This document shows, one piece after another, positions 1-36,039 of a stretch of 36,039 bases of DNA; positions within the stretch are counted from its first letter, which is position 1; every line of letters begins with the position of its first letter. The notes beneath the pieces are model-generated. The model was not told the origin of the DNA, ran no database searches, and saw only the letters and a list, made by a program, of their open reading frames with translations. The DNA is from Cyanobacteria bacterium bin.51. GTDB lineage: Bacteria; Cyanobacteriota; Cyanobacteriia; PCC-6307; Cyanobiaceae. A program made the translations under genes and the position numbers. The stretch is from the NCBI GenBank assembly GCA_013203655.1, contig JABMPN010000059.1:1-36039 (forward strand). Reading direction: 5' to 3'.

Positions 1-40
1 CGTAGGCGGCCGCGTACCTAATCGTCGCCGAACAGCTCTA
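1..40. other. Left-edge fragment of unknown origin beyond the ATPase stop
   Basis: These bases follow the premature TGA of the truncated ATPase (41-43). None of the reverse frames continues the conserved part of a P-type ATPase nucleotide-binding domain, so the break with the family lies at or just before about position 55. No transposon terminal repeat or known gene can be recognised in so short a piece. Confidence 0.4.
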
Positions 41-1357
41 TCAGCAACAAGCTCCTAGACCCGCTTGACTCATCCCAGCTTTTTCGGCGACTGCAATCAG
101 TGCGCCCTCAGTCGGATCGCCCACTACCGACCAATCCTTGCCGGTTTGTTTAAGTTGCGAATCATTGCACAATATCCCTGCCATCAGGCAAGCGGTCAAA
201 ACTGGGGGCAACCCATATTCAAAGGGTTCGACAGTCGTGTTGTTACTAAGCCGACTAATTTCACCCTTCGGACTGTAACCACCGCCGCTCACTCGATAAT
301 GGGTTCCTCCCGCATAGATTGCCTGGACAGTCATTTGATTTTCGGTCAATGTGCCTGTTTTGTCGGAACAAATTACCGTGGCACTCCCCAATGCCTCCAC
401 AGCAGGGAGTTTGCGGATAATTGCATTTCGCTTTGCCATCCGATTGACCCCGATCGCTAGAGTGACCGTCACCACTGCGGGTAGCCCTTCGGGAATCGCA
501 CTCACCGTTAGAGCGACTGCGGCTTCAAACATCTGCACCCAATCCTCGCCTCGCCCCAGTCCGATCGCAAACGTGAGGGTTGCTAGAGTCAGAATACCGT
601 AGAGTAAGGTATGACTGAATTTGGCAAACTTACGGGTCAACGGCGTGCTGAGGCTAACCCGACTTTCCATCGACTGGGAAATCTGTCCGACTTCCGTGCC
701 ATTGGCTGTGGCGACAACCAGTCCATGACCTTGTCCGAAGGTGACATAACTTCCGGCATAAGCCATATTGGTACGCTCTGCCAGTGGCGTGTCCAATGGT
801 AAAGATGCGATCGATTTATCAACGGGAACAGATTCGCCAGTCAAACCAGACTCATCGATCTGCAAGCTGCGAACTTTCAGGAGTCTGAGATCTGCGGGTA
901 CTTTATCGCCCGATGCAAGTAATACTAAATCCCCTGGAACGAGATCCCTCGATGGAATACGGAGGGTTTGACCGTCGCGCAGTACTGTTGTCTCCGTTGT
1001 TACCGCCTTCACAAGGGCAGCGATCGCGCCTTCTGCCTTGGCTTCTTGCACATAGCCAATGATCGCATTGATCAAAGTAACGCCCCAGATCACCCCTGCA
1101 TTCGTCCATGATCCTAAAAACGCCTTAACAATCCCCGCCAACAATAGAATATAGAGCAGTGGCTGATTGAATTGCAACAGAAATTTCAACCAAGCTGGTT
1201 TCCCAGCCCTAAATTGTAGTTCGTTCCAACCATATTGTTCATAGCATTGGGCAACTTCTTCAGGGGTTAAGCCTGCCTCTGCGTTGCTATTGAGGCTTTC
1301 TATTGCTTCGCGATTAGAATGTGCGTGATAAGCGCGAGATTGTAATTGAACTGGCAT
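41..1357 (-). pseudogene. Truncated P-type cation-transporting ATPase (N-terminal half)
   Basis: This is the first half of a P2-type (Ca2+/cation pump family) ATPase, a membrane pump that couples ATP hydrolysis to ion transport. From the ATG at 1357 it encodes 438 residues, where the family usually has about 900. Visible parts are the N-terminal cation-ATPase domain, two early membrane helices (about 64-104), the actuator TGES motif (about 173-176), the TM4 PEGLP motif (about 289-293) and the phosphorylation motif DKTGT (Asp about 332). The frame ends soon after VGDPTEGALI, so the rest of the nucleotide-binding domain, the hinge and all later membrane helices are missing and pumping is not expected. 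The ATG is chosen because GGAGG (complement of 1363-1367) sits five bases upstream; a TTG at 1369 is less likely. Base composition is visibly AT-richer than the rest of the window, yet a GCGATCGC octamer occurs near 1020, which suggests transfer from another cyanobacterium. Confidence 0.85.
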
Positions 1358-1826
1358 CACGTCCTCCAACTGGTTTGATACAACTGTTCCTGGTCGCTCA
1401 TCGCTCGCGCAGTCATTTGCCCAATCCTAATGAGTTACGGCTGTTCGGTGCTAGCCAAAGATGAAGATCATACTTATTGTTCAAAAAAATTTAGAAAATA
1501 GCTGCCTGTTCGAAACGGCTAACGATTAGCTGAGCCGAACGCCGTTCGTCAAGAATGGCGGTGCGGCTAGCAGGCGTGGTCGGCTTGAGCTTGCTGTTGC
1601 TTAGCCGTGCGGATATCCGAGGCACCCAGAACAACCGTAAAAACATGGTCTAAGCAGCGCTGATTAGGCAGATCTGATTACTACCGCTCCACGGGTGTCT
1701 TTGCAAGGATAAGAGCCTCCACATTCGTGCGCAAAATTCGGAACTCCCTGCCCTGCCTACGATGTTCAGGCTGGGTCTTGCCGTGCGGGGATCTTATGCG
1801 GACCCGATAACGCCTTTTTCGTTCTG
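1358..1826. other. Gene-free accessory stretch
   Basis: About 470 bases lie between the ATPase start and the recombinase relic. The part next to the ATPase (about 1455-1500) is AT-rich, with a run of seven A on the plus strand, and would carry the ATPase promoter, but no convincing -35/-10 pair stands out. The only clear structure is the imperfect inverted repeat at 1517-1606, listed separately. Every frame on both strands is broken by stops, and nothing here resembles a known protein. Confidence 0.5.
1517..1606. repeat. attC-like imperfect inverted repeat
   Basis: The outer arms start with GGCTAACG (1517-1524) and end with TTAGCC (1601-1606). Inner arms are GAGCCGA (1532-1538) and TCGGCTT (1580-1586). 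Inside sits a hairpin, CGCCGTTC (1540-1547) pairing with GAATGGCG (1553-1560), with one G.T pair. Total span is 90 bp, within the size range of integron attC sites, which share this nested imperfect dyad and a CTAAC/GTTAG-type core. The right core is imperfect: TTGCTTAGCC instead of GTTAGCC-like. No second copy and no cassette gene is seen. It lies on the 3' side of the recombinase relic, which is not the usual integron arrangement, so the identification is an inference. Confidence 0.35.
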
Positions 1827-2285
1827 CTACAGAATGTCGGCGAGGTTGCTCACGCCCATGGGGCCACGATTCAGGTCATGGGTGGTGATCATGGTCGTCT
1901 TGACTTCACTGTGACCCAGCAGTTCATGGATGGGATAGCGCGGATGTCCTGCTCCTGCTTGAGTGGATGGATTGCGAAGCGTTGACGCAGAGTAAGACAG
2001 CTAGCAGGTTTGTTCATACCGGCGGCCAGGACAGAGCTGTGCATCGCCTCCTGGATCAGTCTTTTGATCAGGCTGGGATCAAGGTGATGCCGTCCTTCAC
2101 TCCCTTTCTGTCACCCGCGGTCAGCTCAAGGCGGCCGAAGTATAGGTTTTGCACACTCGGCTTCTGAGCCTCGATCAGCCACAGCCTGCTGCCATCCAGC
2201 GGATCGGGCACCAGTGCCTCCTCGCCGCCCAATCTCTGAAGAACCGTGCGGACTTCGACCATCTTCAGTATCCCCGGCAGCTGCT
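1827..2285 (-). pseudogene. Decayed tyrosine recombinase (integron-integrase-like) relic
   Basis: Reading leftwards from about 2285, the frame at 2262-2068 matches the middle of IntI/XerC-like recombinases (VLQRLGGEEALV..., then FGRLELT...KGVKD, then ITLIPA). After about 2068 the frame changes and residues resembling PASCLTLRQRFAIHPL appear (family form is the catalytic HxLRHSFATHLL). A second shift near 1930 leads into HELLGHSEVKTTMI and the C-terminal end GPMGVSNLADIL with TAG at 1829-1827. The box II His is changed (LTLRQR for HTLRHS) and the tyrosine position reads MITTHD where the family has MIYTHV, so the nucleophile is lost. Roughly 90 residues between ITLIPA and the catalytic box are deleted, including the segment where the IntI-specific patch would be, so an integron integrase cannot be told from a close relative. 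It abuts the end of gap. Confidence 0.75.
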
Positions 2286-2296
2286 TGCCTGGCCGC

Positions 2297-3342
<1,046 letters not shown>

Positions 3343-3352
3343 AGGCCACAGC

Positions 3353-4546
3353 TCAGCCCAACCAGTGGAGGAAACGTTGAATCACCAGGGCATTGCTGAT
3401 ATCCACGAAGAACCCGGAAACCAGCGGCACGATGATGAAGGCCCGATGGGCCGGGCCGTAGGCATGGGCGACCGCCGCCATGTTGGCCATCGCCGTGGGA
3501 GTGGCGCCGAGCGAGATTCCGCCGAAGCCCGAGCAGATCACGGCCGCTTCGTAGTCACGGCCCATCACCCGGAAGATCACGACGATGGCGAACAGAAAGG
3601 CCACCACGAACTGCGCCGCCAGAAGGGTGAGGATCGGTCCGGCGAGCTCGGCGATCGTCCAGAGCTGCAGGCTCATCAGCGACATCGTCAGAAAGATGCC
3701 GAGGGAAATCTCCGAGATGATGGCCAGCGAGCGGCTGCCCGCTGGCCATTGAAACCAGCCCAGGCGCGGAACCGTGTTGGTGAGCAGGATGGCGGCAAAT
3801 AGGCAGCAGACGAACAGGGGAAGGTTGCGGCCGGCGGCCTTCAGGGCTTCATGGAGCCCCTCTCCCAGGGCCAGGCTCACGTTCAGCCAGAACAGGGTGC
3901 GCAGCAGGCTGAAATAACCGATGGATTCGGCTGGCTCCGGGCGTGATCCCTGCTGGACCTCAGCGCTGCTGCGCCTGGGCTGCAGCCTGTGCCGGCGGAT
4001 CAGCAGGCGGGCGATCGGCCCCCCCATCAAGGAGGCGAGCACCAGCCCGAAGGTGGCACAGGCGATGCCGATTTCCAGGGCATTGCTGACGCCGTGGTCG
4101 GTGGCGAAACGCGGCGCCCAGGCAATCGCCGTGCCGTGTCCTCCGAGCAGCGACACGGAGCCCCCCAGCAGGCCGATCAGCGGGTTGAGACCCAGCAGGC
4201 TGGCGACTCCGACCCCGGTCAGGTTCTGGAGCACCATGTAGCCCACCGTGACCGCCACCAGCACGAGCAGGGGCCGGCCGCCCGACACCAGGGTCTTGAT
4301 GTCGGCGTTCAGCCCGATGGCGGCAAAGAAGTAGAGCAGCAGAAAATCACGGGTGGCGAGGTTGAAGCCCACTTCGATCCCCGTGAGGCTGTGGACGCCC
4401 GCCAGCAGCAGGCAGACCAGCAGCCCGCTGGTGACGGGTTCGGGGATGTTGTAATCGCGAAGAATCGCCACCCGCTGGTTGAGCCAGCGACCGACCGCCA
4501 GCACCACGATGGCGATGTTGAAGGTGGAGAAGCTTTCGAATTGCAT
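3353..4546 (-). CDS. gltS: Sodium/glutamate symporter GltS
   Basis: Inner-membrane Na+-coupled glutamate uptake carrier of the ESS family. The 397 residues match the family length (E. coli GltS has 401) and align throughout with it: IPEPVTSGLL near the N-terminus, FFAAIGLNADI, GLLGGSVSLLGGHGT (the first glycine-rich re-entrant loop), ACATFGLVL, and the second loop GFGGISLGATPTA, ending VSGFFVDISNALVI. About ten hydrophobic segments are visible. The frame stays open far upstream into lipA, but homology begins at the ATG at 4546 (MQFESFSTFNIAIV), which is chosen. No clear ribosome-binding site precedes it. It follows lipA by 76 bp and precedes gap1 by 60 bp on the same strand, so co-transcription is plausible though no functional tie is evident. 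Confidence 0.92.
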   Translation of the reverse strand: MQFESFSTFNIAIVVLAVGRWLNQRVAILRDYNIPEPVTSGLLVCLLLAGVHSLTGIEVGFNLATRDFLLLYFFAAIGLNADIKTLVSGGRPLLVLVAVTVGYMVLQNLTGVGVASLLGLNPLIGLLGGSVSLLGGHGTAIAWAPRFATDHGVSNALEIGIACATFGLVLASLMGGPIARLLIRRHRLQPRRSSAEVQQGSRPEPAESIGYFSLLRTLFWLNVSLALGEGLHEALKAAGRNLPLFVCCLFAAILLTNTVPRLGWFQWPAGSRSLAIISEISLGIFLTMSLMSLQLWTIAELAGPILTLLAAQFVVAFLFAIVVIFRVMGRDYEAAVICSGFGGISLGATPTAMANMAAVAHAYGPAHRAFIIVPLVSGFFVDISNALVIQRFLHWLG

Positions 4547-4622
4547 GAACAGGAGCTGGCTGAACGGTTGGCGACGGATCGGCCCCGGCTCTTTCTGCTG
4601 ATGGCCCGCCAGGTTCGGGGCC

Positions 4623-5636
4623 TCAGTTGTCCCCGGCGTGGTAGCTGCTGCGCACCAGCGGTCCGCTGCGCACCTGGGAGAAACCCAGCCGCCGGGCGGC
4701 TTCTCCGAGCTGCTCGAATTCCTCAGGCCGCCAGTACTGCTGCACCGGCAGGTGGTCCAGGGATGGCCGCAGGTATTGCCCGATCGTGACCCGCTCGCAC
4801 CCCACGCCCCGAAGATCCACCAGGGCGCCAATCACCTCCTCAAGCGTTTCCCCCAGGCCCAGCATCAGCCCCGATTTGGTCGGGATGGCGGGGGCCAGCT
4901 GGCGGCAGGCGGAAAGCAATCCCAGCGACCGGGCGTAGGTGGCGCCGCGGCGCACCTCCCCCTGCAGGCGTTGCACCGTTTCGAGGTTGTGGTTGAAGCA
5001 GACCGGCTCCGCCGCCAGGACGGCCTGCAGCCGTTGTCGCTGGGCCGCCACGCTCTCGGCCTCGCTGCGCTGGCCGCCCCAGAAATCAGGGGTGAGCACC
5101 TCGATCGCCACCAGGGGGTTGCGGCGCCGGATCGCCGCCATCGTTCCGGTGAACAGGGCGGCGCCGTGGTCGGCGAGGTCATCGCGGGCGACGGCGGTTA
5201 GCACCACGTAGCGCAGGCCGAGGGTCTCCACCGCTTCGGCCACCCGCTCGGCCTCTTCGGCATCGAAGGCCGCCGGCGCCTGGCCCTTCTCCACCTGGCA
5301 GAAGGCGCAGCTGCGGGTGCAGATCGGTCCGCCCAGCAGGAAGGTGGCGGTGCCGGCCGCGTAGCACTCGCCCCGGTTCGGGCAGCGGCCCTCCTCGCAG
5401 ATCGTGTGCAGGCGCTGCTGTTTCACCACCTCCTGAACCGCTTCGAGGTCGGAGGCCGTGCCGATCGGTCGCCTCAGCCATTCCGGCAGCCGCTCGGCCG
5501 GGGCGATCGCCCTGTGGCGTGATCCTCCTCCGTGTGGTCTGTCGCCCGAATCCATTCTCGATTTCACTTTGGCTTCCCCTTCCCCTTCCCCTTCCCCTTC
5601 CACTGCCGCTGCTTGCTCCATTCCTTCAGCTGTCAT
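4623..5636 (-). CDS. lipA: Lipoyl synthase LipA
   Basis: Radical-SAM enzyme that inserts two sulfur atoms into octanoyl groups on lipoyl-dependent enzymes. The auxiliary cluster cysteines are in [12 protein letters not shown] (Cys80, 85, 91) and the radical-SAM cluster in CTRSCAFC (Cys106, 110, 113). The conserved downstream [26 protein letters not shown] and the C-terminal RSSYHA are all present. Length is 337 residues. The first 45 residues are not conserved family sequence: they contain a Gly-Glu run encoded by a (GGGGAA)4 hexanucleotide repeat, followed by a polar linker; the core starts at [11 protein letters not shown] (about 49). The ATG at 5636 begins two bases after the recR stop, indicating translational coupling. 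An internal Met28 is an alternative start that would remove the repeat. Confidence 0.95.
5574..5597. repeat. Hexanucleotide microsatellite (TTCCCC)4 in lipA
   Basis: Four exact tandem copies of TTCCCC on the plus strand, read on the minus strand as GGGGAA and translated as alternating Gly-Glu in the LipA N-terminus. Because the unit is six bases long, gain or loss of copies would keep the frame. Confidence 0.9.
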
Positions 5637-5638
5637 CG

Positions 5639-6208
5639 CTAATCCATCCTGCGGCGCCCTTCCAGGGCCCGCGCCAGGGTGACCTCATCGGCGTATTCCA
5701 GTTCGCTGCCCACCGGCAGGCCGTAGGCGATCCGGCTCACCGGCGAGAACGGCCGCAGCAGCCGCGCCAGATAGAGGCTGGTGGTGTCGCCCTCCACGCT
5801 CGGAGTCAGCGCCAGAATCACCTCGCTGATTTCCTCGCTGTCCACCCGCTGCACCAGCGACTGGACATGGAGCAGATCTGGTCCGACCCCATCCATCGGC
5901 GAGATCAGACCGCCGAGCACGTGATACGAGCCTTTGAATTCCCGGGTGCGCTCCAGGGCAAGCAGGTCGCGCGAATCGGCCACCACGCAGAGCTGGCCGT
6001 TGCGGCGAGTCTCATTCAGGCAGATCTCGCACAGGGGCTCAGCCGAGAGGTGAAAGCAGCGTTTGCACTGGCCCACCTGGCTGCGGGCCGCCAGCAGGGC
6101 GTCGGCGAAGGCATGGATCTGCTCTTCGGGCTGCCTGAGCAGGTGCAGGGCCAGGCGTTGGGCCGTGCGGGGCCCAATCCCCGGCAATCGCTCGAACTGG
6201 TCGATCAA
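5639..6208 (-). CDS. recR: Recombination mediator RecR
   Basis: RecR acts with RecF/RecO to load RecA at single-strand gaps. Visible are the helix-hairpin-helix [17 protein letters not shown], a C4 zinc finger CKRC...CEIC, the Toprim domain starting [13 protein letters not shown], and the C-terminal [12 protein letters not shown]. The start is unusual. The coordinates use the TTG at 6208 (189 residues), but family similarity ([15 protein letters not shown]) clearly continues upstream, and the frame has no ATG or GTG before the TAG at 6263-6265. A CTG at 6238 would give 199 residues, the normal family length. So translation may begin at a rare codon. It is the first gene of recR-lipA-gltS-gap1. 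Confidence 0.92.
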
Positions 6209-6337
6209 TCGGGCCAGTGGGCGGGTGAAGCCGCTCAGAGAACCGCCGCAACTGGCCGGAATCTAGGGGCCGGCGTCCTGGCACGGTTCAGAATGATCGC
6301 GGTGCTCTGGCACCTCCCTCGCACCGGTCGTCAGCTG

Positions 6338-6934
6338 ATGGCTCCGTCCCCTTCCCCCGTGCTGCCCTTGTCGTTGCCGTCGTCGTTCCTCACCCGCCTG
6401 TTCAGCTGGGTTCTCGGTGCCCTGTTGATCGGGGCCGGTCTGAGCGGCTGCAGTGCGTCGGGGGCGGGCCTGAACACCTTTCAGAGCCCCGATGGCCGCT
6501 ACGCCTTTCTCTATCCCACCGGCTGGAATCGGGTGGCCGTCAGCGACGGTCCCCAGGTGGTCTTCCACGATCTGATCAACAGCGACGAGACCCTCAGCCT
6601 GGTGATCTCCGATGTGAATGACACCAACAGCCTCGAGAATCTCGGCAGTGCCGTGGCGGTGGGCGAGAAGCTTGGCCGGATTGTGATCGCCCCAGAAGGC
6701 AGTGGCCGCCAGGCCGAATTGGTTGAGGCGATCGAGCGGGAGGATGGCGGCCACACCTTCTACGACCTGGAGTACGCCGTTCATCTCGCCGATCGGGATC
6801 GCCACGAACTGGCCACTGTCGTTGTCGACCGCGGCCGCCTTTACACCCTGGCGGCCAGCACCAACGAAGCCCGTTGGCCGAAAGTGAGCGACCTGTTCCA
6901 CAGCGTGATCACCTCCTTCACCCTGCAGATCTGA
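6338..6934 (+). CDS. PsbP-family photosystem II lipoprotein (CyanoP-like)
   Basis: Cyanobacterial PsbP homologue, a lumenal lipoprotein associated with photosystem II assembly. From the ATG at 6338 it has 198 residues: a short charged start, a hydrophobic segment (about 22-35) and a lipobox LSGC with Cys38 as the lipidation site. The PsbP domain follows (FQSPDGRYAFLYPTGWNRV near its start, VVFHDLI, then the C-terminal SDLFHSVITSFTL). Another ATG at 6293 would lengthen the N-terminus but place the signal sequence unusually deep. It is divergent from recR, whose start region is about 100-130 bp away, and is followed after three bases by the FAD oxidoreductase, so the two are probably co-transcribed. 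Family assignment is confident; the exact PsbP subgroup is inferred from the lipobox. Confidence 0.88.
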   Translation: MAPSPSPVLPLSLPSSFLTRLFSWVLGALLIGAGLSGCSASGAGLNTFQSPDGRYAFLYPTGWNRVAVSDGPQVVFHDLINSDETLSLVISDVNDTNSLENLGSAVAVGEKLGRIVIAPEGSGRQAELVEAIEREDGGHTFYDLEYAVHLADRDRHELATVVVDRGRLYTLAASTNEARWPKVSDLFHSVITSFTLQI

Positions 6935-6937
6935 GCG

Positions 6938-7987
6938 ATGGGAACGGCGCCTGAGCGGCCCCGCGATGCGGTGGTTGTGGTGGGCGGCGGCCTGGCCGGT
7001 GTGCTGGTTGCCCTGGCCCTGATCCGCCGCGGTCTGGCCGTCACCCTGGTGGCACCAGCCGACGAGCCGGCAGCTTGTCCTGGCTCGGCCACGTCGCTGA
7101 GCTATGGGGCCATGCTCGGCTTCGGCGCTCGCCGCCACTGGCGGCATCTGGAGGCGTGTCATGGCCCGATGGGCTTCGCCCCCAGGGGGCTGGTGCTGCA
7201 CAGCTGGGGCGGATGGCTCGACCAACTGCCACCTGCAGCCCTTGCCTTGCTCAGCGCCCCGCTGCCGGTGGGGCAGGTGGACAGCGCGCGCTTCGCGGCT
7301 GCCCTGCCAGGGGTTCTTGCCGCCGCCGGGGTGAACCAGCTCGACGCCCGGGTGCTGAACCTGCAGCCACGTCCAGGAGGGGGCTGGATCCTGCGATTGG
7401 CTGGGCTCGACCCCTCGCCATCCGCCAGCCTCGAGTCCAGCCGGGTTGTTCTGGCCGCAGGAGCGTTCTGCCGGAGTCTGTGGCCAGCTCTCACGCCCAA
7501 CCTGCGTCACAGCTGGGCCGGTGCACTGATCGTCACGGATCTCGCCGATGGCAATCCCTGGCTCGAGCAGGTGCGCAGCGGAAGGGTCGTGCAACCGCGT
7601 GCCTGGCGCCGGCCGGCCCTGGAGGCCAGATCCGCCGCGCTGACGCAGGAGGCCTGGATTGTTGATGCTGGCCTGGCGCCCTGGGGGAGCGGGGCTTTGC
7701 TGGGGCAGATCACGCTGGTGCCCGCTGGCCCTGCAGGTCTTGAGCCTCCCGATCCCGCGCAGATGGAGCAGCGACTGCGCCAGGGCCTTGCGCGGCTGGA
7801 TCCCGCCCTTGCTCGCCTTGATGGTGACTATCGCCAGGTGCCGGTGGCCTTCTGTGCCGATGGCCGGCCCCTGGTCGGTCCGGTGGCGGCGGCACCGGGG
7901 TTGTGGAGTTTTGCGGGCTTCAGTGGACCATTCGGAACGGCTCCGGCGCTTGCCGAGCAGCTGGCTGCTGATCTGGCCGCCGCCTGA
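6938..7987 (+). CDS. FAD-dependent oxidoreductase (DAO/DadA-like)
   Basis: Flavin enzyme of the D-amino-acid/glycine oxidase-like fold, 349 residues. The N-terminal dinucleotide-binding motif VVVVGGGLAG (about 12-21) and a second conserved region VVLAAGAFC mark the FAD domain. Near the C-terminus FCADGRPLVGPV and LWSFAGFSGPFGTAPALAEQLA match the usual FAD-contacting end of this fold. The substrate cannot be read from the sequence; annotation as glycine oxidase (ThiO) would be a guess. There is no signal peptide, so it is cytoplasmic. It begins three bases after the CyanoP stop and ends three bases before the convergent LCP gene, so its 3' untranslated region must overlap that gene. Confidence 0.82.
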   Translation: MGTAPERPRDAVVVVGGGLAGVLVALALIRRGLAVTLVAPADEPAACPGSATSLSYGAMLGFGARRHWRHLEACHGPMGFAPRGLVLHSWGGWLDQLPPAALALLSAPLPVGQVDSARFAAALPGVLAAAGVNQLDARVLNLQPRPGGGWILRLAGLDPSPSASLESSRVVLAAGAFCRSLWPALTPNLRHSWAGALIVTDLADGNPWLEQVRSGRVVQPRAWRRPALEARSAALTQEAWIVDAGLAPWGSGALLGQITLVPAGPAGLEPPDPAQMEQRLRQGLARLDPALARLDGDYRQVPVAFCADGRPLVGPVAAAPGLWSFAGFSGPFGTAPALAEQLAADLAAA

Positions 7988-7990
7988 GCG

Positions 7991-9007
7991 TCAGAACAAG
8001 AGGCGATACCGGCCTTCGCCTGATCCTTCGCCCTGGGAGCCACTGCCAGCAGTCACGGCGGGCCAGTCAGCTTCCCAGTAGCTGATTCCGTCTCGATCGA
8101 AGGGCCGGCCGCCGATGCGTTCGGTGGTCAGGGTGGTGGTGGCCATCGCGGTGATCAGGCCGCCGATCTGCATCGGGCCGAGATCGGTTTTGACATCATC
8201 ACCGGCGGCCGCGAGCAGGCTGGGAAGTCGGACCAGATTCTCCGGACGGATGATTTTGGAGAACAGCGCAGCCAGCACAAGTTTCTGGCGATCGATACGG
8301 CCGATGTCGCCGTTTTCATCGTGGCGCCAGCGCAGAAAACCCTCCAGATCCCGACCCTTGAGCGTTTGCCGTCCGGGTTGGAGATCGATGTAAAGGCCCT
8401 GGCTGTTGTCGACGTAATACATCCGTTTGGGGACATCGACTTCAACGCCGCCAAGCACGTCTCCCATGCGGCGGATGGCTCCCAACTTGATGATCAGGTA
8501 GTGACCGATCGGCCGGCCCAGACGATCGGAAAGCTCCTGTTTGACCGCCTCGGTGCCGCCGTAGGCGTAGAGGGCGTTGGCCTTGAGGGGGCCAAACCGC
8601 TGGGAATTGATGTAGGTGTCGCGCGGCACCTGGGTGATCGTGGTGCGGCCCTCGCCGACCCGAAGGGTCAGCATCACATCGGTGTTGGCTCCGCTCACAT
8701 CTGAGCCAAGCACGAGCAGGTCTTGATCGGTATCGACCCAGCGGCCAAATGGATTGCTGAGCGGTCTGGTCCCACTGACTTCGTCGCCGGCGAGCAGGCC
8801 AGACAGGGGAGCCGCCAAAAACAAGCCTCCGCTGAGGCCAATCACCATGGCGAACAGCACGGGCCAGGGACGGCTCGGCTTGGGACGTTTGGATTGGGAT
8901 GGCAAGGCTGACGATGCCCGAGGGGCGTTGAAGCGTTGTGTTCGCCACCCCCTGAGCGTGGGGTTAGGAAGTGGTGAACACAAACTGTATTTCAATTCCC
9001 ACGCCAC
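7991..9007 (-). CDS. LytR-CpsA-Psr (LCP) family protein
   Basis: LCP proteins are membrane-anchored phosphotransferases that attach glycopolymers to the cell wall. Here a basic cytoplasmic N-terminus (about 1-47) is followed by one membrane helix (about 48-70) and the extracytoplasmic LCP domain. Visible family motifs are the Asp in NTDVMLTLRV, the Arg-Asp of TQVPRDTYI, LKANALYAYGG, GGVEVDVP, and RWRHDENGDIGRIDRQ with its conserved arginines. Length 338 is typical. The listed GTG start at 9007 is uncertain because the frame has no ATG before the membrane helix; TTG codons a few residues later are possible. The gene lies 25 bp after the ParB-like gene on the same strand, downstream of the ABC exporter, so a cell-envelope unit is plausible. 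Confidence 0.87.
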   Translation of the reverse strand: MAWELKYSLCSPLPNPTLRGWRTQRFNAPRASSALPSQSKRPKPSRPWPVLFAMVIGLSGGLFLAAPLSGLLAGDEVSGTRPLSNPFGRWVDTDQDLLVLGSDVSGANTDVMLTLRVGEGRTTITQVPRDTYINSQRFGPLKANALYAYGGTEAVKQELSDRLGRPIGHYLIIKLGAIRRMGDVLGGVEVDVPKRMYYVDNSQGLYIDLQPGRQTLKGRDLEGFLRWRHDENGDIGRIDRQKLVLAALFSKIIRPENLVRLPSLLAAAGDDVKTDLGPMQIGGLITAMATTTLTTERIGGRPFDRDGISYWEADWPAVTAGSGSQGEGSGEGRYRLLF

Positions 9008-9032
9008 CCAGGCATTTGCTTGGGCATCGGCG

Positions 9033-9665
9033 TCAAGGGATCCCCGAGCCTGCCCGGCTGCGGACCATTAGGCGGGCCTGGGCCAGGGCGGGATCCAGCT
9101 CGCTGGAGCTGAAGGACGGCAGGGCTTGCTGCCTCAACCAGGCGCCCCAGTGAAATTCGTGGAATGGCACGGCGGGCTGGGCCCTGATCAGGCCCTCCTG
9201 CTTCAGCTTCCAGACCAAGCTGCGGTAAGGGTCGTCCTGCATTGCTTCGAGGCTCCGGGGGAGTTGCTCAGGGGCATAGGGACCATTCCCCTGGCCATCC
9301 TGCAGATAGAGCCAGCCCCGGCGATTGAGCTCTTCGAGGCAATGCAGCCGGCTTGCTCCCTTGAGCTCCAGAACCACCGCACAAAACACCGTCCCAGCGG
9401 GATCGACATCAAGCAAGGCCCTGAGCCGGTGGTGTCGATCGATCATCCAGTGCTCTCCGGCACTGCTCACCGCCACCGGCACGGGCCGGCTTTTGAGATA
9501 GCGGCGCCGGCTTTCGATCGACTCAAGCCGGAAATCGTTCGCGCGGGCTCTCACCTCCGCCAAGCCAAGGCAGAACTGGGTCGGTTGAAGGCGTCGCAGA
9601 GGCAGTTCGAACAGCTCACCCTGTGGAGCGGGCAACAGATGAGACGAGCCGGAGTTGAGCGCCAT
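9033..9665 (-). CDS. ParB/sulfiredoxin-fold protein (ParBc_2 type)
   Basis: A 210-residue protein of the putative ParB-like nuclease family, not a chromosome-partitioning ParB. The N-terminal LRRLQPTQFCLGLAEV leads into a short helical stretch, then the motif WMIDRHHRLRALLDV (about 73-87), the DxHH signature of this family. Later come the family-typical GWLYLQDGQG, LPRSLEAMQDDPYRSLVW and FHEFHWGAWLR. No helix-turn-helix DNA-binding domain or CTP-binding box of true ParB is visible. The function is unknown; some members of this superfamily bind nucleotides or act on DNA. It is between the ABC exporter (125 bp upstream) and the LCP gene (25 bp downstream) on the same strand. The ATG at 9665 is the natural start. 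Confidence 0.8.
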   Translation of the reverse strand: MALNSGSSHLLPAPQGELFELPLRRLQPTQFCLGLAEVRARANDFRLESIESRRRYLKSRPVPVAVSSAGEHWMIDRHHRLRALLDVDPAGTVFCAVVLELKGASRLHCLEELNRRGWLYLQDGQGNGPYAPEQLPRSLEAMQDDPYRSLVWKLKQEGLIRAQPAVPFHEFHWGAWLRQQALPSFSSSELDPALAQARLMVRSRAGSGIP

Positions 9666-9790
9666 GGGCGTGGCCGCAGCGGCCTGGGGACAGCAGTCAG
9701 TTCAACTCCATGCTGCAACATTCCTGACAAGAGCGTTGAAAGGTCTCCATACGCCTGCGGGCGCAAGGGGGATGGGGGCTTACGGCTGTT

Positions 9791-11587
9791 TCAGATGCTG
9801 AGGGCTTCGTCGGTCCGTAATCCCGCCTGAACCCGCCAGAGGCTGGCGTAGACGCCTCCACGGTGCAGCAGTTCCTCATGCTGGCCGCTCTCGACGATCC
9901 GGCCTTCTTCCAGCACCACGATGCGATCGGCGTGGCGCACGGTGCTCAGCCGGTGGGCGATCACCAGGGTGGTGCGTTCGGCGGTGATCAGCTCCAGGGA
10001 GCGTTGGATCGCCGCCTCGGTTTCGTTGTCGACCGCCGCGGTGGCCTCATCGAGGATCAACACGGGGGAGTTCTTCAAGATGGCCCTGGCCAGGGCGATG
10101 CGCTGCCGCTGGCCACCCGAGAGGCGTTGGCCACGCTCGCCCACCACGGTGTCGTAGCCCTCGGGCAGCGCCTCGATGAAGCCGCTGGCTTCAGCCAGCT
10201 GGGCGGCACGGGCCATCGCCGTCGGGGTTGCCGTGAAGCTGCCGTAGGCGATGTTCTCGGCCACGCTGCCGTGGAACAGGAAGACTTCCTGGCTGACCAG
10301 TCCGATCGCCCGCCGCAGGTCGTCAAGCCTGAGATCACGGATCGGCAATCCATCCAGCAGGATCTCGCCTCGGTCCACCTCGTAGAGCCGCAGCAGCAGC
10401 TTCACCAAGGTGCTCTTGCCCGAGCCGGTCGCCCCGACGATGCCGACGGTATGGCCAGCTGGAATGGTCAGGTTGAAGTTCTCGATCAACCCTTCGCGGC
10501 CGCCGTAGCCGAAGCTGACCTGGCGGAATTCCAGGCTTCCTCTGACCTCCTGCAGCGGCAAGGGACGATCACCGCTTGGGATCGCCATCGGGGTGGCGAG
10601 CAGGTCGAGCACCCGGTCGCTGGAGGCCATCGCCCGCTGGTAGTCGTCGAGGGTGCGGCCCAGGGTGGTGAGCGGCCAGAGCAGCCGCTGGGTGATGAAC
10701 ACCAGAAAGCTGTAGCTGCCGATGGCAATCGTTCCCCGCCAGGCCTGCAGACCGCCGATCACCAGAATCGCCACGAAGGCGAACAGAATCGCGAAACGGA
10801 TCAGGGGAATGAAGCCGGCTGAGAGCTGGATGGCGCGGCGGTTGCTGCGCCGGTAGGCGTCGCTCAAGGAGCCGATCCGACCGAGTTCCCAGGCCTCTGC
10901 GGCATAGCTCTTGATCGTCAGCATCCCCCCCAGATTGTTGACCAGGCTGCTGTTGAGATCACTGGCTTTCTCGCGCACGTCCCGGTAGCGGGGGGCCAGC
11001 CGTTTCTGAAAGACCACAGACCCCCAGAGAATCACCGGGATCGGCAGAAAGGCGACCCCGGCCACGCCGGGGGAGAGCACCGCCATCGCCGTGCCTACCG
11101 CCAGCACGGTGGTGACCAGCTGCAGCAGTTCGTTGGCGCCGTGGTCGAGAAACCGCTCCAGCTGGTTGATGTCGTCGTTGAGGATGGCCAGCAGTCGGCC
11201 GCTGCTGCCGGCTTCGAAGAAGGCCATCTCGAGGCGCTGGAGATGGTCGTAGGCCTCCAGGCGCAGCTCGTGTTGCACGGTCTGGGCGAGGTTGCGCCAG
11301 AGCAGCCCGTAGAGGTATTCGAACAGGGATTCAGCGCTCCAGATCAGGAACGAGAGCACCCCGAGCAGGGCGAGCTGGGAGGGAACACCACCGATACCAA
11401 TCCCGGCCAGCCAGGAGTTCTGTTGCCTGGCCACCACATCAACCGCCAGGCCGATCAGCACCGGTGGGGCCAGGTCGAAGAGTTTGTTGAGCACCGAACA
11501 GAGCGCCGCCAACCAGACCAGGCGTCGATGGGGACGCAGCGTGGCCAGCAGGCGCTGGAGGGCTGGAGATGGTGGCGATGGGGCCAT
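9791..11587 (-). CDS. ABC exporter, fused permease and ATPase
   Basis: A 598-residue half-transporter of the MsbA/HlyB type that would work as a homodimer in the inner membrane. The transmembrane domain covers about residues 1-330 with six helices. The ATPase domain has Walker A GATGSGKS (about 385-392), the Q-loop LVSQEVFLF, the signature LSGGQRQRIALARA, Walker B VLILDEATAAVD and the switch histidine in VIAHRLSTV. The substrate is not readable: lipid, peptide and drug exporters share this layout. The ATG at 11585-11587 is supported by a purine-rich AAGAGA upstream. It heads a minus-strand group with the ParB-like and LCP genes, and is divergent from the small gene at 11712. Confidence 0.92.
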   Translation of the reverse strand: MAPSPPSPALQRLLATLRPHRRLVWLAALCSVLNKLFDLAPPVLIGLAVDVVARQQNSWLAGIGIGGVPSQLALLGVLSFLIWSAESLFEYLYGLLWRNLAQTVQHELRLEAYDHLQRLEMAFFEAGSSGRLLAILNDDINQLERFLDHGANELLQLVTTVLAVGTAMAVLSPGVAGVAFLPIPVILWGSVVFQKRLAPRYRDVREKASDLNSSLVNNLGGMLTIKSYAAEAWELGRIGSLSDAYRRSNRRAIQLSAGFIPLIRFAILFAFVAILVIGGLQAWRGTIAIGSYSFLVFITQRLLWPLTTLGRTLDDYQRAMASSDRVLDLLATPMAIPSGDRPLPLQEVRGSLEFRQVSFGYGGREGLIENFNLTIPAGHTVGIVGATGSGKSTLVKLLLRLYEVDRGEILLDGLPIRDLRLDDLRRAIGLVSQEVFLFHGSVAENIAYGSFTATPTAMARAAQLAEASGFIEALPEGYDTVVGERGQRLSGGQRQRIALARAILKNSPVLILDEATAAVDNETEAAIQRSLELITAERTTLVIAHRLSTVRHADRIVVLEEGRIVESGQHEELLHRGGVYASLWRVQAGLRTDEALSI

Positions 11588-11711
11588 GGATCTCTTTGGG
11601 CGTTCGGCTGATGAAAGCCATTCAACCCGGCGCGTTGGCTTGTGTTTGAACTGAGCTGTTTATCATGGCCATTCCAGCTAGAAAGAATCATCCGCGATTG
11701 AGGCCATCGCC

Positions 11712-11906
11712 ATGACACGCTCTCGCTCTTACAACCGCTCCCAGCGTTGGACAGCCAAACTTCGCAGGCGCTCCCTCAGAGCGGCCCTGCCCGAGCATCA
11801 CGAGGGTGAAGCTTTGCTGCTCCAGCCACCCGATCACTTGCGCCGCCTGGCCATCAGCCGCGAACAGGATCACGAGCTGCTCGATCTCCTCGAAGGCGCT
11901 GTCTGA
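11712..11906 (+). CDS. Small basic/acidic hypothetical protein
   Basis: A 64-residue protein I do not recognise. The N-terminal third is very basic (RSRSYNRSQRW...RRRS) and the C-terminus acidic (ISREQDHELLDLLEGAV), with no membrane segment or signal peptide. GAGG lies nine bases before the ATG, and a likely terminator follows 28 bases after the stop, both of which support a real, singly transcribed gene. It is divergent from the ABC exporter. Basic small proteins in cyanobacteria can bind nucleic acid, but nothing here proves it. Confidence 0.6.
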   Translation: MTRSRSYNRSQRWTAKLRRRSLRAALPEHHEGEALLLQPPDHLRRLAISREQDHELLDLLEGAV

Positions 11907-11934
11907 GGCTTGTGCGGTCTGGAACGCTTCCTGA

Positions 11935-11958
11935 CAGAGAGTGGAATCTCTGGCTTTT
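11935..11958 (+). terminator. Likely intrinsic terminator of the 64-residue gene
   Basis: CAGAGA (11935-11940) and TCTCTG (11947-11952) form a perfect six-pair stem with a six-base loop, followed by GCTTTT. Stem and T-run are short, so strength is modest. Confidence 0.4.
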
Positions 11959-12050
11959 GCTTGCTGGTCTGTTGGAACCTTCGCGTCAGCCTGTCGCGAG
12001 GGGGGACTTGTCCGAACAGAACTTGAAAAAAATCTGGATAGGTGCTCCAG

Positions 12051-12067
12051 GACTGAAAATCTCAGTC
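12051..12067 (+). promoter_or_regulatory. Small dyad upstream of the 66-residue gene
   Basis: GACTGA (12051-12056) and TCAGTC (12062-12067) form a perfect inverted repeat around AAATC, 36 bases before the start codon at 12103. It could be an operator or a leader hairpin; no regulator is identifiable. Confidence 0.25.
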
Positions 12068-12102
12068 ATTGTTAGCAAACCCTAACTCTGATAGCTGATC
12101 CA

Positions 12103-12303
12103 ATGCCCGCCCCCGTTCCCTGGAGCCTGGCCTGGAGTGAAAGTGGCGAATTGGCGCTGGCCGATCGACTCGACCTCCTCTACACGTTGATCATGTCAGA
12201 AAGTCCTGACATTCAGCCCACCTTGATCGCCACACTTGAAGCGATCAGTGTCGAGGAGGCGTCATCCCTCTGCAACGATGGCCTGACTGGGTCATGCGCC
12301 TGA
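12103..12303 (+). CDS. Small acidic hypothetical protein
   Basis: A 66-residue acidic protein not recognised. It is rich in Leu, Ser and Glu (residues about 13-50 look helical: LALADRLDLLYTLI and LIATLEAISVEEAS), with two Cys near the end (CNDGLTGSC). It has no signal peptide or membrane segment. No good ribosome-binding site precedes the ATG. It is convergent with the secreted protein gene at 12365-12700. Coding is plausible from helical amphipathic content and position but could not be verified. Confidence 0.5.
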   Translation: MPAPVPWSLAWSESGELALADRLDLLYTLIMSESPDIQPTLIATLEAISVEEASSLCNDGLTGSCA

Positions 12304-12364
12304 AACCTGGCGACAACACACTTTGGCTGCAGAACCCGCCTCGGCGATCAACAATTCCCTGGGA

Positions 12365-12700
12365 TCACATGCGATAGCGCGCGATCGCCCGCTCCCGGCA
12401 GGTGGATTGCGCTGAGGCCAGGTCAGAGCCTTGGTTGATCTGGTCCACGAAGCAGGAACAGGCGTAGGTGTTCATGCCGGGCGGTGCCACCTGCCTGGCG
12501 GCCTGGAAAGCCGCACTGAATCCGGCCAGGCAGAGCCTGGTCACGACCATGTCGTCGGATTGGGCCCGGGCCTGATCAGGAACCAGTCCTGAAAAAGCCA
12601 GCCCCGCAACGGCTGCCAAGGCAGCACTGCGCTGGAGCCACCAACAGCTGCGAGAAATCAACTTCAAAGGGGATTGGCTCACAGCCGCTGGCGAAGTCAT
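12365..12700 (-). CDS. Small exported cysteine-containing protein
   Basis: A 111-residue protein with a clear signal peptide: a basic start, hydrophobic core (ALAAVAGLAFSGLV) and cleavage site ARA before QSDD (about residue 46). The mature part is about 65 residues and has four Cys (one in TRLCLAGF, two in YACSCFVDQI, one in STCRERA), which suggests disulfides in the periplasm or lumen. The family is not recognised. The ATG at 12700 is 25 bases after the stop of the DEAD-box helicase on the same strand, so it is probably co-transcribed with it. Confidence 0.7.
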   Translation of the reverse strand: MTSPAAVSQSPLKLISRSCWWLQRSAALAAVAGLAFSGLVPDQARAQSDDMVVTRLCLAGFSAAFQAARQVAPPGMNTYACSCFVDQINQGSDLASAQSTCRERAIARYRM

Positions 12701-12725
12701 GCGTCGGTCAGGGGGTCTACGAGGT

Positions 12726-14606
12726 TCAGCGCGTGAGGCGACTGATTTCCAGTTCCTTGTTCATCACCCGAAGGCGCCGCAGGGCATCAAAGACATCCTC
12801 AGGCATTCCCTGGGGCAGATCGATGGTGCTGTGGGTGTCAAAGATCTGGATTCGGCCGATGCTGCGTCCGGTGAGCCCGGACTCGTTGGCAATGGCTCCC
12901 ACAATGTTGCCCGGCTTGACCCGATCACGCCAGCCCACCTCGATGCGAAAACGTTCCATGTTGGCGTCGGGAGTGTGGCCTCCCTCCTCACGGCCTTGCC
13001 GCTCGGGGCGACGACGGTCGCCACGGCGATCATCGCCGTCACGGGAGCGTTCCCTTTCACGTTGACCGCTGGAACGTTGCCAGTCTTCGTTGCCGTGGAC
13101 CAGAAGAGGCTTGGTGCCGACCGCCAGTTGCAGGGCAGCGAGGGCCAGTTGATCCGGCGTGGCTTCGATCTCGCGACCCACCCGCTGCAGGATTTCGCTG
13201 AGCAGGGCCAATTCCTGTTCAGCGGCTCGCGGCTGTTGAACCAGGGCCGTGAGCTGCTGACGCAGTCTGTCGAGCCGGTTTTGGTTGATGTCGGCATTGG
13301 TGGGCACCTCCATCAAGTCGATTGGTTTGCCCACCGTGCGCTCCAAACCGGAGAGAAAACGCCTTTCCCTTGGCGTCAGAAACAGGATGGCGTCACCGCT
13401 GCGTCCGGCACGGCCGGTGCGACCGATCCGGTGGACGTAGGCCTCACTATCGAAAGGAATGTCGTAGTTGATCACCAGGGTGATGCGCTCGACATCCAAG
13501 CCGCGGGCAGCCACGTCGGTGGCCACTAGCACGTTCACCTGGCCGCTGCGCAACCTCTCAACGGTGCGCTCACGCTGGTTCTGGGGCACGTCTCCATTGA
13601 GGACAGCCACGTCGTAGCCATGCTGTTCAAGGGCTTCGGAGACAGCCAGGGTGATGGCCTTGGTGCGAGCAAAGATAATCACCCCTTCGCTGCTCTCAGC
13701 CTCAAGAACCCGGGTCAGAGCTTCGAGTTTCTGGGATCCATTGACAACCAGATGGCGCTGCCGAATCGTGCTCGATTCCGCCCCTTTCTGGCGGATGGTG
13801 ACTTCGGCTGGATCCTTGAGATATTTACGGGAGAGCCGGCGGATCTCCGATGGCATCGTGGCGGAGAACAGCACCACTTGACGCTGTTCAGGGAGTTGTT
13901 CAAGCACCCATTCAACGTCGTCGATGAAGCCCATCCGCAGCATTTCATCGGCTTCATCTAGCACCAGGCTGCGAAGTCCGGAGAGGTCGAGAGTTCCCTG
14001 CCGCATGTGATCCATGACCCGACCTGGTGTACCCACCACCACCTGAACGCCACGCTTCAGCCTGACGATCTGATCACGGAAATCGGCGCCGCCGTAGATC
14101 GGCAGAATGCGCACCTGGGGCAGTTGGCTGGCGTAGGTGTTGAAGGCTTCGGCAACCTGCAGGGCCAGTTCCCGGGTAGGGGTGAGTACCAGGACCTGGG
14201 GGGTGCGCTGGTTGGGATCGAGCCGTGAGAGCAGGGGCAGGGCGAATGCGGCTGTCTTGCCGGTTCCCGTCTGGGCCTGGCCGACCAGATCACGGCCGAG
14301 CATCAGCTCAGGAATGGCCGCCTTCTGAATTGGCGACGGATTGGTGTAGCCGCAGAGAACAACAGCCTTGACGAGTTGCTCGCTGAGGCCGAAACAGGAG
14401 AAGCCGTTTTCGATCTCAACTTCGCCTTGGCCAGATTCAATGGCCCCAGGACCATCTGGAGTTTCGGACATTGGTGCTGGGCTGGACTCCGAGGGAGTGG
14501 TTGAAATGGATGCAGACGAATCAGAAATGGTGATGTCGGGCTGCGGGTTGCTGGTGGCGTCTGAAGAGCACGCGAAGCTCTCGCACGCGGAAGGCTGCTG
14601 GGTCAC
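12726..14606 (-). CDS. deaD: DEAD-box RNA helicase (DeaD/CsdA-like)
   Basis: ATP-dependent RNA helicase used in ribosome assembly, RNA decay and cold adaptation. All core motifs are visible: the Q motif (PSPIQKAA), I AQTGTGKT, Ia PTRELALQ, GG-type TPGRV, II DEAD, III SAT, IV IIFARTK, V VATDVAARGLDV, VI HRIGRTGRAGR. After a hydrophilic Arg/Asp-rich linker comes a DbpA-type RNA-binding domain (RIEVGWRDRVKPGNIVGAI) that ends at the C-terminus. Length is 626 residues from the GTG at 14606. An ATG at 14471 (MSETPDG) would remove 45 low-complexity residues and is a real alternative, as neither has a good ribosome-binding site. A promoter-like element lies about 125 bp upstream. The small exported-protein gene follows after 25 bp. 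Confidence 0.93.
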   Translation of the reverse strand: MTQQPSACESFACSSDATSNPQPDITISDSSASISTTPSESSPAPMSETPDGPGAIESGQGEVEIENGFSCFGLSEQLVKAVVLCGYTNPSPIQKAAIPELMLGRDLVGQAQTGTGKTAAFALPLLSRLDPNQRTPQVLVLTPTRELALQVAEAFNTYASQLPQVRILPIYGGADFRDQIVRLKRGVQVVVGTPGRVMDHMRQGTLDLSGLRSLVLDEADEMLRMGFIDDVEWVLEQLPEQRQVVLFSATMPSEIRRLSRKYLKDPAEVTIRQKGAESSTIRQRHLVVNGSQKLEALTRVLEAESSEGVIIFARTKAITLAVSEALEQHGYDVAVLNGDVPQNQRERTVERLRSGQVNVLVATDVAARGLDVERITLVINYDIPFDSEAYVHRIGRTGRAGRSGDAILFLTPRERRFLSGLERTVGKPIDLMEVPTNADINQNRLDRLRQQLTALVQQPRAAEQELALLSEILQRVGREIEATPDQLALAALQLAVGTKPLLVHGNEDWQRSSGQRERERSRDGDDRRGDRRRPERQGREEGGHTPDANMERFRIEVGWRDRVKPGNIVGAIANESGLTGRSIGRIQIFDTHSTIDLPQGMPEDVFDALRRLRVMNKELEISRLTR

Positions 14607-14990
14607 GGAAAAAATTGACGAGGCTTAGGCCTGGGAGATCCTTCAACACAGGCCGGCAGTGATCCCAATCTCTGGCCGATTCGACCTGATGCAAGACTGC
14701 CTTGCCCTTCATCAAAGGGTGAACTGAAATTGTATCACTTATTGCAAGCAAGTTGCGCTGAACCCTGCAAAAGAGCATGACTTTGAGGGTTCCCACACTT
14801 TAAGGTCTGCCTCGGGTTTCAAGGTTCCGGGCTCCCGAATGCAGGTGGCCTTCCCGAATCCGGATGGTCTTTCTGAATCCACGCAATCGGGCCTGCTGAC
14901 TGGAAGCTGTTGACTCATTGCTGCTGACTCGGACCTGAGCTGAGCATGGCCGGAGCAGGTCTGGAGGTGACTGCGTTGGACTGGTTTGAC
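14607..14990. other. deaD leader and upstream region, no gene
   Basis: This 384-base stretch between deaD and the 85-residue gene has no convincing coding frame. It holds a promoter-like extended -10 on the minus strand (14729-14736) and, on the far side, a region with repeated GCTGAC words (about 14896-14930). Long 5' leaders are known for cold-shock helicases of this family, but no specific RNA element is recognisable here. Confidence 0.45.
14729..14736 (-). promoter_or_regulatory. Extended -10 promoter candidate for deaD
   Basis: On the minus strand TACAAT (complement of 14729-14734) is preceded by TGA, giving the extended -10 form TGnTACAAT, in an otherwise AT-rich patch. No good -35 is found at normal spacing. 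Transcription from here would start near 14720 and give a leader of about 115 bases. Confidence 0.4.
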
Positions 14991-15248
14991 TCAGGCAAAG
15001 GCCGAAGGAAGCCAGGCCTGGGCACGCGCCAGGCTGATTTCGGCGATTTTGTCGTGCGAATGCAGCCGTCTCTGGATCTGGTTGCTGCATGTCTGCCAGC
15101 CCGGTGGGGTGGCCGCAATGTCAAAGCAGGCCTCGGAGCGGTCGTCGAGCATGCGGCCGAGCGTGGCTTCGCCACCCTTTGGATCCGGAAGCAGGAGGTA
15201 GTAACGGATCATCGGGGTGCGTCGAGCAACCCGTTCAGTCTGTCCCAT
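14991..15248 (-). CDS. Conserved-looking 85-residue hypothetical protein
   Basis: An 85-residue protein with ordinary, non-repetitive composition: IRYYLLLPDPKGGEATL, then DDRSEACFDIAATPPGWQ, then KIAEISLARAQAWLPSAFA. I cannot name its family. Start is either the ATG at 15248 or the ATG at 15212 (MIRYYLLLPD), the latter looking more natural. It has no signal peptide or membrane helix. It is divergent from glnN, sharing a 155-bp intergenic region, and is followed by the 384-bp deaD leader. Overlapping frames on both strands have poorer, biased composition, so this is the best coding candidate in the interval. Confidence 0.55.
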   Translation of the reverse strand: MGQTERVARRTPMIRYYLLLPDPKGGEATLGRMLDDRSEACFDIAATPPGWQTCSNQIQRRLHSHDKIAEISLARAQAWLPSAFA

Positions 15249-15403
15249 CAGCGCCGTAGAACCTCCGTGCTTGCCCTGCTTTGGCAGTCCTTGGGGCCAG
15301 ACTCACCTCCCCGCCTGGTCGCCTGCGATCTGATTGGTAACAACGGCTTCATCCCGCCGGCTCCCTGGCGCCAAGGATGCCGCACAGATCACTTTGTTGA
15401 CCC

Positions 15404-17575
15404 ATGCCCAGCGCGCAGCGTCTCTCCGCTTTTCAGACGATTCAGGATCGTCCGGAGGCGACAACGGCCCCCAATGCCCCTCTCCAGGATCTCTGGGCCC
15501 ACGACGTCTTCGATCTGGCCAAGATGAAGGCGGCGTTGCCGAAAGAAGTCTTCAAGTCGGTACAGAAAACAATCAAGGAGGGCGGCAAGCTCGACGTTAC
15601 GGTTGCCAATGTGGTCGCCCAGGCCATGAAGGAGTGGGCAACCAGCCGCGGCGCCCTTTATTACGCCCACGTTTTTTACCCGCTTACCAACTGCACCGCT
15701 GAGAAGCACGACGGCTTCATTTCGGTTCAAGGTGACGGTTCCACCATTACCGAGTTCACCGGCAAAGTCTTGGTGCAGGGTGAGCCCGATGGTTCCTCCT
15801 TCCCCAACGGCGGTATTCGCTCCACTTTTGAGGCCCGCGGATACACCGCCTGGGACATCACCAGTCCTGCCTTTTTGATGGAAACCCCTAACGGGGTCAC
15901 CTTTTGCATCCCCACGGTGTTCATCTCCTGGACAGGAGAAGCTCTCGACAAGAAAACTCCATTGCTGCGCTCCAACGCGGCGATGAATCGCGAGGCCCAA
16001 CGCCTGCTCAAATTGATCGGTTACCAAGACGTGGCCCCGGTCAATTCAAGCTGCGGCGCTGAGCAGGAATATTTCCTGGTCGACAGCGCTTTTGTATCAC
16101 TGCGTCCCGATCTCCTTCTGGCCGGCCGCACGCTGTTCGGCTCTCCGTCGGCCAAGGGGCAGCAGTTCGACGATCACTACTTCGGCGCCATCCCCCAGCG
16201 GGTGCAGGTGTTCATGCAGGACGTCGAGCGCCAGATGTACACCCTTGGGATCCCCGCCAAGACACGCCACAACGAGGTGGCTCCCGGCCAGTTTGAGTTG
16301 GCTCCATTCTTTGAGGCCGCCAACGTGGCCACTGACCACCAGCAGCTCACCATGACGCTGCTGAAGAACACAGCCCGCAAGCACGGCATGAACTGCCTGT
16401 TGCATGAGAAGCCGTTTGAGGGCATCAACGGCTCCGGTAAGCACGTCAACTGGTCCGTGGGCAATGCCACCCAGGGCAACCTGCTCGACCCAGGCGACAC
16501 CCCTGAGAAAAACCTGCAGTTTCTGTTGTTCTGCGGTGCTGTGATTCGGGGCGTGCATCTTTATGGCCCGCTGCTGCGAGCTGTTGTCGCCACGGCTGGC
16601 AATGACCACCGCCTCGGCGCTAACGAGGCGCCGCCAGCGATCATCTCGGTCTATCTCGGCAGCCAGCTTGAAGGGGTCTATAAGCAGATTCTCAACGGAG
16701 AAGTCACCAGTTCGGTTTCCGCCGGCCTGATGCAACTTGGTGTCGATACCCTGCCTGAATTCCCCAAAGATCCCGGCGATCGCAACCGTACCTCGCCCTT
16801 TGCCTTCACCGGCAACCGCTTCGAATTCCGCGCCGTCGGCTCCAACCAGTCAGTGGCTGGCCCGCTGGTGGCGATGAACACAATTCTGGCTGATTCGCTC
16901 CGTTTCATTTCTAATGAAGTGGAGGCCAAGGTGGCCGCAGGCGAATCCCTGGAAATCGCTTCAATCTCCGTTCTTAAGGGAATCATGGAGAAGCATGGTT
17001 CTGTTGTGTTCGGCGGCGATGGTTATTCCAAGGAGTGGCACCACATGGCCGTTGAGGAGAGAGGGTTGGAAAACCTTCACAACACTGCTGAAGCTCTTTC
17101 CGTGCTGCAACGTGCTGATGTGCGTGAGTTGTTCGCCAGTGAAGGGGTGCTGAGCCCTGTGGAGCTCGAAAGCCGTTTTGAGGTTTATGCCGAGCAGTAC
17201 GTTCTGGCGATCGAAGTGGAAGCCAAAGTTGCCCTGCAGATGGCTCGCACCCAGATCTATCCAGCCGTGATGACCTATCTCGGTGATCTGGCCAGTTCCC
17301 TGAATCATCAGGAAACCTTGGGCCTCTCCCCAGACAAGGCCCTGGCCGGCAAGATTTCTGGCCTTAACCAGGAGCTGATCCAGGCCTGCACGGCCCTGGA
17401 GAACGCGATCGGTTCTGCTCCCCATGGCGAGGTTCAAGCCCACATGGATTATTGCGCCAACACCCTTCTGCCCATCATGGACACCCTCCGGACTTCCGTA
17501 GACAGCTTGGAGACGTTGGTCGACGATTCCGTCTGGCCCCTGCCCACCTACCAGGAGTTGCTGTTTTTCCGCTGA
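15404..17575 (+). CDS. glnN: Glutamine synthetase type III (GlnN)
   Basis: ATP-dependent glutamate-ammonia ligase of the large GSIII class, central to nitrogen assimilation. The 723-residue length is typical for GlnN and far above GlnA (about 470). GSIII features are visible: the N-terminal [27 protein letters not shown] (metal-binding Glu), [13 protein letters not shown], the [18 protein letters not shown] block with its catalytic loop, and [18 protein letters not shown] with the conserved Arg. In cyanobacteria glnN is generally NtcA-controlled and induced by nitrogen starvation, but no clean GTAN8TAC box is present in the 155 bp upstream. It is divergent from the 85-residue gene and convergent with recD, with 19 bp between stops. 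Confidence 0.97.
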
Positions 17576-17594
17576 TTCCTTCCGCCTCTGCCCC

Positions 17595-19307
17595 CTAAAC
17601 CAGGAGATCAGGCAGCCAGCCTGAATCCTGGGGGGTGATCAGCACAACCTGCTGCCTGGCCCGGGTCAATCCGGTGTAGAGCCCACGCCATTCACCGGCC
17701 TCTGAGCGGGGTACGACAAGACCCACCGCGGCATATTCGCTGCCCTGGGCCTTGTGGATTGTCAGAGCGAAGGCGGCTTCCGCCCCCTCCAACAGGGCCG
17801 GGTGAACCAGCAGCAGGCCTGCTTCGCTGTTGTCGCCCAGCCCTGGGAACAGCACCGCCCGGCCTCTGGCCGTTGCCACGACCACGCCGACATCGCCATT
17901 GGCCAGATCCTCGCCGGGCTGGTTGCGGGTGCAAAGAACCGGCGTGCCGATTGGCCAGGAGGCGGCACCTCGCCCGGCCTGGTCTTCGAGCAGCAGTCGA
18001 TTGAGTTCTTCTGTACCCCAGGGCCCTCGCCTCACGGGCGAGAGCACCACGAAGGCCTCCAACTGCAGAAGCAGGGCCGCTCCTGCAGCAGCGCTGCCTG
18101 GGCTGCCAGGGCGGAAAGCCCTGGCACGTTGGCCCAGCTTCTCCCGCTGCGCTCGCATGCGCTGCTTGAGCTCAGCCGGCAGTCTGGGGGGTGAGCAGCG
18201 CAGCCAGGAGATGTTGTCGTTGGCGTCCAGCTGTTCGAGTTGATCGAGCACGGCCTGGCGATTCCCTTGGCGCAACCGACTGGAAACGGCGGCGATCGCA
18301 CCTTGATTGCGGTAGGTGGTGGTGAGTGTGATGGCGGCCTCGCCAAGCCCAAGGCGTTGCTCTGGCTGATCTAGGGCGCAGAGGACTGCCCCCGGTCCGA
18401 CCGGCCGGAGCTGGTCTGGATCTCCCACCAGCAGCAGCTGGGCTTGCTCCGGCAGAGCTTCGAGCAGGGCGGTGGCCAGGGTCAGATCCAGCATCGAAAC
18501 CTCATCCACCACCACCAGATCCATGGCCAAGGGGTGCTGGCGGTGGCGGCCGAAGCGTTCCCCCTGGCTCTCCAGCAGGCGATGCAAGGTGGTGCAGGGC
18601 AGGCCAGCCAGCTGGCCGGCCAACATCTCAGGCAAACCGGCAGAGCGGCTGTCGATCGCCTGCTTGAGCCGTGCCGCCGCTTTTCCTGTTGGGGCAGACA
18701 AATGGACGCGCAGCTGGGGCCTGAGGCTGAGGACTGCGGCCAGCATCTGCACCACCGTGGCGGTTTTGCCCGTGCCAGGACCGCCTCCAAGCAGTACGAA
18801 GCGATGCTTCAGCAGCCCCTGCACCGCTTGTCGCTGCTGCTGATCCAGTCCACCGCGGCGGACGGCTGCCTCCACGGCTTCCTGTTGCGTGTCGTCCGCA
18901 ATCGGTTCCGCCAGCCCGGCCTGGGCCCGTTGCTCCAGCTGGGCCAGCAGGGTCTGCAGCTGCCGTTGCCACAGGCGCCAGCCCACCCCCTGGCCGGTGC
19001 GCAGCAGCGGCGGCAGCGCTCCGGTCGTGGCGTTGCCTTCCTTGGCCAGTCCGGATCGCTCCAGGGCCTCGCAGTGGCCCTGGGGCCAGGCGGCGGCTGT
19101 CACCCCCTCCGGCGGCGGTCCCTGCAGAGACAGCTCCAGCTCCCCCCGTTCCAGGGCGCCTGTCAGGGCGACGATCAGCTCGCGCACAAGGGGATCGGGC
19201 TGGACGCCGTAGAGCCGGGGCAGCGCCTCGGCCAAGGCGTCTGCCAACGGTCCCAGCCAGGGACGGGACTGGGGTGATGAGGCTGAAGAACGGGTCGAGC
19301 TGGTCAT
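17595..19307 (-). CDS. recD: RecBCD subunit RecD (5'-3' helicase)
   Basis: Alpha subunit of exonuclease V, a superfamily 1B helicase that unwinds DNA ends with RecB and RecC. From the ATG at 19307 it has 570 residues. It shows the N-terminal RecD domain, a Walker A GGGPGTGKT (about 174-182), the DEVSMLDLTLA Walker B region, LVGDPDQLRPVGPGAVL (motif III), and the C-terminal motifs FALTIHKAQGSEYAAV and YTGLTRARQQVVL. The ATG lies in the recB stop (ATGA overlap), so translation is coupled. An in-frame start at 19322 inside recB is less likely. It is the last gene of the phosphatase-recC-recB-recD unit. Confidence 0.95.
   Translation of the reverse strand: MTSSTRSSASSPQSRPWLGPLADALAEALPRLYGVQPDPLVRELIVALTGALERGELELSLQGPPPEGVTAAAWPQGHCEALERSGLAKEGNATTGALPPLLRTGQGVGWRLWQRQLQTLLAQLEQRAQAGLAEPIADDTQQEAVEAAVRRGGLDQQQRQAVQGLLKHRFVLLGGGPGTGKTATVVQMLAAVLSLRPQLRVHLSAPTGKAAARLKQAIDSRSAGLPEMLAGQLAGLPCTTLHRLLESQGERFGRHRQHPLAMDLVVVDEVSMLDLTLATALLEALPEQAQLLLVGDPDQLRPVGPGAVLCALDQPEQRLGLGEAAITLTTTYRNQGAIAAVSSRLRQGNRQAVLDQLEQLDANDNISWLRCSPPRLPAELKQRMRAQREKLGQRARAFRPGSPGSAAAGAALLLQLEAFVVLSPVRRGPWGTEELNRLLLEDQAGRGAASWPIGTPVLCTRNQPGEDLANGDVGVVVATARGRAVLFPGLGDNSEAGLLLVHPALLEGAEAAFALTIHKAQGSEYAAVGLVVPRSEAGEWRGLYTGLTRARQQVVLITPQDSGWLPDLLV
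17600..17631. terminator. Hairpin between convergent glnN and recD
   Basis: CCAGGA (17600-17605) pairs with TCCTGG (17626-17631), and CAGGC (17609-17613) pairs with GCCTG (17619-17623) around AGCCA. The structure lies in the last codons of recD, 25 bases after the glnN stop. It has no T-run, but its position suits a shared 3' end for both transcripts. Confidence 0.4.
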
Positions 19308-22300
19308 GGCTGCCCTTCGCACAGCAGGGTGTCGAGAGCTGCGAGCCTGGCCAGATCAACCGTTTCAACCAGCATGCCAGGGATGGACTGAGCCGCCATC
19401 GTGGCCTGGGGGCCGGGCACCCCCCGCAGGAAGACGTAGACAGTGCCGCCGAGGTGTCGCTCGGCCTGGTAGCCAGGCTGTCGCCAGCGCAGGTAGCGAT
19501 CCAGGGCCACCAAGTAGAGATGGCCTTGCAGCAGGTAGTGGTTGGCGACCATCAGCCCCTCCATGGCGGCCTGGCCGTAGTGCTGCGGCCCGCAGGCCAG
19601 GGGTTGTCCGGCCCCATCGCGCACGCCGAGCCAGTTGCTTTTCCAGTCGGCCACCCACCAGCGTTCCTGGCCACCGGGATCGGGGGCGGTGAAGATCAGA
19701 TCCATCGATCCGGTGAGGAAGCCGCGGCTGGCGACCTCCAGGTTCGCCAGTTGATCGGCATAGCCCTCGCCGCCGCTGCTGGGGTGATCCCGGAACACTC
19801 GGGCCAGGCCGGCGGCCCGGACCAGTTGGCCTGGCCCCCTGGCCAGGGGGAGGTCGAAGTTCATTTCATTGATCCGCCGGCCCACCGGCAGCTGGGAGAG
19901 CTGGAAACCGCCGAGGGCGCCGCCCATCGGCGTGAGGCGCAGCTGATCGAGAAAGCTCAGAACCGCTTCGTGGTGCTCAGCCCCGATACCGGCCCGCTGG
20001 AGCTCAAGCTCCACCTGCTGGCTGTTTCCCGGATCGGCGGCAGGGAGCTGGTGATCCACCCGCTCAAGAATGCGGTGCAGGCAATCGCCGGCCGAGGCTC
20101 CGCGCGGGAAGAAGGCGAGGGGCCCCAGTGCAGACCAGCCATCGGCTGGGGCCGATTCCTCCCCTGTCGGGCTCTCTGCGCTGGTGATCGCATCGGTGTC
20201 ACGGCCCTCCTCCAGGTTGGGGGGGGCGAGGCCAGTGGCGTCCCCTTGGGCCGAGGAGGCCCCGTGGGTCCAGCTGGAATAGCTGCTGCGACCCCAGCCG
20301 CTGACGAGGGGACGCTCGGGAATCGGGCCAGTGGCGGGACTGCCGATCTGGGCCGGAGGCTGCCAGCTCTTTCCCTGGTGCGCCTCGTTTTCTGCCTTGA
20401 TCAGCTGCAGAGCAGGGTGCCCATGGAGTGCGCAGAGCGGTTGGGGGGTGAGCCGATCAGTGTTCCCCTGAGCGCGCTGATCAAACAGCCAGGGCTCCAG
20501 CGGGTTGGCCTCCTGGTCCTTGGCGGGTCCGTAGCAAAGGATCAGCAGCTCCATGGCCCGGGTGGCGGCCACGTAGGCCAGCCGTTCGGCTTCCTCACCC
20601 CTGGCCTGATCGGCGGCAGTCTGGGCGGCGAGCCCTGGGCCCCAGTGGGGATTGCGATGGGGCCAGGCGTTGTTGCTGCTGCGGCGGCTGCCGCTGGTCG
20701 GGGCCTGCCAGAGGTATGGACAGATCACCACCGGAAACTCCAGGCCCTTGCTGCGGTGCATGGTCACCACGGCTACGGCCGACTGGACCGCCGCGCTATT
20801 GGGCTGGTGGTTCTGCGGTGGGCTCAGGGGGGGATGGTGCCGCCGCCGTCGCAGCCAGTCGGCGGCGGCGGCGGCGCTCAGGCGCTCCTGGTGCATGCGC
20901 TCCTGGACCAGCTCGGCGCCCTGCTGCAGGTCGGCCAGGAGCCTGCCGCTGAGCACGATTCCGGCCATGACCTCGGGACTGATCAGTTCCCCGAGGGCGG
21001 CCAGCAGGCCGCGGTTGGTGGCGATGGTGCTCAACCGGGCCAGTCGCTCGGCCAGCGACGCCCAGACCCTGGCCGGTGCCTGGGCGATCGTTTCAGCGCT
21101 CCAGCCCAGCAGGGGCGAGGCGGCCAGCAAGCGCCGCCGCCGTTCGCTGCCCGGTTCGGCGAGGACATCAAGCAACCGCTGCAACACCGCTGCTCCTTCG
21201 CTCTGGAACAGATCGGCCTTGCTCACCAGCCGGCTGGCGATGCCCCGTAGCTCAAGGGCCTGGCGTAGCGCTTCGGCCTGGGCGTGGCGGCTCACCAGCA
21301 GGCAGATGTCTTCCGGCAGCAGGTCCCGCCGCTGGTCGCCCTCGCGCACCTCGATGCCCCGTTGCAGCAACGTCAGCACCAGTGCCCCGACCTGCTCGGG
21401 CAGGCCCCGCTCCAACTCGCCGCGCGATCCCTCCCCCAGCCAGAGCAGTTGCAGGGGGGAGTCGCCTTGGGGCAGGGTCAGCTGGATTCCACCGCTGCGT
21501 TGGGCCACCACCGTTGGCATGCTCAGTCCGGAGCGCACCAGACCCGGTTCCATCAGCAGGTTAAGAGCCCCTACCAAAGCCGATGAAGATCGGAAGTTCT
21601 GGCGCAGGGCGACCACCCTCTCGGTGGAGTGGCGCACGGCCTGGTACGTGCCCAGATCGCCGCCGCGGAAGCCGTAGATCGCCTGTTTCGGATCCCCCAC
21701 CATCACCAGCAGGTGACGGTCAGGGCAGCTGAAGGCTTGGCGCAGGATGCGCCACTGGAGTGGATCGGTGTCCTGGAATTCGTCGATCAGCCCCACCTGG
21801 TAGCGCCGCCCGATCGCTGCGATCAGTTCGCCGTGCTCCTGGCCTTCGGGGCCGGGATCGAGGGCGGTAAGCAGATCCCCGAACCCCATCCGGCCGTTTC
21901 GCTGGCGCCGCTGACGCAGTTCGCGCATGGCCCAGTGGGCGAAGTGCAGCTGGGCGGCCTCGGCAGGTCCGTCCACCAGGGCCGCCACCGCCTCCATCAG
22001 TGGTCGCTCCGGCAGCGACACCTCAGGGCCTTCCCAGGGGGTCGCCGCCTTGGTGAATGGCCCCGGGTGGAAATAGGTCTTGAGGGGGTTGTCGCCTGCA
22101 ACCAGCGCGGCATAGGAGCCCCCGTCCTGTGCATGGCTCCCAGCGATCCCCTGGGCGTTCAGCCAGGCCGATACCGCTTGGTGACGATCGTTCCTGGGTT
22201 TGGCCGGGTAGGTCTTGTCGCTTCGGGCTCCCAGCGACTTCCAGTGGACGGGGGCCTCTTTCAGGGCGGCGTAGAGGCGATCGCCCCGTTCCTGCCACTG

Positions 22301-23071
22301 TTCGCAGAACCTTGACCACAGCCCGCTCCAGTAGGCCGTGAGCTGATCGCCCAACGGCTGATCGGCCACGAAGCCCGGCGGCAGGGCGGGCAGAGCCAGG
22401 GCTCGATTGTCCTCCAGTGTGCTGAGCCGCTGCCGCAGCTGGCTCAGGCCCAGGCCCTGGCGCTTGAGACCCTCCAGCCATTGGGCCGGCAGCGGCAGAA
22501 TCTGTTGCTGCCAGTAGTCATGACAGGTCTGCTCGATCAGTCGGTTCGCATCGGATTCGAGCTCCAGCTCCGGTCCCAGACCGGCCTCCAGGGCGTGGCG
22601 GCGCAGGGTGCGGTGGCAGAAGCCATGGATGGTGGTGATGTCGGCGGCATCGAGGTCTTCTAGGGCGAGCAGCAGGCGGGCCCGCAGCCGCTTGATCGCC
22701 TGCTCAGATCCCGGGTCCGCCCCAGCCCATTGCTCGAGCCATTCGCGGAGTACCCCATCGCAGCTGGGGCGCCCGCTCGCCTCACTTGGCTCGAGACCCT
22801 GCAGGGCCTGCTCCAGGCGCCGTCCGATCCTGTCCTTGAGCTCGGCGGCGGCCACCTCGGTGAAGGTGACCACCAGCAGTTCGCGCAGGGGCAAACCACG
22901 CTCCGCCACCAGCCGTAGCACCAGGTGGGCCAGGGTGAAGGTCTTGCCGGTGCCGGCGCTGGCCTCCAACAGCACGACACCGGCCCCTAGGGGCAGCTGG
23001 TTGGGCTCGAAGTCCGAGGCTGGATCCTGGTGGCTCCGATCATTGCTGGCCTGGGCCACTTCGGTTGTCAT
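19304..23071 (-). CDS. recB: RecBCD subunit RecB (helicase-nuclease)
   Basis: Beta subunit of exonuclease V: a 3'-5' UvrD-type helicase joined to the single nuclease domain of the complex. The 1255 residues include Walker A ASAGTGKT (37-44), LVVTFTEVAAAELKDRI (motif Ia), the DEFQDTDPLQW motif II, GDPKQAIYGFRG (motif III) and VVTMHRSKGLEFPVV (motif V). The nuclease domain is complete: GDCLHRILERV, Asp1124 in SMDLIF, then Asp1142-Trp-Lys1144 in ADWKSN and the Gln-Tyr pair in LQGHLYLVA, so the nuclease should be active. Start ATG at 23071 overlaps the recC stop as ATGA. The length is a little above E. coli RecB (1180). Confidence 0.96.
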   Translation of the reverse strand: MTTEVAQASNDRSHQDPASDFEPNQLPLGAGVVLLEASAGTGKTFTLAHLVLRLVAERGLPLRELLVVTFTEVAAAELKDRIGRRLEQALQGLEPSEASGRPSCDGVLREWLEQWAGADPGSEQAIKRLRARLLLALEDLDAADITTIHGFCHRTLRRHALEAGLGPELELESDANRLIEQTCHDYWQQQILPLPAQWLEGLKRQGLGLSQLRQRLSTLEDNRALALPALPPGFVADQPLGDQLTAYWSGLWSRFCEQWQERGDRLYAALKEAPVHWKSLGARSDKTYPAKPRNDRHQAVSAWLNAQGIAGSHAQDGGSYAALVAGDNPLKTYFHPGPFTKAATPWEGPEVSLPERPLMEAVAALVDGPAEAAQLHFAHWAMRELRQRRQRNGRMGFGDLLTALDPGPEGQEHGELIAAIGRRYQVGLIDEFQDTDPLQWRILRQAFSCPDRHLLVMVGDPKQAIYGFRGGDLGTYQAVRHSTERVVALRQNFRSSSALVGALNLLMEPGLVRSGLSMPTVVAQRSGGIQLTLPQGDSPLQLLWLGEGSRGELERGLPEQVGALVLTLLQRGIEVREGDQRRDLLPEDICLLVSRHAQAEALRQALELRGIASRLVSKADLFQSEGAAVLQRLLDVLAEPGSERRRRLLAASPLLGWSAETIAQAPARVWASLAERLARLSTIATNRGLLAALGELISPEVMAGIVLSGRLLADLQQGAELVQERMHQERLSAAAAADWLRRRRHHPPLSPPQNHQPNSAAVQSAVAVVTMHRSKGLEFPVVICPYLWQAPTSGSRRSSNNAWPHRNPHWGPGLAAQTAADQARGEEAERLAYVAATRAMELLILCYGPAKDQEANPLEPWLFDQRAQGNTDRLTPQPLCALHGHPALQLIKAENEAHQGKSWQPPAQIGSPATGPIPERPLVSGWGRSSYSSWTHGASSAQGDATGLAPPNLEEGRDTDAITSAESPTGEESAPADGWSALGPLAFFPRGASAGDCLHRILERVDHQLPAADPGNSQQVELELQRAGIGAEHHEAVLSFLDQLRLTPMGGALGGFQLSQLPVGRRINEMNFDLPLARGPGQLVRAAGLARVFRDHPSSGGEGYADQLANLEVASRGFLTGSMDLIFTAPDPGGQERWWVADWKSNWLGVRDGAGQPLACGPQHYGQAAMEGLMVANHYLLQGHLYLVALDRYLRWRQPGYQAERHLGGTVYVFLRGVPGPQATMAAQSIPGMLVETVDLARLAALDTLLCEGQP

Positions 23072-26000
23072 GGCATGCTCCCCAGCTCGAGCTGGGCAGC
23101 ATGCAGGGCTAGGGCCAGGTCTGTGAAGGGACCGAACCTTCCCTCCAGCAGCTCCTCAAAGGGGGTGGTGGCGCCAAAACAGAGGGCCATGGCCTCCTCC
23201 TCCCGCTCGGCGCGGCCGCCGAAATCGCTGCCCTCCCATTCCGCGCGTGCCTTGGCGGCTCCGCTGCCGGCTTTCTTCCATTCCGCGGCGGCGTAGGCCC
23301 AGCCGCTGCTGGGCGGCACCGGCCAGCAACACGGTCTGTGCTGCCGCTGCCACTCCAGCCATTGCTGGAGGTGTGCGCCGGCGTCAAGAGTGCTCGGGGC
23401 CCGCAACCGCTCCTGCACCTTGAAGGTGTTCTGATCGCGGGCGATGAGCACGGCCTCCGCTCCAGGGGCGCCAGCGGCAATGGCCAGCAGCCACTGCAGA
23501 GCCAGCTCCAGCCTGTGGCTGGCACGCGCCTGTTTGGTCTGAAGCAGAACCAAAGCCTGGCCGTGCCAGCGCACGGTTGCTTCCATGGCGTCATCCCGAT
23601 CGTTGCTCTGGCCAGGCCAATGGTGGGTTTCAAGTCGGGCTTCTCCAAAGCTGGCGAGCAGTTCCCCCAGGGAGGTCCAGCGCTGATCGAGGACTCGCCG
23701 CTCCAGTTCGGCGCCGGAGTGGGGCGGTAGTAGGCCGCGCCCGGCGGTGAGCTCGCTCCAATCCGGCGGAGCGGCTGGCATGGGCGAACCGGCTTCGGCC
23801 AAGGCCTGCCGCAACAGATGGACCCGCTGCCGCTCGCTGAGTTCTAGATCCTCCAGATCCTCGATCGGCTCCACCCATTCCCGGGGCCGCAGGCCGAGCT
23901 GCTTGAGCCATTCCCCCTGGGGAGCCAGCAGCCACTCGCGCAGGGCCTGGTACGTCTCGGCTGCGGGGAGAGGCCGGTTCGGCAGCGCCTCGATCTGGCC
24001 GCCGCGCAAGGCAAGTGGGGCACCCGGACTCAGCCCCGACCCGCTTCCAGCCCGGCGCCCCTCGGGCTGCTCCAGCCATTCGAGTGCCCGGAGCAGACGC
24101 CGATCACAGCTGGCTGGATCGCGTCCCTGGCTGGGCAGGAAATTCTGGCGATCGAGGGGATTGGCCCGGTGGGCGATCACCAGATCAGCCGCTGCTTCCT
24201 CGCCGAGTTCGCTACGCAGCAGCTCTAGCCATTGGCGAACCGGCGCCGCTGGCGGCAGCTGCTCTCCACTGTGTTCATCGCGGCAGTTCCAGAACAACAG
24301 CAGGTTCTCCCGCGCCGAGAGCAGGGCCTCCATCAACACATAACGGTCTTGATCGGCCGAGCTGGGATCACCCAGCCGCCGCTGCTTCTCCATCAGGTGA
24401 AAGCCGGGGCGCTGCCGTTGGCGCGGGAAGCTGCCGGCATCGAGGCCGATCAGGGCGATCACCCGGTAGGGGATGGCGCGCATCGGCTCTAGAGCACTCA
24501 CCGTCAGGGCTCCGCTGCGGTGGCCGAAGCGGCCGCTGTCGGCGGAGAGCCGTTCTTCCAGCACGGCCGCCACCACCGGGGCGGTGAGCTGCAGCGTGCA
24601 GCTGCCGGCGCACGACTTCCACTCAGCGATCGCTTCACGGATCAGCTGCAGCTCCCAGCCTCGCTCGCCGCCATCGCCAAACAGACGGCTGAGCAGGAGG
24701 GGCAATCGCTCCGCCCAGGCGCCGCTGCTGCGGGCCGTGCCCAGCTCGGTGAGCACCTGCTGCAGGCTGGTGAGCAGATGGATCCAGCGCCCGAACCGAT
24801 CGATCGCACCGCCCAGCGGATGGGGCGCGCAGCCCCCGGCTGCCACACCGGGCCGATCGGGCAGCACCAGGCCAAGCAGGAGCCTGTCGATCGCCCAGGC
24901 CAGGCTGTGGCAGGCGTCGCCACCGCGCTGGTCGGCAGCCAGCCCCCAGCGGAAGCCACAGGCCTGCAGAACCCCATTGAGCTCAGCGGCTTCGGCGGCA
25001 TTGAGCTGGAAGTGCTCCTGCAGCGGGGCGCTCTCCAGCAGAGCCTGGAAGGCCGAGGCGGTCAGGCGTTCACCTCCGAGCTTCAGCAGTTGCAGCAGGG
25101 CTGCGGCGATGCCGGCCTCACTTTGTTGGCTGCGGTCGGTCAGCCGCCAGGGCAGCAGCACGCCGGTGGCTTCGGCGTCGCCGAAAATGGCGGCGAGCAA
25201 CGGGGCCAGTCGATCCACATCCGGCGTCATCACCAGGATGTGGCGTGGTTCGAGGCTGGCGTCAGCAGCCATCAGTTGCAGCAGCCTGTCGCGCACGATC
25301 TGCACCTGGCGCAGCCGACCTGGGCAGGGATGGAACTCGAGCGACTGATCGCCTGGCGCCCGCTCCAGAACCCGGTGTGGCTCCGTGTCGACCATCTGCT
25401 CCTGGAGTTGCTCCAGCAGATCGGGACGGCGGGCCTGCTCGCTCGCTGCCGTCGCCGGCAGAAAAAACAGATCGCGCTCGCTGGAGCTGCCCAGCTGGGC
25501 TTCGCCGGTTCCCTCAAGGAGCTGTTGGAACTCGCCACCAAGCCGGCCGAAGCGGGCCTCCAGGCCGGGGGCCTGTTCCACCCAGTCGAGCGCGAAGGGC
25601 TCAGCCAAGGCGATCGCATCACTCAGTTCGCGGCGGCGGTTGCGACAGCGTTGCCACAGGTCGCGGCAGGGAGTGAGCAGGTAGAGATCCACCGGCAGGG
25701 TGCCGGCGAGGGCCTGCAGCAGTTGAACCTGAAGCGGGGCGCTGCTGCTGAGGCCGAACAGGCGCAGGGGGCCGACCAACCCGTCGGTCTGGGCGGTGCC
25801 TTGGCCCAGCCGTTCGATGGCCTCAATCACGCGCAGCCCAAATGGCTTCACCCCGAGGCGGTCATGGAGCCGACGGAAGAGCAGGGGCTGCCAGCCCTGC
25901 AGGGGCGGCAGGGCCTGGCCGCGATCGCCATGATCATGGCCCTGCAGCCAGGCCGATACGAGGTCTGGGCGATAGAGACTGAGGTCGTCGAAGGAGTCGG

Positions 26001-26409
26001 CGATCGCCCTGCCCAGCTGCCAGAGCGGCCCGTCGAGGGCCTGCCGGTCCGATCGCCCTTCCAGCCAGCGGGCCAGCAGAGCGGCGCTGTCGCTCGCCAC
26101 CAGTTCGGGCAACAGCTCCAGCAGGGGCCAGACCAGGTTGGTGGCACGCCAGGGATCGGCCCTGCCGGGATCTTCGTCGAGCAGATGGTTGACGATCTGG
26201 CGGAGGTGGCTGCCGGGAAAGGGAAAACGCAGGTTGGCGGCGATGCCGCCCAGTTCGACGGCCAACTGTTCGCCCAGCCAGCGACTGGTGGGCCAGGTGT
26301 TGACCACCACCTGCACCGTCTCCCAGGGGTCAGGCGGATCGAGGAGGAGCTGCTGGGCCAGCACGCTGGCAAGGAATTCGGCCCGGTTGCTGCGGAAGAC
26401 CGTCAGCAA
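23068..26409 (-). CDS. recC: RecBCD subunit RecC
   Basis: Gamma subunit of exonuclease V; in E. coli it scans for Chi and splits the DNA strands. Family similarity begins at LLTVFRSNRAEFLASVLAQQ and continues with VVNTWPTSRWLGEQLA, RFPFPGSHLRQIV and IALIGLDAGSFPRQ. The best start is the TTG at 26409, inside the heptamer TTGCTGA that also contains the phosphatase stop; this gives 1113 residues, matching the family (E. coli 1122). The longer frame starting at 26526 would add 39 basic residues read inside the phosphatase gene and is rejected. The recC stop overlaps the recB start. Whether residues for Chi recognition are conserved cannot be judged by eye. Confidence 0.93.
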   Translation of the reverse strand: MLTVFRSNRAEFLASVLAQQLLLDPPDPWETVQVVVNTWPTSRWLGEQLAVELGGIAANLRFPFPGSHLRQIVNHLLDEDPGRADPWRATNLVWPLLELLPELVASDSAALLARWLEGRSDRQALDGPLWQLGRAIADSFDDLSLYRPDLVSAWLQGHDHGDRGQALPPLQGWQPLLFRRLHDRLGVKPFGLRVIEAIERLGQGTAQTDGLVGPLRLFGLSSSAPLQVQLLQALAGTLPVDLYLLTPCRDLWQRCRNRRRELSDAIALAEPFALDWVEQAPGLEARFGRLGGEFQQLLEGTGEAQLGSSSERDLFFLPATAASEQARRPDLLEQLQEQMVDTEPHRVLERAPGDQSLEFHPCPGRLRQVQIVRDRLLQLMAADASLEPRHILVMTPDVDRLAPLLAAIFGDAEATGVLLPWRLTDRSQQSEAGIAAALLQLLKLGGERLTASAFQALLESAPLQEHFQLNAAEAAELNGVLQACGFRWGLAADQRGGDACHSLAWAIDRLLLGLVLPDRPGVAAGGCAPHPLGGAIDRFGRWIHLLTSLQQVLTELGTARSSGAWAERLPLLLSRLFGDGGERGWELQLIREAIAEWKSCAGSCTLQLTAPVVAAVLEERLSADSGRFGHRSGALTVSALEPMRAIPYRVIALIGLDAGSFPRQRQRPGFHLMEKQRRLGDPSSADQDRYVLMEALLSARENLLLFWNCRDEHSGEQLPPAAPVRQWLELLRSELGEEAAADLVIAHRANPLDRQNFLPSQGRDPASCDRRLLRALEWLEQPEGRRAGSGSGLSPGAPLALRGGQIEALPNRPLPAAETYQALREWLLAPQGEWLKQLGLRPREWVEPIEDLEDLELSERQRVHLLRQALAEAGSPMPAAPPDWSELTAGRGLLPPHSGAELERRVLDQRWTSLGELLASFGEARLETHHWPGQSNDRDDAMEATVRWHGQALVLLQTKQARASHRLELALQWLLAIAAGAPGAEAVLIARDQNTFKVQERLRAPSTLDAGAHLQQWLEWQRQHRPCCWPVPPSSGWAYAAAEWKKAGSGAAKARAEWEGSDFGGRAEREEEAMALCFGATTPFEELLEGRFGPFTDLALALHAAQLELGSMP

Positions 26410-27095
26410 CGGCCTGAGGCGAGTAGCCGCCCACGCCGGTCTGCGTTGGGATCGAAAGCGGCCAGTTCGTTGCGCTCGGATTGTTCGCTGCCGGGCACGC
26501 TCAAGCTGGCGCCGGTTTCCGGGCAATAGGCCGTGAGCCGTCCGCCGTAACAGGCACCGGTGTCGACCATGACGATGGCGTTGTCGAGCCGTTTCACCTC
26601 CGGTTGGGGCGTATGGCCGATGATCACCGTTCCGTATCTGCCGTCGTAGGCCTCCCAGAAGCGGGAGCGAATGCCCAGGTCAGGCGCCCAGGTGAGTGGA
26701 TCGAAGCCCGCGTGGGTCGCCACCCAGCCGTCACCCCAGTGGGCACGGGGCAAGCCGGCCAGCCGGCTGATCCAGAGCGCACACTGCCGGCTTCCGAGTT
26801 GGCGGAAGGTGTCGGATCCGGCCAGCTCGGAATTGGCCAGACCTCCCCCCCGCTCCAGGGCGCAGAGCAACCGCTGCTCATGGTTGCCACGCAACCAGAC
26901 GGCCCTGCCGCTGCAGACCAGACTCCAGCCCAGCTGCATCGACCGTTCGATCTCGGGGCCGCGATTGATCAGATCACCACAGAGCACAATCCGATCCTGG
27001 ATCGGGAGCCTGGCGATCAGAGCTTGCAGCGAGCGGGCACATCCATGCACATCCCCGATCACCCAGTGATGAAACTTTTGCGTTGGGGACGCCAT
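26403..27095 (-). CDS. PPP-family metallophosphoesterase (Ser/Thr phosphatase-like)
   Basis: A 230-residue two-metal phosphatase of the PPP/ApaH-like family. All metal and catalytic boxes are present: GDVHG, CGDLINRGPE, RGNHEQ, ATHAG and IGHTP. The substrate may be a phosphoprotein or a dinucleoside polyphosphate; sequence does not decide between them. The ATG at 27095 is chosen over a TTG three bases upstream. It is the promoter-proximal gene of a minus-strand unit with recC-recB-recD, and its stop overlaps the recC TTG start, so its expression is tied to RecBCD. There is no signal peptide. Confidence 0.9.
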   Translation of the reverse strand: MASPTQKFHHWVIGDVHGCARSLQALIARLPIQDRIVLCGDLINRGPEIERSMQLGWSLVCSGRAVWLRGNHEQRLLCALERGGGLANSELAGSDTFRQLGSRQCALWISRLAGLPRAHWGDGWVATHAGFDPLTWAPDLGIRSRFWEAYDGRYGTVIIGHTPQPEVKRLDNAIVMVDTGACYGGRLTAYCPETGASLSVPGSEQSERNELAAFDPNADRRGRLLASGRC

Positions 27096-27220
27096 CAAAA
27101 ATGCGCGTTAGCTGGTGTCGCGCCAATCCATTCTGGCCCTTCGATCGCCCTTCTGTCTGCCCAGAGCGCCTCAGCTTCGGTTCGGCGCTGGTACGTTTTC
27201 CCTCTCCCCGTTGCGGGCCG

Positions 27221-27550
27221 ATGGATCCTGCTTCCCTGTCCGTCTCCCAGAAGGTCCAGTTGCTGGTCAAGGCGCTGAATGGGGCGAAACGCACCAATGA
27301 AGCCCTGGCCACCTGTGCCGACGGCGAGGCCATGGTGGAGGTTCTGCTCGAGGCTTCCGCCAAGCTTGGCCTGCGCCTGAGCCGTGCCGACCTGCTCGCC
27401 ACCCCGCCGATCCGTGACTGGGTCTGGTGGAAAAACAAGGAAGCGCTGTTGACGATCGGTGATCAACGCCCCCGCCATCAGCAGGATGGCCGGGACCAGA
27501 AGAAGGAGTCAGCACCTGAGGGCCGTCGCCGCTTTCTGGGCTTGTTCTGA
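27221..27550 (+). CDS. Nif11-like domain small protein
   Basis: A 109-residue protein. The first 80 residues resemble the Nif11 leader-like domain common in cyanobacteria: a helical start (SVSQKVQLLVKALNGAK), a middle acidic turn with Ala-Asp-Gly-Glu, and a second helix with LGLRLSRADLL. An additional WVWWKN segment and a basic, low-complexity tail (HQQDGRDQKKES...RRRFLGLF) follow. There is no Gly-Gly leader cleavage site and no modification enzyme nearby, so it is unlikely to be a peptide precursor. Function is unknown. It is divergent from the phosphatase-recCBD unit, with a 125-bp gap. Confidence 0.6.
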   Translation: MDPASLSVSQKVQLLVKALNGAKRTNEALATCADGEAMVEVLLEASAKLGLRLSRADLLATPPIRDWVWWKNKEALLTIGDQRPRHQQDGRDQKKESAPEGRRRFLGLF

Positions 27551-27666
27551 GGAGCTTGTTCAGAACGCAAGCGACGGCAGAGACAACGGATTTCATGAAT
27601 CTCTTCAGGAATTCCAGGGGATCTGAGGTCTCGGGCCACCCGGGGATCTGCCACAATGGATGGGAG

Positions 27667-27846
27667 ATGCGTCAGCAAGTCAACACTTTGATCGCCACCA
27701 ATCTCCATTGGCAGCCCAATGGTGAACTCCACCCCGAAGATCTTGAGCGCCTTCGCGAACGCCTCCTGAGCGATCAGGCTCTGGATGCCTGCCAACAAAG
27801 GGTTCTGGCCGGCTGGATGGTGGAGAAGCAGCAGCAGGCCGCCTAG
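27667..27846 (+). CDS. Small hypothetical protein, 59 residues
   Basis: From the ATG at 27667 it encodes 59 hydrophilic residues, probably helical (HPEDLERLRERLLSDQALDACQQRVLAGWMVEKQ). It has no recognisable family, signal peptide or membrane helix. The GGGAG at 27662-27666 directly adjoins the ATG and is too close for a good ribosome-binding site. The stop overlaps the convergent ycf54 stop within CTAG, so both genes end in the same four bases. The in-frame extension to 27556 has unrelated composition and is less likely. Confidence 0.6.
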   Translation: MRQQVNTLIATNLHWQPNGELHPEDLERLRERLLSDQALDACQQRVLAGWMVEKQQQAA

Positions 27847-28178
27847 GCCGAGGTGGCCAGGGGATCGGGTATGGATGCGCTGGGAGCCTTAAAACTGCCT
27901 TTGGCCACGAATTCAAGGCGCAATTTCAGGAAGTCGATGAATTTGGGATCGGTCGAGACCACCGCTGCGCTGGGGTTTGGCACGGTGCTCGCCAGGGCCT
28001 GAAGTTCGCTGGCGGCCAGGAAGGCAGGCGAGCGGATCAGCCAGAAGTCGATCGGTTTGTTGAGTTCCGCGTAGTGACGGACCCGCTCGCGCAGCACTTC
28101 CTCCAGCGGTTCCTCGACCGTGAGGAAGGCGGCGCTGGCGGCCACGAAGAAATAGGTGCAGGCAGAAGGGTCACTCAT
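27843..28178 (-). CDS. ycf54: Ycf54 (Mg-protoporphyrin monomethyl ester cyclase factor)
   Basis: Accessory protein needed for the aerobic cyclase that forms ring E of chlorophyll. The 111 residues align with Synechocystis Slr1780/Ycf54 over nearly the full length: [53 protein letters not shown] and the C-terminal [11 protein letters not shown]. The ATG at 28178 overlaps the pdxJ stop as ATGA, so translation is coupled to pdxJ. The stop shares CTAG with the convergent 59-residue gene. It is a soluble protein that works at the thylakoid with the membrane-bound cyclase. Confidence 0.93.
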
Positions 28179-28924
28179 GGGCAGAGGCCACCGAACAGGG
28201 GGTCACGGCGCGGATTCTGGACCAGCGCCTTCATCTGTTTCACCGCTTCTTGCAGGCCTACAGCCAGGGCGCGAGCCACGATCGTATGGCCGATGTTCAA
28301 TTCCTCGATTCCCTCGATGGCCGCGATCGACTCCACGTTCTGGTAAGTGAGGCCGTGCCCGGCATTCACCCGCAGCCCCAGCTGGCCAGCTAACGACGTG
28401 CCCTCACGCAGGCGAGCGAGTTGCAGGGGTTGCTGGGCCCAGGCCGCATCGGCGTAGGCACCGGTGTGTAGCTCCACCCAACGGGCTGCGCAGGCCCGGC
28501 TGGCATCCAGCTGGGCGGGCTCTGGATCGATGAACAGGCTCACCGGGATGGCGGCCGCCTGCAGACGTTGCACCAGGGCCGCCAGTGGTGCGAGCTGGGC
28601 GGCCACATCGAGCCCTCCTTCGGTGGTCACTTCCTCCCGTTTTTCGGGCACCAGGGTGACCATGTCGGGGCGGATGCTCAGGGCGATGGCCTCCATCTCC
28701 GCCGTGGCGGCCATCTCCAGGTTCAGGCGGCTGCGCACGGTGGAGCGCAACAGTTCCAGATCCCTGAGCTGGATGTGGCGGCGGTCCTCGCGCAGGTGCA
28801 CGGTGATCCCATCCGCTCCACCCAGTTCTGCCAGCAGCGCCAGACTGACCGGATCGGGTTCCTGAGCCCTACGGGCCTGGCGCACATTGGCGATGTGATC
28901 GATATTCACGCCAAGGCTGGCCAT
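28175..28924 (-). CDS. pdxJ: Pyridoxine 5'-phosphate synthase PdxJ
   Basis: Condenses 1-deoxyxylulose 5-phosphate with 3-amino-2-oxopropyl phosphate to form pyridoxine 5'-phosphate in the vitamin B6 pathway. From the ATG at 28924 it has 249 residues, the normal size. Conserved stretches are [28 protein letters not shown], the central [33 protein letters not shown] and [11 protein letters not shown], which carry the substrate and catalytic residues. An upstream in-frame extension to 29191 has unrelated composition and is rejected. It is followed by ycf54 with a four-base overlap, and is divergent from plsC. Confidence 0.96.
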
Positions 28925-29051
28925 GGCAAAGATCAAGGACTGGATCGATCCTATGGATCGACCTCGTACCGCTGCGGCAACTGCACGAGCGCTGGATCGA
29001 TGCAGGGCTTGGCCCCCTAGCTTTTTAAGCATTAGGTAACGGCAGACAGCA

Positions 29052-29807
29052 GTGAATCCGCGGGAGGAGGTCCTCGATGCAGCGGCGGTCCCGGTCGCTT
29101 CGCCCTCAACTGACCGCACCCTGCTGCGCCGTGAGCGTCGGCTCTGCTCGGGTATCAGCCCCGCCTGGGCTCCCCTGGCCATGGCTTGCACCCAGGATCT
29201 GGCCTTGCCCTTTCAGTTCCGCTCCATCGAGGTGATCGGAGCCCATCACCTGCCCCATCACGGGGCGGTGCTGCTCGCCCCCACCCACCGGGCTCGCTGG
29301 GATGCCTTGCTGCTTCCCAGGGCCGCCGGCCGCCGCGTCAGTGGACGTGATTGCCGCTTCATGGTGACCCGCACTGAAATGAAGGGGATCCAGGGCTGGT
29401 TTCTGCAACGGCTGGGCTGCTTCCCCGTTGACCAGGGCAAGCCGGGAACCACCACGTTGCGCTATGCGGTGGATCTGCTGGCGGCAGGCCAGCAGCTGGT
29501 GGTGTTTCCTGAAGGTCAGATCCGGCGCCAGGATGGGCCGATCCGGCTCCATCAGGGTCTGGCCCGGCTGGCGGTACTTGCCGCTAGCCAGGATGTGGTG
29601 GTTCAGGTTGTGCCTGTGGGTATCGGCTACGGCCAGGTCAGACCCAAGCGGCGCAGCCGTGCGGCCCTGTGTTTCGGATCCGTGCTCCGTGTCAATGGCC
29701 AGGGTCGATCAGCGGTGAAGGCCCTCAATGAAGATCTGGCCGAGGCGATGCAATCAGCCGAAGAAGAGGCCCGCCAGGCGGTGGGGCGTCCGTTCCTGTC
29801 CCCTTAG
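29052..29807 (+). CDS. 1-Acyl-glycerol-3-phosphate acyltransferase (PlsC family)
   Basis: Membrane-associated enzyme that acylates lysophosphatidate to phosphatidate in glycerolipid synthesis. The HX4D catalytic pair is visible as His79 and Asp84 in THRARWDAL, and the substrate-binding FPEG motif near residue 153 (VVFPEGQI). Length 251 is normal. The start is a GTG at 29052; an in-frame Met at about residue 44 comes only shortly before the catalytic block. The short distance from pdxJ suggests divergent promoters in 28925-29051. The next gene begins 28 bp downstream on the same strand. Which of the cell's several acyltransferases this is cannot be said. Confidence 0.88.
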
Positions 29808-29835
29808 AGTCGCCGCGAATGTACGCAGATCCAAC

Positions 29836-30381
29836 GTGCGCCGGCCCCATGCCGCCCTTGGCCTAGCCCTGGCTGCCGCCATCCTTCCCCTCTTCCCCGC
29901 CCCGGGGGTTCTGGCCCAGAACGAGCCTCCCAAGGTTCTGGAAGGAACAGGCATCAGTTTCAACCTGGCTTCGATCAATGCCTTGCTGGCCCGGGGGGAT
30001 GCCGCCGTCAGCCGCGGTGACCTCGCCGCCGCCCGTAAGGACTACGACCTGGCCAGGGATGTCAGCCTGCGCCTGCTGGGTCTCTACCGCGACTTGAGTG
30101 GGGCCTTCCGTGGCCTCGACGCGCGGATTCCCAGGGAGATGGACCAGAAAGGTCGCGAAGCCCTGGAGCTCCTGGCCCAATCCAACCTGCGCCTGGCGGC
30201 CCTGCTGCGGCGCCAGAACGAACCGGAAGTGGCTGTCCCCCTGCTTGTCGAGGTGGTCAGGGTGATGACGCCGGCCCGCGAGGAAGGTCGCAGGGCTTAC
30301 CAGGCTTTGGTGGAGCTTGGTTTCACGACCACTCCCTACACCGCTGGTACGCCAGCCCCTGGGACGACCCCAGCCAACTGA
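29836..30381 (+). CDS. Exported hypothetical protein
   Basis: A 181-residue protein from the GTG at 29836, with a signal peptide: Arg-rich start, hydrophobic ALGLALAAAILPLFP and cleavage after VLA (about 30). The mature protein is helical and contains a TPR-like stretch (LLARGDAAVSRGDLAAARKD, then RLLGLYRDLS). It ends with a proline/threonine-rich tail (TAGTPAPGTTPAN). The function is unknown and no catalytic motif is visible. It likely acts in the periplasm or thylakoid lumen as a binding or scaffold protein. It follows plsC by 28 bp and precedes bolA by 67 bp on the same strand. Confidence 0.78.
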   Translation: MRRPHAALGLALAAAILPLFPAPGVLAQNEPPKVLEGTGISFNLASINALLARGDAAVSRGDLAAARKDYDLARDVSLRLLGLYRDLSGAFRGLDARIPREMDQKGREALELLAQSNLRLAALLRRQNEPEVAVPLLVEVVRVMTPAREEGRRAYQALVELGFTTTPYTAGTPAPGTTPAN

Positions 30382-30448
30382 ACCGCCAGCCAGCCAGAAT
30401 TGGGCGGGGAGCTTCTAGATTCCAGCTCAAAGCAGACAGGAGTTCGCA

Positions 30449-30682
30449 ATGGTCCTACCGGATCAGGTCAGGTTGGCCATCTGTGGCAGCCTTCCGGACG
30501 CCCAGGTTGAAGTCGACGACCTCACCGGAGGTGGAGATCATCTTCAAGTGAAGGTGGTGTCATCAGCTTTTACCGGCCTTTCCCGGATCAAGCAGCACCA
30601 GTTGGTCTACGGCGCCCTTCGCAGCGAACTGGCCAGCGAAGCCATCCATGCCCTGGCTCTGCAGACGGCTCCTCCAGCCTGA
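30449..30682 (+). CDS. BolA-family protein
   Basis: A 77-residue BolA-type protein with the conserved fold: the [11 protein letters not shown] strand region and [15 protein letters not shown] with invariant His50, which ligates a 2Fe-2S cluster together with a CGFS glutaredoxin. AGGAG lies five bases before the ATG, a strong ribosome-binding site. The monothiol glutaredoxin gene follows after 65 bp. Such BolA/Grx pairs are widely linked and form iron-sulfur heterodimers used in cluster handling and iron signalling. It is cytoplasmic. Confidence 0.92.
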
Positions 30683-30702
30683 GCACACCTCCAATCCACC
30701 GA

Positions 30703-30746
30703 TCACCCACACACACCAGACCACTCACCCACACACACCAGACCAC
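30703..30746 (+). repeat. Perfect 22-bp tandem repeat in the grxD leader
   Basis: Two exact, adjacent 22-base copies (30703-30724 and 30725-30746) of a C/A-rich unit beginning TCACCCACAC and ending CAGACCAC. One base separates the second copy from the grxD ATG. The stretch holds almost no G, so it offers no Shine-Dalgarno sequence and would be unstructured RNA. Confidence 0.97.
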
Positions 30747-30747
30747 C

Positions 30748-31071
30748 ATGGACAGCGCCGTCGAGCAACGGATCAAGACTTTGGTTGGCAGCAGCACTGT
30801 CGTTGTCTTCATGAAGGGCACGAAGCTGATGCCGCAATGCGGCTTCTCGAACAACGTCGTTCAGATCCTCAATGCCCTGAGCGTGCCGTTCGAAACCTTC
30901 GACGTTCTCTCTGACCCGGAGATCCGCCAGGGCATCAAGGATTTCTCCGACTGGCCGACGATTCCGCAGGTTTATCTCAATGGCGAGTTCATGGGTGGAT
31001 CGGACATCTTCATTGAGATGTACAACTCCGGTGAGCTGCGCGAAACATTTGCCGTGGCCCTGGCTTCTTAG
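30748..31071 (+). CDS. grxD: Monothiol CGFS glutaredoxin (Grx4/GrxD type)
   Basis: A 107-residue monothiol glutaredoxin that binds a glutathione-ligated 2Fe-2S cluster and partners BolA. The active site is PQCGFS with Cys31. Other family marks are FMKGTK (Lys23), DWPTIPQVYLNGEFMGGSDI (the cis-Pro and glutathione-binding loop) and the C-terminal helix SGELRE. It is expected to act in iron-sulfur transfer and iron sensing in the cytoplasm. The start ATG at 30748 is preceded only by the C/A-rich tandem repeat and has no Shine-Dalgarno sequence, so translation may depend on an unstructured leader or on coupling with bolA. Confidence 0.96.
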   Translation: MDSAVEQRIKTLVGSSTVVVFMKGTKLMPQCGFSNNVVQILNALSVPFETFDVLSDPEIRQGIKDFSDWPTIPQVYLNGEFMGGSDIFIEMYNSGELRETFAVALAS

Positions 31072-31098
31072 TCAGCCGGTTCAGCTTCCCTCTGATTC

Positions 31099-31136
31099 GT
31101 CGGGGTAGTCCAGGGCCCTAATAAGCCCTCCCCGAC
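31099..31136. terminator. Bidirectional terminator-like hairpin after grxD
   Basis: GTCGGGG (31099-31105) pairs perfectly with CCCCGAC (31130-31136), and inside AGGGC (31112-31116) pairs with GCCCT (31125-31129), leaving a six-base bulge on one side and an AT-rich loop. It sits between the convergent grxD and the 31118 gene and overlaps the last codons of the latter. No long T-run follows on either side. Confidence 0.55.
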
Positions 31137-31387
31137 TCGTAGAGGGTGTTCAGGCCCCCTTCCGGGCCGATGAAAGACGAAGGATCGAGAATCCAGCGAT
31201 CGATCAGTTCTTCCAGACGTCGCTGCGACTGGGCGTCAAGGACGGAGGTTCGACGCAGGGCATGCAGGTAGCCATCGGCGTAGAGCCGCAGCTCCGAAGG
31301 GCTGTGATACCGGCTCACCAAGCCCTGGCAGGCATCGCAAAGCGACTGAAAGTGGCGGATGGCTTCGGGATTCTGGAGCGCGGTCAT
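31118..31387 (-). CDS. Small cyanobacterial conserved-type protein, 89 residues
   Basis: An 89-residue soluble protein, helical throughout: FQSLCDACQGLVSRYH, ELRLYADGYLHALRR, DAQSQRRLEELIDRWI. It looks like a small cyanobacterial family of unknown function, but I cannot name it reliably. The ATG at 31387 fits the composition; the longer frame to 31504 overlaps the divergent regulator gene and is rejected. It is convergent with grxD across the hairpin at 31099-31136 and divergent from the response regulator, with 84 bp between starts. Confidence 0.65.
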   Translation of the reverse strand: MTALQNPEAIRHFQSLCDACQGLVSRYHSPSELRLYADGYLHALRRTSVLDAQSQRRLEELIDRWILDPSSFIGPEGGLNTLYESGRAY

Positions 31388-31471
31388 GGCAAGGGGTCGG
31401 GAGTGGAAGCGCCGGTTAGTTCGATACCAGCCTAATAAGCGAGTAGCCTGAGTGTTCCCCATGGATGTCGT

Positions 31472-32287
31472 GTGGAGCCAAGGCCGAGCCAGAATCCTGA
31501 ACACGGTGCGTCGGTGGCCGGCCCAGCAGGGCTGGAGCGGCGTCAGGGTGCTTCAGCACTCAAGCGCATCCTTGTAGTTGAGCCCCATCCCACCCTGCGT
31601 ACCGTGCTGGCCCAGCGCCTGCGTCAGGACGGTTATCTGGCGGCTGCTGTGGCCTCTCCTGCTGAAGCGCTTCAGCTTTGTGAGGATCAGATGCCGGATC
31701 TGCTGGTCAGTGCCGAGTTGCTCGAGGAGAGTTCAGCCCTCAGCCTGGCTGCCCATCTGCGCTGCCCGGTGATGGTGCTGACGGCACGAACCGGTGCGGA
31801 TCCGGTGGTAGCGATGCTGGATGCCGGTGCCGACGACGTCCTACGCAAGCCGTTCGGCCTGGAAGAATTGGCGGCCCGTTGCCGAAGCCTGCTGCGGCGC
31901 AGTGGCAGTGGTCTGCAGGAGAGGGTCTGCGTTGGCCCCCTGGAGGTTCACCTGCTGTTGCGCCAAGTGATGTTGCGTGACCAGCCCGTCGAACTCAGTC
32001 CCCGCGAGTTTGCCTTGCTCTGCGCACTGCTGATGCCGCCGGGGATGGTTCGCAGCCGCCAGGAACTTCTGCGCATGGCCTGGCCACCGTTCAGCGGAGG
32101 CCCACGCTCCGTGGATACCCAGGTTCTCACTTTGCGGCGCAAGCTGGAGTTGGCCGGTCTTGGTGAAGGGGGAGGGATTGAAACGGTGCGCCAGCAGGGC
32201 TATCGCTTCAGCCTCGAAACCCTGCCGGACGCTAACAATTCACTGACGGACAGCCCTCCGCTGCGTCAGGTTGCCAACGCCAGTTGA
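31472..32287 (+). CDS. OmpR/PhoB-type response regulator with degenerate receiver
   Basis: A DNA-binding regulator of 271 residues from the GTG at 31472: a 30-residue non-conserved start, a receiver domain (about 31-143) and a winged-helix trans_reg_C domain (about 152-250) with SPREFALLCALL and RSVDTQVLTLRRKLE. The receiver is atypical. The phosphoacceptor Asp is replaced by Ala81 (DLLVSAELL against DLMVLDLML in OmpR), and the acidic pair after the first strand reads Glu-Pro (VVEPHP). The conserved Thr (LTAR) and Lys126 (LRKPF) remain. It therefore probably works without classical phosphorylation. No kinase gene adjoins. The N-terminal extension may be absent if a later start is used, because homology begins at LKRILVVEPHP. 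Confidence 0.9.
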   Translation: MEPRPSQNPEHGASVAGPAGLERRQGASALKRILVVEPHPTLRTVLAQRLRQDGYLAAAVASPAEALQLCEDQMPDLLVSAELLEESSALSLAAHLRCPVMVLTARTGADPVVAMLDAGADDVLRKPFGLEELAARCRSLLRRSGSGLQERVCVGPLEVHLLLRQVMLRDQPVELSPREFALLCALLMPPGMVRSRQELLRMAWPPFSGGPRSVDTQVLTLRRKLELAGLGEGGGIETVRQQGYRFSLETLPDANNSLTDSPPLRQVANAS

Positions 32288-32288
32288 G

Positions 32289-32864
32289 TCAGCCGATTCT
32301 CGCCAACTCGAACAGTCGGTCTGGTGCCAAGGCGAAGGTGAGCAGCTCCCCGCCGAGCAGCAGCCCACTCAGAGCAGCCAGGGTCCAGTAGGTCCAGGGA
32401 GGGGTGAGGCGTTGAATTGTGGTGGTCTTCAGACCGGTGGCCGCCTCGAAGCGAATCAAGAAGTCTTCGAATCGCGCCACCCTCTGGGGCAGCAGGAAGG
32501 ACATCCGGTCTTTGGCCATGACATAATACACCGTTCCGTTCTGACTGGTGCTGACGGGCACCAGCGCCCTGATATCAGGCCATGACAACTTCCAGCCGCG
32601 GCGTAAGAACCAGCGGCACCATTGTGGATGGCTGACGCGGATGCCATCGCCATCGAGAAGCGCTTCTTCGCTCAGCAGGGCCAGGACCAAGGCCAGACCA
32701 AGGGGCAGGGCGGCGAGCAACCAAGGCTGTAATGGATCAGGAGCCAGCAGCGGCAGGGGTAGCACCAAGGCCAGATACAGCGTGATCAGCGTGAGGCGGA
32801 TCAGGGGAGCGATGGGGTAGCGGTGCGGAAGCGAATCAGTAGGGGCGGTCGCTGCTTCAACCAT
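32289..32864 (-). CDS. Membrane protein of unknown function, 191 residues
   Basis: From the ATG at 32864 the protein has two closely spaced membrane helices (about 26-62: TLITLYLALVLPLPLL and PWLLAALPLGLALVLALL). A soluble middle part with a PH-like strand pattern follows (GIRVSHPQWCRWFLRRGWKLSW, DIRALVPVSTS, VYYVMAKDRMSFLLP), then a final helix (TYWTLAALSGLLLGGELL). The family was not recognised by name. The start overlaps the preceding small gene's stop by eight bases (ATGGTTGA), so the two are coupled. It ends one base after the convergent regulator's stop, leaving no room for a separate terminator. Confidence 0.75.
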   Translation of the reverse strand: MVEAATAPTDSLPHRYPIAPLIRLTLITLYLALVLPLPLLAPDPLQPWLLAALPLGLALVLALLSEEALLDGDGIRVSHPQWCRWFLRRGWKLSWPDIRALVPVSTSQNGTVYYVMAKDRMSFLLPQRVARFEDFLIRFEAATGLKTTTIQRLTPPWTYWTLAALSGLLLGGELLTFALAPDRLFELARIG

Positions 32865-33120
32865 CTCCTGGACGGACCGATCCACCCCTGGTTCCAAACG
32901 TTTCGGCTTCACGGCCTTTCCAGAAGTCACCGATGCGCATGAGATCTTGATGGGCATCTTGGATGCGACGCAGGTATTCGTCGCCGCCCATACCCGTCAG
33001 CTCTTTCTCTTCCTTCAACTTGCTGAGCCTGAGCTGCAGCAGCAGCCAGGGCTTGGTGATGGCACCCTGTTGCTCCAGGTAGCGGGCCAGCTCTTCGGGG
33101 GTGGGAGCGACAGCAGCCAT
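32857..33120 (-). CDS. Small hypothetical protein coupled to the membrane protein
   Basis: An 87-residue hydrophilic helical protein: EELARYLEQQGAITKPWLLL, LSKLKEEKELTGMGGDEYLRRI, AHQDLMRIGDFWKG. No signal peptide or membrane helix. I do not recognise the family, but the composition and the eight-base overlap with the following membrane-protein gene support a real gene. Start choice is between the ATG at 33120 and an in-frame ATG at 33141, which lies within a perfect dyad (33133-33147); the shorter form matches the gene's composition better. Confidence 0.65.
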   Translation of the reverse strand: MAAVAPTPEELARYLEQQGAITKPWLLLQLRLSKLKEEKELTGMGGDEYLRRIQDAHQDLMRIGDFWKGREAETFGTRGGSVRPGDG

Positions 33121-33132
33121 CGAATTTATTGC

Positions 33133-33147
33133 GAATTGCATCAATTC
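33133..33147. promoter_or_regulatory. Perfect dyad near the start of the 87-residue gene
   Basis: GAATTG (33133-33138), CAT, then CAATTC (33142-33147) is a perfect inverted repeat in an AT-rich patch between crtH and the small gene. On the minus strand a TAGAAT (-10-like) element overlaps its upstream arm. It is placed like an operator, but no regulator can be named. Confidence 0.35.
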
Positions 33148-33186
33148 TACAAATGCTCTGTTGCTTCTGTGGTTATTACAGCGGGA

Positions 33187-34707
33187 TCACTCGGGCAGAG
33201 CCCAGGGGTTGAGGCCGAGATCGGCGCCGACGCGGTGGCCACAGGCGAAACCGCTGAAGGCCACGGCGTTCAAGCCCTGGCCTGGAAAGCAGGAATCTCC
33301 GACGCTGTAGAGGTTTGGGATTCCGGTGCGGTTGAACGGCATCGGCAGCAAACCTGGCAGGCGAAGGGCGGGAATCGGCCCGTAGCTGCCCTGATGGCGG
33401 CCCAGAAAGCGGCGATGGCTGCGGGGCGTGCCCACTTCCCTGACGCTGATGGCCGCTCCAAGGCCGGGAAGGATCGCTTCGAGTCTGGAAATCAGCCGAT
33501 CGGCTGCCAGCTGCTTGGCCTCTTGATAGGCCGTTGGGGACAGGCCCTTCCAGGACTCCATGGCTGAGGGCGTGAAGGCATGGACGATGTGATGGCCGCC
33601 TGGCGCCAGATCCGGATCCAGCAGGGTGGGAATCGAAACAAACACCGTTCCCTGCTCGGCCTCCATCTCGGCCCACGATTCCAGCAGCAGATGGTGGCAG
33701 TGGCTGTCAGCTGGGATCACCCCGGCTTCCACCCCCAGATGGAGCGATAGGAAGGCAGGCGATGCCTTGTAACGCTTGCGCCATCTGTGTTCACGCGCTG
33801 GGATCTGGTCCGGTTCAATCAGGGAGCCGAAGGTGTCCCAGCGGGTGGCGTTGGAGATGACCCGCTTGGCCCTGATGGTTTCTCCCCCGGCAAGCTCGAT
33901 GCCCACGGCCTGGCCTTGCTCCAGCAGCACCCGCCGAACTCTGGATTTGTAGCGGATCTCGCCGCCATGGCGCTCCAGGCCATGGGCCAGCTTGACGGCG
34001 ATGCTGCCCACCCCTCCTTTCGGATAGTTGATTCCGCCGGCGTGGCGATCGGAGAAAACCATGCCGGCATTGATCATCGGCGTCAGATCCGCCGGCATCA
34101 CCGACCAGCAGAAGCACTCCATGTCGATGAACTTCAGCAGCGCCGCATCCTTGATGTGCCGGCGGGCCACAGTGCCGACATTGACCGGCAGCCAACGGGC
34201 CAGGCCCAGGCAGGCCAGGGGATGCTGAAGGAACACCTTGGCCAGATAGGCCGGGTCTTCAAGCGACAGCAGCGGCATCGCATCGAGACAGCGAAACACG
34301 CTCCAGCAGGTGTCGTAGAAGCGGCGGATGCCGCTGGCCTCATGGGGGAAGAGAGCTGATAGCCGCTCGATGAACGTGTCGTAATCGCGATCCACCGCCA
34401 CGGTGAGGCCTTCGGGCAGGTGGTATTCGAGCTGGGAGCGGTCGGGGATTGTCTCCTGCTGTTCGCCGACAGCTGCCAGGGCACGGGTGAGCAGGTTGGT
34501 GTGACCTTTTTCGCCGAAGCCGAAGATCATCGAGGCGCCCACGTCAAAGGTGTAGCCCTCGCGCTCGAAACTGCCGCCGCTGCCGCCCGGGATGAGATAG
34601 CGCTCCAACACCAGCACGCGGGCGCCCTTGACCGCCAGCTGGGTGGCGGTGACCAGCCCACCGATGCCGGAGCCGATCACAATCGCGTCGTACTCGTGGC
34701 GATCCAA
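33187..34707 (-). CDS. crtH: Carotenoid isomerase CrtH (CrtI/CrtISO family)
   Basis: FAD-dependent cis-to-trans isomerase that converts poly-cis lycopene to all-trans lycopene in carotenoid synthesis at the thylakoid membrane. The 506 residues match the family. Visible are the Rossmann motif IVIGSGIGGL (about 10-19), LERYLIPGGSGGSFEREGYTF early on, the middle block FIDMECFCWSV, and INYPKGGVGSIA. The C-terminal FAD end reads NLYSVGDSCFPGQGLNAVAFSG. These favour CrtH over phytoene desaturase. The start is a TTG at 34707, as the frame has no ATG or GTG just upstream. It lies 49 bp after the amide hydrolase gene on the same strand. Confidence 0.93.
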   Translation of the reverse strand: MDRHEYDAIVIGSGIGGLVTATQLAVKGARVLVLERYLIPGGSGGSFEREGYTFDVGASMIFGFGEKGHTNLLTRALAAVGEQQETIPDRSQLEYHLPEGLTVAVDRDYDTFIERLSALFPHEASGIRRFYDTCWSVFRCLDAMPLLSLEDPAYLAKVFLQHPLACLGLARWLPVNVGTVARRHIKDAALLKFIDMECFCWSVMPADLTPMINAGMVFSDRHAGGINYPKGGVGSIAVKLAHGLERHGGEIRYKSRVRRVLLEQGQAVGIELAGGETIRAKRVISNATRWDTFGSLIEPDQIPAREHRWRKRYKASPAFLSLHLGVEAGVIPADSHCHHLLLESWAEMEAEQGTVFVSIPTLLDPDLAPGGHHIVHAFTPSAMESWKGLSPTAYQEAKQLAADRLISRLEAILPGLGAAISVREVGTPRSHRRFLGRHQGSYGPIPALRLPGLLPMPFNRTGIPNLYSVGDSCFPGQGLNAVAFSGFACGHRVGADLGLNPWALPE

Positions 34708-34756
34708 CGCAGTCTTTTTGCCTACAGGGCGCGACCCTAGGACCGAGACCAGTCGC

Positions 34757-35881
34757 TCAGTTGAGCCGCACCTCCAGGGTGGGGCTCACCGCATCGGGCT
34801 GCTGGGGCCCCATCGGCAGCAGCTTCAACTGGCCGCCTGTGGCGCTGAGGGCCTGGCGCAGATCGAGGGTCCGCACCCGCTGATCGCCGAAGGTCTTCCA
34901 GTTGAAGGTGAGATCCCTGAGGTTGGAGACGCTGGTCCAGGTGGTGTAGTCGGGGGTCACCTCGGCTGTGCCGGCCGGCGGCATGGCCACGCCGAGCGGG
35001 ATGTCGAAGTTGTTGAGGATGTGGAAGAGCTGGCCCACTGCCGCCGTGGTGGTGGGGCTCTTCGAGGCGTTCTGGGTGAAGAACACCATCCGCACGAAGC
35101 GCGACGGCGGGCTGAAATCTCCGGGCAGCCCCATGCCGCCGGCACCGATGCCGAAGGGGCTCAGCTTGAGCTGGCCCGCACCGGGGGCCCCGATCGTGGA
35201 AGCGGGCGCGTAGGCGCTGCTGACGGTGAGGTAGTTGGTGAGGTTGGTGAGGTGCCAGGGGAAGGTGGGCGCGTTGGTGAGCACCCGGGTGGGGTTGTCG
35301 TGCACCAGCAGACGGCCATCCCGCGGCTCAATCACGATGCTCTTGCCGTTGGCATCCTGCACCTTGAAATGCACATCGGGCACCGCCCCCAGCAGGCTGA
35401 TCACCTGGGCCGTCAGGTCCACGCCGCCCAGGCCGGCCTTCACCTCTTCCACTGTGGCGAAGTTGGCCAGCAGCCAGGTGCCCAGCTGAGCCGGCGCCAG
35501 GGTGCGATCCTGGCGCGCCCGGGCTTCAGGGGTGTATTGGGCGAAGCCGGGGAAATAGAACAGGCCCACATTGAGCCCCTTTTCGTTGAGCCCATCGAGG
35601 ATCATGTCCGCGTATTGGGCTGCGGTGGCTCCCACGAATCCGTAGCGGGAGCGATAACTCAGGCCCTTGCCCCGGCTGCTGGAGCCGGTGAAGGAGCTGC
35701 CGGCGGGCCATACGGCGATCTGGGAATCGAGCGGTTTGCCGAATTCCAGCGTGCGGCCCACCGCAACGCCCCCATCGGTGGCGGTGAGGGCTCCTCCCGT
35801 ACAGGCCAGGGCCAGGGGGGCCGTGGTCAGGGCCAGCAGGGCGGTGCTTGAGGCGGTCAGGGTGAGGCCGAGGCGCGACAT
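34757..35881 (-). CDS. Exported linear-amide C-N hydrolase (choloylglycine hydrolase family)
   Basis: A 374-residue Ntn hydrolase of the penicillin V acylase/choloylglycine hydrolase family. The N-terminus is a signal peptide (MSRLGLTLTASSTALLALTT), ending ALA before Cys27. In this family the processed N-terminal Cys is the nucleophile, so signal peptidase cleavage would directly expose it. Other family marks are GRTLEF (Arg43), DGLNEKGLNVG, VLTNAPTFPWHLTNLTNY and SRFVRMVFF. The physiological substrate in cyanobacteria is unknown; N-acyl homoserine lactones or other amides are possibilities from the family. The ATG at 35881 is chosen; the frame also stays open to 36007 with unrelated composition. 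It is upstream of crtH, 49 bp apart. Confidence 0.85.
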   Translation of the reverse strand: MSRLGLTLTASSTALLALTTAPLALACTGGALTATDGGVAVGRTLEFGKPLDSQIAVWPAGSSFTGSSSRGKGLSYRSRYGFVGATAAQYADMILDGLNEKGLNVGLFYFPGFAQYTPEARARQDRTLAPAQLGTWLLANFATVEEVKAGLGGVDLTAQVISLLGAVPDVHFKVQDANGKSIVIEPRDGRLLVHDNPTRVLTNAPTFPWHLTNLTNYLTVSSAYAPASTIGAPGAGQLKLSPFGIGAGGMGLPGDFSPPSRFVRMVFFTQNASKSPTTTAAVGQLFHILNNFDIPLGVAMPPAGTAEVTPDYTTWTSVSNLRDLTFNWKTFGDQRVRTLDLRQALSATGGQLKLLPMGPQQPDAVSPTLEVRLN

Positions 35882-36039
35882 GGTCGAGGGGGCTGCTGGG
35901 GCGGTGACTTTCAGGGAAGGTGTCACTCCTTGGCTGCCACTCAGGCGGCCGCGATTAAGTGTAGCGCGAGGATCGGATCGGGCTCCTCTGGTGGCTTGTT
36001 GATCCACACTTCTTCGGGTTGGCGCCAGCAGCGAGTGGA
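35882..36039. other. Right-edge upstream region of the hydrolase gene
   Basis: This 158-base stretch precedes the hydrolase start. It should hold that gene's promoter, but no clear -35/-10 pair is visible. A minus-strand in-frame extension of the hydrolase runs to 36007 and has non-protein-like composition. Confidence 0.35.

Follow-up and report, generated by a model that had tools for sequence, protein, structure and literature searches.

The window, meaning the whole stretch of 36,039 nucleotides of Cyanobiaceae DNA that was analysed, encodes an OmpR/PhoB-type response regulator whose receiver domain lacks both the phosphoacceptor aspartate and the second, Mg-binding acid. Its switching is probably independent of phosphorylation, because the phosphate-receiving site appears to have been lost stepwise while the protein stayed strongly conserved. 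Judged mainly by synteny, the gene is very probably the orthologue of the nitrogen and glycogen regulator NrrA/Rre37. It is referred to here as the counterpart of NrrA/Rre37 in Cyanobiaceae and not as a nitrogen-controlled NrrA, since the promoter usual for that group was not found in front of it.

The gene (Table 1), which an earlier note on this DNA had located correctly, starts with GTG and codes for 271 amino acids (aa). Relatives share the GTG start, after which comes a tail of some 30 aa that varies. Pfam recognises a receiver (Response_reg, PF00072) at residues 33–136 with 52.6 bits against a cut-off of 30.2 and a Trans_reg_C domain at residues 171–246 with 57.5 bits against 26.2, which gives the OmpR-type architecture. 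No kinase gene is adjacent, as had been noticed before, and none was found among the seven other neighbouring ORFs scanned. A search of a phage collection with the regulator gave 13 weak matches, all below 60 % identity.

Table 1 Features of the regulator locus, with positions in the window
Feature	Position	Strand	Evidence
OmpR/PhoB-type regulator with pseudo-receiver (Cyanobiaceae counterpart of NrrA/Rre37)	31472..32287	+	ORF, Pfam domains, relatives, recurring GTG start
Variable N-terminal tail, residues 1–30	31472..31561	+	unconserved across 111 loci; length varies
Pseudo-receiver domain, residues 31–143	31562..31900	+	Response_reg 33–136; 59/113 positions invariant
Codons Glu37-Pro38, at the site of the acidic (Mg-binding) pair	31580..31585	+	alignment; Pro38 111/111
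Codons Ala81-Glu82; Ala81 in place of the phosphoacceptor Asp	31712..31717	+	alignment; Ala 110/111, Glu82 111/111
Codon of conserved Thr104	31781..31783	+	alignment; 111/111
Codons from Val123 (replacing the switch Tyr) to Lys126 (the conserved Lys)	31838..31849	+	alignment; 111/111 each
Winged-helix DNA-binding domain, residues 171–246	31982..32209	+	Trans_reg_C 171–246; 83/102 positions (147–248) invariant
Divergent promoter region	31388..31471	.	upstream alignment, sequence, motif counts
DUF6761 gene, divergent neighbour	31118..31387	-	Pfam DUF6761 115.1 bits; 80/80 close loci; 42/86 outside loci
Grx4-type monothiol glutaredoxin gene, second conserved neighbour	30748..31071	+	TIGR00365 141.2 bits, cut-off 117.1; synteny

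Residue positions were set by phmmer alignments to the solved relatives PrrA, MtrA and PhoP, which are ungapped through strand 3. In them Ala81 takes the place of the phosphoacceptor Asp, and the acidic pair corresponds to Glu37-Pro38(-His39). The conserved Thr and Lys are retained as Thr104 and Lys126. The canonical phospho-switch residues of OmpR/PhoB proteins, namely the phosphoacceptor Asp and the Mg-binding acidic pair, are thus not complete in the window protein, and with Pro38 and Ala81 it lacks both residues whose absence marks a pseudo-receiver. Two further substitutions had been missed by the earlier note: the switch aromatic (Tyr) is Val123, and the proline at D+4 is Glu85.

The same state recurs across the Cyanobiaceae. 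It was counted in 111 loci, those of 119 that match at E ≤1e-40, a set in which the window's own gene occurs twice and some genomes recur. The phosphoacceptor Asp and the second acid are missing from all 111; position 81 is occupied by Ala (110 loci) or Ser (one), position 37 by Asp (93) or Glu (18), and Glu82, Pro38, Thr104, Val123 and Lys126 are each found in every locus. The segment GADDVLRKPFGLEELAAR of the receiver is nearly invariant as well. Because the state recurs in this way, the missing Asp is no sequencing accident. The divergent genus g21 has Thr at position 81 in both sampled members. Some match was obtained in all 399 genomes of the order that were searched; about 40 were without a match better than E 1e-60. 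These are almost exclusively incomplete drafts, although three have a listed completeness of 95–99 %. A Cyanobium-type copy of the locus with 84 % identity was also met in a record titled as a Bifidobacterium breve MAG, probably a mislabelled bin.

The receiver is under strong purifying selection. Against nine relatives its dN ranges from 0.004 to 0.133, with dS between 0.23 and 1.34, and the dN of the winged helix reaches at most 0.041; given this low dN relative to dS, the pseudo-receiver has been kept and is not decaying. Among 37 sequences 59 of 113 receiver positions are invariant, as are 83 of 102 positions of the winged helix (147–248), the most conserved part of the protein. The residue assignments of the earlier note (Ala81-Glu82, the Glu-Pro pair, the retained Thr and Lys126) are confirmed by the alignments and counts, and its reading of the domain as a pseudo-receiver and its statement that the winged helix is intact are supported.

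Outside the Cyanobiaceae the best matches of a class-wide search of 388 genomes lie at about E 3e-21 to 1e-41, and all 56 fetched matches, taken from the best listed, fall in one orthogroup. An outside member used as query matches 35 of 40 genomes at E ≤2.5e-70, and the next regulators listed start at 1.7e-49; five genomes (G467, G485, G455, G418 and G413) gave only matches of 1e-43 to 1e-56. In a table of 87 receivers from outside the Cyanobiaceae (one genome twice) the phosphoacceptor position is Asp in 73, Ser in seven, Glu in five and Ala in two. The second acid position is acidic in only four and lost in 83. All 87 have Ser at the Thr position and the conserved Lys, and the switch aromatic is Tyr in 86 and Phe in one. 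The earlier note had named orthologues with a normal Asp as a refutation, and on this the result is divided: none of the counted Cyanobiaceae has an Asp, but most relatives of NrrA/Rre37 type outside the family do (73/87).

Since Asp is present in most outside relatives, its loss in Cyanobiaceae is derived. The orthogroup presents stages, written here as first acid, second acid and phosphoacceptor: canonical EDD; EGD, ESD and EAD with the second acid lost; EGA, EGS and EGE with Asp lost; and EPA/DPA in Cyanobiaceae. EDD is found in all three members of family f13, which we take to be the Gloeobacter lineage from its basal place and which is the only canonical family (Glu-Asp, Asp, Ser, Tyr, Lys). 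The Asp position is Ala in 2/2 members of f11, Glu in 5/8 of f12 and Ser in 7/8 of f23 (one genome twice). Parsimony on a quick tree of 84 rows requires at least four changes for presence or absence of Asp, five by letter and two for the second acid. The Asp would accordingly have been lost three to four times within the orthogroup, a range that is given because the loss to Ala may be a single event if f11 and Cyanobiaceae are sisters. The order of events in the tree suggests that the Mg-binding acid was lost earlier than the Asp, and this loss is almost family-wide. The earlier note had recognised neither this step nor the probable identity and the nitrogen-control promoter of the relatives treated below. 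Two outside members deviate: L269 (G407) reads ADD, with Asp as the second acid but Ala in the first position, which may be a reversion, and the divergent orthologue L176 (G467, family f16) keeps the phosphoacceptor Asp but has Val-Pro for the acidic pair. The winged helix of L176 has several Cyanobiaceae-like residues, and it groups with Cyanobiaceae in the careful tree described below.

As judged from published primers, protein length and cysteine positions, the outside orthogroup is NrrA/Rre37, the NtcA-controlled regulator of nitrogen and glycogen metabolism. Rre37 (sll1330) has 250 aa with cysteines at positions 33, 66 and 116, and its cloning primers have been published (PMC4361706). With one mismatch (GTG for the introduced ATG) the forward primer matches two of five genomes of genus g84; no match was obtained in 38 genomes of family f23. 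Both matched genes code for 250 aa with Cys33, Cys66 and Cys116 and with the C-terminal residues encoded by the reverse primer, and the protein is 82 % identical to an orthogroup member. The exact reverse-primer DNA is absent from the two loci, which therefore probably belong to near relatives of PCC 6803 and not to PCC 6803 itself. This Rre37-type protein has Gly at the second acid position (VVEGNPH) and would itself count as a pseudo-receiver by the criterion used in PMC12632262, though its Asp is kept. No statement that Rre37 or NrrA is a pseudo-receiver was found in the literature searched, a body to which the original NrrA papers do not belong.

The −10 element of NtcA-activated promoters has the form TAN3T. 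In the canonical layout GTAN8TAC lies about 41.5 nt before the transcript start (PMC3898017). NtcA binds the nrrA and rre37 promoters, and Rre37 in turn binds promoters of its targets (PMC4295605). Upstream of the outside members GTAN8TAC followed by TAN3T after 20–24 nt was found in 70 of 86 regions, compared with a mean of 0.48 and a maximum of three in 100 dinucleotide shuffles; the spacer is exactly 22 nt in 55 of the 86 (shuffle mean 0.04). This usual, not universal, promoter of the group was found in none of 137 Cyanobiaceae upstream regions. When GCA is allowed for GTA, 73 of the 137 match (shuffle mean 0.18), and even this form is missing from a Prochlorococcus-titled locus, from the sampled small genomes of genus g2 and from the window's own genus. 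In the window a probable −10 element, TAGCCT, is located at 31444–31449, and the NtcA-like box is degenerate (GGT-N8-TAC at 31414–31427, 16 nt from the −10). The change of the NtcA box and the strongest erosion of the receiver thus coincide in one clade. As control promoters, two regions of glutamine synthetase in the window's genome were examined along with ten amt loci from eight genomes; they contain no GTAN8TAC with a −10 and are uninformative on the GCA form. With an NtcA box that is either GCA-N8-TAC or unrecognisable, nitrogen control in Cyanobiaceae may be weakened or replaced. The upstream element GTARCNNNNNTTACA, which is conserved, was considered as a repeat bound by the regulator itself, but an NtcA box fits it better and autoregulation is therefore not claimed.

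Taken as a whole, the best explanation, held with moderate confidence, is that the gene encodes the NrrA/Rre37 of Cyanobiaceae, that its receiver was eroded stepwise and that it works without phosphorylation under the control of its amount or of a partner. The ancestor was probably a normal response regulator, a view that the Gloeobacter-like relatives support. The early loss of the Mg-binding acid was probably followed by loss of the Asp in several lineages including Cyanobiaceae, and the promoter would have taken over from phosphorylation as the point of input. Nitrogen shortage would then set in most other cyanobacteria, through the NtcA-type promoter, the amount of a protein that is competent for DNA binding as made. 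In Cyanobiaceae the receiver may have been retained for structural reasons or for dimerisation, or because a partner binds to its surface, and the protein is presumably controlled by amount or partner. The earlier note had supposed that the protein responds to something other than phosphorylation; control by amount seems at least as likely as a new signal. It is preferred because the family has a transcriptional input and because published work stresses the amount of Rre37 (PMC4295605). A wider reading is put forward more tentatively. NrrA/Rre37 might be a pseudo-receiver protein throughout cyanobacteria except on the Gloeobacter-like branch, with the acid lost early, phosphorylation replaced by NtcA-driven abundance and the Asp shed at least three times. 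In picocyanobacteria this process might have run to its end and the NtcA box might have been altered as well; neither phosphorylation nor classical nitrogen control would then act on one of the few regulators left to the most abundant phototrophs.

Control of pseudo-receivers is an open question (PMC12632262). Instead of control by amount, the domain could directly sense a ligand or bind a partner and so switch DNA binding, as in KaiA, CikA, JadR1 and Rem, precedents reviewed in the same source. The strong conservation of the Cyanobiaceae receiver, perhaps beyond what maintenance of the fold needs, and the almost invariant segment named above would agree with this. However, no candidate pocket or partner was recognised, and apart from the genes for DUF6761 and the glutaredoxin no gene is linked throughout; an AlphaFold2 model from 37 close orthologues had a mean pLDDT of 44.9 and a pTM of 0.35, and nothing was drawn from it. 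Direct sensing is therefore rated as rather unlikely.

Redox control of dimerisation through cysteines, as in RitR or HP1021, is regarded as improbable. It would agree with the invariant Cys70 and Cys184 (both 111/111), the near-invariant Cys153 (106/111) and Cys137 (104/111) and a glutaredoxin gene as the second gene upstream. However, Grx4-type glutaredoxins usually serve Fe-S supply, Cys70 does not share its position with the receiver cysteine found in the outside group (C66 in Rre37), and no interaction between Rre37 and thioredoxin was seen in E. coli (PMC4361706). A built-in phosphate mimic, in which Glu82 locks the active state, deserves equally little credence. Glu82 is found in all 111 loci, Glu also follows the Thr in genus g21, five of the eight f12 members carry Glu at the Asp position itself, and receivers without the Asp most often have Glu in its stead (PMC12632262). 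Yet the alignment is ungapped from the conserved anchor Pro75-Asp76, which makes Glu82 the D+1 residue, so that a one-residue shift of strand 3 would be needed.

The orthology is based on synteny and not on the tree. The order in the slot is grx4, divergent DUF6761 gene, regulator. The close loci share this slot, with grx4 in 78 of 80 and DUF6761 in all; in two further Cyanobiaceae sets DUF6761 was found in 29/30 and 26/26. Among the 86 outside loci the DUF6761 gene was found in 42, always divergent, and grx4 in 27 (upstream flanks of about 1.1 to 4 kb). DUF6761 was not found named in the literature searched. Its gene keeps the divergent arrangement with the regulator in many families of cyanobacteria, and DUF6761 is a candidate for a target or a partner. 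Trees were built quickly, with a bad long row included, and carefully, after ten long rows had been removed and another 27 thinned out. The quick tree places Cyanobiaceae outside the outside group and the careful tree nests them in it, on a long branch of 2.8 changes per column. Two free trees, the careful one and the one used with the paralogue groups below, put Cyanobiaceae on the orthogroup's side of all sampled paralogues (support 100/100 and 100, respectively). In an AU test a tree that kept the outside group as a unit apart from Cyanobiaceae did slightly better than the unconstrained one (p 0.653), and trees joining Cyanobiaceae to three paralogue groups were not rejected (p 0.324, 0.172 and 0.121). 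A profile of the outside orthologues did not single out the window's near relative (176.8 bits; paralogues up to 194.5). That another OmpR paralogue occupies the same slot is improbable, as the conserved order and orientation of DUF6761, grx4 and regulator and the free trees speak against it, despite the AU results and an identity of only 37 % between the window protein and the primer-matched Rre37.

Other named regulators are ruled out by NCBIfam cut-offs, among them NblR (NF045914) with 78.3 bits against 300, RpaB (NF045944) with 99.5 against 330 and PhoB (TIGR02154) with 129.3 against 296.2. PMT9312_0717 of Prochlorococcus, likewise an orphan PhoB-like regulator of picocyanobacteria, is described near a DedA gene (PMC6365647). 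It is rejected as the same gene, for in the small genome G131 (genus g2) the distance of DedA to another regulator is about 3 kb, and to the window-type gene about 540 kb.

With NrrA (all4312) of Anabaena/Nostoc and Rre37 of Synechocystis the window protein shares the OmpR architecture, the slot with DUF6761 and grx4 in many relatives, the winged-helix signature PR(S/T)VDT(Q/H)VL(T/S)LR(R/K)K and, in part, the promoter layout. It differs in Ala for Asp, Val for Tyr, Thr for Ser and Pro instead of Gly at the second acid, in a long N-terminal tail and a long branch, and in the lack of a canonical NtcA box. RitR, ChxR, HP1043, HP1021 and the PsR domains of KaiA and CikA belong to lineages different from the NrrA/Rre37 group. 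They also have a receiver fold without key phosphotransfer residues, whereas here the erosion can be traced in one single-copy orthogroup with canonical members. NblR of Synechococcus elongatus is a cyanobacterial regulator active without phosphorylation (PMC12632262) but of a different family. Pseudo-receivers as a class and NrrA/Rre37 are already known; stepwise loss within one orthogroup and the Asp-less form of picocyanobacteria were not found in the literature searched. One orthogroup thus displays intermediate stages of receiver erosion, and its conserved promoter suggests what replaced phosphorylation. Published work on NrrA/Rre37 is predicted to concern a protein that may not be phosphorylated, and a nearly universal, unnamed regulator of Cyanobium, marine Synechococcus and Prochlorococcus receives a probable identity.

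Two other genes of the window may be mentioned. A gene of the choloylglycine-hydrolase family (CBAH, 216 bits) adjoins crtH at 34757–36007 on the minus strand; being present in the flanks of only two of 80 close relatives, it looks like a recent or sporadic neighbour. At 16043–16525 on the plus strand a partial match to the glutamine-synthetase catalytic domain (72 bits) lies in an open frame of 724 aa.
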